Assembly: GCF_020889785.1 (NCBI RefSeq)
Contig: NZ_JACMYK010000025.1
Coordinates: forward strand, 1 to 64,000
Source: Bradyrhizobium acaciae
GTDB taxonomy: Bacteria; Pseudomonadota; Alphaproteobacteria; Rhizobiales; Xanthobacteraceae
Length of the DNA: 64,000 nt
Direction: 5' to 3'
The notes beneath the pieces were generated by a model, which saw only the letters and a list, made by a program, of their open reading frames with translations, searched no databases and was not told the DNA's origin. Shown here one piece after another: positions 1 to 64,000 of this stretch (position 1 is the stretch's first letter; the number at the start of each line of letters is the position of its first letter). The position numbers and the translations under genes were made by a program.

Positions 1-947
1 CGGCCGAGCCGGCTGCGCCACCGGCGGCAGGGCAGGCCTCTCCATCGGCCGAGAAATCTGCTGCGCCTCCTGCGGAGGCCCCCGCGGCACCTGTCGAGAA
101 GCCCGCGGCGGCAACCGACAAGCCCGCGGATGATGCGCGTGAGAGCGACACCCGCGAGGCGATGTGCCTGATGATCGAGTCGGCGGCGCGGGCGAACGAT
201 CTGCCGCTCGAGTTCTTCGCGCGCGTGATCTGGCAGGAGAGCCGCTTCCAGGCCGATGCGGTCGGTCCCATGACCCGGAGCGGCCAGCGTGCGCAGGGCA
301 TCGCGCAGTTCATGCCGGGCACCGCAAACGAGCGCGGGTTGCTCGATCCGCTCGATCCGGTGCAGGCGCTGCCGAAGTCGGCGGAATTCCTCAGCGAGCT
401 GCGCAACCAGTTCGGCAATCTCGGCCTTGCGGCCGCCGCCTACAATGCCGGCCCGCGCCGGATCCAGGACTGGCTCGCCGGCTCCGGATACATGCCGCAG
501 GAGACGCGCAACTACGTCTCCGCCATCACCGGCTCCAGCGTCGACGACTGGGCTGCTGCCGCCCGCAACAAGGGCAAGATGCCGGAGCGTCCGCCGACCA
601 AGAGCTGCCGCGAGCTGATGGCGCTGTTGAAGCGCGCGCCCAATCCGTTCGTGGCCGGGCTCGAACAGCACATCACGCTGTCGGCGGCCAAGGTGTGGGG
701 CGTGCAGCTCGCCGCCGGCTTCAGCCGCGACAAGGCGCTGGCGATGTATGCCCGCGCCATGAAGCGGTTGTCGAACGTGATCGGCGATCAGGATCCGAGC
801 CTGCTCGGCTCACGGCTGCGCAGCCGCGGCAGCGCGACGTTCTACCAGGTGCGCATCGGCGCCGACACGCGCCCCGAAGCCGACGGCCTGTGCAGCCGCA
901 TCCGCAAGGCGGGCGGCGCGTGCTTCGTGCTGAAGAACCGGGCGTGA
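1..947 (+). CDS. Lytic transglycosylase (SLT domain) with C-terminal SPOR-like segment, 5' truncated
   Basis: The reading frame is open from base 3, so the real start lies before the window; the first ATG at 162 is internal. The visible part begins with about 45 Ala/Pro/Glu/Lys-rich residues, a likely periplasmic linker. A soluble lytic transglycosylase domain follows, with the catalytic Glu in IWQESRF, the QGIAQFMPGTA block and the AYNAGPRRI block. The last 45 residues (FYQVRIGADT...ACFVLKNR) resemble a SPOR peptidoglycan-binding repeat. By family it would cleave the MurNAc-GlcNAc bond of peptidoglycan in the periplasm. Domain identity is clear; substrate and role are inferred from the family. 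Confidence 0.88.
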   Translation, partial: AEPAAPPAAGQASPSAEKSAAPPAEAPAAPVEKPAAATDKPADDARESDTREAMCLMIESAARANDLPLEFFARVIWQESRFQADAVGPMTRSGQRAQGIAQFMPGTANERGLLDPLDPVQALPKSAEFLSELRNQFGNLGLAAAAYNAGPRRIQDWLAGSGYMPQETRNYVSAITGSSVDDWAAAARNKGKMPERPPTKSCRELMALLKRAPNPFVAGLEQHITLSAAKVWGVQLAAGFSRDKALAMYARAMKRLSNVIGDQDPSLLGSRLRSRGSATFYQVRIGADTRPEADGLCSRIRKAGGACFVLKNRA

Positions 948-955
948 TCTCTCCG

Positions 956-1044
956 CGTCATTGCGAGCGAAGCGAAGCAATCCATGCTTCCGCGGAACGG
1001 ATAGATAGATGGATTGCTTCGTCGCTACGCTCCTCGCAATGACG
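956..1044. repeat. Palindromic intergenic repeat, type A (GTCATTGCGAG...CTCGCAATGAC)
   Basis: The outer arms CGTCATTGCGAG and CTCGCAATGACG are exact reverse complements, and inner arms AAGCAATCCAT/ATGGATTGCTT are also paired. The element lies between the transglycosylase stop and azlC. A second copy is at 8832-8917. Transcribed, it would fold into a long hairpin. Confidence 0.9.
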
Positions 1045-1141
1045 CTTGGGGCTACTGCATACCGGCCCTGTGCAGCCACTTGCTTGACCCTGCGTTGTCA
1101 GCGCCCTAAGCCGCCGACATTACAAAACCATCCGGCTCCCC

Positions 1142-1894
1142 GTGGCGCTTCCTCCGCTCGATTCTCCGCAATGGCAGACTTCGTTCCGCGCCTTCCTGTG
1201 GGGCGCGCGATCGATCGGCGCGACGGTACTGACCCTCGTGCTGTTTGCGACCTATCTCGGCATCGGCGCGCTGGCGCATGATTCCGGCTTCTCGCTCGGC
1301 TGGACCCTGGCGAGCACCGCGTTCGTGTGGGCGGGGCCCGCGCAGATCATCGTGATCACGACGCTCGGCTCCGGCGCCACCGTGCTGCAATCGGCGATCG
1401 CGGTCACCGTCAGCGCGATCAGGCTGTTTCCGATGGTGGTCTCGGTGTTGCCGTTGATGCGCACCGAACAGACCAAGCGCCGGCATCTGATCCTGGTGGC
1501 GCATCTCACCGCGGTGACGCTGTGGGTCGAATGCTACCGCTTCCTGCCGCAGGTGCCGCGCAACCGGCGGATCGCCTTCATCCACGGGCTCGGCTTGGGG
1601 CTGGTCTCGGTCTGCCTGATCGCCAACACGATCGGCTATGCGCTCGCGGCCAACCTCACCCCGCTACTGGCCGCCGGCATGCTGATGCTGACGCCGCTTG
1701 CGTTTCTGTTCTCCACTGCGCGCAACTGCCGCGAGCTCGCCGACGTCATCGCGCTGGTGCTCGGGCTCTTGCTGTTCCCGCTGGCCGCGATGCTGAACAG
1801 CGGCGTCGATATCCTGGTCAGCGGCGTCGTCGCGGGAACAATCGCCTATGGCGTGCACCGGGCGAGGGCGGGCATCGTGAGGGCGCGCGCGTGA
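1142..1894 (+). CDS. azlC: AzlC family branched-chain amino acid export permease, large subunit
   Basis: A 250-residue hydrophobic protein with several membrane segments. The region FRAFLWGARSIGATVLTLVL through VWAGPAQIIV and SAIRLFPMVV has the layout of AzlC proteins, the large partner of the two-component AzlCD (BrnFE-like) exporter of branched-chain amino acids. The start is GTG with no strong ribosome binding site visible. Its stop overlaps the next gene, azlD, in a GTGA sequence, so the two are probably translationally coupled. The transported substrate is inferred from the family only. Confidence 0.85.
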   Translation: MALPPLDSPQWQTSFRAFLWGARSIGATVLTLVLFATYLGIGALAHDSGFSLGWTLASTAFVWAGPAQIIVITTLGSGATVLQSAIAVTVSAIRLFPMVVSVLPLMRTEQTKRRHLILVAHLTAVTLWVECYRFLPQVPRNRRIAFIHGLGLGLVSVCLIANTIGYALAANLTPLLAAGMLMLTPLAFLFSTARNCRELADVIALVLGLLLFPLAAMLNSGVDILVSGVVAGTIAYGVHRARAGIVRARA

Positions 1895-2235
1895 CCGGCT
1901 TCATCGGAGACTGGCACGCGCTTGCTATCCTGTTCGTGGCGGGCGTCATCCCCAACCAGATCTGGCGCATGCTCGGCCTGTGGTTCGGCGGCGGCATCGA
2001 CGAGAATTCCGAGCTGCTGGTCTGGGTGAGGGCGGTCGCCACCGCGATCCTCGCCGGGATCATTGCGCAGATCGTGGTGCAGCCGCCGGGCGCGCTTGCC
2101 AGCGTGCCGGACTGGCTGCGCTACAGCGCCGTCGCCGCAGGCTTTGCGGCGTTCATGCTGGCGCGGAAATCGATCTTCGCCGGCGTGATCGTGGGCGAGG
2201 TCGTCGTGATTGCGGGCAAATACTGGCTCGGCTGA
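1891..2235 (+). CDS. azlD: AzlD family branched-chain amino acid transport protein, small subunit
   Basis: A 114-residue protein with about four hydrophobic segments, matching the small AzlD partner. I place the start at the GTG that overlaps the azlC stop by four bases (GTGA), which gives the expected AzlD length. A longer in-frame reading exists inside azlC but is a shadow. It should form a membrane complex with AzlC and export branched-chain amino acids; this is family knowledge. Confidence 0.83.
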   Translation: MTGFIGDWHALAILFVAGVIPNQIWRMLGLWFGGGIDENSELLVWVRAVATAILAGIIAQIVVQPPGALASVPDWLRYSAVAAGFAAFMLARKSIFAGVIVGEVVVIAGKYWLG

Positions 2236-2296
2236 TTGCGGCGAGCGCATTATCCGCTACTCTCATTCCCCAAGAACAAAACAATGGGGAAACGGC

Positions 2297-3277
2297 ATGC
2301 AGCGGCGCGCATCATCGCTATTCATTGTTGCTCTGACAGCGTTGCTGACGGTGGCGTTGCCGGTGCACGCCGCCGACTATCCGACGCGACCGATCAAGCT
2401 CATCGTGCCCTATGCCGCGGGCGGACCGACCGACGTGCTGGGCCGCATCGTCGGCGAATATCTCGGGCGCGATCTCAAGCAGGTGGTCGTGGTCGAGAAC
2501 AAGGCCGGCGCGCAGGGCGCGATCGGCGCCGAGGCCGTGGCGCGCTCCGATCCCGACGGCTACACGTTGTTCGTGACGGCGGCCTCGATCTTCGTGCTCA
2601 ATCCGCTGCTCTACAAGAAGCTGCCCTACGATCCGGCGAGGGATTTTCGCCTGCTGTCTGTGATCACGGACGCGCCGATGATCATGGAGGTGAATCCGGC
2701 CGTGCCTGCCAAGACCATCGCGGAGTTCGTCGCCTACGCCAAGACGAATCCCGGCAAGCTCAATTTCGGCTCGGCCGGCACCGGCGGCACGGTTCATCTC
2801 GCCGGCGAAATGTTCAAGCAGATGGCCGGCGTCGAGATGACCCACGTGCCCTACAAGGGCGCCGGACCCGCGCTGCAGGATTTGCTGTCCGGCAACATCC
2901 AGCTGATGTTCGACACGCTCGGCACCGCGCTGCCGCCGGTCAAATCGGGTATGCTGCGCGCACTCGGCGTCAGCTCGACCGAGCGCATTCCAGACTTGCC
3001 CGATCTGCCGACGATTGCCGAGAGCGGCTATCCGGATTATGCGGTCAGCGTCTGGTATGGTATCGCTGCGCCGTCGAAAGTGCCTGACGAGATCGCCGGC
3101 AAGATCAAGGCGAGCCTCGATCGGGCCTTGAACGACGAGGCGTTCCGCGCTTCGCTGGTCAGGATCGGCTTTCCGCCGCTGCGCGCGACGAGCCAGGCGG
3201 AGATCGGCAAATTCGTGGATGCCGATCGCGCGCGGTGGGCGGGCGTGGTCAAGGCGCTGAACATATCGCTGGATTGA
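2297..3277 (+). CDS. Tripartite tricarboxylate transporter substrate-binding protein (TctC/Bug family)
   Basis: A 326-residue protein with an N-terminal signal peptide (MQRRASSLFIVALTALLTVA...VHAADYP). The Bug hallmarks follow: YPTRPIKLIVPYAAGGPTD near the mature N-terminus, NFGSAGTGGTVHLAGE, and the MTHVPYKG block. The ATG at 2297 follows a GGGGAAACGG ribosome binding site; a longer in-frame start at 2210 would bury the signal peptide. Such periplasmic proteins capture carboxylates for TctAB membrane subunits. No tctA or tctB gene is nearby, so it is an orphan, which is common for this expanded family. The ligand is unknown. Confidence 0.9.
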   Translation: MQRRASSLFIVALTALLTVALPVHAADYPTRPIKLIVPYAAGGPTDVLGRIVGEYLGRDLKQVVVVENKAGAQGAIGAEAVARSDPDGYTLFVTAASIFVLNPLLYKKLPYDPARDFRLLSVITDAPMIMEVNPAVPAKTIAEFVAYAKTNPGKLNFGSAGTGGTVHLAGEMFKQMAGVEMTHVPYKGAGPALQDLLSGNIQLMFDTLGTALPPVKSGMLRALGVSSTERIPDLPDLPTIAESGYPDYAVSVWYGIAAPSKVPDEIAGKIKASLDRALNDEAFRASLVRIGFPPLRATSQAEIGKFVDADRARWAGVVKALNISLD

Positions 3278-3280
3278 CAC

Positions 3281-3772
3281 ATGGTACGTGAAATGGAATT
3301 GCGCCAGGGCGAGGTTTCCGTCGACATGCCGTCGGCGCGCGACGCCGGGCTTGTGTTCATCGGCCGCATCCGAACGCCCTGGACCTCACGGCTGGCGACG
3401 CCGCGACAGGGGCGTCATGACGGTCCGGTGTGCCGGCTCGAGATTTTCGAGCCGTGGGTCGCTGCGATCAAGGGCGTCGATTTCTACTCGAATCTCGAGG
3501 TGCTGTACTGGCTGCACCAGTCGCGCCGCGACATCGTGCTGCAAAGCCCGAAGAACAACGGCAACACCCGCGGCACCTTCTCGCTGCGCTCGCCGGTGCG
3601 TCCGAATCCGATCGGCACCTCGATCGTGAAGCTGGTCGGTGTCGAGGGCAACGTCATCCTGGTGCGCGGCCTCGACTGCCTCGACGAGACGCCGCTGATC
3701 GACGTCAAGCCCGACCGCTGCGAGTTCACGCCACTGGCGCCGCCGCAGGCGGGCGATTTCGAGACGGAGTAA
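3281..3772 (+). CDS. trmO: TrmO/TsaA (UPF0066) family tRNA methyltransferase
   Basis: A 163-residue protein of the TsaA/TrmO fold. Family motifs include the N-terminal IGRIRTPW, the GVDFYSNLEVLYWLHQS segment, and RSPVRPNPIGTSIVKL, which is near the SAM site in characterised members. By homology it N6-methylates threonylcarbamoyladenosine-37 in certain tRNAs. The gene starts three bases after the TctC-type gene stops and is probably co-transcribed with it, although the functions seem unrelated. An alternative start is the ATG at 3293. A long palindromic repeat follows directly. Confidence 0.85.
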   Translation: MVREMELRQGEVSVDMPSARDAGLVFIGRIRTPWTSRLATPRQGRHDGPVCRLEIFEPWVAAIKGVDFYSNLEVLYWLHQSRRDIVLQSPKNNGNTRGTFSLRSPVRPNPIGTSIVKLVGVEGNVILVRGLDCLDETPLIDVKPDRCEFTPLAPPQAGDFETE

Positions 3773-3774
3773 GT

Positions 3775-3925
3775 CGTCATTCCCCGGTGCGCAATTGCGC
3801 ACCTGAGGGCGTCGCGTAGCGACGAACCCGGAATCCATCGAACCGCAAGTGCGGTCGCTTGTTAGTTCAATATCTGGGGAGGAATGGATTCCGGGTTCGA
3901 TGCTTCGCATCGCCCCGGAATGACG
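3775..3925. repeat. Palindromic intergenic repeat, type B (GTCATTCCCCGG...CCGGAATGAC)
   Basis: The ends CGTCATTCC/GGAATGACG and the inner arms AACCCGGAATCCATC/GATTCCGGGTT-like blocks (here ATGGATTCCGGGTT) pair with each other, giving a long interrupted palindrome in the convergent gap between trmO and the HIT gene. Related copies lie at 20357-20462, 33170-33295 and, shortened, 27384-27424. Confidence 0.9.
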
Positions 3926-3934
3926 CCGATGGCT

Positions 3935-4360
3935 TCACTTCAACGCCGCGATCAGCTTCGCGGCATTCGCCTCCAGCACCTTGCCGTCTTCCTTGTGGCT
4001 CGCGGGCGGCAGCAGCGCGACGCCATCCTTGCGCGGCATCACGTGCATGTGGAGATGGAAGACGACCTGGCCGCCGGCGGGCTCGTTGAACTGCTGCACG
4101 GTGATGCCGTCGGCCTCGAACGCCTTCATCGATGCAGCGGCGATCTTGTGCGCGGCGCGCGCGACATGGGCGTAGTCGTCGGGCGTGATGTCGAGGATGT
4201 TGCGGGCAGGGGCCTTCGGGATCACCAGCGTATGCCCGGGCGAGCGCGGCATGATGTCGAGGAAAGCGAGCACGTGCTCGTTCTCATAGACCTTGTAGCA
4301 GGGAAACTCGCCGCGCAGGATCTTTGCGAAGGGATTGTTGTTGTCATAGGCGGCGGGCAT
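3935..4360 (-). CDS. HIT (histidine triad) family protein
   Basis: A 141-residue protein of usual length. The nucleotide-binding core includes FAKILRGEFPCYKVYE at the N-terminus, DIMPRSPGHTLVIPK, and the C-terminal triad HLHMHVMPR, which matches HxHxHxx with the nucleophilic central histidine. By family it hydrolyses purine nucleoside phosphoramidates or related adenylates (Hint-like). It points away from the following FemAB-like gene's start and could share its transcript, with a gap of about 54 bases. The physiological substrate is unknown. Confidence 0.92.
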   Translation of the reverse strand: MPAAYDNNNPFAKILRGEFPCYKVYENEHVLAFLDIMPRSPGHTLVIPKAPARNILDITPDDYAHVARAAHKIAAASMKAFEADGITVQQFNEPAGGQVVFHLHMHVMPRKDGVALLPPASHKEDGKVLEANAAKLIAALK

Positions 4361-4414
4361 GGCGGCGGCTCCTCGATTTTTTAGAAGGCTAATGTCCCGG
4401 TCGCGGCTGAAACG

Positions 4415-5665
<1,251 letters not shown>

Positions 5666-5691
5666 CGAGAATGAAGACCGGTGCCTCTTTT

Positions 5692-5737
5692 GAGCATGAT
5701 CTTGCCGGAACAGCTGGCTCCACTTCCGGATCATGCT
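5692..5737. repeat. GAGCATGATC...GATCATGCTC interrupted palindrome
   Basis: Ten-base exact inverted arms GAGCATGATC and GATCATGCTC flank a 26-base spacer. This is the type of small element often seen between genes in Rhizobiales. It lies just upstream of the FemAB-like start and so helps exclude the longer start at 5767. A related but different hairpin (GAGTATGATCC) is at 59010-59035. Confidence 0.75.
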
Positions 5738-5820
5738 CTGCATTCCGCCATCGCCGATGACGACCAACCACTGCCAACATCGTGCGTTGCAGCAGCGAGT
5801 TCAAGACTGCCGGCAACATG

Positions 5821-6573
5821 TCAGGTTCCCGGCACAAACCCCTCGAAGATCATCTGATCGGCGTAACGGGCCGCGCGCGCACGCTGTTCCGCGGTCCGCA
5901 CGGTCCAGGCCAGCAGCGGGCAGCCGAACACGTTGCGGGCGATCCAGGGCGCCGGCGCCGGCAGCTGATTGACCCAGAAGGCAACGAAATGCGGCTCGGT
6001 CCTGAAGCCGTGGCGCAGGTACAGCATGCCGTCGCGCTGCGCCCGTGTCAGCTTGGTCCATGAGCTGTCGTCATAGGTGCGCTGGGCCGTGATGCCGCGC
6101 CGCAAGGCCGGCATGGTCTCGCGCAACGCCAGCACCTGATCGGGATCAAAGGACATGCCGACGACAGGGCCGGAATAGGACGCCAGCACCTCGGCCATCC
6201 GGGCTACCAGCCTGCGGTCGCCGTCGAAATGGCTCTTCACCTCGACCACCAGCGGAACGCGGCCGGCGACCAGCGCACAGAGGTCGCCGAGCGTCATCAT
6301 CTGCTCGGACGTGTTCTTGAACTTGACTGCTTTCAGCTCGGCCGCGGTCTTGGTCGCGAGCAGGCCCGAACCTTCGGTGAGGCGACCGAGCGCATCGTCA
6401 TGATGCACCATCGCCTCGCCATCGGCGGTGAGCTGGATATCGCACTCGATGGCGAAGTTGCCGGCAACCGCAGCGTTGGCCGCGGCCGGCATGTTCTCGA
6501 TGATACCGCGTGCGGCATCATGCAGGCCGCGGTGGGCGACCGGCCGTTTCGTCAGCCAATCAGGGGCGCGCAC
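5821..6573 (-). CDS. Glycerophosphodiester phosphodiesterase
   Basis: A 250-residue GDPD/UgpQ-type TIM barrel without a signal peptide, so probably cytosolic. The catalytic motif is intact: PVAHRGLHD near residue 12 (HRG with the first catalytic His), ENMPAAANAA, and ECDIQLTADGEAMVHHDDAL, which carries the metal-binding Glu and Asp and the second His. By family it hydrolyses glycerophosphodiesters to glycerol-3-phosphate and an alcohol. The start lies two bases after the stop of the upstream ridA gene, indicating an operon. Confidence 0.9.
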   Translation of the reverse strand: MRAPDWLTKRPVAHRGLHDAARGIIENMPAAANAAVAGNFAIECDIQLTADGEAMVHHDDALGRLTEGSGLLATKTAAELKAVKFKNTSEQMMTLGDLCALVAGRVPLVVEVKSHFDGDRRLVARMAEVLASYSGPVVGMSFDPDQVLALRETMPALRRGITAQRTYDDSSWTKLTRAQRDGMLYLRHGFRTEPHFVAFWVNQLPAPAPWIARNVFGCPLLAWTVRTAEQRARAARYADQMIFEGFVPGT

Positions 6574-6575
6574 GA

Positions 6576-7043
6576 TCAGGCGACTTCGAACACGCCTTCG
6601 ACCTCGACCGCGGCGTCCGCGGGCAGCGAGGCAACGCCGACGGTGGTGCGGGCATGCCGGCCCTTGTCGCCGAACGCCGCGACCATCAGGTCGGAGGCGC
6701 CGTTCAGGACCTTCGGTCCGTCGAAGAAATCGGGCGCCGAGTTGATGAAGCCGCCGAGCCGCACCACGCGCACGACCTTGTCGAGATCGCCGAGCGCCGC
6801 CTTGACCTGGGCCAGCAGGTTGATCGCACAGCCTTGCGCCGCGGCGACGCCTTGCTCGAGCGTGACGCCGGCCCCTAACTTGCCCTTGGCGATCAGCTTG
6901 CCTTCGGCGTTGAAGCAGACCTGGCCCGAGACGAACAGCAGGTTTCCGCTGCGGACGAAGGGGACATAGTTTGCGACCGGGGCGGTCGGTTCAGGAAGTG
7001 TGATGCCCTGTGACGCCAGTTTCTGTTCGACGGTACCCGCCAT
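6576..7043 (-). CDS. RidA family protein (YjgF/YER057c/UK114)
   Basis: A 155-residue protein. I choose the ATG at 7043 (MAGTVEQKLASQG), preceded by GGGGAACAAAG; the frame continues upstream to 7271 but that part looks non-coding. Family features are FVRSGNLLFVSGQV, the central GCAINLLAQVKAALGDLDKV helix and the C-terminal block HARTTVGVASLPADAAVEVE, where the Arg is the RidA substrate-binding residue. Canonical RidA deaminates reactive enamine/imine intermediates of amino acid metabolism; this subgroup is longer and its substrate is not established. It forms an operon with the GDPD gene two bases downstream. Confidence 0.87.
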   Translation of the reverse strand: MAGTVEQKLASQGITLPEPTAPVANYVPFVRSGNLLFVSGQVCFNAEGKLIAKGKLGAGVTLEQGVAAAQGCAINLLAQVKAALGDLDKVVRVVRLGGFINSAPDFFDGPKVLNGASDLMVAAFGDKGRHARTTVGVASLPADAAVEVEGVFEVA

Positions 7044-7306
7044 CTTTGTTCCCCAATTGGATTGCACGAAAGCTTGAAACGCGGTCAGGGCCAAGCTTGT
7101 GTCGATTGTTTCGCGCATCGTGCCGCCGGTTGCAAGCGACTGTAAGGGTACGCGGAGTGGCGCCGTGACATGCGGAATCGCACGAAAAATTGCCGAAAAT
7201 GACGGCATTTTTGCTGCGCACATTGCAATTTTGTAAAACCTGCCCCAGTTGCGGCGCAATACCACCGTCACTATTGTGGCGAATCCCTGCCTCCTTGAGG
7301 AAAGCC

Positions 7307-8173
7307 ATGACCTTGCCGTTTGGGAATCCGTCGCGTGCCCTGGTGCTCACGATCGCGGTAGCCGCAGGATCCAGTCTGGTTCATGGGTCCGCCGCCGCTA
7401 CGGCTAGCGGTCCGTTTCTCGCGCATCAGGCGCTGTACGATCTCAGCCTCGTGAAATCGCGCGGCTCCAATTCGGTCAGCGATGCGCGCGGGCGCATCCT
7501 CTACAATTTCTCCGGCAACTCCTGCGAAGGCTACACCTCCGAATTCCGCCAGGTCTCCGAACTCGACAGCGGCGAGGGCAAGGTGACGCTGTCAGATCTG
7601 CGCTCCTCATCCTGGGAGGATGCGTCGGGCAAGAGCTACCGCTTCAAGATCGACACGCGGATGAACGACAGTGAATCGTCTCCGGTCGACGGCATCGCCG
7701 AGCGCGTCGGCGATCATATCACCGTGAAGCTGACCCAGCCGGTGAAGAAGACGTTCAATCTCGACGGCAAGATCGTGTTCCCGACCGAGCAGATCCAGCA
7801 CATCATCGCGGCCGCCCGTGACGGCAAATCGGTGCTCGAGCAGACCGTCTATGACGGCTCCGACAATGGCGAGAAGGTCTACAACACGCTGACGGTGATC
7901 GGCCGGCCGCTCGCAGGCGACCGCGCGCCCTCATCGCCCGATCCGTCGACGGCGAGCGATGCGATGAAAACCATGACGCGCTGGCCGGTGACGGTGAGCT
8001 ATTACGACAGCGATGCGCGGGCGAAGGACGGCGAGCAGACGCCGGTGTATGCGATGTCGTTCGAGCTGTACGAGAACGGCGTCTCCCGCGCGCTGGTGCT
8101 GGATTACAACGATTTCGTGATCTCGGGCGCGCTCGACAAGTTCGACGTCAGGGATTCCAAACCCTGCAAGTGA
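7307..8173 (+). CDS. eipB: EipB-like cell envelope integrity protein (DUF1849)
   Basis: A 288-residue exported protein. The ATG at 7307 follows TTGAGGAAAGCC and gives a signal peptide (ALVLTIAVAAGSSLVHGSAAA). The mature part matches DUF1849, whose founding member EipB is a periplasmic beta-spiral protein needed for envelope integrity in Brucella. Landmarks are LAHQALYDLSL, GRILYNFSGNSCEGYTSEFR and the C-terminal DFVISGALDKFDV. Two cysteines, in GNSCEG and the terminal SKPCK, sit where EipB forms its conserved disulfide. It is transcribed divergently from the ridA-GDPD operon. Confidence 0.85.
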   Translation: MTLPFGNPSRALVLTIAVAAGSSLVHGSAAATASGPFLAHQALYDLSLVKSRGSNSVSDARGRILYNFSGNSCEGYTSEFRQVSELDSGEGKVTLSDLRSSSWEDASGKSYRFKIDTRMNDSESSPVDGIAERVGDHITVKLTQPVKKTFNLDGKIVFPTEQIQHIIAAARDGKSVLEQTVYDGSDNGEKVYNTLTVIGRPLAGDRAPSSPDPSTASDAMKTMTRWPVTVSYYDSDARAKDGEQTPVYAMSFELYENGVSRALVLDYNDFVISGALDKFDVRDSKPCK

Positions 8174-8199
8174 GGGACTGGCGATCGCCACCCACTCGG

Positions 8200-8324
8200 C
8201 GTCGTCCCGGCGAAGGCCGGGACCCATAGCCACCGACGGTGATTATTGGCGCGACGCGGGGGCCAGGGTTTGCTTCAACAACTCGACCCTGTGGTAATGG
8301 GTCCCGGCCTTCGCCGGGACGACG
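8200..8324. repeat. Palindromic repeat, type D, with perfect 28-bp arms
   Basis: The left arm at 8200-8227 (CGTCGTCCCGGCGAAGG...) and the right arm at 8297-8324 are exact reverse complements over 28 bases, around a 69-base centre. The arms are internally palindromic too (CCGGCGAAGGCCGG). It lies between eipB and the second ridA gene and is the most perfect long inverted repeat in the window. Confidence 0.93.
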
Positions 8325-8418
8325 GCGGAGCGAGCCTGCGCACCTTGCCACACTGCTCTGGCCCGAACCACCCGAGACGAGTACGCTTCGCAAAACACGC
8401 GTCTCAGGGAGGCACATC

Positions 8419-8820
8419 ATGAGCAAATCAGACCATCTTCGCCCCAGCGGCCTGCATCACAATCCAGCTTACTCCCACGTCGTAGTCGCCTCGGGCGCGC
8501 GCACCATCTACATTTCCGGACAGGTATCCACCGACGAGGAGGGCCGGGTGGTCGGCGCCGGCGATCTTGCCGCGCAGACGACCCAGGTGATGCAGAACCT
8601 CGGTACGGCGCTGAAGGCGGCCGGCGCGAGCTATTCCAACATCGTCAAGATCACGACCTTCGTCGTCGGCTACAAGCCGGAGCTTCGCCCGATCATCGGC
8701 AAGGCGCGCTCGGCGTTCTTCGAGGGCATGGAGCCGCCGGCCTCTACGCTCGTCGGTGTCACCGCGCTCGCGGCCCCGGAGTGGCTGATCGAGATCGAGG
8801 CGATCGCGGTCGCGGATTAA
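8419..8820 (+). CDS. RidA family protein
   Basis: A 133-residue RidA fold, starting at the ATG at 8419 behind a strong AGGGAGGCACATC site; upstream in-frame codons lie in the repeat. Family motifs are TIYISGQVSTDEEG, TQVMQNLGTALKAAG, IVKITTFVVG and the C-terminal ASTLVGVTALAAPEWLIEIE. The usual substrate-binding Arg before the VGV block is replaced by the sequence PPASTLVGV, so classical enamine/imine deaminase activity is uncertain. It is not closely related to the longer RidA at 6576. Confidence 0.87.
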   Translation: MSKSDHLRPSGLHHNPAYSHVVVASGARTIYISGQVSTDEEGRVVGAGDLAAQTTQVMQNLGTALKAAGASYSNIVKITTFVVGYKPELRPIIGKARSAFFEGMEPPASTLVGVTALAAPEWLIEIEAIAVAD

Positions 8821-8831
8821 GAAGACTCTCT

Positions 8832-8917
8832 CCGTCATTGCGAGAAGCGAAGCGACGAAGCAATCCATAGCGCCGCAAGCGGCAAGGTGGATTGCTTCGC
8901 TGCGCTCGCAATGACGG
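8832..8917. repeat. Palindromic intergenic repeat, type A, second copy
   Basis: CCGTCATTGCGAG and CGCAATGACGG form the ends, with inner AAGCAATCCAT and TGGATTGCTTCG arms. Same family as 956-1044. It occupies almost the whole convergent gap between ridA and dinB and could act as a bidirectional terminator. Confidence 0.9.
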
Positions 8918-8922
8918 AGGCC

Positions 8923-10239
8923 TTACTCCTCCGCGTTCTTTTGCGGTCCCTCATAGGCGATGCCCCGGATCACGGCGGCATTGCCGAACTTCTTGCGCAG
9001 ATTGTCCATTGCGCGTTCGGCGTGGGCCGAGCGGCGGTCGAGCATGTCGGAATCGTTGGCCTGCGAGCCCGGGCGCAGGGCGCTGACGCCGGCGCCCATC
9101 AGGCGGAAGGCGGTACCGTCGATCTCCTTGACCAGCATCTCGCGTGTCACGGCAAAGATCTTTGCGGCAAGCTGGGTCGGGGTCTGGATCGATTGTGAAC
9201 GGGTGCGCTGGCGGAAATCGGCAGTCTTCAGCTTCAGTGTGATGGTGCAGCCGGAGAGGTCGCTGCTCTTCAGCCGCGCCGAGGTTTTCTCCGACAGCTT
9301 CCACAGCAGCTTTTCCAGGGTCGCAAAATCGCGGATGTCGGTCTCGAAGGTGGTCTCGCTCGAAATGGTCTTGGCGCCGCGGTCGGGTACCACGCTGCGG
9401 TCGTCGATGCCGCGCGCCAGCCGCCACAACCTGCGGCCTTCGCTCGCGAACTGCTTCATCAGTTCGTTCTCGTCGGCGCGCTGCAAATCGGCGATGACGC
9501 GGAAGCCGCGCTGCACGAGCTTCTCCTGCGTCGCCGGGCCGACGCCGTAGATGAAGCCGACCGGCTTGCTTGCCAGCATCTCGCGCGCCTCGTCCTGGTC
9601 GAGCGTGGCGAAGCCCCTGGGCTTGTCGAGGTCGGAGGCGATCTTGGCGAGGAACTTGTTGCAGGACAGCCCGACCGACACTGTGATGCCGATGTCGCGC
9701 TCGACGTCGCGGGCGAATTTGGCGAGCACCTTGGCCGGGATCATGCCGTGGACGCGCTGCGTGCCGGAGAGATCGAGGAACGCTTCGTCGATCGACAACG
9801 GCTCGACCAGCGGCGTCAGCGCCTGCATCGCGTGCCGCACCTCGCGCCCGACCCGGACATATTTCGCCATGTCCGGTGAGATCACGGTCGCATCCGGGCA
9901 GAGTTCCAGCGCCTTGAACATCGGCATCGCGGAACGGACGCCGTAGGTGCGCGCGATGTAGCAGGCGGCCGACACCACGCCGCGCTTGCCGCCGCCGATG
10001 ACGACCGGGCGGTCGGCGATCTCGGGATTGTCGCGCTTCTCGACGGTGGCGTAGAACGCGTCGCAATCGATATGCGCCAGCGCCAGCGCGGGCAGGGTGC
10101 GATGCCGGACCAGCCGCGGCGAGCCGCAATGGCCGCATCGCTTCACCTTGATATCGAGATCGCCGAGGCAGTCTCGGCAGAAACTGAGGGGGCCGTCGGA
10201 TGCCGCCGCTGCCGTCGTCACGGCACGTCGCGCTCCCAT
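8923..10239 (-). CDS. dinB: DNA polymerase IV (Y-family) with N-terminal zinc-finger-like extension
   Basis: A 438-residue DinB. The palm motif AHIDCDAFYATVE holds the first catalytic Asp, and SIDEAFLDLSG holds the second Asp-Glu pair. The finger, thumb (GVGPATQEKL helix-hairpin-helix) and little-finger domain follow. The N-terminus carries about 50 extra residues with CRDC and CGHC pairs spaced like a zinc ribbon, absent from E. coli DinB but seen in rhizobial homologues. By family it performs error-prone translesion synthesis. The start overlaps the end of the upstream DUF3572 gene by 22 bases, so they are probably co-transcribed. Confidence 0.93.
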   Translation of the reverse strand: MGARRAVTTAAAASDGPLSFCRDCLGDLDIKVKRCGHCGSPRLVRHRTLPALALAHIDCDAFYATVEKRDNPEIADRPVVIGGGKRGVVSAACYIARTYGVRSAMPMFKALELCPDATVISPDMAKYVRVGREVRHAMQALTPLVEPLSIDEAFLDLSGTQRVHGMIPAKVLAKFARDVERDIGITVSVGLSCNKFLAKIASDLDKPRGFATLDQDEAREMLASKPVGFIYGVGPATQEKLVQRGFRVIADLQRADENELMKQFASEGRRLWRLARGIDDRSVVPDRGAKTISSETTFETDIRDFATLEKLLWKLSEKTSARLKSSDLSGCTITLKLKTADFRQRTRSQSIQTPTQLAAKIFAVTREMLVKEIDGTAFRLMGAGVSALRPGSQANDSDMLDRRSAHAERAMDNLRKKFGNAAVIRGIAYEGPQKNAEE

Positions 10240-10517
10240 CTCGGGTCACCCAGCGCCTGGTGGGCGGCAGCGATGTTGGTCGGGTGCAACTCGGAGGCCG
10301 CGGCGAATGCCTTCACGGTGGCATCGTCACGCATCACGAAATCGAGCACGCTCGCAAGAAATTGAGGATTGGACGCCGCGTTCCGCAGCGTCTCCGGACC
10401 GATTCCGGTTTCAGCCAGGAACAAGCCCAGCCGCTCGGGATCGCCGGCAATGAAGCCGAGCGCCTGAATCGCAACGATTTCAGCGACTTCCCGCGGGTTG
10501 TGAACAGGCTTTTTCAA
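10218..10517 (-). CDS. DUF3572 family protein
   Basis: A small, mostly helical protein (99 residues from a TTG at 10517; the frame is open up to a TTG at 10595). The conserved core is VHNPREVAEIVAIQALGFIA, GDPERLGLFLAETGIGPETL and LDFVMRDDATVKAFA, the signature of DUF3572. No function is known. It overlaps dinB and lies divergent from divK. The start choice is uncertain because no good ribosome binding site precedes either TTG; KKPVHNPRE is where family members usually begin. Confidence 0.75.
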   Translation of the reverse strand: MKKPVHNPREVAEIVAIQALGFIAGDPERLGLFLAETGIGPETLRNAASNPQFLASVLDFVMRDDATVKAFAAASELHPTNIAAAHQALGDPRWERDVP

Positions 10518-10746
10518 CGCGCCGGTTTGCCTTTCCGTTAACTTATGGTCTCTATTGAGAGACCCATCATGCCCGAGTCTTCCGCGTGTGTTCAAGCAAC
10601 GGAAACCACGCTACGGAAGTTGGACTTTCGGGTTAACGGGTTAGAGCGATTCTGGCGCTAGTTTGAATTCACATTTTCGACGCGCTCCGCGCGCGGTGCG
10701 TGAGGTGCCGCAGCCGGGCCTGTTTCCTAAGTCTGGGAGGGACGGG

Positions 10747-11112
10747 ATGGCCAAAACCGTCCTGATCGTGGAGGACAACGAGCTCAACATGAAGCTCTTT
10801 CGCGATCTGTTGGAAGCGCACGGCTATCAGACTTCGGGTACCAGCAATGGCTTCGAAGCGCTCGATCTCGTCCGCAAGCTGCGCCCCGACCTCATCCTGA
10901 TGGATATTCAGCTGCCCCAGGTTTCCGGCCTCGAAGTCACGCGCTGGATCAAGGACGATCCCGATCTGCGCACGATTCCGGTGGTCGCGGTCACCGCCTT
11001 CGCCATGAAGGGCGACGAAGAACGCATCCGCGAGGGCGGCTGCGAAGCCTATTTGTCCAAGCCGATCTCGGTCGGAAAATTTATTGAGACTGTCCGACGC
11101 TTTATCGGATAG
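10747..11112 (+). CDS. divK: Cell-cycle response regulator DivK
   Basis: A 121-residue single receiver domain with no output domain. The ATG at 10747 follows GGGAGGGACGGG. Phosphorylation residues are visible: acidic pair E9-D10, phosphoacceptor D53 in [10 protein letters not shown], Thr in [14 protein letters not shown] and Lys in YLSKPISV. In Caulobacter DivK is phosphorylated by DivJ and dephosphorylated by PleC and controls CtrA activity and polar development. Immediate linkage to pleD, 16 bases downstream, is the conserved alphaproteobacterial arrangement and supports the assignment. Confidence 0.95.
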
Positions 11113-11127
11113 GGGAGTTGTGGTGCA

Positions 11128-12501
11128 ATGTCCGCGCGTATCCTCGTCGTCGATGACGTTCCGGCGAACGTCAAGCTGTTGGAAGCCCGTCTGTCGGCCG
11201 AATATTTCGATGTGCTGACCGCTTCCAACGGGACCGAGGCGCTGGAAATCTGTGCACGCGCCGAATGCGACATCATCCTGCTCGACGTCATGATGCCGGA
11301 TATGGATGGTTTCGAGGTCTGTCGCCGGCTGAAGTCGAATCCGGCGACCCATTTCATTCCCGTCGTCATCGTCACCGCGCTCGACAGTCCTGCCGATCGC
11401 GTGCGCGGGCTGGAGTCCGGCGCGGATGATTTCCTGACCAAGCCGGTGTCCGACGTCGTGCTGATCGCGCGCGTGCGCTCGCTGACGCGGCTGAAGATGA
11501 TGACCGACGAGCTGCGCATGCGCGCCATCACCTCGCTCGAGATCGGCATGCAGGCGCCCGAGCGCAGCGCGATCGCCGACAAGGGCACCGGCGGCCGCAT
11601 CCTGCTGGTCGACGACCGGCCGTCATCCTACGAGAAGCTGGCCCCGATTCTCTCCGCCGAGCACACCGTCGACGTCGAGACCAATCCGTCGGAAGCCCTG
11701 TTCCACGCCGCCGAGGGCAACTACGACCTCCTTATCGTGTCGCTCAGCCTCGACAATTTCGACGGCCTGCGCCTGTGCAGCCAGGCCCGCTCGCTCGAGC
11801 GCACGCGCCAGGTTCCGATCCTCGCGATTTCAGATGCCGACAACAACGCGCGGCTGATGCGCGGGCTCGAGATCGGCGTCAACGACTACCTGCTGCGTCC
11901 GGTCGACAAGAACGAATTGCTGGCGCGTGCGCGCACCCAGATCCGCCGCCGCCGCTACACCGATCATCTGCGTGACAACGTGCAGAACTCGATCGAGATG
12001 GCGATCACGGATGCGCTGACCGGTCTCAACAACCGGCGCTACATGGAGAACCATCTCGCGACGCTGGCGGAGCAGGCCTCGATCCGCGGCAAGCCGCTGG
12101 CGCTGATGATCCTCGACATCGATTACTTCAAGGCGATCAACGACACCTACGGCCACGACGCCGGCGACGATGTGCTGCGCGAATTCGCCGTTCGCATCCG
12201 CAAGTCGATCCGCGGCATCGATCTCGCCTGCCGCTATGGCGGCGAGGAGTTCGTGATCGTGATGCCGGAGACCGATCTGCACGTCGCCGGCATGGTCGCC
12301 GAGCGGCTGCGCCGCTCGATCGCGGGTGAGCCGTTTGCCGTCGACAAGGGCGGCAAACGGATTACGGTCACGATCTCGATCGGGCTCACCACGCTGGAGC
12401 GCAAGGGCGAGCAGGTCTCCGACGTGCTCAAGCGCGCCGACACCGCGCTCTATCGCGCCAAGCACGACGGCCGCAACCGCGTGGTCTCGGCCGCGGCGTA
12501 G
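11128..12501 (+). CDS. pleD: Diguanylate cyclase response regulator PleD (REC-REC-GGDEF)
   Basis: A 457-residue protein with three domains. The first receiver, residues 1-125, has phosphoacceptor D53 in ILLDVMMPDMDG. The second, about 150-270, is a degenerate adaptor whose acceptor position reads IVSLSLDNFDG with no Asp. The GGDEF domain, about 290-450, has an intact GGEEF near residue 371 and an RGID inhibitory site just before it, so it should make cyclic di-GMP under product feedback. In Caulobacter PleD acts downstream of DivJ/PleC at the differentiating pole. It forms an operon with divK. It is one possible c-di-GMP source for the glycan synthase at 38-43 kb. Confidence 0.95.
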   Translation: MSARILVVDDVPANVKLLEARLSAEYFDVLTASNGTEALEICARAECDIILLDVMMPDMDGFEVCRRLKSNPATHFIPVVIVTALDSPADRVRGLESGADDFLTKPVSDVVLIARVRSLTRLKMMTDELRMRAITSLEIGMQAPERSAIADKGTGGRILLVDDRPSSYEKLAPILSAEHTVDVETNPSEALFHAAEGNYDLLIVSLSLDNFDGLRLCSQARSLERTRQVPILAISDADNNARLMRGLEIGVNDYLLRPVDKNELLARARTQIRRRRYTDHLRDNVQNSIEMAITDALTGLNNRRYMENHLATLAEQASIRGKPLALMILDIDYFKAINDTYGHDAGDDVLREFAVRIRKSIRGIDLACRYGGEEFVIVMPETDLHVAGMVAERLRRSIAGEPFAVDKGGKRITVTISIGLTTLERKGEQVSDVLKRADTALYRAKHDGRNRVVSAAA

Positions 12502-12530
12502 CGCGCGTCGCACTCTCCGTATCAACAGTC

Positions 12531-12631
12531 GTCATACCCCGCGAAAGCGGGGTATCCAGTACGCCGCGGCCTCACGTCTCGAGCGTCACCGCCTCTGGAA
12601 TACTGGGTCGCCCGCCTTCGCGGGCGACGAC
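12531..12631. repeat. Palindromic repeat, type C (GTCATACCCCGC...GGGCGACGACAG)
   Basis: Inner hairpins ACCCCGCGAAAGCGGGGT and GTCGCCCGCCTTCGCGGGCGAC flank a centre containing CAGTACGCCGCGG and ATACTGGGT. A second copy is at 29243-29346. It sits in the convergent gap between pleD and the serine hydrolase. Confidence 0.85.
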
Positions 12632-12638
12632 AGGAACG

Positions 12639-13844
12639 CTAACGCCCGTGCCTCACTGCGTCATACGCCATTCTCTTGAACTCGAACGAGAATGGATGGA
12701 CGAACGCCATCTGACGCTGCGCCATCATCACGCCGGCGATGCCCTTTTTGGGAGAAATCCACCACTGCGTGCCTGCGACGCCGCCCCAGTAGAATTCGCC
12801 GGCCGCATCGGGATGATCGATCGGCGAGGGGTTGAGGATCAGACCACCGGCAAGTCCGTGCGCCTTGCCGGGCTGTTCGCCCATCATCGCGAAGCGGATC
12901 CACTGTCCTTCGGGCAACTGATTGGACGTCATCGCGGCGATCGTGTCCGGCTTCAGCAGCGTCGGTCCTCCCGGCAGCAGGCTGCGGATCAGTGCAACCA
13001 TGTCGGGCAGCGTCGAGACCAGGCCACCGCCGCCATTGAGCCTCGCGATCGGGCGCAGATAGGCGCCGGGGAAGGGCGCATTGTCGGTGCGGGTGAGGCC
13101 GGGTTTCATCGGCTCCATGAGGTCCGCCCCCGCGTAGTACGCGACGAGGCGACGCTGGTCCTGTTCGGGGACGACGAAGCCGGTATCGACCATGCCGAGC
13201 GGATCGAGGATGCGCGCCTTGATGAAATTGTCGAAGCGCTGGCCGCTGACGACTTCCACGAGGCGTGCGATCACGTCGATCGCGAGCGAGTATTCCCACG
13301 ACGTGCCCGGCTGATAGATCAGCGGCAGATCGGCCAGCACATCCACCATCTGAGCCAAGGTCGTATTCGGGTTGTGCACGCCGCGCTCGTTCAGCGCCTT
13401 GAAGATGACGGTGCCGGGATCGAAGAAGCCGTAGCTCAAGCCGGCGCTGTGGCTCAGCAACTGGCGGATGGTGATCGAACTTTGCGCCGGCTCGGTGTCA
13501 TCGATCGACGTCGCGCCCGGGCGCAACACCCTGCGGTTTCCGAGTTGCGGAATGAAGGTCTCGATCGGGTCGTCGAGCCGGAAGCGGCCGTCCTCAAACA
13601 GCAACAGCGCCGCGCAGGAGGTGATCAGTTTGGTGTTCGAGAAGACCCGGAAGATGTGGTCGGTGCGCAGCGGCGTTTGCGCTTCCTTGTCGGCCCATCC
13701 GACGCAGCCCGTGTCGGCGACGTCGCGCCCGACCAGAACTGTCCAGGAGATGCCGGACAGAAGATCGTTGTCGATATAGCGCTGCATGGCGGCGCGCGCC
13801 GGCGCGAAATCGTAGCCGGTGGCCGTCACCTTCAGATCTTCCAT
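12639..13844 (-). CDS. Serine hydrolase, class C beta-lactamase/esterase family
   Basis: A 401-residue protein with the beta-lactamase-like serine hydrolase fold. The nucleophile motif SxxK appears as FSNTK near residue 70, and the YxN-like element is the EYSLAIDV segment. LLSHSAGLSYG and the C-terminal FYWGGVAGTQWW (GG-x-G element) are typical of EstB/6-aminohexanoate-dimer hydrolase-type esterases. No signal peptide is evident, so a cytosolic esterase is more likely than a true beta-lactamase. It stands alone, with a repeat downstream and the TetR gene upstream. The substrate is unknown. Confidence 0.85.
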   Translation of the reverse strand: MEDLKVTATGYDFAPARAAMQRYIDNDLLSGISWTVLVGRDVADTGCVGWADKEAQTPLRTDHIFRVFSNTKLITSCAALLLFEDGRFRLDDPIETFIPQLGNRRVLRPGATSIDDTEPAQSSITIRQLLSHSAGLSYGFFDPGTVIFKALNERGVHNPNTTLAQMVDVLADLPLIYQPGTSWEYSLAIDVIARLVEVVSGQRFDNFIKARILDPLGMVDTGFVVPEQDQRRLVAYYAGADLMEPMKPGLTRTDNAPFPGAYLRPIARLNGGGGLVSTLPDMVALIRSLLPGGPTLLKPDTIAAMTSNQLPEGQWIRFAMMGEQPGKAHGLAGGLILNPSPIDHPDAAGEFYWGGVAGTQWWISPKKGIAGVMMAQRQMAFVHPFSFEFKRMAYDAVRHGR

Positions 13845-13979
13845 GATCGTTCCCCAGTTGTGCCGCAGTTTGTCGTGCGGTCGCCGTCAATCTCGCCGGA
13901 CGGAATATGCAGATGGAAATGCCGTCGCATGCCGTCAACGCTAACAACCAAACCGGACTTGCCTACGCAACCGGATTTA

Positions 13980-14579
13980 TCAGGTGCGCTTCTTGTCCGC
14001 AGGCGCCGGGCTCTCAACCTTGACCCCTGCGTTCGTCAGCAGCACACGGGCGGCTTCCTTGGCCGCGCGCGCCATTGCCGGATCGTCGCGCACCAGGTCC
14101 TGCGCGATCGAGCCGTCGACCAAGAGCGTGAGCTGGGTCGCAAGTCCCTCGGCATCGGCGACGCCGAGCTGCCGCAGCAGATCGCGAAACCAGACCCGGC
14201 GGCTTTCCTTGAAGGCAATTGCGATATTCCGGAAGGTGCGGTCCTCGTCCTCCGGACCGAGTTCGGCTACCGCGTTGACGAACGGGCAGCCCCGAAAGTC
14301 CTTTGCCGAGAAGCGCCGCTCCAGCGAATCGAAGGTCGCGAGAATCTGCTCGGCCGGCGGCTTGCCCGAGGGACGGGGCTGTACGAAGCGGTGCTGCAGA
14401 TAGGCCTCGATCAGCGCGTCCTTCGACGGGAAGTGATTGTAGAGCGTGCGCTTGCTGATACCGATCTCGGCCGCGATGGTGTCCACGCCGATGGCGCGAA
14501 TGCCCTGCAGGTAAAACAGTTTGTCGGCGGTCTCGAGGATCCGCTCTTTCATGGTCTGTTTGGGAGGCGGGGAAGCCAT
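13980..14579 (-). CDS. TetR/AcrR family transcriptional regulator
   Basis: A 199-residue repressor-type protein from the ATG at 14579 (MASPPPKQTMKERILETA). The N-terminal helix-turn-helix is clear: ILETADKLFYLQGIRAIGVD then IAAEIGISKRTLYNHFPSKD. The C-terminal ligand domain includes RGCPFVNAVAELG, characteristic of a TetR subgroup. It is divergent from an MFS transporter at 14713, with a perfect 16-bp palindrome between them at 14632-14647, so it most likely represses the transporter and itself. The inducer is unknown. Confidence 0.9.
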   Translation of the reverse strand: MASPPPKQTMKERILETADKLFYLQGIRAIGVDTIAAEIGISKRTLYNHFPSKDALIEAYLQHRFVQPRPSGKPPAEQILATFDSLERRFSAKDFRGCPFVNAVAELGPEDEDRTFRNIAIAFKESRRVWFRDLLRQLGVADAEGLATQLTLLVDGSIAQDLVRDDPAMARAAKEAARVLLTNAGVKVESPAPADKKRT

Positions 14580-14631
14580 GCGCCGGCCGTGATCCTCTTC
14601 GCTTGACAGTTGGTCTCCTGTATAGCCTAAG

Positions 14632-14647
14632 TACACAGGTCTGTGTA
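14632..14647. promoter_or_regulatory. Putative TetR operator palindrome TACACAG-GT-CTGTGTA
   Basis: This is a perfect inverted repeat with seven-base arms and a two-base centre in the 133-base gap between the TetR regulator and the MFS gene. A TTGACA hexamer at 14603-14608 could be the transporter's -35 element, though the matching -10 is weak. Size and position fit a TetR dimer site; binding is inferred. Confidence 0.65.
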
Positions 14648-14712
14648 ACCAAAACATGCGTGAATCGCAGGCCATGGCACTCGTGCCGCGCCGTCATGGG
14701 AGAACAAGAACA

Positions 14713-15945
14713 ATGCCCCTGCTGCAGGTCCTGCGTCCCACGCTTCCCATTCTGATCGGTGCCTCCATCATGCTCACGCTGAGCATGGGGCTGCGGCAGA
14801 GCCTCGGCATCTTCATGCAGCCGCTGACGCACGACATCGGTATCTCGGTGTCGCATTTCACGCTGGCGCTCGCCGTGCAGAACCTCGCCTGGGGCTTTCT
14901 GCAGCCGCTCGCAGGCGCGATGACGGTGCGTTACGGCTTCCGCCCGATCATGGTGGTCGGTGCGCTGGCCTATATCGCCGGCCTCGTGCTGATGACGACG
15001 GCGCATGGGCTCGTCGGCATCATGATCGGCGCCGGTGTGCTGATCGGCCTTTCGCTCGCCTGCACCGCGAATGCGATCGCCATGTCGGTCGCGGCGCGCG
15101 CGGTGTCGGAGACGGCGCGCTCGACCGTGCTCGGCATGGTCTCCGCCGCGGGCTCGCTCGGTGCACTGCTGTCGGCGCCGATCGGCCAGATGCTCAATGA
15201 AGGTTTTGGCTGGCGCGTCGGACTTGCCGGATTCGTGATCCTGTCGATCGGGATGATTCCCGCCGCGTTGTATGCCGGTCGCGTCGACAAGATTCCGCTG
15301 CCGAAGCCGGCGGCCGACGATATCGGCAATGCGACTGCGGCGACCGCGGCCAAGACTGCGTTCGGCAACGCATCCTTCGTGGTGATGACCTGTGCCTACA
15401 TGGTCTGCGGCATGCAGCTCGTCTTCCTCACCACGCATTTGCCGTCCTATCTGGCGATCTGCGGGCTCGACCCGATGCTGAGCGCGCAGACGCTCGGCAT
15501 GATCGGCGGCTTCAACGTGCTGGGCTCGCTGTTCTTCGGCTGGGCCGGCCAGCGCTGGAACAAGCTGGCGCTGCTGGGCGGGATCTACATCCTGCGTTCG
15601 CTGGCACTCGCCTGGTACTTCATGCTGCCGGCGACGCCGGGCTCGACGCTGCTGTTCGGCGCCATCATGGGCTTCCTCTGGATGGGCGTCGGTCCGCTGG
15701 TCGCGGGCGCGGTGGCCGAGATGTTCGGGCTGCGTTGGCAGGCGATGATCCAGGGTCTTGCCTTCATGAGCCACCAGGTCGGCAGCTTCCTCGGCGCGTA
15801 CGGAGGAGGGGTGATCTACGACTCGCTCGGCTCCTACACGATGGCCTGGCGGATCGGCGTTGCGCTCGGCCTCGCCGGCGGCATCATCCAGCTTGCCTTC
15901 GCACTGATCCGGCCGGCGCAACCGCCGGTGCTCAAGGCCGCATAG
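14713..15945 (+). CDS. MFS transporter
   Basis: A 410-residue protein with about twelve membrane segments. The ATG at 14713 begins directly before the first segment (MPLLQVLRPTLPILIGASIM); an ATG at 14674 is an alternative. MFS features include LRQSLGIFMQPLTHDIGIS, the cytoplasmic loop 2-3 around MTVRYGFRPIM, and LPSYLAICGLDPMLSAQTLG in the second half. The layout resembles monocarboxylate/OFA-type permeases. The divergent TetR gene and shared palindrome suggest inducible export or uptake of a small organic molecule. The substrate cannot be told from sequence. Confidence 0.9.
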   Translation: MPLLQVLRPTLPILIGASIMLTLSMGLRQSLGIFMQPLTHDIGISVSHFTLALAVQNLAWGFLQPLAGAMTVRYGFRPIMVVGALAYIAGLVLMTTAHGLVGIMIGAGVLIGLSLACTANAIAMSVAARAVSETARSTVLGMVSAAGSLGALLSAPIGQMLNEGFGWRVGLAGFVILSIGMIPAALYAGRVDKIPLPKPAADDIGNATAATAAKTAFGNASFVVMTCAYMVCGMQLVFLTTHLPSYLAICGLDPMLSAQTLGMIGGFNVLGSLFFGWAGQRWNKLALLGGIYILRSLALAWYFMLPATPGSTLLFGAIMGFLWMGVGPLVAGAVAEMFGLRWQAMIQGLAFMSHQVGSFLGAYGGGVIYDSLGSYTMAWRIGVALGLAGGIIQLAFALIRPAQPPVLKAA

Positions 15946-15961
15946 CTTCCGATCCCGGTAA

Positions 15962-16010
15962 ACCGGCAACTGCCCCATGCGTGGGCAGTCGCCGGTTGCT
16001 GCCTAATTTT
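15962..16010 (+). terminator. Candidate Rho-independent terminator after the MFS gene
   Basis: The stem ACCGGCAACTGCCC (15962-15975) pairs with GGGCAGTCGCCGGT (15983-15996), with one G-T wobble and a seven-base loop, and is followed by TGCTGCCTAATTTT. Seventeen bases separate it from the MFS stop. Confidence 0.7.
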
Positions 16011-16111
16011 CCATCGAAGGCTTGCTGCGAGAACGTGCAGTGGAGCGCGAAGCCGTTCTGCGCGCGGATCGAATTTGTAGTGTGTTCAACGTGTTGATCG
16101 GCATGCACCGG

Positions 16112-16126
16112 TGGCACGAATCTTGA
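16112..16126 (+). promoter_or_regulatory. Sigma-54 (RpoN)-like promoter upstream of amtB
   Basis: TGGCACG-N4-TTGA matches the -24/-12 consensus TGGCACG-N4-TTGC except for the last base. It faces amtB, whose family is normally RpoN/NtrC controlled, but lies about 270 bases before that gene. I found no convincing paired NtrC sites. Confidence 0.5.
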
Positions 16127-16203
16127 TTGAATTGGCTACAAATCGTGCCGGAAGCCGTCGCTGCGGATTCCGGCGTGGGGACCTATGGGAAGGGCTGGCC
16201 ACG

Positions 16204-16386
16204 ATGAGGCTAGTCGCCGTCATTCTCCCGCCATCCGCGCACCACGGCCTTCGCCGCGCCGCTGAGCAGTGGCCCGTTGTGCCTCGCATCCGGCCTGATG
16301 CCGCAGCGACTTCGCTGCTTCGCGCTTTCAGCGTCGCCGGCGCCGGAACGCGCTGCGCCCATTCCGAACACCAGCATTTCTTGTGA
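16204..16386 (+). pseudogene. Possible glnK (PII) relic between the promoter and amtB
   Basis: An ATG at 16204 with GGGAAGGGC upstream starts a 60-codon frame beginning MRLVAVILPPSAHHGLRRA. The first residues resemble the PII protein start (MKLVTAIIKPFKLDEVREAL type), and glnK is the usual gene in this place before amtB. After about 20 residues nothing resembles PII, and the T-loop is absent. It may be a decayed glnK or a chance likeness in a long leader. Low confidence. Confidence 0.2.
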
Positions 16387-16399
16387 TGGGAGGACGATG

Positions 16400-17794
16400 A
16401 TGGAGTCTGCGACATACACGCGCCCGAAGCTCGTGAGAATCATGGTTGCGCTGCTGGGAGTGGCGTTTCTCTGCCTGTTGTTCAGCAACCTGGCGCTGGC
16501 TGAGGATGCGGCGGCGCCGCCGGCCTGCGGCGGCAAGATTCTCGAGAAATGCACGCCGAATTCCGGCGACACCGCCTGGATGCTTACGTCAGTCGCGCTC
16601 GTCCTGATGATGACGATCCCGGGCCTCGGCCTGTTCTACGGCGGCATGGTGCGCAAGAAGAATGTCGGCGATACCGTGATGACCAGCTTCGCCGTCACCT
16701 GCCTGGTCACGATCCTGTTTGCGGTCCTGACCTACAGTCTGGCGTTTCGCGCCGGCACGCCGTTTATCGGCGGCCTGGATCGCATGTTCCTCAAGGACAT
16801 CCTGAGCGACATCGGCAAGGGTGGCATCGGCAATCCCAATCCACTCGCCGCGACCATCCCCGAGTCCGTCTACATCTGCTTCCAGATGACGTTCGCCATC
16901 ATCACGCCAGCGCTGATCGCCGGCGCGTTCGCCGAGCGGATGAAGTTCTCCGCGATGCTCTGGTTCATCGGGCTGTGGGCGATCTTCGTCTACGCGCCGA
17001 TCGCGCATTGGGTCTGGGGGCCCGACGGCATATTCTCCGCGGGTAACGATGCTGCGTATGTCAAGGTTCTCGATTTCGCCGGCGGAACCGTCGTCCACAT
17101 CAATGCCGGCGTCGCCGGCCTGATGTGCGCCATCATGCTCGGCAAGCGCGTCGAGACGGGGCCGGCGCACAACATGGTGCTGACCTTCATCGGCGCATCG
17201 TTGTTATGGGTCGGCTGGTTCGGCTTCAATGCCGGCTCCGCTGTCACGGCTGGAATGCAGGCGGGCATGGCGATGCTGGTGACCCAGATCGCGACCGCTG
17301 TGGCGGGCTTCACCTGGATGCTGGTGGAATGGGCGTTGAAGGGCAAGCCGACCGTCGTCGGCATCTGCTCGGGGGCCGTTGCGGGCCTCGTCGCGATCAC
17401 GCCGGCCTCCGGATTCGTCGGGCCGGTCGGCGCCTTCGCCATCGGCATCGCCGCCGGTGTCTGCTGCTACTGGGGATGCACCGGCTTGAAGCGCATGTTC
17501 AGCTACGACGATGCGCTGGACTGCTTCGGCGTCCACGCCCTCGGCGGCATCGTCGGGGCGCTGCTGACCGGCGTTTTCGCGGTCGAGCAGTATGGCGGAA
17601 CGGCCGGGGTTCTGGAGGGAAATGCCGGACAGTTTCTCAATCAGTGCATCGGCGTCGCGACGGTTTTCGTGTATGATGCCGTCGTGAGCCTGATCATCCT
17701 GTTCGTGATCAATCTCTTCGTCGGGCTTCGCGTCACACGGGATATCGAGCGCGAAGGGTTGGATCTGGCACTGCACGGCGAGGTCGTGCAGTAG
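16400..17794 (+). CDS. amtB: Ammonium transporter AmtB
   Basis: A 464-residue Amt/MEP/Rh channel with an N-terminal signal-like segment and eleven predicted membrane helices. The ATG at 16400 lies six bases after GGGAGG; the ATG at 16397 is too close. Family landmarks are PGLGLFYGGMVRKKN, FAFAERM-like AGAFAERMKFS, GGTVVHINAG with the first pore His, and DCFGVHALGG with the second pore His. It conducts ammonium/ammonia across the inner membrane. An RpoN-like promoter lies upstream, but the usual glnK partner is missing or decayed. Its C-terminal tail (DIEREGLDLALHGE) is the PII-contact region. Confidence 0.95.
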   Translation: MESATYTRPKLVRIMVALLGVAFLCLLFSNLALAEDAAAPPACGGKILEKCTPNSGDTAWMLTSVALVLMMTIPGLGLFYGGMVRKKNVGDTVMTSFAVTCLVTILFAVLTYSLAFRAGTPFIGGLDRMFLKDILSDIGKGGIGNPNPLAATIPESVYICFQMTFAIITPALIAGAFAERMKFSAMLWFIGLWAIFVYAPIAHWVWGPDGIFSAGNDAAYVKVLDFAGGTVVHINAGVAGLMCAIMLGKRVETGPAHNMVLTFIGASLLWVGWFGFNAGSAVTAGMQAGMAMLVTQIATAVAGFTWMLVEWALKGKPTVVGICSGAVAGLVAITPASGFVGPVGAFAIGIAAGVCCYWGCTGLKRMFSYDDALDCFGVHALGGIVGALLTGVFAVEQYGGTAGVLEGNAGQFLNQCIGVATVFVYDAVVSLIILFVINLFVGLRVTRDIEREGLDLALHGEVVQ

Positions 17795-17814
17795 ACTTTG
17801 GCGGCATTCCGCAC

Positions 17815-17835
17815 GGCCGGCGATCTTCGCCGGCC
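17815..17835 (+). terminator. Hairpin after amtB
   Basis: GGCCGGCGA and TCGCCGGCC pair perfectly around the loop TCT, 20 bases after the amtB stop. There is no strong T-run afterwards, so termination may be partial and allow read-through into the small gene at 17867. Confidence 0.5.
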
Positions 17836-17866
17836 GGCGCGGATCAAAGCTGTTCGAGGTGATCCG

Positions 17867-17998
17867 ATGAACTGGTTCTATTGGAACACAGCGTGGTCGC
17901 TGTTCTTCAGCCTCGTTTGGTTCATGACCATCACGCACAATCCAGATGCACGCATCGCGGACGCGCATCTGCCCGATGAGGCGTTCCGCGGCCGCTAG
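17867..17998 (+). CDS. Small membrane protein, 43 residues (hypothetical)
   Basis: An ATG at 17867 preceded by GAGGTGATCC encodes 43 residues: a strongly hydrophobic Trp/Phe-rich N-terminal half (NTAWSLFFSLVWFMTITHN) and a short charged tail. This would be a single-span inner membrane peptide. It follows amtB by 72 bases. Its stop codon overlaps that of the convergent gene at 17995 in the palindrome GCTAGC. The ribosome binding site and hydrophobic pattern support a real gene; the function is unknown. Confidence 0.5.
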   Translation: MNWFYWNTAWSLFFSLVWFMTITHNPDARIADAHLPDEAFRGR

Positions 17999-18525
17999 CT
18001 GCGGTAGTAGCGCCACATTCTGAGGAACGTCCGGTGGATCTCGTCGGGCGTCCGGTCGAATGGCTCGAGATCGACGCGGACCACGCCACGATGGTCCATG
18101 CGCCATGGCAGGCGCATCAGGAGCCGATAGGCCGGCCGCTTGCGCCAATCGGCCACCAGCGCGCTGCCGAGCGGCCCGCTGAGTGCGATCTGCAACTCGT
18201 GAACGGTCATCGCGCGCTCGGCGATCTCGACGAGGTCGATGCGCGTGATGGCGCGCCAGCGGATCAGCCCGAAGGCCTGGATGAAAATGCCGTACTGGTT
18301 GGCCCCAATGGTCGGACGACCGGCCTCCAGCAGGGGAATGTTGTAATAGGTGAAGCCGCCAGCCGCCGCTGCCGGCGCCAGCCAATAGATCGCGCCGGTG
18401 ATCCAGGTCGCGGTCAGAAAGATCGCGGCCAGGGCGGCCGTGGCATAGACCGGAAAGTAGATGTCCTCGCGGCCGTACGCGACCGAGTAGCCGCCGACGT
18501 TTCCCTCGTCCAAGCTTGCGATCAT
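17995..18525 (-). CDS. Conserved membrane protein with PH-like domain, unknown function
   Basis: A 176-residue protein. Two closely spaced hydrophobic segments lie near residues 27-60 (VYATAALAAIFLTATWITGA and AIYWLAPAAAAGGFTYY). A soluble C-terminal part follows, whose pattern IFIQAFGLIRWRAITRIDLVE is like the bacterial PH-type domains found after paired transmembrane helices. No catalytic motif is visible. It is convergent with the small gene after amtB and lies downstream of rpmG, from which a terminator separates it. Confidence 0.7.
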   Translation of the reverse strand: MIASLDEGNVGGYSVAYGREDIYFPVYATAALAAIFLTATWITGAIYWLAPAAAAGGFTYYNIPLLEAGRPTIGANQYGIFIQAFGLIRWRAITRIDLVEIAERAMTVHELQIALSGPLGSALVADWRKRPAYRLLMRLPWRMDHRGVVRVDLEPFDRTPDEIHRTFLRMWRYYRS

Positions 18526-18582
18526 GTGAGCCCTGCGCCCGAGGCTTGCCCGGGAAACATGCGGGATGACGCTTGGCTACAA

Positions 18583-18611
18583 AGCAAAAACGGGGCCGCG
18601 AGGGCCCCGTT
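18583..18611 (-). terminator. Rho-independent terminator of rpmG
   Basis: Read on the minus strand, ACGGGGCCC-TCGC-GGCCCCGT forms a strong stem, followed by TTTTTGCTTT. It lies 23 bases after the rpmG stop. Confidence 0.9.
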
Positions 18612-18633
18612 CGAACACCGAAAGCAAGCGATC

Positions 18634-18801
18634 TTACTTGATCTTGGATTCCTTGAACTCGACGTGCTTGCGCGCGACCGGGTCGTACTTCTTCTTGACC
18701 AGCTTGTCGGTCATGGTGCGCGAATTCTTCTTGGCAACGTAATAGAAGCCGGTGTCGGCCGTCGACACGAGCTTGACCTTGATGGTGACCGCCTTGGCCA
18801 T
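18634..18801 (-). CDS. rpmG: 50S ribosomal protein L33
   Basis: A 55-residue protein, the normal length for the cysteine-free (zinc-independent) L33 type: [20 protein letters not shown] then [14 protein letters not shown] and [15 protein letters not shown]. The ATG at 18801 is preceded by CGAGG; a longer frame to 18843 is not expected. L33 binds 23S rRNA near the E site. It has its own strong terminator. In many alphaproteobacteria it lies near rnr, topA and a NUDIX gene, as here. Confidence 0.97.
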
Positions 18802-18929
18802 GTGCAAAACCTCGAAAATCGGGGGATATCGGGAGCCGGCCAAATCGGCCCGCGTTTGGCCGGGAAACTAGCTGCAAACCGCTCAAAGTCAAGGATTTCC
18901 GAGCCAAAACCACCCCGATTCCGGGTCAA

Positions 18930-20255
18930 TTACCCCTCGAAGAACTGATTTTTCGGCCTTGGCAGGCCCAAATTCTCGCGCAGCGTCCGTCCCTCGTACT
19001 CCTTCCGGAAAATCCCGCGCTTCTGCAACTCGGGAACGACCCTGTCGACGAAGTCGAACAGGCCCTGCGGCAGATAGGGGAACATGATGTTGAACCCATC
19101 ACTGCCACGCCCCTCCAGCCATTCCTCCATCTGGTCGGCGATGGTCTGCGGCGTGCCGACGAAGGCGAGCCCGCCATAACCGCCGACGCGCTGCGCGAGC
19201 TGGCGCACGGTGAGCTTGTCGCGCGCGGCGACATCGACGAGCCGCTGCCGCCCGCTCTTGCTGGCATTGGTTTCCGGGATCGGCGGCAATTGCCCGTCGG
19301 GATCGAAGCCGGACGCGTCGGTGCCGAGGATCACCGAGAGCGAGGCGATCGCGCTGTCGTAGTGCACGCGGCTGTCGAGCAGCGCGCGCTTCTCCTTGGC
19401 TTCCTCGACGCTGTCGCCGACCACCACGAAGGCGCCGGGCAGGATCTTCAGATGCTCGGGATCGCGGCCGATGGTCTCCATGCGACCCTTGATGTCGGCA
19501 TAGAGCTTCTGTCCGTCGGCGAGGCTGCCGCCGCCGGTGAACACGGCTTCCGCCGTCTCGGCCGCAAGCTGCCTGCCGTCATCGGATGCACCGGCCTGCA
19601 CGATGACCGGCCAGCCTTGCACCGGGCGGGCGATGTTCAGCGGGCCGCGGACCGAGAGATATTTGCCCTTGTGATTGAGCACATGCATCTTGTCGGGATC
19701 GACGAACAGCCCGGACTCGACATCGCGCACGAAGGCATCGTCGGCGAAGGAATCCCACAGGCCGGTGACGACGTCGTAGAACTCGCGGGCGCGCTTGTAG
19801 CGCTCGGCATGCTCCATGTGGTCGTCGAGCCCGAAATTCAGCGCCGCGTCCGGATTGGATGTGGTGACGATATTCCAGCCGGCGCGGCCGCCGGAGATGT
19901 GGTCGAGCGAGGCGAAGCGCCGTGCGACGTGATAGGGCTCGTCGAAGGTGGTCGAGCCGGTTGCGATCAGGCCGATATTTTCGGTGACGGCTGCCAGCGC
20001 CGAGAGCAGCGTGAACGGCTCGAACGAGGTCACGGTGTGGCTGCGCTTCAGCGCATTGATCGGCATGTTCAGCACGGCCAGATGGTCGGCCATGAAGAAG
20101 GCGTCGAACTTGCCGGCCTCGAGCTTCCGGATCAGCTGCTTGATATGGTCGAAGTTGAAATTGGCGTCGGGCCAGGCCCCGGGATAGCGCCAGGCGCCGG
20201 TGTGAATGCTGATCGGCCGCATGAATGCGCCGAGCTTGAGTTGACGCTTCGCCAT
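18930..20255 (-). CDS. LLM class flavin-dependent monooxygenase (NtaA/SnaA/DszA family)
   Basis: A 441-residue luciferase-like monooxygenase of the typical NtaA/DszA length. Landmarks are the N-terminal LKLGAFMRPISIHTGAWRYP, FFMADHLAVLN, the FMN-site region LDHISGGRAGWNIVTTSNPD, and WPVIVQAGASDDGRQLAA. These enzymes use FMNH2 supplied by a separate reductase to oxidise substrates such as nitrilotriacetate, dibenzothiophene sulfone or dimethyl sulfide. No reductase gene is adjacent. It is inserted between rpmG and the NUDIX gene of the conserved backbone. The substrate is unknown. Confidence 0.9.
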   Translation of the reverse strand: MAKRQLKLGAFMRPISIHTGAWRYPGAWPDANFNFDHIKQLIRKLEAGKFDAFFMADHLAVLNMPINALKRSHTVTSFEPFTLLSALAAVTENIGLIATGSTTFDEPYHVARRFASLDHISGGRAGWNIVTTSNPDAALNFGLDDHMEHAERYKRAREFYDVVTGLWDSFADDAFVRDVESGLFVDPDKMHVLNHKGKYLSVRGPLNIARPVQGWPVIVQAGASDDGRQLAAETAEAVFTGGGSLADGQKLYADIKGRMETIGRDPEHLKILPGAFVVVGDSVEEAKEKRALLDSRVHYDSAIASLSVILGTDASGFDPDGQLPPIPETNASKSGRQRLVDVAARDKLTVRQLAQRVGGYGGLAFVGTPQTIADQMEEWLEGRGSDGFNIMFPYLPQGLFDFVDRVVPELQKRGIFRKEYEGRTLRENLGLPRPKNQFFEG

Positions 20256-20356
20256 TGCCCCGTTCCGTTCTTGATGTCGTTAGCGGATCAGATAGGGAGG
20301 CGTTTCGCGGCGCGCCATTGGGAAGATTATTTTGTTTTTGCTGGTTGTCTCAGCAT

Positions 20357-20462
20357 CGTCATTCCGGGGCGGCGCGCAGCGACGAACCGGGAATCCATTC
20401 TTCAACCGTTGTGCGGCTCGATGGATTCCGGGCTCGCGCCAAGAGGCGCGCCCCGGAATGAC
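20357..20462. repeat. Palindromic intergenic repeat, type B
   Basis: CGTCATTCCGGGGCG and CGCCCCGGAATGAC are inverted ends, and CGGGAATCCAT and ATGGATTCCGGG are inner arms. It lies between the NUDIX gene and the LLM monooxygenase. Same family as 3775-3925 and 33170-33295. Confidence 0.9.
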
Positions 20463-20481
20463 AATTGACGGTGTGCGCTCC

Positions 20482-21231
20482 TCACGCCCCCAACACGTCC
20501 TTGTGCATCTTGCCACCATAGAAATGGAAGAACGGCACCGATGCGTCGTGGCGGAGCGGGCCGGTGGCGAGACGGCGGTCGAGCTCGGCGAGCACGTTCT
20601 TGGTCATGGCATGCGCGTCGGCGAGCGGCTCGGAGCCGATCTCGACCCAGACGAGCTCGACCAGTTCGGCATCGGCATGCACCACGCCTTCAACGCGATG
20701 CGCGATCGTCGAGGCGTCCGCAGTGAAGAAGCGGGTGTCGAAGCGGCGGACGCGGCCGGGCGGGGTGATCGCGCGCGCGATCAGGAACAGCCCGGACGGA
20801 TCGGGCAACAGACCGGCGTCGGCGAACGGCGCCCAGGGACCGTCGAGCTTCTGCGACTTCTCGACCTTGCGGCCGAGGCAGAGCCCGGTCTCTTCGCAGG
20901 CTTCGCGGATCGCCGCGTTGGCGAGCGCGCGTGCGCGGCCGGGCGTGATCTTCGGGCTGCCCTTCAGGAGATTGGCTTCGAGCTCCGGCGTGATTGGGGC
21001 TGCGACCGGCACGCGGTTGTCGGCCTTGTCGACGCGGCCGCCGGGGAAGACGAATTTGCCCGGCATGAACACCACCTTGTCGTGGCGCTTGCCGACCAGC
21101 ACCTTCGGCTTGGCGCCGGAGCGATCGATCAGGATCAGCGTCGCGGCATCCTTCGGCCGGAAATACGCGTGATGATCGGCTTCTTTTTCGCCCTGGTGGA
21201 CGACGGCGGCGGGTGCGACGGCTTCAGTCAT
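20482..21231 (-). CDS. NUDIX hydrolase
   Basis: A 249-residue protein. The Nudix box is present in the longer, interrupted form: FVFPGGRVDKAD, an insertion of about 35 residues, then ALANAAIREACEETGLCLG, which supplies the REACEETG metal-binding Glu residues. This resembles RNU/NUDT19-like hydrolases that act on CoA or nucleoside diphosphate derivatives. It lies just downstream of the DUF983 and rnr genes on the same strand and is likely part of that operon. The substrate is not determinable. Confidence 0.88.
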   Translation of the reverse strand: MTEAVAPAAVVHQGEKEADHHAYFRPKDAATLILIDRSGAKPKVLVGKRHDKVVFMPGKFVFPGGRVDKADNRVPVAAPITPELEANLLKGSPKITPGRARALANAAIREACEETGLCLGRKVEKSQKLDGPWAPFADAGLLPDPSGLFLIARAITPPGRVRRFDTRFFTADASTIAHRVEGVVHADAELVELVWVEIGSEPLADAHAMTKNVLAELDRRLATGPLRHDASVPFFHFYGGKMHKDVLGA

Positions 21232-21267
21232 TTCATCCCTTTCATTTCTTCTTGTGGTCCGGTTTAG

Positions 21268-21705
21268 CTAGACCGGCGGGATGTCGCTAGGGGGATTCTC
21301 GTCAAAGCCATGCATGCGCAGGGCCCATTGCAAGCCGATCACGGCTCCTTTCACCGGCTGCAACAATGCGAGCGATGCGAACAGCGTGAGCGGCAGATAG
21401 ATCGCAAGCTGCAGCCACACCGGCGGCGAATAGTCGGTCTCGATCCAGAGCGCGGTCGGTACCACGATATGGCCGACAATGACGATGACGAGATAGGCGG
21501 GCAGATCGTCGGCGCGATGCGGCGTGAAGTCGAGATCGCAGACCGGGCAATGCCCGTCGCATTTGAGAAACTTGCGGAACAGTTTGCCTTTTCCGCAACG
21601 CGGACAACGGCCGCGGAACCCGCGCCTCATCGCGCTCCACACGTCGCGCTTCTCGGGCTCGGTCGCGTCGCGAGTCCAGACCACCGTCGGCGGTGTCACG
21701 TCCAT
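21268..21705 (-). CDS. DUF983 family membrane protein with zinc-ribbon motif
   Basis: A 145-residue protein from the ATG at 21705, four bases after the rnr stop; the frame extends upstream inside rnr but that is a shadow. It has RGRCPRCGKGKLF then CDGHCPVCDLDF, two CxxC pairs forming a likely zinc ribbon. Two hydrophobic segments follow (AYLVIVIVGHIVVPTALWIE and QLAIYLPLTLFASLALL). DUF983 proteins are conserved beside rnr in alphaproteobacteria, but their function is unknown. Confidence 0.88.
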   Translation of the reverse strand: MDVTPPTVVWTRDATEPEKRDVWSAMRRGFRGRCPRCGKGKLFRKFLKCDGHCPVCDLDFTPHRADDLPAYLVIVIVGHIVVPTALWIETDYSPPVWLQLAIYLPLTLFASLALLQPVKGAVIGLQWALRMHGFDENPPSDIPPV

Positions 21706-21709
21706 GACT

Positions 21710-24085
21710 TCACATCCATGACTTGCCTCGCTTCGATTTGCCGGATTTCTGCTTCGCCGGCTTGCGGTCCTTCTTGTTGCGCGCCTTCCGTTCCTTATGC
21801 GCCTTCTTGCCGGAGCCCTTACCGGGTCCCTTGCTGTGTCCCTTGCCAAATCCCGCCGCGCGACGCTCAGGCCGTGAGCCGTCGCGTGTTCTGCCGCGCG
21901 GAATTGTCTGACCGTCGGATAATAGCTCAAATCGTAGCGCGCCCGCCACAGGAGCTGCCTCGACCAGCCGCACGTCGACGACGTCGCCGAGCCGATACAT
22001 GGTGCCGCTGCGCGTCCCGATCAGCGCGTGGCGGGTTTCGTCGTAGTTGAAATATTCGCTGCCGATGGTGCGGATCGGGATCAGGCCGTCGGCGCCGGTG
22101 TCGTCGAGCTTCACGAACAGGCCGGCGCGCGTCACGCCGGAAATGCGGCCCTGGAACGAGGCGCCGACCTTGTCGGCGAGGAAATGCGCGATCAGCCGGT
22201 CGGTGGTCTCGCGCTCCGCCTTCATCGCGCGGCGCTCGGTGACGGAAATCTGCGCGGCGACCTCGGCCAGCGTCTCCACGCTCTCATCCGTCGGCAAGGC
22301 GCCTTCTCCGAGGCCGAGCGCGCGGATCAGCGCGCGATGCACGATCAGATCGGCGTAGCGGCGGATCGGCGAGGTGAAGTGCGCGTAGCGGCGCAGGTTG
22401 AGGCCGAAATGGCCGTAGTTCTCGGCGGAGTATTCGGCCTGCGCCTGCGAACGCAGCACCACCTCGTTGACCAGCGGCTCGTAATCCTCGCCCGAGACTT
22501 GCGCCAGCACGCGGTTGAATTGCGCAGGCCGCAGCGCGCCCTGCTTGGTAAAGGGCAGGTCGAGCGTCTTCAGGAATTCCTGGAGGTTGTGGACCTTCTC
22601 CTGGCTCGGCTCGTCATGCACGCGGTAGATCAGCGGCAGCGCCTTCTTCTCGAGCATCTCGGCCGCGGCGACGTTGGCGAGGATCATGAATTCCTCGATC
22701 AGCCGGTGCGCATCGAGCCGCTGCGGCACGATCACCCGATCGACGGTGCCGTCGCCCTTCAGCAGGATCTTGCGCTCGGGCAGATCGAGATCGAGCGGGT
22801 CGCGTTCGTTGCGTGCGAGCTTGACCAGCTCATAGGCCGACCACAGCGGCCTCAGAATCGGATCGAGCAGGGGACCTGTCGTGTCGTCGGGCCTGCCGTC
22901 GATCGCGGCCTGCGCCTGCGCGTAAGCGAGTTTTGCAGCCGAGCGCATCAGCACGCGATGGAACGTGTGCGAGCGCTTGCGGCCGTCGGCGCCGATCACC
23001 ATGCGCACCGCGAGCGCGCCGCGCGGCTCGCCCGGCACCAGCGAGCAGAGATTGTTGGAGATGCGCTCGGGCAGCATCGGCACGACGCGATCAGGGAAAT
23101 ACACCGAGTTGCCGCGCTGGAGCGCGTCGCGGTCGAGCGCCGAGCCGGGCCGCACATAGAAGGCGACGTCGGCGATCGCGACATGGACGATGAAGCCGCC
23201 CTTGTTGTTCGGATCAGGATCGACTTCCGCATGCACGGCGTCGTCGTGGTCCTTGGCGTCAGGCGGGTCGATGGTGACGAGCGGCACGTCGCGCCAGTCC
23301 TCGCGGCCCTGCAAGGTCGCAGGCTTGGCGTCTTCGGCTTCGCGAAGCGCGGAGGACGAAAACACCTGCGGAATGTCGTGGGTGTTGATCGCGATCAAGC
23401 TGATCGCCTTCTCGCTCGCGATCGAGCCGAGCCGCTCCTTGACGCGGGCGGAGGCGAGCCCAAAGCTGCGGGTGCGGATCAGGTCGACGCTGATCAGGTC
23501 GCCGTCCTGGGCGCCGCCGGTATCTGGCTTGGCGATATTGAGCTCGCGGCCGGCCTGCTTCTTGTCGACCGGGACCAGGCGCCCGCCGCCGTCAGGATTG
23601 CGGCGAAAGATGCCGAGGATGCGCGTGCGCCCGTGATCGATCACCTTGATGACGCGGCCGCGATAGGGCGTGCCGTCGTGCTCGCCGGTTACTTCCACGC
23701 GCAGCAGCGCGCGGTCGCCGACGCCCGCCGTGGTGCCGGGCTTCGGCTGCCGCGGCGTCTCGATGCGGATTTTGGGAGCGGTGCCGTTCTCTTCGGTGTC
23801 CCACTCGGCGGGCGTTGCGATCAACTCGCCGTCGCTGTCGCGGCCGGTGATGTCGGCGAGCACGGTCGGCGGCAGCGCCGCCGGCTCGTGGATCTTGCGG
23901 CCGCGTTTTGCAACTGTGCCGTCGTCGGCGAGCTCGCGGAGGATCCGCTTCAGCTCGATGCGGTCGTCGTTCTTCAGGCCGAACTGGCGCGCGATCTCGC
24001 GGGTGCCGACCTTGCCTGGATTGGCGCGGATGAAGGCGACGATGGCGTCCCGGCCCGGAAAGCCATGGTCGGGTTTTCGTTTCAC
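21710..24085 (-). CDS. rnr: Ribonuclease R
   Basis: A 791-residue 3'-to-5' exoribonuclease starting at a GTG that abuts the topA stop codon. N-terminal winged-helix and cold-shock regions precede the RNB catalytic domain, whose metal-binding motif TIDPPDAKDHDDAVHAE is intact. An S1 domain (GRISGVTRAGLFVKLDDTGA) follows, and the last 60 residues are a very basic Lys/Gly/Arg tail as in other RNase R proteins. It degrades structured RNA. It forms a tight operon with topA upstream and DUF983 and NUDIX downstream. Confidence 0.96.
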   Translation of the reverse strand: MKRKPDHGFPGRDAIVAFIRANPGKVGTREIARQFGLKNDDRIELKRILRELADDGTVAKRGRKIHEPAALPPTVLADITGRDSDGELIATPAEWDTEENGTAPKIRIETPRQPKPGTTAGVGDRALLRVEVTGEHDGTPYRGRVIKVIDHGRTRILGIFRRNPDGGGRLVPVDKKQAGRELNIAKPDTGGAQDGDLISVDLIRTRSFGLASARVKERLGSIASEKAISLIAINTHDIPQVFSSSALREAEDAKPATLQGREDWRDVPLVTIDPPDAKDHDDAVHAEVDPDPNNKGGFIVHVAIADVAFYVRPGSALDRDALQRGNSVYFPDRVVPMLPERISNNLCSLVPGEPRGALAVRMVIGADGRKRSHTFHRVLMRSAAKLAYAQAQAAIDGRPDDTTGPLLDPILRPLWSAYELVKLARNERDPLDLDLPERKILLKGDGTVDRVIVPQRLDAHRLIEEFMILANVAAAEMLEKKALPLIYRVHDEPSQEKVHNLQEFLKTLDLPFTKQGALRPAQFNRVLAQVSGEDYEPLVNEVVLRSQAQAEYSAENYGHFGLNLRRYAHFTSPIRRYADLIVHRALIRALGLGEGALPTDESVETLAEVAAQISVTERRAMKAERETTDRLIAHFLADKVGASFQGRISGVTRAGLFVKLDDTGADGLIPIRTIGSEYFNYDETRHALIGTRSGTMYRLGDVVDVRLVEAAPVAGALRFELLSDGQTIPRGRTRDGSRPERRAAGFGKGHSKGPGKGSGKKAHKERKARNKKDRKPAKQKSGKSKRGKSWM

Positions 24086-26851
24086 TTATCCTCGTGCCTT
24101 GCCGGCGCTTTTCTTCGCGGGCGCTTTCCCAGGTGCCGCCGACTTTGCCGCCGTGGTCTTGGCGCCAGAGGCGACCGGCGCGCGCGCCTTGCTGGTCGCA
24201 TCCGATTTGGGTTTCGCGGCTGCCTTCTTCGAGGCGGCCTTCTTGGCGGGCTTGGCCTCGGCGTCAGCCTCGGTCTTCTCGGCCTTGGCTTTTGCGGCCT
24301 TGGCGGGCTTCTCCGCCTTCGCCTTCTTGGCCTTCTTGCCGCCGCCCTTGGCCGCGCGTTCGTCGATCAGCGCGATCGCTTCCGCGAGCGTGACCTCGTC
24401 GGGCGTGCGGTCGCTCGGGATCGTCGCGTTGACGCCACCCGCCGCGACATAGGCACCGTAGCGGCCGTTCTTCAGCGCGACCGCGCCGAGCGTCGGATGA
24501 TCGCCGAGCGGCTTGCCGGGATCGGCGCCGAAGCGGCGGCCGCTCGGACCCTTCGCGATCTTCTCCGCGATCAGCGTGACGGCGCGGTTCAATCCGATAT
24601 CGAAGACCTCGTCGCCGGCCTCGAGGCTGGCATAGGTCTTCTCGTGCTTCACGAACGGCCCGAACCGGCCGAGGCCGGCGACGATCGGTTCTCCCGTCTC
24701 CGGGTGCTTGCCGATCTCGCGCGGCAGCGACAACAGCTTCAGCGCCAGTTCGAGATCGACATCGGCGGGCGAGGTGCCCTTCGGAATGCCCGCGCGCTTC
24801 GGCTTCTCGCCCTCGGCGTAATCCTTCTGCTCGCCGAGCTGGATATAGGGACCGAAGCGGCCGGCCTTCACCGTGACGTCGAACCCGGTGTCGGGATCGG
24901 TGCCGAGAACGCGGTCGGCGCTTTCAGCGCTGTCGGCCGCGAGCGGCCTTGTGTAGCGGCATTCCGGATAGTTCGAGCAGCCGACGAAGGCGCCGAACTT
25001 GCCGGCCTTCAGATTGAGCTTGCCGGTGCCGCAGGTCGGGCACTGCCTGGGATCGCCGCCGTCCGCGCGCGGCGGATAGATATGCGGGCCCAGCATCTCG
25101 TCGAGGACATCGAGCACCTCGGAGACGCGCAGATCCTTGATGTCGTTCACCGCACCGGTGAAGCCGCTCCAGAAGTCCTTCAGTACCTGCTGCCAGGAGA
25201 TCTCGTTGTTGGAGACGCGATCGAGCTGTTCCTCGAGATCGGCGGTGAAGTCGTATTCGACGTAGCGCGAGAAGAAGTTTTCGAGGAACGCGACTACGAC
25301 GCGGCCCTTGTCCTCGCCGTGCAGCCGCTTCTTCTCCAGCTTGACGTAGCCGCGGTCCTTCAAGACCTGCAGGATCGAGGCGTAGGTCGAGGGACGGCCG
25401 ATGCCGAGTTCTTCCATCCGCTTCACCAACGATGCTTCCGAGAAGCGCGGCGGTGGCTCGGTGAAATGCTGGTTGACGGCAAGGCTCTGGCGCTTCACGG
25501 CCTCGCCTTCGCTCATCGCGGGCAGGCGGCGCGAATCCTCGTCCTCCTCGTCGTCACGGCTTTCCTGGTAGAGCGCGAGGAAGCCGTCGAACTTGACGAC
25601 CTGTCCGGAGGCGCGCAGCTCCAGTACGCGGGCGCCGGCCTTGGCCTCGATGTCGACGGTGGTGCGTTCGAGTTCAGCGGATTCCATCTGGCTCGCAATG
25701 GTGCGCTTCCAGATCAATTCGTAGAGCCGCGCCTGATCGGCATCGAGCCTTCGGCCGATGGTGGCCGGACGGCGCGACAGATCGGTCGGGCGGATCGCTT
25801 CGTGGGCTTCCTGCGCGTTCTTGGCCTTGGCCTGGTACTGGCGCGGTGCGTCCGGCACATAGGCGTTGCCGTAATCCTCGCCGATCACCTTGCGCGCCTG
25901 CGTGATCGCTGACGGATCGATCTGCACGCCGTCGGTTCGCATATAGGTGATCAGACCGGTGGTCTCGCCGCCGATGTCGATACCTTCATACAGCCGCTGC
26001 GCGATGCGCATGGTGTGCGCTGGCGCAAAGCCCAGCTTGCGGCTCGCTTCCTGTTGCAAAGTCGAGGTGGTGAAGGGCGCCTGCGGATTGCGCCGCGCCG
26101 GCTTGGCCTCGACGGTTGCAACCTTGAAGAGGGCGGCCTCGATCGCCTTCTTGAAATCCTCGGCTTCCGCGCCGGAGCCGATGTCGAGGCGGGCGATCTT
26201 CTTGCCGTCGGCGCCGACCAGCCGCGCTTCGAAGGCCTCGCCGCGCGGCGTCAGCAGCGTCGCGACCAGCGACCAGTATTCCCTCGGCACGAACTTCTCG
26301 ATCTCGAGCTCGCGGTCGCAGACCAGCCGCAGCGCGACCGACTGCACGCGGCCGGCGGAGCGGGCGCCGGGCAGCTTGCGCCACAGCACCGGCGAGAGGG
26401 TGAAACCGACCAGATAATCCAGCGCGCGGCGCGCCATATAGGCGTCGACCAGCGCGCCGTCGATCTGGCGCGGCGCCCTCATGGCATCGGTGACGGCCTG
26501 CTTGGTGATGGCGTTGAACACCACGCGCTCGACCTTCTGGTCCTTCAGCGCGCGCTTCTCCTTCATCACCTCCAGCACATGCCAGGAGATCGCTTCGCCC
26601 TCGCGATCAGGGTCGGTTGCGAGAATCAGGCGGTCGGCACCCTTGAGCGCCTTGGCGATGTCGTTCAGCCGGCTCGCGGCCTTGGCATCGACTTCCCAGA
26701 TCATCTGGAAATTGGCGTCCGGATCGACGGAACCGTTCTTGGCCGGGAGGTCGCGAACATGGCCGAACGACGCCAGGACCTCGTACGAGGACCCGAGATA
26801 TTTGTTAATCGTCTTGGCCTTGGCCGGCGACTCCACAATGACGATATTCAT
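24086..26851 (-). CDS. topA: DNA topoisomerase I
   Basis: A 921-residue type IA topoisomerase. The N-terminal TOPRIM domain starts MNIVIVESPAKAKTINKYLG and includes ATDPDREGEAISWH; the active-site Tyr is in GLITYMRTDGVQ. One four-cysteine zinc finger (CPTCGTGKLNL...CSNYPEC) is followed by several GRFGPY-type repeats (AGRFGPYIQLGE, GLGRFGPFVKHE, KNGRYGAYVAAG). The last 90 residues are almost pure Lys/Ala, as in many high-GC bacteria, and probably bind DNA. It relaxes negative supercoils. The stop codon is immediately followed by the rnr GTG. Confidence 0.97.
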   Translation of the reverse strand: MNIVIVESPAKAKTINKYLGSSYEVLASFGHVRDLPAKNGSVDPDANFQMIWEVDAKAASRLNDIAKALKGADRLILATDPDREGEAISWHVLEVMKEKRALKDQKVERVVFNAITKQAVTDAMRAPRQIDGALVDAYMARRALDYLVGFTLSPVLWRKLPGARSAGRVQSVALRLVCDRELEIEKFVPREYWSLVATLLTPRGEAFEARLVGADGKKIARLDIGSGAEAEDFKKAIEAALFKVATVEAKPARRNPQAPFTTSTLQQEASRKLGFAPAHTMRIAQRLYEGIDIGGETTGLITYMRTDGVQIDPSAITQARKVIGEDYGNAYVPDAPRQYQAKAKNAQEAHEAIRPTDLSRRPATIGRRLDADQARLYELIWKRTIASQMESAELERTTVDIEAKAGARVLELRASGQVVKFDGFLALYQESRDDEEDEDSRRLPAMSEGEAVKRQSLAVNQHFTEPPPRFSEASLVKRMEELGIGRPSTYASILQVLKDRGYVKLEKKRLHGEDKGRVVVAFLENFFSRYVEYDFTADLEEQLDRVSNNEISWQQVLKDFWSGFTGAVNDIKDLRVSEVLDVLDEMLGPHIYPPRADGGDPRQCPTCGTGKLNLKAGKFGAFVGCSNYPECRYTRPLAADSAESADRVLGTDPDTGFDVTVKAGRFGPYIQLGEQKDYAEGEKPKRAGIPKGTSPADVDLELALKLLSLPREIGKHPETGEPIVAGLGRFGPFVKHEKTYASLEAGDEVFDIGLNRAVTLIAEKIAKGPSGRRFGADPGKPLGDHPTLGAVALKNGRYGAYVAAGGVNATIPSDRTPDEVTLAEAIALIDERAAKGGGKKAKKAKAEKPAKAAKAKAEKTEADAEAKPAKKAASKKAAAKPKSDATSKARAPVASGAKTTAAKSAAPGKAPAKKSAGKARG

Positions 26852-27059
26852 GTCATTCCAATAGCTTACGGGAAAACCTGAAGGCGGGTTCCGCTAGACT
26901 CGCGACCTGCCGTGTCGGGGCGAACATGGGTGCTGGGGCGGTCGGTGTCAAATAGCCAGATATTGAAGGGAGAGCCCAAGCTGTGGAGTTCCTATCCCAA
27001 GGGTTGAAAAATACGTCCTAGAGTTGCGGCCGGAAACGGCGTATCTCTTTATATATAGG

Positions 27060-27320
27060 GTGGGAATCGGATTAGGCCTTTTGAGCAGTACAGGGGGCGG
27101 CCGGAAGCGCAAGCCGTCCGACCGGCGGCGGCCGGAGGGCGATGAGGCAGGTGGGGAGGGCAGCCCGGATGACGCCCTGGTCCTGATCGCAGCGGCCGCG
27201 ACCGAACTCGCCAAACTCGCCCAGCGCCACAAATTCGAAGTTCTCGACCATCTGCTCGCGATGGCCCGGCTGGAAGCCGACGAACAGTTGCGCGCGCGCA
27301 GCCGGCGGAAGCTGTCGTGA
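27060..27320 (+). CDS. Small conserved hypothetical protein
   Basis: A frame of 86 residues from a GTG at 27060, or 98 from a TTG at 27024; the start is uncertain. A basic Gly/Arg-rich N-terminus leads into a convincing amphipathic helical region: ALVLIAAAATELAKLAQRHK then FEVLDHLLAMARLEADEQLR. Codon use and helical pattern look real, and such short helical proteins are common in Bradyrhizobium. It is divergent from topA across a gap containing a TATATATA tract. No function is recognisable. Confidence 0.55.
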   Translation: MGIGLGLLSSTGGGRKRKPSDRRRPEGDEAGGEGSPDDALVLIAAAATELAKLAQRHKFEVLDHLLAMARLEADEQLRARSRRKLS

Positions 27321-27383
27321 AGACTTGGGTCGCCGGGCACGACTCGTTTCCCACGTCGTTCCTGCGAAAACGTCGTGTCGCAT

Positions 27384-27424
27384 CGTCATTCCCCGGTGCG
27401 CAATCGCGCACCGGGGGAATGACG
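27384..27424. repeat. Shortened type B palindrome
   Basis: CGTCATTCCCCGGTGCGCAA and its near-complement CGCGCACCGGGGGAATGACG are joined directly. It looks like a type B element that has lost its centre. It lies between the small gene and the frameshifted hxlR, where it may act as a terminator for both. Confidence 0.8.
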
Positions 27425-27434
27425 GCGGATAGTG

Positions 27435-27910
27435 CTACGCCGACGCGCGCCGGCTTGCCTTGCGCGCAGGCCGCAGTTTCAGCGTCGTGTCGGCCGCACC
27501 CAGCACGCGTCCGTCCTGCGAATAGAGCGCGAGCTTCTTCACCGGCCTGCCCTTGTCGCGGTCGACATGATGGTCGCGATCTCGTCCGGGTGCTCGTCGA
27601 ACTCCTCGGTCCATTGCCGCAGCGCGACCAGGATCGGAAAGATGCCGTGGCCCTTCGGCGTCAGCACATATTCCCGATAGGCGCTGCCGTCGGAGGCGGG
27701 GACCGTCTTCAGAATGCCGCGCTCGACCAGCGCGCGCAGCCGCGTGGTCAGGATGTTCTTGGCAAGCCCGAGGCTTGCCTGGAATTCGCCGAAGCGGCGG
27801 CGGCCGAGGCTGGCGTCGCGGATGATCAGGAGCGACCACCAGTCGCCGAACACGTCGAGCGCGCGCGCCACCGGGCAGCTGTCGCCTGCAAGGCTGGTTC
27901 TCTTCACCAC
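27435..27910 (-). pseudogene. HxlR family transcriptional regulator with one-base frameshift
   Basis: The ATG at 27910 starts a clear HxlR winged helix: CPVARALDVFGDWWSLLIIR, FGEFQASLGLAKNILTTRL and YVLTPKGHGIFPIL. The frame ends early at 27539 after 123 residues with an unrelated tail (STATRAGR). The family-like C-terminus, VDRDKGRPVKKLALYSQDG onwards to 27435, continues in another frame. Restoring one missing G-C pair between 27566 and 27567 (ATCATGTCGACC to ATCATGGTCGACC) joins the two into a normal 158-residue protein. The DNA-binding part remains intact, so it may still work. It is divergent from the SDR gene it probably controls. A sequencing error is possible. Confidence 0.8.
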
Positions 27911-27945
27911 GCATCTCCAGGAATTTGGGCCATCACGGCCTTGTG

Positions 27946-28003
27946 TGGTTGCAATATTAAACCTCTTGCCCTAGGTAGGCAACGAAGTTTAATAATGCAA
28001 CCA
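27946..28003. promoter_or_regulatory. Large inverted repeat in the hxlR/SDR divergent promoter
   Basis: TGGTTGCAATATTAAAC at 27946-27962 and GTTTAATAATGCAACCA at 27987-28003 are inverted with one mismatch in 17 bases. The 24-base spacer itself holds TTGCC/GGCAA around CTAGG. The right arm ends 13 bases before the SDR start codon, so a bound HxlR dimer would block it. Binding is inferred. Confidence 0.7.
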
Positions 28004-28016
28004 ACTGGAGGCGGAC

Positions 28017-28790
28017 ATGAGACTGGCAAACAAGACGGCGTTGATCACCGGCGGCAACAGCGGCATCGGCCTTGCGACAGCAAAGCTGTTCGTGGCCGAG
28101 GGCGCCAAGGTCGTCATCACCGGACGCAACAAGGAGACGCTTGCGGCGGCGGCCAAGGAGCTCGGGCCGAACGCACTCGCCGTGGTGGCCGACGCCACCG
28201 ACGTCGCGGCGCTGGAAGCCGCGGTGAAGCAGGGGGCGGAGAAGTTCGGCAAATACGACGTGCTGTTCGCCAATGCCGGCATTCCCGGCCAGACGCCGGT
28301 CGGCGGCACTACGCTCGCCGCATTCGAAAACGTGATCCGCACCAATCTCACCGGCGTGTTCTTCACCGTGCAGGCGGTCGCGCCCTATCTCAACGACGGC
28401 GCTTCGGTCATTCTCAACGGCTCGGTGATTTCGGTGCTCGGCAATCCCGGTTACTCGGCCTACGCCGCGAGCAAGGCCGGCGTGCGTGCGATGGCGCGCG
28501 TGATGGCATCAGAACTGTCGCCGCGCGGGATCCGCGTCAACGTGGTGGCGCCGGGCGCTGTACGTACGCCGATCTGGGGCGCGGCGATCGCAACGCCCGA
28601 GGCCGAAAAGGCGTTCGAGCAGCGGATCGGCAAGACTACGCCGCTCGGGCGGATCGGTGAACCCGATCATATCTCGAAGACCGTGTTGTTCCTGGCGTCC
28701 GATGATGCTGCGCATGTGCAGGGGCAGGAACTGTTCATCGACGGCGGTGCGACGGCGTCGCCCGCCGGCGCGCCGATCTATCGCGGCTAG
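28017..28790 (+). CDS. SDR family oxidoreductase
   Basis: A 257-residue classical short-chain dehydrogenase, with the ATG at 28017 behind ACTGGAGGCGGAC. The cofactor loop is TALITGGNSGIGLATAKLF (TGxxxGIG), followed by the NAG motif LFANAGIPG, catalytic Ser in LNGSVISVLG, and YSAYAASKAG with the Tyr and Lys. The Arg in VVITGRNK suggests NADP(H) preference. The substrate is unknown. It is probably repressed or induced by the divergent HxlR regulator through the inverted repeat between them. A perfect 30-base palindrome follows the gene. Confidence 0.92.
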   Translation: MRLANKTALITGGNSGIGLATAKLFVAEGAKVVITGRNKETLAAAAKELGPNALAVVADATDVAALEAAVKQGAEKFGKYDVLFANAGIPGQTPVGGTTLAAFENVIRTNLTGVFFTVQAVAPYLNDGASVILNGSVISVLGNPGYSAYAASKAGVRAMARVMASELSPRGIRVNVVAPGAVRTPIWGAAIATPEAEKAFEQRIGKTTPLGRIGEPDHISKTVLFLASDDAAHVQGQELFIDGGATASPAGAPIYRG

Positions 28791-28865
28791 AGCCTTTCGG
28801 CGCCAGATAAGCCGGAACGAGCTCTTCGCTCGAAGACGCGCTACATTGTTTCTCATTGTAACGAA

Positions 28866-28899
28866 CGGCCGGTGTGAAGCGCTTCACACCGGCCGATTT
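28866..28899 (+). terminator. Perfect 30-base palindrome followed by ATTTT
   Basis: CGGCCGGTGTGAAGC (28866-28880) is directly followed by its exact reverse complement (28881-28895) and then ATTTT. It is a strong terminator for the SDR gene. The lack of any spacer means that in DNA it is also a cruciform-capable palindrome. Confidence 0.8.
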
Positions 28900-29001
28900 T
28901 GTCCGCGACTATCATCACGCGTATTGAACCTTTGGCGTACTCCCCGGACTCCCGAATGGGCGGGGATTTTTTTCACCACGGAATCATTTTGGAGTTTCTT
29001 C

Positions 29002-29160
29002 ATGCCGAAAGCAGCCCGCATTTCGACGCCGGTCCCGGTTTCGTCGTCATCCGAGAATTCAGACTCGGAACAATTTGTAGTAGTCGCGCTGTTTTCTGGA
29101 ATTGGTTTGTTGATTTCGCTGGTTGCCGTCATCTGCGGCATTCAAGGCGTGTGGTTCTGA
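29002..29160 (+). CDS. Small single-span membrane protein, 52 residues (hypothetical)
   Basis: An ATG at 29002 with TTTTGGAG nine bases upstream encodes 52 residues: a Ser/Pro-rich hydrophilic N-terminus with a run SSSSENSDSEQ, then one hydrophobic helix (FVVVALFSGIGLLISLVAVI) and a short CGIQGVWF tail. The pattern, with a clean helix and good ribosome binding site, supports a real gene, though it has no known domain. It stands alone between the SDR terminator and a type C repeat. The orientation in the membrane is probably N-in. Confidence 0.6.
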   Translation: MPKAARISTPVPVSSSSENSDSEQFVVVALFSGIGLLISLVAVICGIQGVWF

Positions 29161-29242
29161 GTTCCATCGATGGATGATGCGCGGGGTAAGCCCGTGCATG
29201 ATGCGCCCCGCCTGGTTCCAGAGATTGCTCCGCCCCAACAAC

Positions 29243-29346
29243 TGTCATACCCCGCGTATGCGGGGTATGCAGTACGCCGCGGCGGCGTGTCACTACGCCG
29301 CGTTTGAAATACCGGGTCACCGCTTTCGCTTTCGCGGGTGACGACA
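29243..29346. repeat. Palindromic repeat, type C, second copy
   Basis: TGTCATACCCCGCGTATGCG GGGTATGCAGTACGCCGCGG blocks match 12531-12631, with the distal arm ending GGGTGACGACA. It lies downstream of azoR and of the small membrane protein gene. Confidence 0.85.
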
Positions 29347-29358
29347 GCGGTTCTGGAA

Positions 29359-29967
29359 CTAGGCCGCGTTCAGGCTGCCGGCGACCTGTAGCGCGCCCGC
29401 GACTGCTTTCTCGCGATGCTCAGGGCCGACCTGGACGCCGTCGGCCGGGATGAACTCGACATTCCTGACGCCGATGAAGCCGAACACCCCGCGCAGATAG
29501 GTCTCAAGATGCTCGAGCGCCGCCATCGGCGTGTCGGCGCCGTAATAGCCGCCGCGCGAGATGGCGATGATGACGCGCTTGTTGCCGGCCAGTCCTTCGA
29601 CGCCGCCGGCGCCGTATTTGAAGGTCTTGCCTGCGACCATGATGCGATCGATCCAGGCCTTGAGCTGGGACGGGATGGTGAAATTGTACATGGGAGCGCC
29701 GATCACGACGATGTCGGCGGCGAGGAACTCGTCCAGCACGGCCTGGCCGGTCGCAATGTCATCACGCACCGACGGGTCCGGGGCCGCGCCCTGGCTGGCG
29801 GCAAGGTGCAGGCCGGAGAGGTGGGCAAGCGGGGTCTGGGTGAGGTCGCGGTAGCTCACGATGAGGCCGGGATTGGCTTGGCGCAGCCGCTCGACGGCGG
29901 CGGCAGAGACCTGGCGGCTGACGGAGTGGGGGCCGAGGACCGAGGAATCGATGTGCAGAAGTTTCAT
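29359..29967 (-). CDS. azoR: FMN-dependent NADH-azoreductase
   Basis: A 202-residue flavodoxin-like oxidoreductase; the ATG at 29967 starts [18 protein letters not shown] with the FMN phosphate loop. Other AzoR landmarks are [20 protein letters not shown], the [10 protein letters not shown] segment and [12 protein letters not shown] at 29979 would add four residues. By family it reduces azo and quinone compounds using NADH via bound FMN, often as a quinone detoxification enzyme. It is divergent from an HxlR regulator, a common pairing for electrophile- or quinone-responsive azoreductases such as YodB-controlled azoR1. Confidence 0.92.
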
Positions 29968-29985
29968 GGCTGGGGTCACCTTCGG

Positions 29986-30009
29986 TATAGGTTTGTAACT
30001 GGCGCTATA
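29986..30009. promoter_or_regulatory. Inverted TATAG-N14-CTATA in the azoR/hxlR gap
   Basis: Short inverted arms TATAG (29986-29990) and CTATA (30005-30009) sit in the 99-base divergent gap, close to the azoR start. They are compatible with an HxlR dimer site or with overlapping -10 boxes; the arms are too short to be sure. Confidence 0.3.
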
Positions 30010-30066
30010 TGAGTGACCGTCCTAAATCTCCGCAAGAACGCACATTTTTGAAACCCGAGCACACCA

Positions 30067-30468
30067 ATGAGACCTGAGAACATTGATGTAACCGGCCCGC
30101 CGCCGCGGCCCAGTCCCGACCACAGTGATTGCCGCGCGGTCGCCTCCGTGCTGGCGCGGGTCGGCGACAAATGGAGTGTGTTCGTGATCATGATGCTGAT
30201 CGATGGGCCGAAGCGGTTCAACGAATTGAAGCGCATGATCAACGGCATCTCGCAGCGGATGCTGACGCTCACGCTGCGCGGCCTGGAGCGTGACGGGCTG
30301 GTGACCCGCACGGTGTTCCCGACTATCCCGCCGCGGGTCGACTATGAGCTGACCGAACTTGGCCGCGGGCTGGCGGAGCCGGTGAAGGCGCTCGGCCAGT
30401 GGGCGTTCACGCATCTGCCGGAGATCGAGGGTGCGCGAAGCGATTTTGATGCGCGAAATGCGGAGTGA
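30067..30468 (+). CDS. HxlR family transcriptional regulator
   Basis: A 133-residue winged-helix regulator of normal HxlR length. The core includes [20 protein letters not shown] with the single N-terminal cysteine found in redox-sensing members, [20 protein letters not shown] (recognition helix region), and [17 protein letters not shown]. The cysteine is placed like the sensing Cys of YodB/QorR-type proteins, so control of the divergent azoR by quinones or other electrophiles is a reasonable inference. Confidence 0.9.
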
Positions 30469-30497
30469 ATGTCATCCGTCACCCGCGCTTTGTTGAA

Positions 30498-30652
30498 CCG
30501 TCATCCTGAGAGCCTGCGTAGCAGGCGGTCTTGAAGGGTGCACGGCCACCAGCCGGGCCGTGCATCCTTCGAGGCTCGCCCAGCGGCGCAATTGCGCCGC
30601 AAGGCTCGCACCTCCAGCGACATAGGCAAAGCCTTTGCGCGGGGATGACGGT
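30498..30652. repeat. Palindromic repeat, type E (CCGTCATCCTGAG...GGGGATGACGG)
   Basis: The ends CCGTCATCC and GGGATGACGG pair. Internally GTGCACGGCC and GGGCCGTGCATCC pair, as do GGCGCAATTGCGCC bases. It fills the convergent gap between hxlR and dprA. Only one copy is in this window. Confidence 0.8.
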
Positions 30653-30684
30653 GACAGAGCGGCGTGAGCCTTTTATTCGCGCGG

Positions 30685-31800
30685 CTAAATCATCGACACC
30701 TGTCCGCCGCCGTGACGCTCGAGCTTGCCGGCGAGCTCGAGCTCGAGCAGCACGGCACGGACAATCGCAGGCGAGACGTCGGCCATCCGGATCAGATCGT
30801 CGAGGCTGATCGGGCTCGGCCCAAGCAGATTGATGATGCGGGCGCGATCGCCGCCATCGGTGGCAAAATCCAGCGGCTCGTCGTCTTCGCGCGCGCCGAG
30901 CATGACCGGCCGCTCCATGATCGGCGTCACAGCGTTGATGACGTCGGCGGCTTCGGTGACCAGCGTGGCGCCTTGCTTGATCAAATCGTTGGCGCCGGCG
31001 GCGCGCGGATCAATCGGCGAGCCCGGCACCGCGAACACCTCGCGGCCCTGTTCGGCCGCCATCCGCGCCGTGATCAGCGAGCCGGAACGATGCGCCGCTT
31101 CGACGACCACGACGCCGAGCGATGCGCCCGAGATCAGCCGGTTGCGGCGGGGAAAGTCACGCGCCCGCGGCACGTGGCCGAGCGGCATCTCCGAGATCGC
31201 CGCGCCCTGTTCGAGCAGGGCGGCGAGCAGATCCTCGTGCTCCGGCGGGTAGATCCGGTCGTGGCCGCCGGCCAGCACGGCGACCGTGCCGCTGGCAACG
31301 GTGGCGCGATGCGCGGCCTGGTCGATGCCGCGGGCAAGGCCGGAGATCACGATGAAGCCGGCGTCGCCGAGATCGCGTGCCAGTTGTCCGGCAAATTTCA
31401 GTCCCGCGCCGGAAGCATTGCGGGAGCCGACGATTGCTATCATCGGGCGCATCAGGGCGTCGCGCGCGCCGCGCACGGCAAGCAGCGGCGGCGCGTCGTC
31501 GATGGTGGCGAGCCGCGCCGGATAATGCGCTTCCTCCGGCGCGACGAGATCGATGCCGAACCTGTTACAGGCCGCGAGCTCCGCAGCTGCGTCGGCCTCG
31601 CTGCAGATGCGCCCAGGTCCGGATGCGCCGCCGCGGCGCGCGAGATCGGGCAGGCGCTCCAGCGCGTGCGCCGCATCGCCAAAATGGCGGAGCAGCGATG
31701 CAAAGGTGCGCGGACCGACATTGTCGGAGCGGATCAGCCGCAGGCGGTTGAGCCGTTCGGTGTCGGTGAGTTTTGTCGGGCTGGGCGAGCGGTCATGCAT
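30685..31800 (-). CDS. dprA: DNA-processing protein DprA (Smf)
   Basis: A 371-residue protein. An N-terminal helical region with a SAM-like fold ([20 protein letters not shown]) precedes the Rossmann-type core, with [50 protein letters not shown] and the ssDNA-contact Arg region [13 protein letters not shown]-terminal winged helix follows ([20 protein letters not shown]). DprA loads RecA on incoming single-stranded DNA during transformation. It belongs to the conserved plsY-dprA-topA series, but here extra modules separate it from both neighbours. Confidence 0.95.
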
Positions 31801-31925
31801 GGGGGTACAGCTTCGCCCAACCTGAGATTGCGATCAACTGCGACATTGGCGCAGCCGTGCGCGACGCGCTACAAGCGCTTGGCCAGGAAGCCGCCAAGAA
31901 GCCTCGAAGAAACAGGAAGTCCGCG

Positions 31926-33164
31926 ATGATCTCACTTGCCGATCTGCAACGCCGCATCGAGTCCGGCGAATTGTCCGTCGACGCCGCCATCACGCAGACG
32001 CGGGATGCCATCGCGGCGCAGGAAAAGACCATCGGCGCCTTTGTCAGCCTCGACGAGAGCGCGCGTGCGCAGCAAGCCGGGCCGCTGCGTGGGATTGCGG
32101 TCGGGATCAAGGACATCATCGACACCGCCGATTTCCCGACCGAGATGGGCGCCGCGATCTATCGCGGACACCAGCCGCGCGCCGATGCGCCTGTCGTGAT
32201 GGCGCTGAGGCAGGCCGGCGCGACCATCATCGGCAAGACCACGACGACGGCGTTCGCGGCGAACGATCCGACGCCGACGCTCAATCCGCGCAATCACGCT
32301 CACACGCCGGGCGGATCGTCGTCCGGCTCGGCCGCCGCGGTCGCCGCCGGAATGATCCCGCTGGCATTGGGTACGCAGACCGGCGGCTCGGTGATCCGGC
32401 CGGCCTCGTTCTGCGGCGTCGCCGCGATCAAGCCGAGCTACCGGCTGCTGCCGACTGTCGGCGTGAAGTGCTTCTCCTGGACGCTCGATACCGTGGGGTT
32501 GTTCGGCGCCGGCGTGCGCGATGTCGCGCTGGGGCTCGCTGCGATGACCAGGCGGCCCGAAATGGTCGTGCCGTCGAAGACCGCTGTGCCACGCATCGGC
32601 GTGGTGACGCAGGCCTTCGCCGGCGCGCCAGAGCCATCCGGCGCGGCGGCATTGCAGACGGCCGCGCGTGCCGCGGAGCAGGCGGGCGCAACCGTGCGCG
32701 AGATCGCGGTGCCCGAGATCGTCGCCGAAGCCTGGCGGATCCATCCGGTGGTGCAGGAGTTCGAGGCGCACCAGTCGTTCGCCTGGGAACTTGCCGAGCA
32801 CTACGACGCGATGCCGCCGCTGCTGCGCGGCCGGCTCGACGAGAGCAAGGGCGGCACGCCGGCCGAGTATGACGCGGCGATGGACGTCACGCTGCGCGCG
32901 CGGCAGGCGCTGGCCGCGATCCTTGCCGAGGTCGATGTGCTGCTGACGCTGTCGGCGCCGGGGGCTGCGCCTGAAGGCTTGGCGTCGACCGGCGATCCCC
33001 GTTACAATCGGCTCTGGACCCTGATGGGCGTGCCCTGCGTCAATGTGCCGACGCTGACTGCCGAGGGCGGTTTGCCGGTCGGCGTGACCGTGATCGCGGG
33101 CTTTGGCGATGATGCGAAGGCGCTTGCGGCGGCGAGTTTTGTCGAGGATGCGCTGGGGCGATAG
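31926..33164 (+). CDS. Amidase (amidase signature family)
   Basis: A 412-residue protein, with the ATG at 31926 after AGGAAGTCCGCG. The Ser-cisSer-Lys triad is visible: catalytic Lys in IAVGIKDIIDTAD, cis-Ser in the Gly/Ser block TPGGSSSGSAAAVAAG, and nucleophile Ser in GTQTGGSVIRPASFCG. The C-terminal part, with LLTLSAPGAAPEGL and MGVPCVNVPTLTAEGGLPVG, follows family order. Distinct from gatA at 54080. It hydrolyses an amide to a carboxylate and ammonia; the substrate is unknown. It is divergent from dprA and inserted in the dprA-plsY backbone. Confidence 0.9.
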   Translation: MISLADLQRRIESGELSVDAAITQTRDAIAAQEKTIGAFVSLDESARAQQAGPLRGIAVGIKDIIDTADFPTEMGAAIYRGHQPRADAPVVMALRQAGATIIGKTTTTAFAANDPTPTLNPRNHAHTPGGSSSGSAAAVAAGMIPLALGTQTGGSVIRPASFCGVAAIKPSYRLLPTVGVKCFSWTLDTVGLFGAGVRDVALGLAAMTRRPEMVVPSKTAVPRIGVVTQAFAGAPEPSGAAALQTAARAAEQAGATVREIAVPEIVAEAWRIHPVVQEFEAHQSFAWELAEHYDAMPPLLRGRLDESKGGTPAEYDAAMDVTLRARQALAAILAEVDVLLTLSAPGAAPEGLASTGDPRYNRLWTLMGVPCVNVPTLTAEGGLPVGVTVIAGFGDDAKALAAASFVEDALGR

Positions 33165-33169
33165 GTCCT

Positions 33170-33295
33170 CGTCATTCCCCGGTGCGCAATTGCGCACCTG
33201 AGGGCGATGCGAAGCATCGAACCCGGAATCCATTTCACAACGACACCCGCGGCCCGATGGATTCCGGGTTCCCGCTTCGCGAGCCCCGGAATGAC
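33170..33295. repeat. Palindromic intergenic repeat, type B
   Basis: The left half (CGTCATTCCCCGGTGCGCAA TTGCGCACCTGAGGGC) is almost identical to that at 3775. The inner arms AACCCGGAATCCAT/ATGGATTCCGGGTT are perfect. It lies in the convergent gap between the amidase and plsY. Confidence 0.92.
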
Positions 33296-33303
33296 AGCGT
33301 GGG

Positions 33304-33900
33304 CTACTTCCTCTCGCCGATCTTGCCTTCGGTGCCGGCCTGCAGGCGCTTGATGTTCTCGCGGTGCATGTAGAACAGCAGCAGCGTCAGCACAGCGAAC
33401 AGCGAGGCGAGCGCGTTGTGGCCGAACCACCACAGGAACAGCGGCGTCACGAACGCGGCGATCAGCGCCGACAGCGATGAGTAGCGCGTCGTGTATGCGG
33501 TGCCGAGCCAGATCACGGCAAAGATCAGCGCCGCCGGCCAGAACAGGCCGAGCAGCACGCCGATATAGGTCGCGACGCCCTTGCCGCCGCGAAACTTGAG
33601 CCAGACCGGGAAGAGGTGGCCGAGAAACGCGCCCAGCGCCGCCAGCATCGCGGCGTTCGGGCCGTCGATGGTGCCCGCGATGATGACGGCGACCGTGCCC
33701 TTGAGCATGTCGCCGAGCAGCGTCGCCGCGGCGAGGCCCTTGTGGCCGGTGCGCAGGACGTTGGTGGCGCCGATATTGCCCGAGCCGACCGTGCGCAGAT
33801 CCTGGGTGCCGGCGAGCCTGGTGAGGATCATGCCGAACGGGATCGAGCCCAGGAGATAGCCGATCAGGAAGGCGATCAGCAGCAACGCGTCAGCGGACAT
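33304..33900 (-). CDS. plsY: Glycerol-3-phosphate acyltransferase PlsY
   Basis: A 198-residue protein with about five membrane segments. The three PlsY loops are present: [34 protein letters not shown] (acyl-phosphate/G3P site) and [17 protein letters not shown]. It transfers an acyl group from acyl-phosphate to glycerol-3-phosphate, the first step of phospholipid synthesis, in the inner membrane. The place between pyrC' and dprA is conserved in alphaproteobacteria. The C-terminus ends in a charged tail ([14 protein letters not shown]). Confidence 0.95.
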
Positions 33901-34005
33901 CGCGGTGGCTCCCTGGACGGTCGGTCCGGTCCATTTTGGACAATTCCGTCAATGAAATATTAACCATCGATCCGCACCATGCGCTTGAAAATGAGGGAGC
34001 TTATC

Positions 34006-34113
34006 ATGGCTTCTGTTCGCAGGCGGCTGGAGCAGCTTTTCTTTGTGGTTTACGTCGCAGCCATCGTCGTCGGGACGACGATGGAAGCGATGTCGCAACT
34101 CGCGTCGCGCTAG
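34006..34113 (+). CDS. Small membrane protein, 35 residues (hypothetical)
   Basis: An ATG at 34006 with AGGGAGCTTATC just upstream encodes 35 residues: MASVRRRLEQLFFVVYVAAI then VVGTTMEAMSQLASR. A positively charged N-terminus and one hydrophobic helix suggest a single-span protein. Other in-frame ATGs lie at 33979 and 33991, but the ribosome binding site favours 34006. It is in the gap between plsY and the pyrC' stop. Too short for homology judgement; support is from ribosome binding site and membrane pattern. Confidence 0.5.
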   Translation: MASVRRRLEQLFFVVYVAAIVVGTTMEAMSQLASR

Positions 34114-34126
34114 GTTCCACCCCGAT

Positions 34127-35428
34127 TTAGACGTGCTCGTACACGGTGCGTCCGCCGACGATGGTCCGCGTCACGCGACCCGAGAAGCGGGCGTCGTCGA
34201 ACGGCGTATTCTTGCACAGTGACTTGAGATCGTCGCGGTCGAGCACCCAGGGCGTGTCGGCGTCGATCACGATCACGTCGGCCGGCGCACCCGCACGCAG
34301 CGTGCCGCCGGGCAGGCCGAGCAGTTCGGCCGGCCGGGTCGACATCGCCCGGATCAGCGTCTTGAACTCCATCTCACCATTGTGGATCAGCCTGAGCGCC
34401 GCCGGCAGCATGGTCTGCAGGCCGACCGCGCCGCTCGCCGCTTCCGCGAACGGCAGCCGCTTGACCTCGACGTCCTGCGGATTGTGATCGCTCATCACCA
34501 CGTCGATCAGCCCGGAGGCCAGCGCCGCGACCAGCGCCTTGCGGTCCTCCTCGGTGCGCAGCGGCGGCGCCAGCTTGAGGAAGGTGCGGTAGGGGCCGAT
34601 GTCGTTCTCGTTCAGCGTCACGTGGTTGATCGAAACCGAGGCCGAGACATTGTAGCCGCTATCGCGGGCGCGCTTGAGGATATCAAGCGACTCGGTCGAG
34701 GTCAGCGACGCCGCGTGATAGCGCCCGCCGGTAAGGCCCGCGAGCCGCATGTCGCGCTCGAGCATGATCGACTCCGCGGCGGTCGGAATGCCGGCAAGGC
34801 CGAGCCGGGTCGCGAACTCGCCTTCGTTCATCACGCCTTCGCCCACCAGGTGCGGGTCCTCGGTGTGATGCACGATCAGCGCGTCGAAATCGCGGGCGTA
34901 GGTCAGCGCCCGCCGCATCACCTGGGCGTTGGTGACGCTGCGGTCGCCGTCGGTGAAGGCGACGGCGCCGGCGGCCTTCAACAGGCCGATCTCGGTCATC
35001 TCCTGGCCCTGCATGCCCTTGGTCAACGCCGCCATCGGGTGGATATTGACGATCGCGGTGTCGCGGGCGCGGCGCAGCACGAAGTCGACGGTCGCGGAAT
35101 TGTCGATCACCGGCGAGGTGTCGGGCTGACAGATGATGGTGGTGATGCCGCCGGCGGCAGCCGCCTGGCTGGCGGAGGCAAAGGTCTCGCGATGACTGGC
35201 GCCGGGTTCGCCGACGAAGGCGCGCATGTCGATCAGGCCGGGGGCCACGATCTTGCCGGCGCAGTTGACGATGTCGGTGCCTTCGGGAACGCCGGCGGCG
35301 CCGATGCCGCGCTTGGTGTCGCGGATCACGCCTTCGGCGATCAGGACATCGCCCGGACCATCGAAGTCGCGGGAGGGATCGATGACGCGGGCGTTGGCGA
35401 GGAGGATGGGGCGGCGGTCAATCAGCAT
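34127..35428 (-). CDS. pyrC: Dihydroorotase homologue lacking the HxH metal site (PyrC'-type)
   Basis: A 433-residue amidohydrolase-fold protein, starting four bases after pyrB. The fold motifs are present: KIVAPGLIDM at the first strand, GGITTIICQPDTSPVID, VHHTEDPHL, SINHVTLNENDIG and VVMSDHNPQD. However, the metal-binding HxH that follows the Asp in active enzymes (DxHxHxREPG) reads DMRAFVGEPG, with both histidines gone. In Pseudomonas a similar inactive PyrC' is needed to hold aspartate carbamoyltransferase together, so a structural role with the adjacent PyrB is likely. A catalytic dihydroorotase should then be encoded elsewhere. Confidence 0.92.
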   Translation of the reverse strand: MLIDRRPILLANARVIDPSRDFDGPGDVLIAEGVIRDTKRGIGAAGVPEGTDIVNCAGKIVAPGLIDMRAFVGEPGASHRETFASASQAAAAGGITTIICQPDTSPVIDNSATVDFVLRRARDTAIVNIHPMAALTKGMQGQEMTEIGLLKAAGAVAFTDGDRSVTNAQVMRRALTYARDFDALIVHHTEDPHLVGEGVMNEGEFATRLGLAGIPTAAESIMLERDMRLAGLTGGRYHAASLTSTESLDILKRARDSGYNVSASVSINHVTLNENDIGPYRTFLKLAPPLRTEEDRKALVAALASGLIDVVMSDHNPQDVEVKRLPFAEAASGAVGLQTMLPAALRLIHNGEMEFKTLIRAMSTRPAELLGLPGGTLRAGAPADVIVIDADTPWVLDRDDLKSLCKNTPFDDARFSGRVTRTIVGGRTVYEHV

Positions 35429-35432
35429 GGCG

Positions 35433-36386
35433 TCACGCGTTCGGCAGGTTGCGGGCGAGCGCTTCGAGCACTGCCATGCGCACCGCCACACCCATTTCGA
35501 CTTGTTCACGGATCAGCGATTGCGCGCCGTCGGCAACGAAGGTGTCGATCTCGACACCGCGGTTCATCGGGCCCGGATGCATCACCAGCGCATCGGGCTT
35601 GGCGTAACCGAGCTTCTTCTGGTCGAGGCCGAAATAGTGGAAATATTCGCCCGACGACGGCACGAACGAGCCGTTCATGCGCTCGCGCTGCAACCGCAGC
35701 ATCATCACGATGTCGGCGCCGTTCAGCCCCTCGCGCATGTCGCGCGCGACCTCGACGCCCATCCGCTCGATGCCCGGCGGCAGCAAGGTGGAGGGGGCCA
35801 CAACGCGGACGCGGGCGCCCATGGTGTTGAGCAGGAAGATGTTCGAGCGCGCCACCCGCGAATGCAGCACGTCGCCGCAGATCGCGATCGTCAGCCCCTC
35901 GATCCGGCCCTTGTTGCGGCGGATGGTCAGCGCATCGAGCAGCGCCTGGGTCGGGTGCTCGTGGGCGCCGTCGCCGGCATTGATCACGGAACCGTCAACC
36001 TTGCGCGCCAGCAGCTCGACCGCGCCGGAGGCATGGTGGCGCACCACCAGGATGTCCGGGTGCATCGCGTTCAGCGTCACCGCGGTATCCATCAAGGTCT
36101 CGCCCTTGCGGGTCGACATCGATGACACCGACATGTTCATGACGTCGGCGCCCAGGCGTTTTCCGGCGATCTCGAACGAGGACTGGGTCCGGGTCGAGGC
36201 CTCGAAGAACAGGTTGACCTGGGTGCGGCCGCGCAGACTGGCGCGTTTCTTGTCGACCTGGCGGTTGAGCTCGACATACTCCTCGGAGAGGTCGAGCAGA
36301 CCGGTGATGTCGTCGGCGGAAAGGCCCTCGATGCCTAGCAGATGCCGGTGGCCGAGGACAAAAGTCGATTTTAATGATGGGGTCAT
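35433..36386 (-). CDS. pyrB: Aspartate carbamoyltransferase catalytic chain
   Basis: A 317-residue protein from the ATG at 36386; the open frame continues to 36611 but crosses a palindromic repeat. The carbamoyl-phosphate site [17 protein letters not shown], the [15 protein letters not shown] block and the C-terminal [13 protein letters not shown] are intact. It catalyses carbamoyl phosphate plus aspartate to carbamoylaspartate, the committed pyrimidine step. It forms an operon with the inactive dihydroorotase homologue four bases downstream; no pyrI regulatory chain is present, as expected for the class A ATCase-PyrC' complex. Confidence 0.95.
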
Positions 36387-36470
36387 TAAAGCGAGAGCTA
36401 TAGGCGCGGACGGCCGGTGGGGCAAGCGCGAAGAGGGCTCGGAGGAGTTTTCCCCGAGTAAGATATGCTG

Positions 36471-36564
36471 CGTCATGCCCGGCTTGTCCCGGGCATCCGC
36501 GCCTTGCTTTTGCGGGCGTTTCCGGAACAAGACGTGGATGGCCGGGATAGACCCGGCGATGACG
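36471..36564. repeat. Palindromic repeat, type F (CGTCATGCCCGG...CCGGCGATGACG)
   Basis: CGTCATGCCCGGCTTGTCCC and a distal GGCCGGGATAGACCCGGCGA TGACG form the arms, with GCCCGGCTTGTCCCGGGC also a local hairpin. It lies between the divergent pyrB and ddpX-like genes, so it may influence both promoters. Confidence 0.8.
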
Positions 36565-36579
36565 CCGGGGCGAGAACCC

Positions 36580-37326
36580 ATGAAAATTGTCGTGATCGGT
36601 GCCGCCGTCATTGGCCTGGTTTCGCCTGCCTTCGCTCAGAAGCTTCCCGGCGACTTCGCGTTCCTGCGCGACATCGACCCGACCATCATCCAGGACATCC
36701 GCTACGCCAGCTCGAACAATTTCATGGGCCGGCCGATCGCGGGCTATGGCGCGGCGGAATGCGTGGTGAAGCGGGACGTCGGGCTTCGGCTCAAGGCCGT
36801 GCAGCAGGATCTGGCCCGGCAAAAGCTGTCGCTGAAGATGTTCGATTGCTACCGGCCGGCCCGCGCGGTCGCGGACATGGTGGCGTGGTCGAGGAACGGC
36901 AAGGAGACCGCCGCCGAGCGGCGCTACAACCCGGCCTTCTCAAAGGTGGATCTGTTCCGCCTCGGCTACATCGCCACCCATTCCGGCCATTCGACCGGCG
37001 CTGCGCTCGATGTCACCCTGGTCGACCTGACCGCCGACAATTCGGGCAAGTTCGATCCAGCCAAGGACTATGCCGACTGCACTGCTCCGGCAGCGGCACG
37101 TGCTCCGGAGGGCAGCGTCGACATGGGCACCGGCTATGACTGCTCGGACGCGAAGGGCCACACAGCTTCCGGCTCGATCACGCCGACGCAGAAGCGCTGG
37201 CGCAACCGGCTGGTTGCGGCGATGGCCCGGCAGGGGTTCGCGAACTATTCCAAGGAATGGTGGCACTTCTCGCTGCCGGGGGCGGGCGGAGCGGCCTATG
37301 ATTTCCCGGTCACTCGCGCGCACTAG
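36580..37326 (+). CDS. D-alanyl-D-alanine dipeptidase (VanX/DdpX, M15D family), exported
   Basis: A 248-residue protein with a clean signal peptide ([20 protein letters not shown]). The zinc motif SxHxxGxAxD is present as [15 protein letters not shown], and the second-site EWWH is in [20 protein letters not shown] carries the transition-state Arg typical of VanX. Four cysteines probably form disulfides in the periplasm. By family it splits D-Ala-D-Ala. There are no vanH/vanA genes nearby, so cell-wall dipeptide salvage is more likely than glycopeptide resistance. Confidence 0.9.
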
Positions 37327-37454
37327 CGCCGGATTTCCTCAAATTCAAGACATTTCGGCAAGACAAACCTTGCCATCGCATAAGTGGCTGAATGCGCTTT
37401 CAACACTCCTTAATTGTGGCCGTATGAAGTGCGGCCATTGCGGGAGCACGAAGC

Positions 37455-37868
37455 ATGCGTTTAGCAGTCTTTGCACTTGTTGCCGTCGGCGCCGCCGGCA
37501 TCGCGATCTACGATCAATACGACAAGGGTACGAATTATCAGCGTGTCGATGCACGCATCAGCGCCGTCAACGACCAATGCTATCTGGAGAAGGTCGAGCG
37601 CGGTGTCATCACCAAGACGACGTGGACCTCCGACCTGACCCGCTGCGAAGTCGCGGAGCTGCTGCGCAAGGAGCATCCCAAGTGGCACGGCTATGACCTG
37701 AGGCACAAAATCGAGGTGCGTGTGGTCTACGTCTCGCCGGTCGATGGCATCTCGCATCAGTCGAGCCTGGAGATGTCCTACTTCCCCAACGGCAAGCCGC
37801 TGCGCGCCGGCGACGTGTTTCCGGTGCTGGCCTCCAAGACCAAGGCTGACAAGACCCGCATGGTCTGA
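37455..37868 (+). CDS. Hypothetical membrane-anchored protein, tandem paralogue 1
   Basis: A 137-residue protein with one N-terminal hydrophobic helix (MRLAVFALVAVGAAGIAIYD) followed by a periplasmic or soluble domain. The order DARISAVNDQCYLEK, LTRCEVAELLRKEHPKWHGY and IEVRVVYVSPVDGISHQ is repeated in the next gene, including both cysteines, so they arose by duplication and may carry a disulfide. No known domain recognised. The spacing (35 bases) and strand suggest an operon with paralogue 2. Confidence 0.8.
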   Translation: MRLAVFALVAVGAAGIAIYDQYDKGTNYQRVDARISAVNDQCYLEKVERGVITKTTWTSDLTRCEVAELLRKEHPKWHGYDLRHKIEVRVVYVSPVDGISHQSSLEMSYFPNGKPLRAGDVFPVLASKTKADKTRMV

Positions 37869-37903
37869 TCGTCGCGGCGGTTCGGAAGGATCGGAGTTCA
37901 ACG

Positions 37904-38356
37904 ATGCGGCTTGGCCTCTACGGGATCATCGCCATCGGCGTCGCGGGCCTCTATGCCTACATCGAGCTCGACAAGCGGGTGAACTTCCGTCCGATCGACG
38001 CGCGCGTCAGCAGCGTCAAAGAGCAATGCTACATGGAAAAGACGGAAGGAAATCGGAGCTCGGCGTCCGATCTCCTGCCGTGCGAACTGACTGAGCTTCT
38101 GGTGCGCAACCATCCGAAATGGCAGGGCTATGACATCAAGCACAAGATCGAGATCCGGTTTGCCTACATCTCACCGGTGGACGGCGCCGCACATGAATCG
38201 AACCTGCAACTGGCGGCGTATCCCGATGACCGGCCGCTGCACGCCGGCGACATCTTTCCGGTCCAGGCGTCCCGGAAGGAGGCCAACAGGACCCGGGCCA
38301 ACGATTGGCTGGACCGGCGGCTCGGCCGCGATGCGCCCAGACACGGAAGCATCTAG
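37904..38356 (+). CDS. Hypothetical membrane-anchored protein, tandem paralogue 2
   Basis: A 150-residue protein similar along its whole length to the preceding gene: N-terminal helix (MRLGLYGIIAIGVAGLYAYI), DARVSSVKEQCYMEK, LPCELTELLVRNHPKWQGYD, IEIRFAYISPVDGAAHES and DRPLHAGDIFPVQASRK. Both cysteines are kept. It has an extra C-terminal 13 residues. The function is unknown. It converges with the glycosyltransferase gene, whose stop lies 24 bases away, but nothing shows a functional link. Confidence 0.8.
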   Translation: MRLGLYGIIAIGVAGLYAYIELDKRVNFRPIDARVSSVKEQCYMEKTEGNRSSASDLLPCELTELLVRNHPKWQGYDIKHKIEIRFAYISPVDGAAHESNLQLAAYPDDRPLHAGDIFPVQASRKEANRTRANDWLDRRLGRDAPRHGSI

Positions 38357-38379
38357 GGCCGACGGCCACCCGATCGGCG

Positions 38380-40356
38380 CTAAACGCCGATAAACCCGCG
38401 GCGCAGCAATCCCGCCAGAGCGCCGCGAAGACTGGCGACGCCGGCAATGTTATCTTGAGACGCGCTGAAGAGCCGCACCACCAGGCGCTGATGCTGTTCG
38501 GCGCTCGGCTCAAGGCGCGCCAGCACCGTGTGGCCGGAGCGCGAGACCATGGAAACGTCGATCCATCCCAGCCCCTCCAGGTGAATTTTATAGCGCCAGC
38601 CGGCAAGCTCGAGCGTCTCGCCAGCCCCGCCCACGAGCCGCACCGAGGATGGCGATATTGCGAGCAGGCGGCACGAAAGGATTTTTCCTTCGTCGGCGAG
38701 CCAGACAAGCTCGTCCGTCTCGAACATGTGACTGGAACGCGGCACTTCGAAGCAGACCAGAAACGCGATGAAGGCGATCAGCATCGCGATGGCCGCCCAC
38801 AACAGGTTGAAGAAATCGAGAGAGGATATCTCGTCGGCGGCGTACGGGGAGATGAACTCCCATATGATGCTGGCGGCAGAGCTTGCCGCGATCAACCCAA
38901 AGATGGCGGCGAGCTTCCACTGAACGCGCGGCGCGGATCGATCGCCTCCCTTGTCGGTGATTTTGAAGGGGCGTCCGAATGGCTTGAAGATGGCAGTGAA
39001 CAGGGTTGCGGTCACCGCAAAGCAGGTGACGGCGTGGGTCGCCTCCATGAACAATGGCAGCGTCCGCGCGCGCGATATCCAGCTCATGTAGACAATTTGC
39101 GCGAGCAGGGCCGGCATGCCGTAGCGCAGGAAGGAATGATAGTCGGCCTCGAACGCGGGCAGCCCGCCGAACCAATAGATTGTCGGCGCGATCAACAGCA
39201 GCACCATGAATGGTTTGGAGAGCCAGTTCAGCACGCCGTGCAGATAGTGCCAGCGCTCGGTGAAGCGGAAGCCGCGGCCAAATAGCGGTCCGTTGCGCAG
39301 CAGGGCGACCTGGATGGTGCCGAGGCACCAGCGAGCTCGCTGAGTGACATATTCCGGAATGCCTTCGGCTGAAAGTCCGAAACTGAGCGGCTCGTTGAGC
39401 CAGACTGTGCGATAGCCGTGCGCCAGCATGGTGTAGGTGAGATTGATATCCTCCGAGACGGCCTGGTCGGGAAAGCCGCTGATCTCATTCAGACGGTCGC
39501 GGCGAACGACAAAGGAGGTGCCGACGCAGAATGCGCAGCCCCACGCATCCTTGGCCGGTTGAAAGATGTCGAAAAAGAAGCGCTGATCGTCGACCCAGCT
39601 CTTTTCGGCCAGCAGATTATGTTGGATCGGATCAGCGTTATAGTAAAATTGCGGGGTCTGCACGATCGCCACCTCCGGATCGGACAGCAGCAGGCCGATC
39701 GTGCGCTTCAAGAAGTCTTGCCGTGGCGCGAAATCCGCATCGAGCACCAGAATGACAGGCGCATTGGTCACGCGAGCGGTTGCGATCAACCCGTTATTGA
39801 GATTGCCCGCCTTGGCGCCCTTGTTGTCGGGCCGCGTCAGGTGACGTGCACCGACCCGATCGCAATATTCCCGCAGCCAGTCGCGTCTCGTATCATCGAG
39901 GACCCAGACCGTCGCATCGGCATAGTCGAGCGCCAGTGCGCTCAGGATCGACCGCTCGAGGATTTCGAGCGGTTCATCGTAGGTGCAGATGAAGATGTCG
40001 ACGGCCGGACTGCGATTTTCCGAAGCCAAGAGCTGTTGTGAGGCGTCGGCCTGCGCGGTGCGGTCGGTACTGCGGAACAGGATGACGATCGAGATCAGCG
40101 TGTACAGGATCGCGAGCGATTCGAACGCAATGAAGAGCCGCGGCCAAAGACTTTGCGCCGACAGCTCAAATGGCGGCAGCGTATCGTTCCACCGCCACAG
40201 CGTGTAAACGGCCAGAAGGGCCGCCGTCGTCGCCCCGAACAGGATGCGGTGGCTGGCACGCAGCGGCTCCAGCAGTCGCGCCATGACCAGAAGGCCGAGC
40301 AAAATGCCGACGTCGATGGTCAGGATCGATGAATTATCAGCGGCAGTCGGAAACAT
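38380..40356 (-). CDS. Membrane glycosyltransferase 2, BcsA/BgsA-like polysaccharide synthase
   Basis: A 658-residue processive glycosyltransferase, third gene of an operon. Two or three N-terminal helices precede the GT2 domain with FICTYDEP, VWVLDDTRR, ILVLDADFAPR, AVSEDINLTYT (acceptor Asp) and QRARWCLGTIQ (QxxRW). About four or five more helices follow. The cytosolic C-terminus, residues 536-658, has a PilZ-like outline but only one Arg in FEVPRSSHMF (no RxxxR) and no DxSxxG. Length, adaptor partner and missing PilZ signature resemble Sinorhizobium BgsA, a mixed-linkage beta-glucan synthase, or curdlan synthase, more than true cellulose synthase. The product is inferred. Confidence 0.88.
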   Translation of the reverse strand: MFPTAADNSSILTIDVGILLGLLVMARLLEPLRASHRILFGATTAALLAVYTLWRWNDTLPPFELSAQSLWPRLFIAFESLAILYTLISIVILFRSTDRTAQADASQQLLASENRSPAVDIFICTYDEPLEILERSILSALALDYADATVWVLDDTRRDWLREYCDRVGARHLTRPDNKGAKAGNLNNGLIATARVTNAPVILVLDADFAPRQDFLKRTIGLLLSDPEVAIVQTPQFYYNADPIQHNLLAEKSWVDDQRFFFDIFQPAKDAWGCAFCVGTSFVVRRDRLNEISGFPDQAVSEDINLTYTMLAHGYRTVWLNEPLSFGLSAEGIPEYVTQRARWCLGTIQVALLRNGPLFGRGFRFTERWHYLHGVLNWLSKPFMVLLLIAPTIYWFGGLPAFEADYHSFLRYGMPALLAQIVYMSWISRARTLPLFMEATHAVTCFAVTATLFTAIFKPFGRPFKITDKGGDRSAPRVQWKLAAIFGLIAASSAASIIWEFISPYAADEISSLDFFNLLWAAIAMLIAFIAFLVCFEVPRSSHMFETDELVWLADEGKILSCRLLAISPSSVRLVGGAGETLELAGWRYKIHLEGLGWIDVSMVSRSGHTVLARLEPSAEQHQRLVVRLFSASQDNIAGVASLRGALAGLLRRGFIGV

Positions 40357-41576
40357 CAGCGTATCCTCTTCCCGGTGAACGGATTCCAGCCCGTTTCAGC
40401 CAGCGCGGCCCACGCAGTCGCGCCGAGATGCGGGCGGCGGTAATAGAAAAAGTCGGGATCGCCACCGGTTGGATCGATCGATAATCCCGTCGTCAGTCGC
40501 GCCGGGCGTGCGGCATTGAGCAGGCCGGATGACGTCTGGTCCGCCTTTAGGTTACCCAGAAGCCGATCGCTCTCGTGTGTGTCGCCGACGATCCGGTAGG
40601 CCAAGGCGGCCTGCGCCGTGCCCTCCACCCAGAGGCCATCGCGATCGCCGTTGAAATCAAAGCCGCCATTGACCCCGAGGTGATCTTTCGCGAAACCGAG
40701 CGTGTTCTTCCACGCCGGGGGCGATTCAGGGATTGCCATCCAGGGCCAAAGCTGGGCGTCGAGCGCGAGCAAACCTTCGTTCGCAAGGCTGCCGTCAGGC
40801 TTGGTCCCAAGCAGGAAATGATCCCCGCGAAAAGCGCGATCGAGCAGTCGCTTGGCCTGTCCGGCCGCGCCGTCGTATTTCTGGTCGCCAGTCAGGCGAA
40901 ACAGCCAACGTGCAGCGGCGTGAACGTCGGCGTTGTGCTCGGTCGACATCCAGGTGAGCTTGACCTGCTTCGGATCGTAGCCGTGGAAGCCGCCGTAAAA
41001 GCCATCCTGCGAAGCGGTTGTGTCGATCACCCAATCGATCAGGCGCCTTGCATCGGCGAGATATTGTGGATTCCCGGTTGCCTGATGCAGCGTCAGCAAT
41101 GCCAATGCGGCCCAGGCCACGTTTCCGGTGGAGCTGCCGTCCTGCGCCGCGTCCTCCGCCCAGATATTGGCATGTCCATCCCACCAGCCGGGCAGATCGG
41201 GAACGACCTTGTTCAGCGCGCCGGCACGGTAGGCATTGCGCACGCGGCCATCATCGAAGCTGCGATCCTTGGCAACGGCGCGGCTCAGCGCGTTGCCGAT
41301 CGGTCTTGCATCCGACACGTTGCCGCAGGCAATCAGCGCAATGGCGGCGAGCGCGTTGTCGTAGACGAACGCCGTCGTGGCGAGACCCGCCGGAAGCATC
41401 GATTCATCCGTGCCGGGGTCATAGCTCCGGATGAAAACCGCGTCGGCCGCGCTTGCGCGCGGGGCGACGGCCCTTTTCAACCCAGCGCAGAAAGCGTTTG
41501 CGGTTGGGGCGGTGTGGCCCGCTGCGGGCGCGCCCAGGACGACCGCGCATAGCGTCATCACGATGGCAGACTTCAT
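40356..41576 (-). CDS. Exported alpha/alpha-toroid protein of unknown family in glycan synthase operon
   Basis: A 406-residue protein with a signal peptide ending near residue 22. The rest is a series of helical hairpins like six-hairpin glycosidases: TGNVAWAALALLTLHQATGN (about 150-170), STEHNADVHAAARWLFRLTG (211-230), LALDAQLWPWMA (270-281), WVEGTAQAALAYRI (316-329) and GATAWAALAETGWNPF at the end. Conserved-looking acids (E213, D273, E318) face such repeats. No exact family is recognised; it could trim, epimerise or bind the nascent glucan in the periplasm. Its start overlaps the HlyD-type stop by four bases and its stop overlaps the glycosyltransferase start by one, so all three are co-expressed. 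Confidence 0.85.
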   Translation of the reverse strand: MKSAIVMTLCAVVLGAPAAGHTAPTANAFCAGLKRAVAPRASAADAVFIRSYDPGTDESMLPAGLATTAFVYDNALAAIALIACGNVSDARPIGNALSRAVAKDRSFDDGRVRNAYRAGALNKVVPDLPGWWDGHANIWAEDAAQDGSSTGNVAWAALALLTLHQATGNPQYLADARRLIDWVIDTTASQDGFYGGFHGYDPKQVKLTWMSTEHNADVHAAARWLFRLTGDQKYDGAAGQAKRLLDRAFRGDHFLLGTKPDGSLANEGLLALDAQLWPWMAIPESPPAWKNTLGFAKDHLGVNGGFDFNGDRDGLWVEGTAQAALAYRIVGDTHESDRLLGNLKADQTSSGLLNAARPARLTTGLSIDPTGGDPDFFYYRRPHLGATAWAALAETGWNPFTGKRIR

Positions 41577-43030
41577 CGCGATACGAGGGCACGAGTTCCG
41601 GGCGATCCATTCTCACCGGCGGTTGGCTGCTGCGGTTGCGAGGCCCGGAATGCATCCTGCAGACGAGCGATGCCAGAACGCCGCGCATCCGCGTCCGATG
41701 ACGTGCTCTGCGCGGTGCTGATGGTGCCTGCGTCGTCCCGAATCCACGAAGCGACGAAATGGCCGAGCCGTCGCCACGTGACCGACATCGAGGGGACTAC
41801 GCCATTCTCGCGCGTCACTGTCACCCATTGGCCGACCGGACAAGCGGACGCCTCTGCCGTCGCTGCTTGCTGCACCGGTCCGCCGTCGTTCGCCGCGTCC
41901 GGGGTAATGATGGCGTAGAGCTCGCGCCGCTCGGTTTGCGGGAACGGAACGGCAAAGCGTTCATCGGTCTTGTCGCTGGTCTTCGGCACAACCGCAGTGA
42001 CGACGCCGGATCGCAACGAACTCCCGTCGATGCGGACGCGCGTGCCGGGCGTCATGCTCTGGCCCTGCCGGTAGGAGAAGATGGCGACAATAAAGGGCTT
42101 ATCACAGTTGATGACGGAGCTGATGGTGTCACCGGCGCTCACGTGCCGTCCCATCGCGGCTCCGACGGTCAATACCTTGCCCTGGCCGCGCGCAAGGACT
42201 TTGGCGTCGGCCAAAGTCGCCAGCCGTTTTTGTTCGGCGTCGATCAGCTGCTCCAGGTCGGCAAGCACGGCGGTTTGCTGCTTTTCCTCGATTTTCATCC
42301 GCATGGCGTCCAGATCGATGTCCCTGCGTTTCTGAGCCAGATTATTGAGAGCTACCAATTCGTCGCCGATATAGATGCCCTTGCTCAGAGCGTTGAGCTG
42401 TGCCGTCTTTTGATTCAGCTTGGCCACTTCTGCATCCGCGCCATGCATGGCCGCCGCATATTGCTGGGTCGTCGGCCTCAGCATGTCCATGCTCGCGGCA
42501 TTGCGTGTCACCATGTTGGTCTGTCTGTCGACCAGGGCTTTCTTTTCACTTGTCGCAGCGTTGGATTGAGCAACGCGGGCGCGAAGCTCCTCGATCTGCG
42601 ACTGGAACTGCCCCTTGAGCTGGTTTGTCTGGTCAGCGAGCTCGCCGTCGAGAGACGAAACATAGTTGACGTCCGAGTCGTATTTTGAGCGTGTCGCATC
42701 GAGCTTCTGCCGTGCGTCGGACGCCTTTTCCTGCAACGAGATGAGTGTCCCGCGGTCAAGTCTTGGATTGCTGATTTGCGCCAGCGTGTCGCCATCGTGG
42801 ACGTCACGGCCGGGGAGCGCGGTCAACAGATCGATTTCGCCACTGATTGGGGCCGTCAGAAGCGTAACGGGTGCGTTGATCACGGCGCGATCGGATTGAT
42901 CTGCGATGATCGGCGGCGCTACCGCCGTCAGCATCAGGATAGACAGCAATCCCGCGACGCCAACCGCGGATATTCTCAGTATTCCCTGATGTTTCCGCAC
43001 GGTGCCGCGGGTGTCGGATCTGTCAATCAT
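41573..43030 (-). CDS. HlyD/membrane-fusion-type periplasmic adaptor, BgsB-like
   Basis: A 485-residue protein from the ATG at 43030 (AAAGAGAGCTG upstream). One N-terminal membrane helix (residues 17-39) is followed by a lipoyl/barrel half (VTLLTAPISGEIDLLTALPG), a long coiled coil of about 100-290 (SLQEKASDARQKLDATRSK onward), and the second lipoyl half (ARGQGKVLTVGAAMGRHVSA). It resembles membrane fusion proteins that pair with polysaccharide synthases, such as BgsB with BgsA, rather than multidrug pumps. It is the first gene of the operon. The C-terminal 60 residues are low-complexity. Confidence 0.88.
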   Translation of the reverse strand: MIDRSDTRGTVRKHQGILRISAVGVAGLLSILMLTAVAPPIIADQSDRAVINAPVTLLTAPISGEIDLLTALPGRDVHDGDTLAQISNPRLDRGTLISLQEKASDARQKLDATRSKYDSDVNYVSSLDGELADQTNQLKGQFQSQIEELRARVAQSNAATSEKKALVDRQTNMVTRNAASMDMLRPTTQQYAAAMHGADAEVAKLNQKTAQLNALSKGIYIGDELVALNNLAQKRRDIDLDAMRMKIEEKQQTAVLADLEQLIDAEQKRLATLADAKVLARGQGKVLTVGAAMGRHVSAGDTISSVINCDKPFIVAIFSYRQGQSMTPGTRVRIDGSSLRSGVVTAVVPKTSDKTDERFAVPFPQTERRELYAIITPDAANDGGPVQQAATAEASACPVGQWVTVTRENGVVPSMSVTWRRLGHFVASWIRDDAGTISTAQSTSSDADARRSGIARLQDAFRASQPQQPTAGENGSPGTRALVSR

Positions 43031-43137
43031 CAGCTCTCTTTCGGTTGGGAGATTGGGAGGCCTTCGGAGCGCACTGCTTGTGGTTGGCGGACTGTTTTTC
43101 GCGGCGCCGGTTAGCGACTGCAACAATGCTGACCGCA

Positions 43138-43153
43138 TTTGGTTGCTACCAAA
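43138..43153. promoter_or_regulatory. TTTGGT-TGCT-ACCAAA palindrome upstream of the glycan operon
   Basis: The 474-base gap 43031-43504 between the glycan operon and aidB has no credible gene. It holds this perfect six-base-arm inverted repeat, 108 bases upstream of the adaptor start, in a locally AT-richer stretch. It may be a regulator site for the operon. The rest of the gap shows nothing I can name. Confidence 0.35.
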
Positions 43154-43504
43154 AATGAGGCGATGAAAATTGCAGCAAGAACGGTGGACCACAAGGGAAG
43201 TGGTTTCCAAACTGGAGGGCAGGTTCCAACTGCAAGGACGGGTGGTCAGTCGAGGTCAAAAGGGCGCTCGCAGCTTTCCGCGCCCCTGGCGACGCCGGTA
43301 TTGCGCCGCTATTGGCGCGGGCATCAGCCGCGCGGGGCAAATCAGCCCAATTCATGAATAGGGGGCCCAGCGAAAACCGTATTTTTCGCTGCCCGGCACA
43401 TCCTTGCGGGCTATGATCCCCCCGATTCCAATGCGCGACGATTGGCCCGATATCCCGACCGTTGTAGGACCAAGCGCGCAGCGAGACCCATTGCCGAGGA
43501 GACC

Positions 43505-45148
43505 ATGACGCAGGCTCCGTTTGCCACCCACGACGTGCTCAACCAGTCGCCGCCGTTTTGGAACGTCGACCTGTTCGCGACCGACGCGCCGCTGGTCGCG
43601 GCCGTCGCCGCCAATGGCGGGGCAGCGGCTGCCGCTGAGCTGTCGGATTTCGGCAAGCATTGGGGCTCCGCCGTTATGGCCGAGCGCGGCCGTATCGCCA
43701 ACGAGAACACGCCGAAACTGCGCACCTTCGACGCCAGGGGCAATCGCCGCGACGACGTCGAGTTTCATCCGGCCTATCACGAGCTGATGGCGCATTCCGC
43801 GCATGCCGGCGTGCACAATTCGACCTGGACCGCCGATGGCAAATCGGCCGGCGGCGCGGCCGAGGTGGTGCGCGCGGCAAAATTCTATATCGCGGCCCAG
43901 GTCGAGACTGGCCATCTCTGCCCGATCACGATGACGCGCGCGTCGGTCGCGGCGCTGGCCTCGCAGCCCGACATTCTGGCGAAGACGATGCCTGTGATCG
44001 GCACGCGCGCCTACGATCCGGGCTTCGCGCCATGGTGGACCAAGCGCGGCATGACGCTCGGCATGGGCATGACGGAAAAACAGGGCGGCACCGATGTGCG
44101 CGCCAACATGACCCGCGCCGCGCGCGACGGTGACGGCTATCGCATCACCGGGCACAAATGGTTCATGTCGGCGCCGATGTGCGACGCGTTCCTGGTGCTG
44201 GCGCAGGCCAAGGACGGCTTGAGCTGCTTCTTCATGCCGCGCTTCGCGCCCGACGGCACCGTCAACGCGATCCACTTCCAGCGCCTGAAGGACAAGCTCG
44301 GCAACCGCTCCAATGCCTCGTCCGAGGTCGAATTCCACGGCGCCCATGCCGAATTGATCGGCGAGGAGGGCAAGGGCATCCGCACCATCATCCAGATGGT
44401 GCAGCTGACGCGGCAGGATTGCGCGATCGCATCCGCAGGGCTGATGCGCTCCGGGCTGGCGCACGCGCTCAATCACGCGCGGCATCGCAGCGTGTTCCAG
44501 AAGCATCTCGCCGACCAGCCGCTGATGCAGGCGGTGCTCTCGGACATGGCGCTGCATGTCGAGGCGTCGATCGCGCTGGTGATGCGGCTCTGCCGCGCGT
44601 TCGACCGCGCGCCCACCGATGCGGGCGAGGCCGCCTATATGCGGCTGCTGACGCCGGCGATCAAATACTGGACCTGCAAGAGCGCGCCTGGCTTCGTTTA
44701 CGAGGCGATGGAGTGCCTCGGTGGCAACGGCTATGTCGAGGAAGGCATTCTGGCACGGCACTACCGGGAGTCGCCGGTCAACGCGATCTGGGAAGGCTCC
44801 GGCAACGTGATGTGCCTTGACGTGTTGCGCGCGCTCGGCCGCGAGGCCGATGCCGCGCTCGCCGTGCTGCGTGCGCTCGCCGACGAGACCAAGGGCCTGC
44901 CGGGCGCGGCCGAGACCGTTGCCTCGATCGGACAATCGTTCCGCCGCCCGGACAGCGAGCGCGTTGCGCGGCTTGCGGTCGAGCAGCTGGCGCTGCTCGC
45001 GGCCGCCGCGGCGCTCAACCAGGTCTCGCCAGGGAGTGCCGAGCTGTTCGCGGCGACACGGCTTGCCGAACGCCACGCCGGCATGTACGGCGCGGTGGAC
45101 CTCTCCGATGCTGATCAACGCGCGCTGCTTGCGCGGGCGCTGCCATGA
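43505..45148 (+). CDS. aidB: AidB-like acyl-CoA dehydrogenase
   Basis: A 547-residue flavoprotein with AidB layout from the ATG at 43505 (CGAGGAGACC upstream). Near-identical AidB blocks are DVEFHPAYHELM, GHLCPITMTRASVAAL, MTLGMGMTEKQGGTDVRANM, SCFFMPRFAPDGTVNAIHF, LKDKLGNRSNASSEVEF and VNAIWEGSGNVMCLDVLRAL. AidB of E. coli binds DNA and protects it during alkylation stress; isovaleryl-CoA dehydrogenase activity is weak. Here there is no ada or alkB neighbour. It is likely co-transcribed with the following CPBP gene (10-base gap). Confidence 0.92.
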   Translation: MTQAPFATHDVLNQSPPFWNVDLFATDAPLVAAVAANGGAAAAAELSDFGKHWGSAVMAERGRIANENTPKLRTFDARGNRRDDVEFHPAYHELMAHSAHAGVHNSTWTADGKSAGGAAEVVRAAKFYIAAQVETGHLCPITMTRASVAALASQPDILAKTMPVIGTRAYDPGFAPWWTKRGMTLGMGMTEKQGGTDVRANMTRAARDGDGYRITGHKWFMSAPMCDAFLVLAQAKDGLSCFFMPRFAPDGTVNAIHFQRLKDKLGNRSNASSEVEFHGAHAELIGEEGKGIRTIIQMVQLTRQDCAIASAGLMRSGLAHALNHARHRSVFQKHLADQPLMQAVLSDMALHVEASIALVMRLCRAFDRAPTDAGEAAYMRLLTPAIKYWTCKSAPGFVYEAMECLGGNGYVEEGILARHYRESPVNAIWEGSGNVMCLDVLRALGREADAALAVLRALADETKGLPGAAETVASIGQSFRRPDSERVARLAVEQLALLAAAAALNQVSPGSAELFAATRLAERHAGMYGAVDLSDADQRALLARALP

Positions 45149-45158
45149 AGGTTTGCTG

Positions 45159-45929
45159 ATGGACGCACTCAATCCCGATACTCCGCCGTCGGCGGTCGAG
45201 CCGCCGCCACTCCCGACGCGGGTCTGGAAGTTCTGGGGCACCGCGCTGTGGGGCCTGGTCATCTTCATCGCGATGTTCCTCGGCCAGGTCGCGGTCATCG
45301 TCTGGCGCATCGTCGCGCAGGGCGGGGAACTGTCGGCGGGGGGCATCACCCATGTGGTTGCCGACGGCCTGACGATCTCGCTCTCGGTGCTCGCCGGCCT
45401 GCCGATGGTGCTGCTGGTGCTGTGGTTCGCGATCCGCCGGACCAGGATATCGTTTGCCGACTATCTCGGGCTGCACTGGACGTCGTGGAGGAACGTCATC
45501 ATCGGCGTCGTTTCGCTGATCGTGCTGGTCGGCGCCTGGGACATGGTGTCCCGCGCCGCCGGCCGCGAGGTGGCGCCGGGCTTCATGGGCGACGTGCTGA
45601 AATCAGCGCAGGAACACAGCGCGCTGTGGCTTCTGGTGATCGCCTTCGCCGTCGCCGCGCCGCTCTGGGAGGAACTGTTCGCGCGCGGCTGGCTCTATCG
45701 CGGCTGGTCGGAATCCCGGCTCGGCCCGTACGGCGCAATCCTGCTGTCGTCGATCGTCTGGACCGTGATGCACCTGCAATACGACTGGTTCTTCCTTTGC
45801 CAGGTGCTGACGATCGGGCTCCTGTTCGGCTATCTGCGCTTCCGCACCGGTTCGACCTGGCTGACCATCCTGCTGCACGGCCTGAACAATTTCGCGGCGA
45901 CGATCCAGACCTGGTGGCTGGCGGGGTGA
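45159..45929 (+). CDS. CPBP family intramembrane metalloprotease
   Basis: A 256-residue membrane protein. The CPBP/CAAX-protease motifs are intact: the EExxxR element in PLWEELFARGWLYRGW, the histidine of VWTVMHLQYDWFF, and the His-Asn of LLHGLNNFAATIQ. A Pro-rich N-terminus precedes the first helix. These Rce1-like enzymes cleave in the membrane; bacterial substrates are mostly unknown. It is followed 65 bases later by a second, diverged member of the same family. Confidence 0.88.
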   Translation: MDALNPDTPPSAVEPPPLPTRVWKFWGTALWGLVIFIAMFLGQVAVIVWRIVAQGGELSAGGITHVVADGLTISLSVLAGLPMVLLVLWFAIRRTRISFADYLGLHWTSWRNVIIGVVSLIVLVGAWDMVSRAAGREVAPGFMGDVLKSAQEHSALWLLVIAFAVAAPLWEELFARGWLYRGWSESRLGPYGAILLSSIVWTVMHLQYDWFFLCQVLTIGLLFGYLRFRTGSTWLTILLHGLNNFAATIQTWWLAG

Positions 45930-45994
45930 TCGTCCGATATGTTAGGTTGAGCTCGGGCCCACCTTCGCTGCAAAATTGTTGCAGAAAAATCCAC

Positions 45995-46753
45995 ATGTCG
46001 AACTTTGAGAATGCCGGCGCGCGGATGCCTACATCGGCGCCGCCGCCCCGGACCTGGGACTTCTGGGAGACGGCGCTCGTCACTCTGATCGCCTACGGCG
46101 TCTATACGTTGGCATCAGGGTTAGCCTTGACGCAGATACTTGCTCTGCAAGACGGCGTAGCCAAGATGCCGCCGGCTCAATTGCGGGATTTCGCGGCCCA
46201 AGGACGATGGTCCGGCGCGGCCCTGATCATCGCGAGCCCGTGCACGATCGCCGTGCTTTGGATCGCGATCCGCGCGGCTGGCCGAGGGTTCTCCGAATAC
46301 CTTGCGCTCAACTGGCCGAGCGCGACCGAGACGGCGATTGGCTTTGGGGTCTTCGCGGGCCTTTTGGTGCTTGAGTCGATTATCTCATGGTACATCGGAG
46401 CAGACTATGCACCGATGAATGGGTTTCTCATCGTCAGAAGCTCGGGTGGCTTGCTCATCCTCTTGATCGCAGGCTGCGTCGCTGGACCGATCATGGAGGA
46501 ATTCATCATCCGCGGCTTTTTGTTTCGCGGTTGGTCACAGTCTTTCCCAGGTCCGATTGGAGCCATCATTTTGACGTCGATCGCCTGGGCGATGACGCAT
46601 GTTCAATTCGACTTTTCTGGAAAATTCTTGATTTTCGGGATGGGGTTGGCTCTCGGATATTCTCGCTGGCGCAGCAACTCGACCTGGCTGACCGTGATGG
46701 TGCATTCGACCTTCAACATGTTCCTGTTGTTTACAACAGGCCCATACGTCTAA
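45995..46753 (+). CDS. CPBP family intramembrane metalloprotease, second copy
   Basis: A 252-residue paralogue of the preceding gene with the same architecture: TWDFWETALVTLIAYGV at the first helix, IMEEFIIRGFLFRGWSQSF (EExxxR), WAMTHVQFDFSGKF and VHSTFNMFLLF. The base composition is clearly less GC-rich than the neighbours (many TTT, ATT and AAA codons), and identity with copy one is limited, so it may be an acquired gene rather than a recent duplicate. Substrate unknown. A hairpin terminator follows. Confidence 0.87.
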   Translation: MSNFENAGARMPTSAPPPRTWDFWETALVTLIAYGVYTLASGLALTQILALQDGVAKMPPAQLRDFAAQGRWSGAALIIASPCTIAVLWIAIRAAGRGFSEYLALNWPSATETAIGFGVFAGLLVLESIISWYIGADYAPMNGFLIVRSSGGLLILLIAGCVAGPIMEEFIIRGFLFRGWSQSFPGPIGAIILTSIAWAMTHVQFDFSGKFLIFGMGLALGYSRWRSNSTWLTVMVHSTFNMFLLFTTGPYV

Positions 46754-46768
46754 CGCTCAACCGCAGCA

Positions 46769-46789
46769 ATCACAGATCGGTCCTGTGAT
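46769..46789 (+). terminator. Hairpin after the second CPBP gene
   Basis: ATCACAG and CTGTGAT pair around ATCGGTC, 16 bases after the stop; AATTTCGCCGTTTTC follows. Weak to moderate terminator. Confidence 0.5.
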
Positions 46790-46954
46790 CGCGGCCAATT
46801 TCGCCGTTTTCTCAGCTTGCGCGCGCGGACCTCTCAGGAAGCCGACGAAGGGGATGCCAGCGCCCCCGTCAGAGTGCTATGATCTGGACCGATGAACGAG
46901 CGCGGGCCGGATCGAAACCAGGCAGCGGCGGCTGCCGTCGTGCGAGCTCTTCCC

Positions 46955-48166
46955 ATGGCTACGTTGTTCCGAATTCTTCTGGCCGGCGTTTTCGCGCTGG
47001 CGTCGCTCGGCGCCATCACGCAGCAGGTGCGCGATGGGGGCGTGACCGACACCGAAATCCGGATCGGCAATCTGATGCCGTATAGCGGCACGCTGGAAAT
47101 CTTCGGCCAGATCGGCAAGGCGGAGGCCGCCTATTTCGAGATGATCAACGAACGCGGCGGCATCAATGGCCGCAAGATCCGCTTCATGTCCTACGACGAT
47201 CTGTCGGATGCCGCCAACGCCATGGATCTGACGCGCATTCTCGTCGAGACCGACAACGTGCTGTTGATGTTCGGCTCGTTCGGCACGCCGGGAAATCTGG
47301 CGGTGCGGAAGTATCTCAACGAACGGCAGGTGCCCCAGCTTTTCGTCGCCTCCGGCGATCAGGAGCTCAGCGAGCCCTCGCTCTATCCGTGGACCATGGG
47401 CTGGCAGCCCTCATACCGTGAGGAGGGGCGCATCTACGCCAAATACATCCAGGCGTTCTATCCCGGAAAGAAGATCGTGGCGCTCTGGGAGAACGACCAG
47501 TTCGGGCGGGAATTGTTCAAGGGGCTGGTGCAGGGGCTGGGTGACGTCGCCCACAACATCAGGGTCGACATCGCCTATGATGTCGACGACCAGCATCTGG
47601 ATGGCCACATCTCGATCCTGAAGCAATCAGGCGCCGAGGTCTTCGTGTTTGCCGGCGTGCCGGAAAATGCCTCGAAGGTGATCCGCGCGGCGGCCGACCA
47701 CGGCTGGCGGCCGGTGTTTGTCGTGAACCAGATGGCGTCTTCGATCGAGACGGTGCTCAAGCCGGCCGGCACGGAGAATGCAACCGGCGTCATCACCGCC
47801 GCCTTCCTGAAGGATGCGAGCGATCCCGCCTGGAGCGAAGAGCAGGGCGCCTGGCGCAGCTTCCTCGACAAGTATACCAAAGCCGGCGGCAAGGATGACG
47901 CCGCCGCGGTCTATGGCTACGCCGCCGCCGAGACGCTGGTCCAGGTGCTCAGGCAATGCGGCAACGACCTGTCGCGCGAAAACGTCATGAAGCAGGCCGC
48001 CGCGCTCAGGGATTATCAGGCGTCGGCCTTGCTCCCGGGCATCACGATCAACACCGGACACTTCCGTCCGGTCGAACAATTGCGGTTGCTGCAATTCGAT
48101 GGCCGCAGCTGGCAGCCCATCGGCGACGTACTCGATACGGCGTTCACTGGATCGTCCGGAAAGTAG
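46955..48166 (+). CDS. ABC transporter substrate-binding protein, Leu/Ile/Val-binding type
   Basis: A 403-residue periplasmic binding protein. The ATG at 46955 gives a proper signal peptide (MATLFRILLAGVFALASLGA); an in-frame ATG at 46892 would add 21 residues and is less likely. Type I fold landmarks are ITDTEIRIGNLMPYSG-like GVTDTEIRIGNLMPYSG, YFEMINERGGINGRKI, LMFGSFGTPGNLAVRKYL and the C-terminal ATGVITAAFLKDASDP. This group is widely expanded in Bradyrhizobium and binds amino acids or aromatic acids. No permease or ATPase genes are adjacent, so it is an orphan. Confidence 0.88.
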   Translation: MATLFRILLAGVFALASLGAITQQVRDGGVTDTEIRIGNLMPYSGTLEIFGQIGKAEAAYFEMINERGGINGRKIRFMSYDDLSDAANAMDLTRILVETDNVLLMFGSFGTPGNLAVRKYLNERQVPQLFVASGDQELSEPSLYPWTMGWQPSYREEGRIYAKYIQAFYPGKKIVALWENDQFGRELFKGLVQGLGDVAHNIRVDIAYDVDDQHLDGHISILKQSGAEVFVFAGVPENASKVIRAAADHGWRPVFVVNQMASSIETVLKPAGTENATGVITAAFLKDASDPAWSEEQGAWRSFLDKYTKAGGKDDAAAVYGYAAAETLVQVLRQCGNDLSRENVMKQAAALRDYQASALLPGITINTGHFRPVEQLRLLQFDGRSWQPIGDVLDTAFTGSSGK

Positions 48167-48192
48167 CGGCGAGCGGCGCAAGCCGCCGGCTG

Positions 48193-49119
48193 CTAAGGCC
48201 CGACCGCCGCAATCACGATCGGCATCGTGATCGCGGCCAAAATCGTCTGCAGCGTGATGATCTGGGCGAGCAGCGGTGCGTCGCCGCCCATCTGGCGCGC
48301 CAGCACATAGGCTGACGGCGAGGTCGGCACCGCGGCGCAGGCGGCGACGATGGCGAGATTGGCGCCGGTGACGCCGAACCACACCGCGAGTGCAACGGTC
48401 AGCACGGGCATCAGGACGAGCTTCAGCACCAGCGCGAGGCTGGCTGCGAGGCTGGGGCGGAAGATGCCTTCCAGATGCAGCCCGGCCCCGGTGACCAGCA
48501 GGCCGATCGCCAGCGAAGAGCCGCCCAGCGCATCCGCGACGTCGTGCCAGATTTTCGGCAGCGGGATATGCGCGACGTTGATGGCGAGCCCGATCACGCA
48601 GGCCCAGATCAGCGGGTTCTTCACGACCGTCATCACGACCGCGCCCGCCGAGCGTTTTCCAGACGAGGCATACTTCGCCAGCACCGCAACGCTGAAGACG
48701 TTGACCAGCGGAATAATCGCAACCATCGCGACCGACGCCAGCGCAAGTCCGACCTTGCCGTACAGATTGCCCGACACCGACAGCGCAACATAGGTCTGCC
48801 AGCGCGTGGCGCCCTGGAAGATCGAGGTGAAGGCGGGACCGTCGACCCCGGCGTGGGCGAGCGGGCCGCGCAGCGCCAGACACAGCAGGCACATCACGAG
48901 CGCCGCGAGCAGCAGCGCACCGCCGGCGCCTGCGACCGGTACCGTCGACAGATCGGCCTTCACCAGCGTCTGCACCAGCAGCACCGGGAACAGGACGTAG
49001 TAGGTTAGCTGCTCCAGCCCATGCCATTGCGTGTCGAGCCGCATCAGCGTGCGCTTCAGGACAACGCCCAGCACGATCAGGAGGAACACCGGCAGCAGCG
49101 CCGCGATCACCGCGGCCAT
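48193..49119 (-). CDS. AEC family transporter (auxin efflux carrier-like)
   Basis: A 308-residue membrane protein with about ten helices in two halves. The ATG at 49119 starts MAAVIAALLPVFLLIVLGVV, two bases after the ruvX stop; the longer frame into ruvX is a shadow. Typical AEC features are YYVLFPVLLVQTLV, FQGATRWQTYVALS, KNPLIWACVIGLAIN and AACAAVPTSPSAYVLARQMG. Bacterial members export malonate, malate or other carboxylates; the substrate here is unknown. It forms an operon with ruvX. Confidence 0.9.
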   Translation of the reverse strand: MAAVIAALLPVFLLIVLGVVLKRTLMRLDTQWHGLEQLTYYVLFPVLLVQTLVKADLSTVPVAGAGGALLLAALVMCLLCLALRGPLAHAGVDGPAFTSIFQGATRWQTYVALSVSGNLYGKVGLALASVAMVAIIPLVNVFSVAVLAKYASSGKRSAGAVVMTVVKNPLIWACVIGLAINVAHIPLPKIWHDVADALGGSSLAIGLLVTGAGLHLEGIFRPSLAASLALVLKLVLMPVLTVALAVWFGVTGANLAIVAACAAVPTSPSAYVLARQMGGDAPLLAQIITLQTILAAITMPIVIAAVGP

Positions 49120-49121
49120 CG

Positions 49122-49604
49122 TCAGCGCTCCCCGCGCAGCTTCGCCAGCCGGTCCAGCGCGCCCTGCAGGATGAAGATCGCGGCGTGCTCGTCGATCACC
49201 TCGGCTCGGCGGGCGCGGCTGACGTCCATCCCGATCAGCTCGCGCTCGACCGCCGCAGTCGACAGCCGCTCGTCCCACAGCCCGATCGCAAGGGGGGTGA
49301 GGCCGGCGAAGTTGCGGGCGAATGCCCGGGTCGACTGCGCGCGCGGCCCCTCGCTGCCGTCCATGTTGATCGGAAGCCCGAGCACGAAGCCTACGGCGTT
49401 GCGCTCGGCCGCGATTGTGAGCAGCCGTGCCGCGTCGAGCTTGAACTGCTTGCGCTGGATGGTCTCGACGCCGGTCGCGAGCCGCCGGTCCGGATCGGAG
49501 ACGGCAACGCCGATGGTCTTGGTCCCGAGGTCGAGGCCGACAAGCGCGCCGCGCTCGGGCCAATGCGGTGCGGCTTCGATCAGGGGAAGGATGGGGGCGG
49601 GCAT
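49122..49604 (-). CDS. ruvX: Holliday junction resolvase RuvX (YqgF)
   Basis: A 160-residue RNase H-like protein of normal length. Catalytic acids occur in GALVGLDLGTKTIGVAVSDP (first Asp), FVLGLPINMDGSEGPRAQ, and DERLSTAAVERELI with the Glu of the third motif. YqgF/RuvX is an essential nuclease in several bacteria, linked to 16S pre-rRNA 5'-end processing and Holliday junction resolution. In Rhizobiales it commonly sits near gatCA and pyrB, as here in the wider neighbourhood. Confidence 0.93.
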   Translation of the reverse strand: MPAPILPLIEAAPHWPERGALVGLDLGTKTIGVAVSDPDRRLATGVETIQRKQFKLDAARLLTIAAERNAVGFVLGLPINMDGSEGPRAQSTRAFARNFAGLTPLAIGLWDERLSTAAVERELIGMDVSRARRAEVIDEHAAIFILQGALDRLAKLRGER

Positions 49605-49679
49605 GGCCTTGCGCTTAGCACGCAGCCGCGCGCCGAGGCAAAGCCCGGCGACGGGCGGGCGTCCATGCGAAAATGCCGA

Positions 49680-50570
49680 TCAGGCGGCGATCACCCGATC
49701 GTCGCCGGGAAGGCACGCGGCCAGTCCCTGTAACGCGCTGTACTGGTGCGCGGTGCGGCGCTGGATGAACAGCGTCTCGACACGCGCGTGCTGTGGATCG
49801 AGCTTGTGGATATGGATGTCGCGCTGGACGTGGTCGCGCGCGACGACGGCGCGCGGCAACAGCGTCACGCCCATGTCGGCGGCGACGCAGCCGACCATGC
49901 CGTCGAGCGTGCCAAGCTCGAAGCGCGCGGCCGACGGCCAGCCGAATTCGGTGAACACCTGTTCCAGGCGCTGCCGGTAGGTGCAGCCGGTGCGGAACAC
50001 CAGCGCGGTCGGGCCCGACTCCGGCGTGCCGGCGCGCAGGGCGGCAAGCGATTTCCAGCGCTGCGCGGTGACGAGCACCAGTTCCTCGGTGAAGGCTGAC
50101 GTCGCGATGAGTTCGGCGTGCTCGATCGGGCCGGCGACGAATGCGCCGTCGAGCGAGCCGTCGAGCACGGCGGCGACGAGATCGGCGGTCGGCGCGGTGC
50201 GCAAGGTCAGGCGCACCGCCGGATAACGGCGATGAAACTCGGCGAGCAGGGTCGGCAGCCGCACCGCAGCGGTCGTCTCCATCGAGCCGATCGACAGCGG
50301 TCCCTTCGGCTCGCCATCGTCGCGCGCGGCGAGAACCGCTTCGCGCGACAGCGCCGCCATGCGTTGCGCATACGGCAGCAGCCGGCGGCCGGCGCCGGTC
50401 AGCGACATGCCGCGGCTGTGACGCTCAAAGAGCGCAGTGCCGATCTCGGCCTCCAGCGCCTTGATGCGCTGGGTGACGTTGGACTGCACGGTATTGAGCT
50501 CGTCGGCGGCCTTGGTGATGCCGCCGAGGCGGGCGACCGTGGAAAAGGTGAGCAGGTCGGTCAATTCCAT
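49680..50570 (-). CDS. LysR family transcriptional regulator
   Basis: A 296-residue LTTR. The N-terminal helix-turn-helix is MELTDLLTFSTVARLGGITK followed by AADELNTVQSNVTQRIKALE, and the effector domain begins about residue 90 (GPLSIGSMETTAAVRLP). It is divergent from a nitronate monooxygenase gene; the gap has an ATTC-N9-GAAT LysR box. It therefore probably activates the nmo-nmo-NIPSNAP group. The effector is unknown. Confidence 0.92.
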   Translation of the reverse strand: MELTDLLTFSTVARLGGITKAADELNTVQSNVTQRIKALEAEIGTALFERHSRGMSLTGAGRRLLPYAQRMAALSREAVLAARDDGEPKGPLSIGSMETTAAVRLPTLLAEFHRRYPAVRLTLRTAPTADLVAAVLDGSLDGAFVAGPIEHAELIATSAFTEELVLVTAQRWKSLAALRAGTPESGPTALVFRTGCTYRQRLEQVFTEFGWPSAARFELGTLDGMVGCVAADMGVTLLPRAVVARDHVQRDIHIHKLDPQHARVETLFIQRRTAHQYSALQGLAACLPGDDRVIAA

Positions 50571-50613
50571 CTGGGATCACCGTTTCAAATCAGAGATGGG
50601 AGCGTTCTCTAGT

Positions 50614-50630
50614 ATTCATTTTCACAGAAT
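50614..50630. promoter_or_regulatory. LysR-type box ATTC-N9-GAAT
   Basis: The dyad ATTC-ATTTTCACA-GAAT contains the T-N11-A core of LTTR sites and lies in the 118-base gap between lysR and the first nitronate monooxygenase gene, 58 bases before that gene's start. Its position fits an activator recognition site. Confidence 0.65.
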
Positions 50631-50688
50631 GTTAGGCGCGCTTAGGCTGCGAGTCCAGAACAGCAAATTCAAAACGGGGAGCGAGCGC

Positions 50689-51669
50689 ATGTCGATCAGC
50701 ACCGAATTGACGGCGCGTCTGGGCATCAAGCATCCGATCCTGGCGGCGCCGATGGCGATGATCGCGGGGAGTCGGCTGGTCAGGGCAGTGGGTGAGGCGG
50801 GCGGCTTCGGCATTTTGGGCGGCGGCTACGGAGACCGGGCCTGGCTCGAGGCCGAAACCGCAAAGCTGAAGGGGGCCGTAAAGCCGTTCGGCATCGGCTT
50901 CATCACCTGGAGCCTCGCCAGGCAGCCCGAGCTGATCGATATCGCGCTCGAGGCGCGGCCACGTGCGGTGATGCTGTCATTCGGCGATCCGGCGCCGTTC
51001 GCGCCAAAGATCAAGGCCGCGGGGGCGCTGCTGATCTGCCAGGTGCAGAGCGAGGAGATGGCGCAATCAGCGCTCGATTGCGGCGCCGACATCCTGATTG
51101 CGCAGGGCACCGAGGCCGGCGGTCACGGCGCCTCGCGCACCACGCTCGACATCGTGCCGGCGATTATTGATTTCGCCGCAGGGCGCGTCCCGGTCGTCGC
51201 AGCCGGCGGCATCGCGGATGGACGCGGCCTTGCGGCGATGATGATGCTCGGCGCGTCCGGCGTGCTGATGGGAACGCGGTTCTATGCCAGCGTCGAGGCT
51301 GACGCGCCCGAGCAGGCGAAGCAGTTGATCCGTGCGGCGAAGAGCGGCGAGACGGTGCGTGGCGTGGTGATGGACTGGTCGCGCAAGCTGATCTGGCCGG
51401 CGCCGTTTACCGCGCGCTCGCTCTCCAACGATCATCTGCGGCGCTGGAGCGGCCGCGAGATCGAGCTGATGCAGCGCGCGGACGAGGTCGCGGTGGAATA
51501 CGTCGCCGCGCGGGCGGAGGGCAATTTCGATATCGCCGCGGTGTTTGCCGGCGAGTCCGTCGGCTTGATCCATGATATCGTTCCGGCGGCCGAGATCATC
51601 GGCCGCATCGTCGCCGAGGCCGAGCAGTCGTTGCAGGGCCGGCGCAACTTTCTTTCCTCTTTGACCTGA
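50689..51669 (+). CDS. Nitronate monooxygenase-type flavin oxidoreductase
   Basis: A 326-residue TIM-barrel flavoprotein, with the ATG at 50689 after ACGGGGAGCGAGCGC. Landmarks are HPILAAPMAMIAGSRLVRAV, FGIGFITWSL, ILIAQGTEAGGHGASRTT (FMN phosphate and catalytic region with His) and VPVVAAGGIADGRGLAAMM. Members oxidise alkyl nitronates such as propionate-3-nitronate or act as NADH:quinone reductases (class II); which one cannot be told. It is the first gene of a group under the divergent LysR regulator, and a second member of the family follows after 19 bases. Confidence 0.9.
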   Translation: MSISTELTARLGIKHPILAAPMAMIAGSRLVRAVGEAGGFGILGGGYGDRAWLEAETAKLKGAVKPFGIGFITWSLARQPELIDIALEARPRAVMLSFGDPAPFAPKIKAAGALLICQVQSEEMAQSALDCGADILIAQGTEAGGHGASRTTLDIVPAIIDFAAGRVPVVAAGGIADGRGLAAMMMLGASGVLMGTRFYASVEADAPEQAKQLIRAAKSGETVRGVVMDWSRKLIWPAPFTARSLSNDHLRRWSGREIELMQRADEVAVEYVAARAEGNFDIAAVFAGESVGLIHDIVPAAEIIGRIVAEAEQSLQGRRNFLSSLT

Positions 51670-51688
51670 AACTAGCGCGAGACACACC

Positions 51689-52765
51689 ATGTGGCCGGAC
51701 CGTCGATTGATCGATCGCTTCAAGACCGAATTCCCGATCGTGCTGGCGCCGATGGCCGGCGTGATGGATGCTGAGCTGGTGATTGCGGTGGCGCAAGGCG
51801 GCGGCCTCGGCTCGCTGCCATGTGCGATGCTGTCGGCCGAGAAGGCGCGCGAGCAGGTCAACATCATCCGCCAGCGCGTGTCGGCGCCGGTCAATCTCAA
51901 CTTCTTCTGCCACAAGGCGGTCGATGCCGATCCGGCGCGCGAGGCGACATGGCGGCAGCGATTGGCGCCTTACTATCGTGAGCACGGCCTCGATCCGGAC
52001 GCGCCGATCAATGCCGCGAACCGTGCGCCGTTCGACGCGGCGTTCTGCGCCGTGGTCGAGGAGCTGAAGCCCGAGGTGGTCAGCTTCCATTTCGGCTTGC
52101 CGGAGCCGAAGTTGTTGCAGCGGGTGAAGGCGGCCGGCGCCATCGTGATGTCGTCGGCGACCACGGTGAAGGAGGCGATCTGGCTGGAAGAGAACGGCGC
52201 CGATGTCGTCATCGCGCAGGGCGCCGACGCCGGCGGCCATCGCGCCATGTTCCTAACCGAGAATATTTCCGAGCAGCCCGGCACGTTCTCGCTGCTGCCG
52301 CAGGTGGTCGATGCGGTGAAGGTGCCGGTGGTCGCTGCCGGCGGCATCGCCGACGGGCGCGGGATCGCGGCGGCCTTCGCGCTCGGCGCCGCGGCCGTTC
52401 AGATCGGCTCGGCCTATCTGCGCTGCCCGGAATCCAAGGTGACACCGCAGGGCCGTGTCGCGCTGGCGCAGGCGAGCGACGAATCGACCGTCATCACCAA
52501 TGTGATGACCGGGCGTCCGGCACGCGGCGTCGCCAACCGCGTGATGCGCGAGGTCGGCCCGATCTCGCCGGATGCGCCGGCGTTTCCACACGCGGCGACC
52601 GCGCTCGGACCTCTGAAGGCGGCTGCCGAGAAACAGGGCAAGGTCGATTTCACCAATCTGTGGGCCGGGCAGGCGGTGCGGATGGGCAAGGAGATGCCGG
52701 CCGCCGAATTGACAAGAGCGCTGGCCGGGGCGGCGCTGGCGCGGATGGGCAAGCTGGCGGGTTGA
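51689..52765 (+). CDS. Nitronate monooxygenase (2-nitropropane dioxygenase family)
   Basis: A 358-residue member of the same fold as the preceding gene but of another subgroup, more like class I nitronate monooxygenase. Landmarks are FPIVLAPMAGVMDAELVIAV, APVNLNFFCHKAVD, VISFHFGLPEP-like VVSFHFGLPEPKLLQ, VVIAQGADAGGHRAMFL (catalytic His) and VPVVAAGGIADGRGIAAAFA. It is expected to bind FMN and oxidise nitronates to carbonyl compounds and nitrite. Co-transcription with the upstream gene is likely. Confidence 0.92.
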   Translation: MWPDRRLIDRFKTEFPIVLAPMAGVMDAELVIAVAQGGGLGSLPCAMLSAEKAREQVNIIRQRVSAPVNLNFFCHKAVDADPAREATWRQRLAPYYREHGLDPDAPINAANRAPFDAAFCAVVEELKPEVVSFHFGLPEPKLLQRVKAAGAIVMSSATTVKEAIWLEENGADVVIAQGADAGGHRAMFLTENISEQPGTFSLLPQVVDAVKVPVVAAGGIADGRGIAAAFALGAAAVQIGSAYLRCPESKVTPQGRVALAQASDESTVITNVMTGRPARGVANRVMREVGPISPDAPAFPHAATALGPLKAAAEKQGKVDFTNLWAGQAVRMGKEMPAAELTRALAGAALARMGKLAG

Positions 52766-52844
52766 TTTCGCCTCCATCCGCGCAGTTTCGGTGTATGCCC
52801 AGCCTGCCGCCTCGCAATCGAGCTATGAAGGGCGGCAGTTCCAT

Positions 52845-53168
52845 TTGGCGCAGCTGATCACCTGTTATCTGCGGTACGAAGTCCGTCCCGACAAGCTCGC
52901 CGACTTCGAGACTTATGGTGCGATGTGGCTGGAACTGATGCCGCGGTTTGGCGGCATTCATCACGGCTATTTCTTGCCGTCGGAGGGAGCAAGCGACGGT
53001 GCCCTGGCGATGTTCAGCTTTCCGAGCCTTGCGGCCTACGAGCAGTACCGCAAGGACTCAGCGCTGGATCCGGACGTTCAAAAGGCGATCGCCTTCGCGA
53101 GGGAGACGCGCTGCTTTGTCCGCTATGAACGGTCGTTCTTTCGACCATTGCTGCCGAAAGCTGCCTAG
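52845..53168 (+). CDS. NIPSNAP family protein
   Basis: A 107-residue protein from a TTG at 52845, after GAAGGGCGG; a GTG at 52791 gives 125 residues, but homologues begin near ITCYLRYEVRPDKLADFETY. The ferredoxin-like NIPSNAP core includes GGIHHGYFLPSEGAS, FSFPSLAAYEQYRKDS and FARETRCFVRYERSFFRP. Such proteins often lie beside oxidoreductases; their biochemical role is uncertain. It follows the nitronate monooxygenase gene by about 80 bases. Confidence 0.82.
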   Translation: MAQLITCYLRYEVRPDKLADFETYGAMWLELMPRFGGIHHGYFLPSEGASDGALAMFSFPSLAAYEQYRKDSALDPDVQKAIAFARETRCFVRYERSFFRPLLPKAA

Positions 53169-53179
53169 GCGCTCGAACG

Positions 53180-53287
53180 TCAGGCCAGGCAGGCCACATA
53201 GAGGATGGCAAAGCCGATCGCGGTCCCGATCGACCAGAGGGCAGGGTCCCAGCCTCCCGGCTTAGGCGTGGTTTCGAACGTGGACAT
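53180..53287 (-). CDS. Small single-span membrane protein, 35 residues (hypothetical)
   Basis: Read on the minus strand, an ATG at 53287 with GGGAGCGCGTT upstream encodes 35 residues: a short polar part (MSTFETTPKPGGWDPALW) and one hydrophobic helix (SIGTAIGFAILYVACLA). The ribosome binding site spacing is ideal, and the gene fills the gap between the NIPSNAP gene and gatC. Similar Trp-containing mini-proteins occur in Bradyrhizobium. No function is known. Confidence 0.6.
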   Translation of the reverse strand: MSTFETTPKPGGWDPALWSIGTAIGFAILYVACLA

Positions 53288-53461
53288 AACGCGCTCCCGT
53301 ACTGTTCTCTTTTGGGGGAGTAGGCACCGCGACTGTTTCAGGACGACTGCGCGGGGTCCGCAAACTGGTTTCTTCCCGGGATTTTGGAGCGGAAATCGTC
53401 GGCTGCCGGCGCCTGGCCGGCGATCCGGCGGGCTCTGAGGCCTGCCGCGGGCTCGCTGCGG

Positions 53462-53491
53462 TTGCGGCGCAAAACCGGCCTCTGCTATACG
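53462..53491 (+). promoter_or_regulatory. Sigma-70-type promoter for the gatC operon
   Basis: TTGCGG (53462-53467) and TATACG (53486-53491) are separated by 18 bases and lie 42 bases before the gatC ATG. Good match for the housekeeping consensus in this group; the start site is inferred. Confidence 0.55.
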
Positions 53492-53532
53492 GCAGGCTGA
53501 CCTTTCCGCCTGACCACCCGAGGCCCTATATA

Positions 53533-53820
53533 ATGTCCGTAGACGCCACGACCGTCCGCCGCATCGCGCATCTGGCGCGGATTGCGGTCAGCGACGCCGA
53601 AGTTCCCCATCTCCAGGGGGAGCTGAATGCGATGCTGGCCTTTGTCGAGCAGCTGTCGGAAGTGAATATCGACGGTGTCGAGCCGATGACCTCGGTGACG
53701 CCGATGGAGATGAAGAAGCGCGCGGACGTGGTCAATGACGGCGAAATCGCTGACGCCATCGTCCGCAATGCACCCGACACAGTGAACGACTTCTTCCTGG
53801 TGCCGAAGGTGGTCGAGTAA
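53533..53820 (+). CDS. gatC: Asp-tRNA(Asn)/Glu-tRNA(Gln) amidotransferase subunit GatC
   Basis: A 95-residue protein, the usual GatC length: [20 protein letters not shown] at the N-terminus, [20 protein letters not shown] in the middle, and [12 protein letters not shown] at the end. It wraps around GatA and GatB and stabilises the transamidation complex that converts mischarged Glu-tRNA(Gln) and Asp-tRNA(Asn) to Gln- and Asn-tRNA. It heads a group with a small gene and gatA. Confidence 0.96.
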
Positions 53821-53840
53821 AGCGCGATCGGATAATTACA

Positions 53841-54083
53841 ATGTGTCTGCTCTGCGACGACGAGAAGGCCTACAAGGCCTACATGGATTTCCTCGATGCG
53901 GTGGAGCGCAAGGGGAAGGTCGCCGATCCCAACGCGGCGATGGACGCCGTGCTCGACCATCTCGAGGCGCTCGACGCCGCCCGCGCCAAAGAAAATGCCG
54001 AGCAAAATGCCAAAGCGCGGCAAGACGACCCCGCCAACGACAAGACCCTGTCTCCGTTCTTCTGCAGCCCGATCAATAAATGA
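53841..54083 (+). CDS. Small hypothetical protein between gatC and gatA
   Basis: An 80-residue protein beginning [20 protein letters not shown], with a CxxC at residues 2-5 and another Cys in the C-terminal FFCSPINK. The middle is highly charged and helical ([20 protein letters not shown]). It lies 20 bases after gatC and overlaps the gatA start by four bases (ATGA), so it is translated with the Gat subunits. The three cysteines could bind a metal. No known function; an accessory link to the amidotransferase is only a positional guess. Confidence 0.75.
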
Positions 54084-55555
54084 CCGATTTGACATCGCTG
54101 ACCATCGCCGAGGCCCGTGAGGGCCTGGCGAGCAAATCTTTCACCGCCCGCGAACTGACCGATGCGCATCTCGTCGCCATCGAAGCTGCGCGCGTGCTCA
54201 ATGCCTATGTGCTCGAGACGCCCGACCGCGCCCGCGAGATGGCCAAGGCCGCCGACGAGAAGATTGCGAAAGGCGAGGGCGGACCGCTCGCCGGCATTCC
54301 GCTCGGCATCAAGGACCTGTTCGCGACGCGCGACATCAGGACCACGGCGTGCTCGAAGATCCTCGGCAATTTCATTCCGCCCTACGAGTCGACGGTGACC
54401 TCGCAGCTCTGGCGCGACGGCGCGGTGCTGCTCGGCAAGCTCAACAATGACGAGTTCGCGATGGGCTCGTCGAACGAGACTTCGTGCTTCGGCCCGGTAA
54501 CCAACCCGTGGCGCCGCGAGGGCTCGAACACCACGCTGGTGCCGGGCGGCTCGTCCGGCGGCTCGGCCTCGGCGGTGGCGGCTTCTCTCTGCATGGGCGC
54601 GACCGCGACCGACACCGGCGGCTCGATCCGCCAGCCTGCCGCGTTCACGGCGACCGTCGGCATCAAGCCGACCTACGGCCGCTGCTCGCGCTGGGGCATC
54701 GTGGCGTTTGCATCCTCGCTCGACCAGGCCGGCCCGATCGCGCGTACGACGCGCGATGCGGCGATCCTGATGCGCTCGATGGCGGGGCACGATCCCAAGG
54801 ACACCACATCGGTCGATATCGCCGTGCCGGATTACGAAGCCGCGATCGGCAAGTCGGTGAAGGGCATGAAGATCGGCATCCCCAGGGAGTATCGGCTCGA
54901 CGGAATGCCGGCCGAGATCGAGAAGCTCTGGAGCGAGGGCGCGCAGTGGCTGAAGGCCGCGGGCGCCGAGCTCGTCGAGGTGTCGCTGCCGCACACCAAA
55001 TACGCGCTGCCGGCCTATTACATCGTGGCGCCGGCGGAGGCTTCGTCGAACCTCGCGCGTTACGACGGCGTGCGCTACGGGCTGCGCGAGCCGGGCAAGA
55101 ACGTCATCGAGATGTACGAGAACACCCGCGCCGACGGCTTTGGCGACGAGGTGCGCCGCCGCGTGCTGATCGGCACCTATGTGCTCTCGGCCGGCTACTA
55201 CGATGCCTATTATCTGCGTGCGCAGAAGGTGCGGACGCTGATCAAGAAGGATTTTGAGGACTGCTTCGCCAAGGGCGTGAGCGCGATCCTGACGCCGGCA
55301 ACGCCGTCGGCGGCGTTCGGCATCGGCGAGAAGGGCGGCGCCGATCCGGTCGAGATGTATCTCAACGACATCTTCACTGTGACCGTGAACATGGCGGGCC
55401 TGCCGGGCATTGCTGTGCCTGCGGGGAAGGACATGCAGGGTCTGCCGCTCGGCCTGCAACTGATCGGCCGTCCGTTCGACGAGGAGACGCTGTTCTCGCT
55501 CGGCGAGGTGATCCAGCAGGCGGCCGGCCGGTTCACGGCGCCGAAGTGGTGGTGA
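54080..55555 (+). CDS. gatA: Asp-tRNA(Asn)/Glu-tRNA(Gln) amidotransferase subunit GatA
   Basis: A 491-residue amidase-fold protein. The catalytic Lys is in [11 protein letters not shown], the cis-Ser in [15 protein letters not shown] and the nucleophile Ser in [32 protein letters not shown] and [12 protein letters not shown] are diagnostic of GatA rather than other amidases. It releases ammonia from glutamine for GatB. Its start overlaps the preceding small gene by four bases, and a further small gene follows after three bases. Confidence 0.97.
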
Positions 55556-55558
55556 GCG

Positions 55559-55849
55559 ATGGCGGATTTCCGCGCCAGTCTTGCTGACGCTGCACCCGAC
55601 GGTGCGCTGTCGCCGCCGCTTGCCGCATTGTGGTGGGCGAGGAAGGGCGACTGGGACCAGGCGCACCGCATCGTGCAGGACGAAGGCGACGCCAATTCGG
55701 CCTGGGTGCATGCCTATCTGCATCGCGTCGAAGGCGATCTCGACAATGCCGGCTATTGGTATCGCCGAGCCGGCCAGCCGGTCGCAAAGGACACGGTTGA
55801 GGCCGAATGGGAGCGGATCGTCTCCGCGCTTTTAGCCCCGTCAGCGTGA
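55559..55849 (+). CDS. Small hypothetical protein after gatA
   Basis: A 96-residue protein starting three bases after the gatA stop. It is rich in Trp/Ala helices: LSPPLAALWWARKGDWDQAH, RIVQDEGDANSAWVHAYLHR and VEGDLDNAGYWYRRAGQPVA. The helix-turn-helix repeats look like one and a half Sel1/TPR-type motifs. This family is conserved next to gatA in Bradyrhizobium-type genomes as far as I recall, without known function. Co-transcribed with gatA. Confidence 0.78.
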   Translation: MADFRASLADAAPDGALSPPLAALWWARKGDWDQAHRIVQDEGDANSAWVHAYLHRVEGDLDNAGYWYRRAGQPVAKDTVEAEWERIVSALLAPSA

Positions 55850-55929
55850 GGGCACCGGTGCCGAGACACCGTGAGTATTAACCCTGTTTCGGCCGCCATG
55901 CCGCCGCCCACATTCGCCGTGATAGGCTA

Positions 55930-57366
55930 ATGGAACCGGGCGGGGGCCAGCGGCAAAAGAGAGTAATCGTGCGTGGGTCGGGCATAGGGGGATGGCTGTC
56001 AGCGCTGCTGGTGGCTGCAGTGGCGGCGGGCCTTGCCGGCTGCGCCTCCGTCTACAATCTTCCAGGCAATGTGCCGCTCGGTGCCGCGCTTGCCGACAAC
56101 AACAGCGCCCGCGACTATCCGACTTATGAAGATGACCTGCTGCTCGCGCTGTCGTTCTCCGGCGGCGGCACGCGCGCGGCGGCGTTTTCGTTCGGCGTGC
56201 TGGAAGAGCTCGACCGGGTGCACTCCAGCGCCGCCGGCAGCAAGACGCTGCTCGACCGCGTCGACTTCGTTTCCGGCGTCTCCGGCGGATCGGTCACCGC
56301 CGCTTATTTCGGATTGAAGCGGCGCGCGGCGCTCGCCGATTTCCGCGAACGCTTCCTGCTGCGCAATGCCGAGGAGGGACTGAAGACCCGGATCTCGCTC
56401 GGCAATATCGGGCGCGCGCTCGGCGGCGGCGTCAACGACAGCCAGTTCACCGACTGGCTCGATCAAAATCTGTTCGACGGCGCGCGGTTCGAGGCATTGC
56501 CCGACGAGCGCCGGCCGCGGGTGTGGATCAACGCCTCCGACATCTACAACCGCACACCGTTCGTGTTCGGCAAGACGTCATTCGACGCGCTGTGCAGCGA
56601 TGTCCGCTCCTATCGCGTCGCCGAAGCGGTGGCGGCATCCGCCGCAGTGCCGCTGGCATTTGCCCCGATCGTGCTGCAAACCTATCCCGGCGGGTGCGCC
56701 GCGCCGCTGCCGCCCTGGTACGATCGGGTGCGCAACGATCCGAATGCGCAGCCGCTGCTGCGCTCCTACGCCGAGGCCCAGGCGCGCTACCGCGATGGCT
56801 CGATGCGCTACGTCAAGCTGCTCGATGGCGGGCTGGTCGACAATTACGGGCTGTCGGGGCTCAGCATCGGCTTGCTCGCCGCGCAACGTCCCCACGAGCC
56901 GCTCGACGAGCGGCAGGCGGCCAAGCTGAAGCGCATCCTGTTCCTGGTGGTCGACGCCGGCCGCGGCGTCTCCGGCGACTTCGTGCAGACGCTCGAAGGA
57001 CCAAGCGGCGTCGAGCTGGTGTCGGCGGCCGCCGACACCGCGATCGATGCCAGCGTGCGCTCGAGCTACGCGGCCTTCACGGCACTCGCCAACGATTGGT
57101 CGGGCAAGCTGAAGCACTGGCGCTGCGGCCTGTCGGCGGCGGATCGCGCCCGGCTCGGCGTCGGCGCCGGCTGGAGATGCGGCGATGTCGCGATCTACGT
57201 CGAGCGGCTCGGCTTCGACCGGCTGGGACCGGAGCGCGCCGGCATCCTGAACGCGATCCCGACGCGGCTTTCGCTGCCGCCGGAGCAGGTCGACCAGCTG
57301 ATCACAGGCGGCGCGGACGCACTGCGCACCAGCAAGGCGTATCAGCAGTTCCGGCGCGGGCTCTGA
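55930..57366 (+). CDS. Patatin-like phospholipase, predicted lipoprotein
   Basis: A 478-residue protein. The N-terminal helix ends in the lipobox LAGC (about residue 38), predicting a lipid-anchored envelope protein. The patatin domain has the oxyanion loop SFSGGGTRAAAFSFG, the nucleophile elbow VSGVSGGSVTAAYF (GxSxG) and the catalytic Asp in LLDGGLVDNYG. It would hydrolyse phospholipids or other acyl esters in the periplasm or at the outer membrane. The frame may start at a later GTG near 55969 rather than 55930. It sits alone between the gatA and gatB parts. Confidence 0.88.
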   Translation: MEPGGGQRQKRVIVRGSGIGGWLSALLVAAVAAGLAGCASVYNLPGNVPLGAALADNNSARDYPTYEDDLLLALSFSGGGTRAAAFSFGVLEELDRVHSSAAGSKTLLDRVDFVSGVSGGSVTAAYFGLKRRAALADFRERFLLRNAEEGLKTRISLGNIGRALGGGVNDSQFTDWLDQNLFDGARFEALPDERRPRVWINASDIYNRTPFVFGKTSFDALCSDVRSYRVAEAVAASAAVPLAFAPIVLQTYPGGCAAPLPPWYDRVRNDPNAQPLLRSYAEAQARYRDGSMRYVKLLDGGLVDNYGLSGLSIGLLAAQRPHEPLDERQAAKLKRILFLVVDAGRGVSGDFVQTLEGPSGVELVSAAADTAIDASVRSSYAAFTALANDWSGKLKHWRCGLSAADRARLGVGAGWRCGDVAIYVERLGFDRLGPERAGILNAIPTRLSLPPEQVDQLITGGADALRTSKAYQQFRRGL

Positions 57367-57494
57367 TCGGCACCTCCAGCCCGGGCGCGGTCTGCAAGAG
57401 CACTGCAAGGGGCAGCAAGGCGGCTTGACTGGCGCTGTCGGTTGCGCGAAGCCCAATCCATCCCAGATATCACTTTATCCGGAAACCGAGATCC

Positions 57495-58982
57495 ATGACC
57501 GCATCTGCCGCCCCGCACAGACTGATCAAGAGCGCCACCGGCGATTGGGAGGTCGTGATCGGCATGGAGATCCATGCCCAGGTCACCTCGAACGCAAAGC
57601 TGTTCTCGGGCGCATCGACCGCATTCGGCGGCGACCCCAACTCCCATGTCTCGCTGGTCGATGCCGCGATGCCGGGCATGCTGCCCGTGATCAACGAGGA
57701 GTGTGTCCGCCAGGCGGTGCGTACCGGCCTCGGGTTGAACGCGAAGATCAACCTGCGCTCGGTGTTCGACCGCAAGAACTATTTCTATCCGGACTCGCCG
57801 CAGGGCTACCAGATCAGCCAGTACAAGTCGCCGATCGTGGGTGAGGGCGAGGTGTCGCTCGAGCTCGACGGCGGCCGCAGCGTTACGATCGGGATCGAGC
57901 GGCTGCATCTGGAACAGGACGCCGGCAAGTTGCTGCACGATCAGTCGCCGACGATGTCCTACGTCGACCTCAACCGGTGTGGCGTGGCGCTGATGGAGAT
58001 CGTCTCCAAGCCCGACATCCGTGACGCCGAGCAGGCCAAGGCCTACGTCTCCAAGCTGCGCTCGATCCTGCGTTACCTCGGCACCTGCGACGGCGACATG
58101 GAGAAGGGCAACCTGCGTGCCGACGTCAACGTCTCGGTGCGCCGCCACGGCGAGACCGCGCTCGGCACCCGCTGTGAAATCAAGAACATGAACTCGGTCA
58201 ACTTCATCGGCCAGGCGATCGAGTACGAGGCGCGGCGTCAGATCGAGATCATTGAGGACGGCGGCTCGATCGAGCAGGAAACCCGGCTGTTCGACCCGAA
58301 CAAGGGCGAGACGCGTTCGATGCGCTCCAAGGAAGAGGCGCACGACTACCGTTACTTCCCGGATCCCGATCTCTTGCCGCTCGAGTTCAGCCAGGCCTTC
58401 GTCGACGAACTCAAGGCGCAGCTGCCGGAACTGCCGGACGAGAAGAAGTCCCGTTTTATTACGGGCTTCGGCCTGTCGCCCTATGATGCGAGCGTGCTGG
58501 TCGCCGAGCGCGAGAGCGCCGAGTTCTACGAGACGGTGCTGTCAGGTCTCGCCGACAAGACGCGCGACGGCAAGCTCGCCGCCAACTGGGTGATCAACGA
58601 ACTGTTCGGTCGTCTCAACAAGGAAGGCGTGGAGATCGCAGCCTCGCCGGTGTCGGCAAAGCAACTCGGTGCGATCGTCGATCTGATCGGAGAGAAAACG
58701 ATTTCCGGCAAGATCGCCAAGGACTTGTTCGAGATCGTCTGGCAGGAAGGCGGCGATCCGCGCACGCTCGTCGAGACGCGCGGCATGAAGCAGGTCACCG
58801 ACCTCCGCGCGATCGAGAAGGTGGTCGACGACATCATCGCGGCCAATCCCGACAAGGTCGAGCAGGCGAAGGCGAAGCCGCAACTGGCGAGTTGGTTCGT
58901 CGGTCAGGTGATGAAGTCGTCGGGCGGCAAGGCGAACCCGCAGGCGGTCAACGACCTCTTGAAGTCGAAGCTCGGCATCTGA
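57495..58982 (+). CDS. gatB: Asp-tRNA(Asn)/Glu-tRNA(Gln) amidotransferase subunit GatB
   Basis: A 495-residue protein. The N-terminal kinase-like catalytic domain has [51 protein letters not shown] and [13 protein letters not shown]; the C-terminal YqeY/helical tRNA-binding region ends with [20 protein letters not shown]. It phosphorylates the mischarged tRNA and amidates it with ammonia from GatA. It is separated from gatA by the patatin and a small gene. A hairpin follows the stop. Confidence 0.97.
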
Positions 58983-59009
58983 CCGAACAGGACAATGATG
59001 TTGTCCTTG

Positions 59010-59035
59010 GAGTATGATCCAACCGGATCATACTC
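59010..59035 (+). terminator. Hairpin GAGTATGATCC-AACC-GGATCATACTC after gatB
   Basis: Eleven-base perfect arms with a four-base loop lie 28 bases after the gatB stop. There is no T-run, but the stem is strong. The sequence recalls the GAGCATGATC element at 5692, so it may be a related mobile palindrome used as a terminator. Confidence 0.6.
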
Positions 59036-59584
59036 TCGCGCGATCGCCTCGCGTGTCGTCGCGCGCGCGTGAACGCGACGTGATCCCGCCTCACACCCTC
59101 CCGCGACGGTCGCACTGACGCCCTCGGCGCCGAATCGCCGAAGCTGCGATTCGTTCGCGAATCCGCCTTGGGCGACCTCAAACGAGGCAAAAGTCGTCTT
59201 ACCCACGAAAATTTTTTCGTTGCCAAAAATTACGACTCGGCGTCTATGCCGCGCCGCTTTTCGTCGTCACTCGCGACTCAGCGCAACAGCGATCGCGCGT
59301 CGATCGCTTCAGTTCGAATTCATGAAAAGCCTACAATACAAGGCATTTCCTGCAACGTTGACAAATGCCGATGTCGGCCGCTGTTGCACTTCTCGCATCG
59401 TCGCGCGAATGAATCGTCGATTTGAACGGCGACGCGCGCTGTGCGCACTGCCATCGCTGCGTCAACACTTCCTTAAGCGGGACACTGTTTTTTTCGGTCT
59501 GTTGGTGTATTCGGGAAGCAGTGCATATCGATTCCCGAGTGCACGCAGCGAACTAGAGAGCCATCTCACATACTGGAGGGCAAC
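59036..59584 (+). other. Long non-coding region with hairpin, upstream of Lys/Ala-rich peptide gene
   Basis: About 550 bases are poorer in GC than the window and contain no convincing gene; frames at 59168 and 59220 have unlike codon use. A TTGACA at 59358-59363 may be a -35 element. A hairpin with arms TCGGGAA (59511-59517) and TTCCCGA (59532-59538) lies 46 bases before the peptide start, and both its loop and flank hold GTGCA. It probably serves as a promoter and structured leader for the gene at 59585. Confidence 0.45.
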
Positions 59585-59683
59585 ATGGCTAAGAAGGCAA
59601 AGAAGGCGAAGAAGGCGAAGAAGGCCAAGAGCGCAGTGAAGAAGACTGCGAAGAAGACCCGCAAGGTCGCCAAGAAGAAGTAA
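59585..59683 (+). CDS. Lys/Ala-rich 32-residue basic peptide (histone H1-tail-like)
   Basis: An ATG at 59585 behind a strong CTGGAGGGCAAC site encodes 32 residues built from AKK repeats (MAKKAKKAKKAKKAKSAVKK, then TAKKTRKVAKKK). Over half are Lys/Arg and there is no acid. This matches the tails of topoisomerase I, HU-like and H1-like proteins and should bind nucleic acid. Two hairpins follow the stop. The excellent ribosome binding site and the terminators support a real, possibly highly expressed gene rather than repeat noise. The function is unknown; nucleoid or RNA binding is a guess. Confidence 0.65.
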   Translation: MAKKAKKAKKAKKAKSAVKKTAKKTRKVAKKK

Positions 59684-59684
59684 G

Positions 59685-59725
59685 CCTCTCGCCTTGAGAG
59701 GATTGCCGGCGGCTTGACGCCGGCA
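59685..59725 (+). terminator. Double hairpin after the basic peptide gene
   Basis: CCTCTC-GCCTT-GAGAGG (59685-59701) is followed by TGCCGGCG-GCTTGA-CGCCGGCA (59704-59725). Both have perfect stems and begin one base after the stop codon. Confidence 0.55.
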
Positions 59726-60476
59726 CGTCGCGGGAGCCAGCGGACGGACTGCTGAGAGGCACATCCCACCCCAAGGCTCTGGCTGACGAAAGAGGGTGTC
59801 GGCGAGACATCAGGTCAAACGGCTGGATCGAATTTCGGAGAGGGCAACCTTCCCAAAACCGGTCCGGCAGAAGAAACAGAGATTTCTTCGTTCGGTGCGG
59901 AGCCCGCTCGGTTCCGCAATTTCACCGGCGAGAATGCCGAGCTGAAATCTGGTCCTGACGTGTTCGCCGACCCCCTCGTTCCGGCGGCCTGCGCAGCGCG
60001 CGCCCCGGTAACCATTTTCCCCATTCCAGTTCTGGACTGACGCTTGGCTTTGCGGCCTCGCGCTGCATTCGTCTGTGCAGCCGGCCGCGCGATGAGCCAC
60101 CGGACGTGCCACCCATCCAGCAGTTTCGAAGCTGACCGCCTGCCGAGACCGGCCGGCGCAAGCGGCCATTGTCCGCCATGGTTATCGTTGTCCGAAACAC
60201 CAGGGTAAACCGGCGTTCACGAATGCATGGAAGTGCCTGCGGCACAGGCACTTCTGTGATTCTGGGCAGCGCCGCCGGAGGCGCCGGTTTACATCCCGTT
60301 CATCGCGATACTTAAACCGCTCTTCAAATTTGATGGGCCATGATCATCCCAACAAGCCGGCAAACGGCAAGCGCATGATCCCCCGGGATCAGCGCAGCCA
60401 AGACAGGGTAGTTCAACAGTGGACGGGGGCCGCGCTCGGGGGAGGGCGGCCAACAACAAAAAGGGGAATGACGACA
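59726..60476. other. Non-coding stretch without a recognised gene
   Basis: Frames of up to 119 codons exist on both strands near 59810-60169 but none has a good start, ribosome binding site or recognisable domain. The only clear structure is the nested inverted repeat at 60205-60292. The last 150 bases serve as leader for the Sel1-like gene. Confidence 0.5.
60205..60292. repeat. Nested inverted repeat (GTAAACCGGCG...CGCCGGTTTAC with inner hairpin)
   Basis: The outer arms 60205-60215 and 60282-60292 are exact reverse complements of 11 bases. Inside, GAAGTGCCTG (60230-60239) and CAGGCACTTC (60245-60254) form a perfect ten-base hairpin with a five-base loop. The folded form is a two-stem structure of about 88 bases. 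It could be a dispersed palindromic element or a small RNA; no promoter is obvious. Confidence 0.7.
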
Positions 60477-60743
60477 ATGTTTCAGGGGGTCATCGATCAG
60501 GAAAGCGCTGTCCCGGTTGCTGCGACTGCGATCCAGGACGTGCTGTTCGAGCGTGGCATGTATTGGGCGAGTGGCCGCTCCGGTGTGGTCAACCTCGTCG
60601 CGGCGCACAAATGGTTCAACCTGGCGGCGCTCAAGGGACGTACCGATGCGATCGCGCACCGTCGCGAAGTCGCCGAGCAGATGTCCGAGGTCGAGATCGC
60701 GGCCGCCCAGCGCGAAGCCCGCGCCTGGATGACGACGCACTAA
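60477..60743 (+). CDS. Sel1-like repeat protein, short
   Basis: An 88-residue protein. Of the in-frame ATGs at 60468 and 60477, the second is better spaced from AAAAAGGGG. The core QDVLFERGMYWASGRSGVVN then LVAAHKWFNLAALKGRTDAI fits one Sel1 (TPR-like) repeat, where the AHKWFNLAALKG block is diagnostic. A helical C-terminal tail (AEQMSEVEIAAAQREARAWM) follows, also typical. Such proteins mediate protein-protein contacts. No signal peptide. It is convergent with tauE. Confidence 0.82.
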   Translation: MFQGVIDQESAVPVAATAIQDVLFERGMYWASGRSGVVNLVAAHKWFNLAALKGRTDAIAHRREVAEQMSEVEIAAAQREARAWMTTH

Positions 60744-60789
60744 GCCAGCTGCCAATATCGAGCTGGGAGCCTCGGCTCCCTCGCTCCGT

Positions 60790-61554
60790 CTAGAACCAGT
60801 ATCGCGCCGCGTAGATCACGGTCATGACGGCTCCGGCCATGATCACGAACTGCCTGACGATGTGGGCGGGAAGGATCCGGATCAGGTAGCCTCCCGCATA
60901 GCCGCCGACCATGGCGCCGACCAGCATCACTGAAGTCTCCGGCCACCGCACCGCTCCCTGTACGATGAAGATCAATGTGGCGGCGAGCGACACGCAGGTC
61001 GCGAGCAGGTTCTTCAACGCCTTGACCGCCCTGATGTCATTGGGCTCCGTGATCGACAGCACCGCGGTCAGGATGACGCCGAGCCCGGCGCCGAAGAAGC
61101 CTCCATAGACACACGTCAGTCCCAGCACGGCGCTGCCTGCAACGGTCGAGGGCAGCGCCGCGGCGTCCCGACGGGCGATGGTCCTGCTCTGGATCCGCGG
61201 CGCAAAGGCGAACAGCAGCGTTGCGAATGCGATCAGGGCCGGCACCGGCAGGACGAACAATCGTTCGGGAAGCAGCAACAGGACGCCGGCGCCGACCGCG
61301 CCGCCAAGGGTGGAGACGGCGACGAAGCTGATCGTGCGCCGCGTCGGCGGCGGCAGCTTGGCGCGATCGGCGAGCGCTGCGATCAAATGTCCTGGCGAGA
61401 TCGCCACTGCATTGGACGCATTGGCGATGACCGGCGGCAAGCCTGCAGCAAGCATCGCCGGAAAGGTGACGAGCGTCGCGCCGCCTGCCAACGCGTTGAT
61501 GATGCCGCCCGCGACGCCAGCCCCGAGCAGCAGAAGTCCTATCTGGGCATCCAT
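60790..61554 (-). CDS. TSUP family sulfite/organosulfonate exporter-like protein (TauE/SafE)
   Basis: A 254-residue membrane protein with about eight helices and the TauE/SafE internal repeat: LLLLGAGVAGGIINALAGGATL at the start and VYGGFFGAGLGVILTAVLSI in the second half, each with the Gly-rich turn. Family members export sulfite, sulfoacetate or related anions. It lies downstream of an AraC-type gene on the same strand (73-base gap). The substrate is unknown. Confidence 0.88.
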   Translation of the reverse strand: MDAQIGLLLLGAGVAGGIINALAGGATLVTFPAMLAAGLPPVIANASNAVAISPGHLIAALADRAKLPPPTRRTISFVAVSTLGGAVGAGVLLLLPERLFVLPVPALIAFATLLFAFAPRIQSRTIARRDAAALPSTVAGSAVLGLTCVYGGFFGAGLGVILTAVLSITEPNDIRAVKALKNLLATCVSLAATLIFIVQGAVRWPETSVMLVGAMVGGYAGGYLIRILPAHIVRQFVIMAGAVMTVIYAARYWF

Positions 61555-61627
61555 GCTTCACCCTGTTGCAGGGTGAGCAGGCTAGCTGGGGGAGTGCCGG
61601 CCGGTCTGGAACGTCTGTGACATTGCT

Positions 61628-62332
61628 TCAATCGCGCCAGTAGAGGCCCGGCGTCGTCCCAAAGGTACGGCGGAACAGGCGGGTGAGGTGGCTCTGGTCG
61701 GAGAAGCCCGCATCGGCCGCGACCGCCGCGATCGGCTCGCCGTCGCGGAGCAGTTTTCGGGCAAGATTGAGCCGGGCCAGCAGCCGGAAGCCATGCGGCG
61801 CGACGCCGAGCTCGCGTTTCACGATGCGGCTGAACCCTTCGCGGCTGCGCCCGAAGCCTGCGGCGATCTCGCCGATTGGTTTCAGGCTGTCCGTCAGCGC
61901 GACGCTGAGCTTTGTGCTGTCGATTGGTCCGGTCGAGCGGGACGGCTCGTGCGACAGGGTGTCGTCGGCGATCTCGAGGATATGCTCGGGCGATATCTCG
62001 TCCACGCTCCGCCAACGAGCCCCGATCCTGATGATCCGGAGCGACGAGGGAGCGCGGCTCGCCGGAACATAGGCGTTCAGGCAGACCGTCTCCTGGTCCT
62101 GGGTCGGCATCGGCGCATGCAGCATTCCCGCCGGAATGAGCGCGGCATGGGCCGCCGGTACGGTGATGGTCGCGCCATCGATACGAAACGTGCGTGACCC
62201 CGACAGCACCAGCACGATCTGGCTCTCATCATGGAAGTGCGGCCTGAGGCCGAGCGAGCCGGCACCGCGCCACGATGCCAGCTCGACGATGTCGTCACGG
62301 TCTGCTCGCCGATAGTTCCAGGCATTGGTCAT
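61628..62332 (-). CDS. AraC family transcriptional regulator
   Basis: A 234-residue protein from the ATG at 62332. An N-terminal cupin-like sensing domain (LGLRPHFHDESQIVLVLSGS, ALIPAGMLHAPMP) precedes the C-terminal double helix-turn-helix with IGEIAAGFGRSREGFSRIVK and AAVAADAGFSDQSHLTRLFR, plus the FGTTPGLYWRD end. The FHDESQIVLVLSG pattern is common in AraC regulators of LysE-type or TauE-type exporters, so control of the adjacent tauE gene is likely. The longer frame to 62794 is a shadow of the MFS gene. Confidence 0.9.
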   Translation of the reverse strand: MTNAWNYRRADRDDIVELASWRGAGSLGLRPHFHDESQIVLVLSGSRTFRIDGATITVPAAHAALIPAGMLHAPMPTQDQETVCLNAYVPASRAPSSLRIIRIGARWRSVDEISPEHILEIADDTLSHEPSRSTGPIDSTKLSVALTDSLKPIGEIAAGFGRSREGFSRIVKRELGVAPHGFRLLARLNLARKLLRDGEPIAAVAADAGFSDQSHLTRLFRRTFGTTPGLYWRD

Positions 62333-62420
62333 GGCGAAGCGAGTGAGCACTGAGGTCGAGCCGATAGAGCAGGGTGATCCGCCGGCATAGCACGGCGGAT
62401 CACCGGCCGTCACAGGGGCA

Positions 62421-63683
62421 TCAACGCTGCGCCACCGATGCGATCGGCGAGGCCGTTCGCATCGTCGCCATCGCGATGAGGGCGGCGACGAGGTTGGCGG
62501 CGGCGCTGATCGCGACCGGAATGAAGTAGCTGTGGCTGATGTCGTAGGCGAAACCGGCGGCGCTTGGGCCCAGCAGCGTACCAAAGGCGACGCTGGTGTA
62601 GAGGATGCCGATGATGCCGCCGACGTTGCGGCCGCCGAAATGGTCGGTGACCACGGCGGGCAGGATCGCAACCCAGCCGCCGTAGAACACGCCGAACAGC
62701 AGCGCGAAGACCGCGAGCGACCAGAAGCTGCCGGCGATCGCCCAGATCGCCAGCGAGACGGCCATACCGACATACATCGCGACCAGAAATGCATCGCGGC
62801 CGACCCGGTCGGCGATGCCGCCGAGGAAGAAGCGGCCGGCGGTGCTGCCGACGCCGATCATCCCGAGCAGCAGCACGGCAAGCGTCGGCGCCACCTGACG
62901 ATCGACGGCAAAGGGCACCAGATGCACGAAGGGCACGAACACCCCGAACGCGCTGATCAGGCAGGCCGCATAGAGCCCGCCGAAGCGGGCGGTCTTGACC
63001 GCGCCGCCGATCGAGACGCCCTGGCGCAGCGGCGCGCCCGAGACGGCTTCAAACGGATCTCCGTCCGGTCCGGTGCCGTAGCGGCGCGGATCGTCAGCGA
63101 TCAGGAGCGATGCGCCGATGCCCGCGACTGCGGCGACGACGCCCAGCACGACATAGGCATCGCGCCAACCGAGGCTCGTGATCAGCCAGGTCGCGAGCGG
63201 CGGCATCACCAGCGTGCCGACCCCGATCCCGCTGACGGCGAGGCCCGACGCAAAACCGCGCCGCCGGACGAACCAGCGTTGCACGGCGCCCAGTGTCGGG
63301 ACATAGGCGCAACCGACGCCGGCGCCGATGCCGATGCTGTAGGCGGCATAGACCTGAAGGATGGTCCGTGCCTGTCCCGCCAGCATCATACCGAGACCGA
63401 CCAGCGCCATTCCTAGGCAAGCAAGCCTGCGTGCGCCCCAGCGATCGGCAAGCGGGCCGGAGACGATGCCGAGACCGAAATACAGGAAGCCGGCGAAGGA
63501 GAACACCAGCGACACCGAGCCGCGCGAGGCGCCGAACTCCCGCTGCAGCGACTCGACAAAGGACGAGAACGTGTAGGCGCTGCCGAAGCCGATGAACGTC
63601 ACGACGAAGGCTGCGGCGACGACATACCAGCCGTAGAACGGCTTTGCTCTCTGATAACCGGCGTGCATGGCGGCGTTCCTCAC
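62421..63683 (-). CDS. MFS transporter, OFA/monocarboxylate-type
   Basis: A 420-residue protein from a GTG at 63683 that overlaps the thioesterase stop in GTGA and has AGGAG seven bases before; an ATG at 63668 is an alternative. Twelve helices. FYGWYVVAAAFVVTFIGFGS at the start, the LADRWGARRLACLG loop, and FFLGGIADRVGRDAFLVAM fit the oxalate/formate antiporter-like branch. It exchanges or imports carboxylates; the substrate is unknown. Translational coupling to the thioesterase gene suggests a common acyl/aromatic acid pathway. Confidence 0.9.
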   Translation of the reverse strand: MRNAAMHAGYQRAKPFYGWYVVAAAFVVTFIGFGSAYTFSSFVESLQREFGASRGSVSLVFSFAGFLYFGLGIVSGPLADRWGARRLACLGMALVGLGMMLAGQARTILQVYAAYSIGIGAGVGCAYVPTLGAVQRWFVRRRGFASGLAVSGIGVGTLVMPPLATWLITSLGWRDAYVVLGVVAAVAGIGASLLIADDPRRYGTGPDGDPFEAVSGAPLRQGVSIGGAVKTARFGGLYAACLISAFGVFVPFVHLVPFAVDRQVAPTLAVLLLGMIGVGSTAGRFFLGGIADRVGRDAFLVAMYVGMAVSLAIWAIAGSFWSLAVFALLFGVFYGGWVAILPAVVTDHFGGRNVGGIIGILYTSVAFGTLLGPSAAGFAYDISHSYFIPVAISAAANLVAALIAMATMRTASPIASVAQR

Positions 63684-64000
63684 GATCGTTCTCCTGTTCG
63701 TTCTGCTGGCGTGGTGCGATCGCTGGCCGTGGCCGGCGGATAGAGCAGCATCTGCGTGCAGCGAAACAGCGCGATGGTCTTGCCGGTCGTCTCGCTGCGG
63801 ATCTCGGCATCCCACACCTGGGTCGTACGCCCGGCATGAACGAGGCGCGCCTCGCAACTGACGCCGCCTGCGCGCGCGGCGCCGATGAAATTCGTCTTCA
63901 ACTCTCCGGTGGCGAAGCCGATTGCGCCGTCCGGCAAGGACGCGAGGCAGCCGAACCCGCACGCGGTATCGGCCAACGCGACAATGCTTGCGCCGTGCAG
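63680..64000 (-). CDS. PaaI-type hotdog thioesterase, N-terminus beyond the window
   Basis: The frame is open to the last base of the window, so the start is missing. The visible 106 residues hold the hotdog core: LHGASIVALADTACGFGCLA (HG...LAD element), TGELKTNFIGAARAGG and VWDAEIRSETTGKTIALFRC. By family it hydrolyses phenylacetyl-CoA-like or hydroxyaryl/acyl-CoA thioesters. The usual HGG reads HGA here. It precedes and overlaps the MFS gene by four bases. Confidence 0.87.
   Translation of the reverse strand: MHGASIVALADTACGFGCLASLPDGAIGFATGELKTNFIGAARAGGVSCEARLVHAGRTTQVWDAEIRSETTGKTIALFRCTQMLLYPPATASDRTTPAERTGERS

Follow-up and report, generated by a model that had tools for sequence, protein, structure and literature searches.

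The window, by which we mean the whole stretch of 64,000 nucleotides from Bradyrhizobium acaciae, carries three overlapping genes on its minus strand (43030-38380) in the order adaptor, middle gene and synthase, and all three frames are intact. The features of this operon are as follows.

41573..43030, minus strand: crdA-like adaptor gene, 485 aa (HlyD_3 match and CrdA homology)
41573..41576, minus strand: ATGA overlap of the adaptor stop and the middle-gene start (read from the sequence)
40356..41576, minus strand: crdC-like middle gene, 406 aa (CrdC homology and fold model)
40356, minus strand: TGATG overlap of the middle-gene stop and the synthase start (1 nt common to both genes)
38380..40356, minus strand: crdS-like synthase gene, 658 aa (CrdS homology, clade and linkage residues)
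38383..38760, minus strand: C-terminal cytoplasmic domain of the synthase with a predicted PilZ-like fold (motif count and structure model)

Reading out both junctions gave overlaps of 4 nt between the adaptor and middle genes and 1 nt between the middle gene and the synthase, which confirmed an earlier proposal that the three frames form one unit. The adaptor, described before as HlyD type, scores 32.6 bits with HlyD_3 against a Pfam cut-off of 22.2 and has one N-terminal membrane segment, judged by eye. A profile scan of the three operon proteins and ten neighboring proteins found no member of the BcsB, BcsZ or BcsC families, as had been claimed, and we found no outer-membrane partner near the operon.

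As the reference for CrdA, CrdC and CrdS we used locus L177, which we assign to Agrobacterium on the basis of primers and literature values. In silico PCR with five published crd primer pairs (PMC4327974) yielded products of exactly the published sizes, with mismatches of 0/0 for crdA, 0/0 for crdS, 2/0 for crdC, 0/1 for the crdA 5' end and 1/0 for the promoter. The crdA gene of L177 is 1458 bp long, equal to the value given in a passage of PMC10819609, and all 16 of the AtumCrdS residues checked, as named in the relevant section of PMC6821405, stand at their printed numbers. From our reading of the sequence, a Na+/H+-antiporter-like ORF adjoins crdA in L177, and the gene list of PMC3293034 places a Na+/H+ antiporter beside crdA. 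A first in silico PCR, before L177, gave weak evidence: locus L047 was fitted by the crdA-5' pair at 8 mismatches and by the crdC pair at 10, and for the crdA-5' pair random fits started at 11. The other crdA pair fitted by chance only, the crdS pair fitted no locus tried, and the crdR primers were unspecific, with matches in 63 of 101 genomes.

By comparing the window with L177, we found that all three proteins have their counterparts there. The middle protein is 41% identical to CrdC (E 1e-84) and the synthase 48.5% identical to CrdS, both over nearly the full length, while the adaptor matches CrdA along residues 10-394 of 485, an alignment of 408 columns at 32% identity (E 3e-51). CrdA is also matched, far more weakly, by BgsB (3e-11) and by the second adaptor of the strain (8e-10). 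On these alignments we identify the middle protein as a CrdC homologue and the adaptor as a CrdA homologue, although 32% identity is low and HlyD adaptors are common. The preliminary description had cited crdASC as a contrast and regarded the operon as the best candidate for a little-described system; that contrast had to be given up, and the idea of a brand-new kind of three-gene system was dropped once the L177 proteins matched all three. The crdASC operon of Agrobacterium (Atu3055-3057; AGRO_1847-1849) shares with the window the synthase clade, the same five linkage residues, a single direction for the three genes and a synthase without a Pfam PilZ match; it differs in its order (crdA-crdS-crdC versus crdA-crdC-crdS), in its distant CrdA and in the host genus. 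We therefore consider it very probable that the window operon is of the crd (curdlan) type, ordered crdA-crdC-crdS, and that its product would be curdlan-like.

The genes keep together far beyond this strain. All 27 synthase orthologues of the genus (265 genomes, with matches listed for 75) have a middle-gene match 2-5 nt away, and linkage was found in 4 of 4 cases in Rhizobiaceae (101 genomes). The genus search gave matches of at least 64% in 29 genomes, full-length matches of 38-42% in 42 and fragments only in 5; one genome (G194) has both kinds of match. Among the best 80 CrdC loci from named genomes, 47 hold all three genes, and the arrangement is thus no chance one. The order is A-C-S in 46 of these 47 and A-S-C in one; L047, L055, L170 and L177 are in addition A-S-C. 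Because order varies among complete loci and one direction is shared, the order A-C-S is no bar to crd membership. The nearest relative, L025, is 93-96% identical to the window in all three proteins. When flanks of about 6 kb were clustered, the clusters present in at least 3 of 23 complete loci consisted of the three genes (the adaptors being split over more than one cluster) and shadow frames only, with no fourth constant gene. The crd operon was found in Bradyrhizobium, Nitrobacter, Methylobacterium, Bosea, Microvirga and Cupriavidus, which extends the range of the curdlan operon to Bradyrhizobium and five further genera. As for earlier mentions, PMC4070871 connects Bradyrhizobium with curdlan only within a reference, and PMC4327974 does so in general terms only.

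The remaining 33 of the best 80 CrdC loci have no adaptor or synthase beside CrdC, and no fixed partner of CrdC was found in them. Given such solitary copies, CrdC cannot be specific to the curdlan pathway. The search for CrdS in the genomes with solitary CrdC covered 32 of the 33 loci (all except L101) and two Bradyrhizobium genomes. One genome, G443, was considered as a case of a CrdS relative without CrdC and rejected; its synthase is nearer the paralogue type (51% to SYN2) and lies at a contig end.

The middle protein has a signal peptide by eye and thus is predicted to be exported. None of the Pfam or NCBIfam models reached its threshold with this protein; the sub-threshold Pfam scores were 21.5 bits for GH127 (cut-off 24.9), 18.2 for GH76 (25.9) and 14.7 for GlcNAc-2-epimerase (23.4), while Pfam GH8, the BcsZ family, gave no match at E<=1 in this protein or in 10 aligned relatives. 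The structure model (pLDDT 92.2, pTM 0.91) consists of 12 long helices arranged as six hairpins, in agreement with the preliminary description of an exported alpha/alpha protein between adaptor and synthase. The best 50 fold matches listed, with Z of 25-31, are mostly glycosidases, phosphorylases and sugar epimerases, including dextran dextrinase (Z 31.5), MmpH (Z 30.4) and glucoamylase (Z 29.1), and matches at Z 29-31 span 304-323 residues, most of the chain. The model confidently predicts an (alpha/alpha)6 toroid of the glycosidase type. GH8/BcsZ is absent among the best 50 fold matches listed, which excludes nothing. A PDB profile search gave an endo-beta-1,2-glucanase fragment as its best match (E 0.07), which we did not use as evidence, and giant-virus glucosidases were among the few good matches in a viral structure library, which was uninformative.

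The CrdC alignment A2 was made from 50 of the best 80 loci plus the window. D73, D104, D142, E213, D217, D273, D313 and E318 are invariant in 52 sequences, of which 17 come from genomes without detectable CrdS. In the model, several of the invariant acids lie at the N-terminal ends of helices. The confidently predicted glycosidase-type fold, the invariant acids, the lack of a family match above threshold and the copies in genomes without detectable CrdS are what is new about CrdC. Its likeliest role is that of a periplasmic beta-glucanase, which makes it a candidate glycoside hydrolase. The last long loop (347-383), the region where GH15 enzymes hold their base, contains no invariant Glu or Asp in the alignment, D375 being only nearly invariant. 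That loop would fit a rather unlikely alternative, in which CrdC is a non-enzymatic glucan-binding or assembly factor that has a glycosidase fold. A passage of PMC10819609 likewise favors such a factor, reporting that crdC insertions abolish curdlan, an effect not necessarily expected if CrdC only cleared glucan; however, the conservation of eight acids even where CrdS is undetectable, together with the predicted positions of several of them at N-terminal helix ends, argues for an enzyme. No joint mention of crdC, curdlan and glycoside hydrolase was found in the open-access literature, the scope of our search; the fold of CrdC may have been noticed earlier in subscription papers (e.g., Stasinopoulos 1999).

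The synthase belongs to GT2 and is a putative processive beta-glucan synthase. The NCBIfam cellulose synthase model TIGR03030 matches it with 341 bits, below the cut-off of 699. CrdS is 39% identical to the second synthase of the strain, 34.5% to BgsA and 30% to Escherichia coli BcsA. The tree leaves out 8 rows of an earlier set (L140 and L145 for their long branches, the others as near-copies) and adds 2; the earlier tree with those rows likewise kept the clades apart. In the final tree, a branch with 100/100 support separates 30 rows, including CrdS and the window, from 19 rows comprising cellulose synthase, BgsA and the paralogue clade. By this placement the synthase is a member of the CrdS clade. 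The earlier reading of a glucan rather than a cellulose synthase operon is borne out; the comparison of the synthase with BgsA held for length, whereas BgsA forms a separate clade.

At the five positions that distinguish CrdS from BcsA, the window synthase has Q, K, H, W and H, all of the CrdS type. Of these, the two His sites alone discriminate, because Q, K and W occur in the paralogue clade too. In the clade, 33 of 34 rows have His at the H374 site of CrdS and 24 of 34 have it at the H442 site, whereas the 21 rows outside have it at neither. The 10 clade rows without H442 mean that the clade may not make one single product. It is conceivable, though improbable, that the operon is of crd type by descent and makes a different beta-glucan, be it one of mixed linkage, a short one or a branched one: about half of the CrdS residues are changed in the window, clade members vary at H442, and the linkage residues come from a single paper whose relevant sections describe sequence comparison and modeling, and no mutants (PMC6821405). 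Against this, the window synthase retains the complete CrdS-type set and lies inside the branch of CrdS itself.

The C-terminal domain of the synthase had no Pfam PilZ match at E<=1, and a motif count found both RxxxR and [DN]x[SA]xxG absent. The best fold matches of its model (pLDDT 79) are PilZ domains, BcsA among them; the window synthase thus keeps a predicted PilZ fold without the c-di-GMP motifs, which makes the comparison under raised c-di-GMP suggested earlier a weak one. The domain model used 20 loci and the window; L119 and L126, with longer ends, were omitted. The Cupriavidus relatives keep the motifs. Because BgsA binds c-di-GMP without PilZ motifs, as stated in part of PMC5567048, c-di-GMP may still control the window synthase. 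These synthases offer a natural contrast between those that have a c-di-GMP switch and those that lack it.

We think it very unlikely that the window strain carries the operon as an unused relic. In strain C58, which has crdASC, curdlan cannot be quantified under standard laboratory conditions, according to a passage of PMC10819609, and a scan of 43000-43500, limited to one promoter type, found no promoter-like site; on the other side stand the three intact overlapping frames and the close conservation of all three proteins in L025.

The remaining known systems resemble the window operon in part. In bgsBA of Sinorhizobium meliloti, which makes a mixed-linkage beta-glucan, an HlyD adaptor adjoins a GT2 synthase of similar length, likewise without a Pfam PilZ match; however, the two sites where CrdS has His hold P and G in BgsA, and no CrdC lies beside bgsBA at the annotated locus L051. 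A second pair of HlyD adaptor and BcsA-like synthase in the same genome (G000:C164, L002) belongs to the clade that, with the tree rooted at its midpoint, lies nearest to the CrdS clade among those sampled (95/92). It differs in its intact PilZ domain (43.4 bits, cut-off 22.5), in D and Q at the His sites and in the lack of a CrdC within the 3.4 kb up to the contig end. To a cellulose (bcs) or bgsBA system we give hardly any credence, since the tree, the residues, the absence of BcsB, BcsC and BcsZ among the operon proteins and ten neighbors and the CrdC homology all speak against it, even though a cellulose synthase model matches below its cut-off and bgsBA shares the HlyD adaptor.

In the mechanism we propose for the crd-type operon, CrdS would build a linear, curdlan-like beta-(1,3)-glucan from UDP-glucose and extrude it by a channel that the synthase itself forms in the membrane; CrdA, an adaptor anchored in the inner membrane, would receive the chain or guide it across the periplasm, and the exported CrdC would most likely cut stray or stalled glucan there. 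BcsZ is supposed to clear cellulose likewise, and bcsABZ and the alginate enzyme AlgL serve as a working analogy only, that of a periplasmic polymer-degrading enzyme encoded in a synthase operon; the window differs from bcsABZ in that its CrdC has no GH8 match and no BcsB adjoins the operon. AlgL clears alginate in the periplasm and is an (alpha/alpha)5 toroid, as described in sections of PMC8829089. Going further, we tentatively suggest, with slightly more doubt than belief, that CrdC represents an unrecognized GH family, a periplasmic (alpha/alpha)6 beta-1,3-glucanase or transglucosylase. It would supply the polymer cutter so far missing from curdlan synthesis, matching AlgL and BcsZ in their pathways, and many bacteria that make no curdlan would use it on its own. 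In the same view, the PilZ switch of the alphaproteobacterial synthase may have changed to another ligand or none.

CrdA and CrdC can now be placed in families, as an HlyD-type adaptor and a predicted (alpha/alpha)6 glycosidase-type protein with candidate residues. For CrdC, earlier a protein of no assigned function, the predicted fold opens the question to straightforward enzyme assays. Synthases of this kind are labeled "cellulose synthase" in the records we examined from Nitrobacter, Phyllobacterium, Agrobacterium and Rhizobium.

The adaptor, middle and synthase genes lie on contig 25 of an 8.47-Mb genome, with a divergent acyl-CoA dehydrogenase gene of the AidB type 5' of them and, downstream on the opposite strand, two genes for small proteins and an M15 peptidase gene.

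43030-41573, minus strand: adaptor gene (crdA-like), 485 aa, HlyD_3 match above cut-off
41576-40356, minus strand: middle gene (crdC-like), 406 aa
40356-38380, minus strand: synthase gene (crdS-like), 658 aa, GT2
37455-37868 and 37904-38356, opposite strand, downstream of and convergent with the operon: two small proteins, 137 and 150 aa, no Pfam family

The adaptor and middle genes overlap by 4 nt (ATGA), and the middle and synthase genes by 1 nt (TGATG). These junctions, with a gene linkage kept across genomes, bear out the preliminary description of the overlapping frames as one unit, and the HlyD_3 match agrees with its HlyD-type adaptor. The two small proteins are adjacent and similar-looking, each with a hydrophobic N-terminus by eye, and apparently represent a tandem duplication; another apparently tandem pair, of adjacent CAAX-protease-like (Rce1-like) genes, occupies 45156-46753.

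The synthase carries the motifs DxD (206-208), SED (301-303) and QxxRW (339-343) and scores below half of the cut-off of the NCBIfam cellulose synthase model. Excerpts of PMC6821405 list residues distinguishing the curdlan synthase CrdS from BcsA; when these were mapped via alignment, the window synthase had the CrdS letter at all five positions, and we therefore searched for a true crd operon. Crd primers are printed in PMC4327974, where the crdC reverse primer translates to IDSELW, which recurs as a motif in the middle proteins. At L047, a plasmid locus, the crdA-5' and crdC primer pairs fit the expected genes with exact product lengths and 8 and 10 mismatches, which is weak alone, since chance fits occur from 11 mismatches and the crdS pair fitted nothing. 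One crdC primer, allowed at most two mismatches in 39 genomes of the genus of G909, found only genome G940, in which locus L177 fits five crd primer pairs at the published sizes of 227, 179, 248, 395 and 607 bp with 0, 0, 2, 1 and 1 mismatches, respectively. Its first gene is 1458 bp, the crdA length stated in PMC10819609; all 16 AtumCrdS residues checked from PMC6821405 recur in its synthase at the printed numbers; and crdA is adjoined by an ORF that reads as Na+/H+-antiporter-like, matching AGRO_1846, placed beside crdA in PMC3293034. Primers, crdA length, CrdS residues and antiporter neighbor thus identify L177 as the crdASC operon itself or a very near copy of it, and we infer that its genome is Agrobacterium.

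Compared with the L177 proteins, the window CrdA shows 32% identity (E 3e-51), CrdC 41% (E 1e-84) and CrdS 48.5% over 660 columns, whereas the strain's second synthase, BgsA and E. coli BcsA reach 39%, 34.5% and 30%, respectively, against L177 CrdS. In an IQ-TREE tree of 49 synthases, 30 rows including CrdS and the window synthase fall on one side of a branch with 100/100 support, and the clade of the second synthase (11), BgsA (2) and the cellulose synthases (6) are each split off by a branch; an earlier 55-row tree without the true CrdS gave the identical four groups. In the CrdS clade, histidine is found at the CrdS H374 site in 33 of 34 rows and at the H442 site in 24; none of 21 other rows has it at either site. 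On the L177 matches, the tree and the histidine sites, we filed the operon as crd-type with the order A-C-S. The synthase therefore stands apart from cellulose BcsA, a grouping that the preliminary description had left to be checked, and its suggestion of a little-described system gives way to a crd-type assignment. PMC6821405 also describes an unknown clade 4 with members from alpha-, beta- and gammaproteobacteria. The clade of the second synthase is the nearest sampled neighbor of the CrdS clade; this synthase, with an intact PilZ domain, is paired with its own HlyD adaptor at G000:C164:11745-15124 (L002), and plasmids of B. elkanii USDA 61 (synthase 92% identical) and B. japonicum CNPSo 29 carry similar pairs.

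Synthase orthologues of at least 64% identity were found in 27 of 265 Bradyrhizobium genomes, and in all 27 the middle-gene match ends 2 to 5 nt from the synthase. Two further genomes (G085, G099) have a middle gene of 66 to 68% identity, with adaptor and synthase absent from the 15 to 16 kb inspected and no synthase match at E<=1e-60 genome-wide. Among 101 Rhizobiaceae genomes, four have a synthase of at least 48%, each with an adjacent middle gene, and none of the others has a middle gene at E<=1e-30; across 297 genomes of the order, four have a synthase of at least 44% over most of the protein, each next to a middle gene, and two more have the middle gene alone. Scanning named genomes with the middle-protein alignment confirmed at least 575 relatives, of which the best 80 were kept. 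Among these 80, all three genes are present at 47 loci (46 adaptor-middle-synthase, one adaptor-synthase-middle) and the middle gene stands alone, within the DNA inspected, at 33. Carriers of the complete loci include Bradyrhizobium, Nitrobacter, Methylobacterium, Methylorubrum, Bosea, Microvirga, Ensifer/Sinorhizobium, Rhizobium, Phyllobacterium, Cupriavidus and a Pandoraea MAG. The closest named middle-protein copy is that of B. embrapense (96%). Annotated plasmids show both orders: those of Nitrobacter hamburgensis (L045) and Phyllobacterium (L048) run adaptor-middle-synthase, those of Agrobacterium (L047) and Rhizobium (L055) adaptor-synthase-middle. We conclude that the three-gene unit is a real, conserved and intact operon of known kind with a long history; no report of a crd-type operon in Bradyrhizobium was found in a limited search of open-access papers. 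L047 lies on plasmid pAt1 (cl001), its A-S-C operon having a synthase 82% identical to L177 CrdS; because the plasmid type is conjugative, crd-type operons may be mobile. In genome G222 (L032:7838-12025) the CrdC gene is duplicated and flanks crdA on both sides (C-A-C-S).

The C-terminal 126 residues of the window synthase have no Pfam PilZ match at E<=1. Modelled (pLDDT 79, pTM 0.65), they most resemble PilZ domains, including that of BcsA (Foldseek E 1.4e-4), with best Z scores of 12 to 13, level with MapZ. Both c-di-GMP motifs are in place in all five Cupriavidus rows of the CrdS clade, and one Cupriavidus synthase scanned gave 32.9 bits for PilZ against the Pfam cut-off of 22.5. None of the 30 other rows, L177 CrdS included, has both motifs; seven have one by pattern, mostly out of place. 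Judged from these motifs, the alphaproteobacterial CrdS branch has apparently dropped the classic c-di-GMP switch. Control by c-di-GMP may nonetheless persist, as BgsA binds it without them (PMC5567048).

The unexpected element is CrdC: its family, fold and distribution bring an old question within reach of a test. The preliminary description asked whether the middle protein belongs to a known cellulase family; neither it nor ten relatives matched any Pfam or NCBIfam family above threshold; NCBIfam gave nothing at E<=1, and the best Pfam match was to GH127 (E 1.4e-4, 21.5 bits against a cut-off of 24.9). The AlphaFold2 model from 51 sequences (pLDDT 92.2, pTM 0.91) has low confidence only at residues 1 to 25, which look by eye like a signal peptide, and forms six hairpins from twelve long helices. 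Foldseek and VIA-align place it among (alpha/alpha)6 enzymes at 8 to 14% identity, namely, dextran dextrinase (Z 31.5, 3.1 A, 323 residues), the methylmannose polysaccharide hydrolase MmpH (Z 30.4), a bacterial glucoamylase (Z 29.1) and sugar 2-epimerases (Z 27 to 28); because this fold is common to many families, it names no substrate. All 52 sequences compared, CrdC among them, share the residues D73, D104, D142, E213, D217, D273, D313 and E318, and the motifs YDNA (72-75), TEHN (212-215), D273 and EGTAQ (318-322) sit at helix starts in the model. GH15 enzymes have their general acid in the loop preceding helix 6 and their base in the one preceding helix 12. E213 sits in the first of these loops; in the second, the family offers only D375, which is nearly invariant in the 51-sequence alignment and absent from the solitary Bradyrhizobium group. 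By this comparison, any assignment of a catalytic pair would be tentative.

GT2 synthases such as BcsA both make the chain and move it through the inner membrane. By analogy, CrdS would make the glucan chain and carry it across the inner membrane, CrdA, as a HlyD family member, would bridge the periplasm, and CrdC would trim or clear periplasmic glucan. According to PMC8829089, operons of synthase-dependent systems each carry a polymer-degrading enzyme, and periplasmic clearance is shown there for AlgL, an (alpha/alpha)5 toroid; CrdC would take that enzyme's place in the curdlan operon. Of 34 genomes with a solitary CrdC copy, 29 have no synthase match at E<=1e-60, and the matches in the other five are one BgsA-like (L179, 62% to BgsA), three of the second-synthase type (L180-L182, 47 to 50%) and one at 34%, with a second match in G991. 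The CrdS histidines are absent from all four synthases examined (L179-L182), and no CrdS was found among the 34 genomes at this threshold, which favors CrdC as an enzyme useful alone over a part working only with CrdS.

A second CrdC-like protein of 38 to 42% identity is widespread in Bradyrhizobium (42 matches), with no adaptor or synthase beside it at the eight loci inspected (L037-L044, L037 being only 3.6 kb). Azospirillum and relatives have solitary members (L046, L054 and Azospirillaceae loci among L084-L128) at which no fixed neighbor was found; that of A. thermophilum is near hydrogenase genes. Kitasatospora (L053:6171-9023) and Streptomyces (L052) plasmids hold CrdC-like stretches of 31 to 32% identity, and the Kitasatospora gene encodes about 950 aa, so the domain occurs in larger proteins too.
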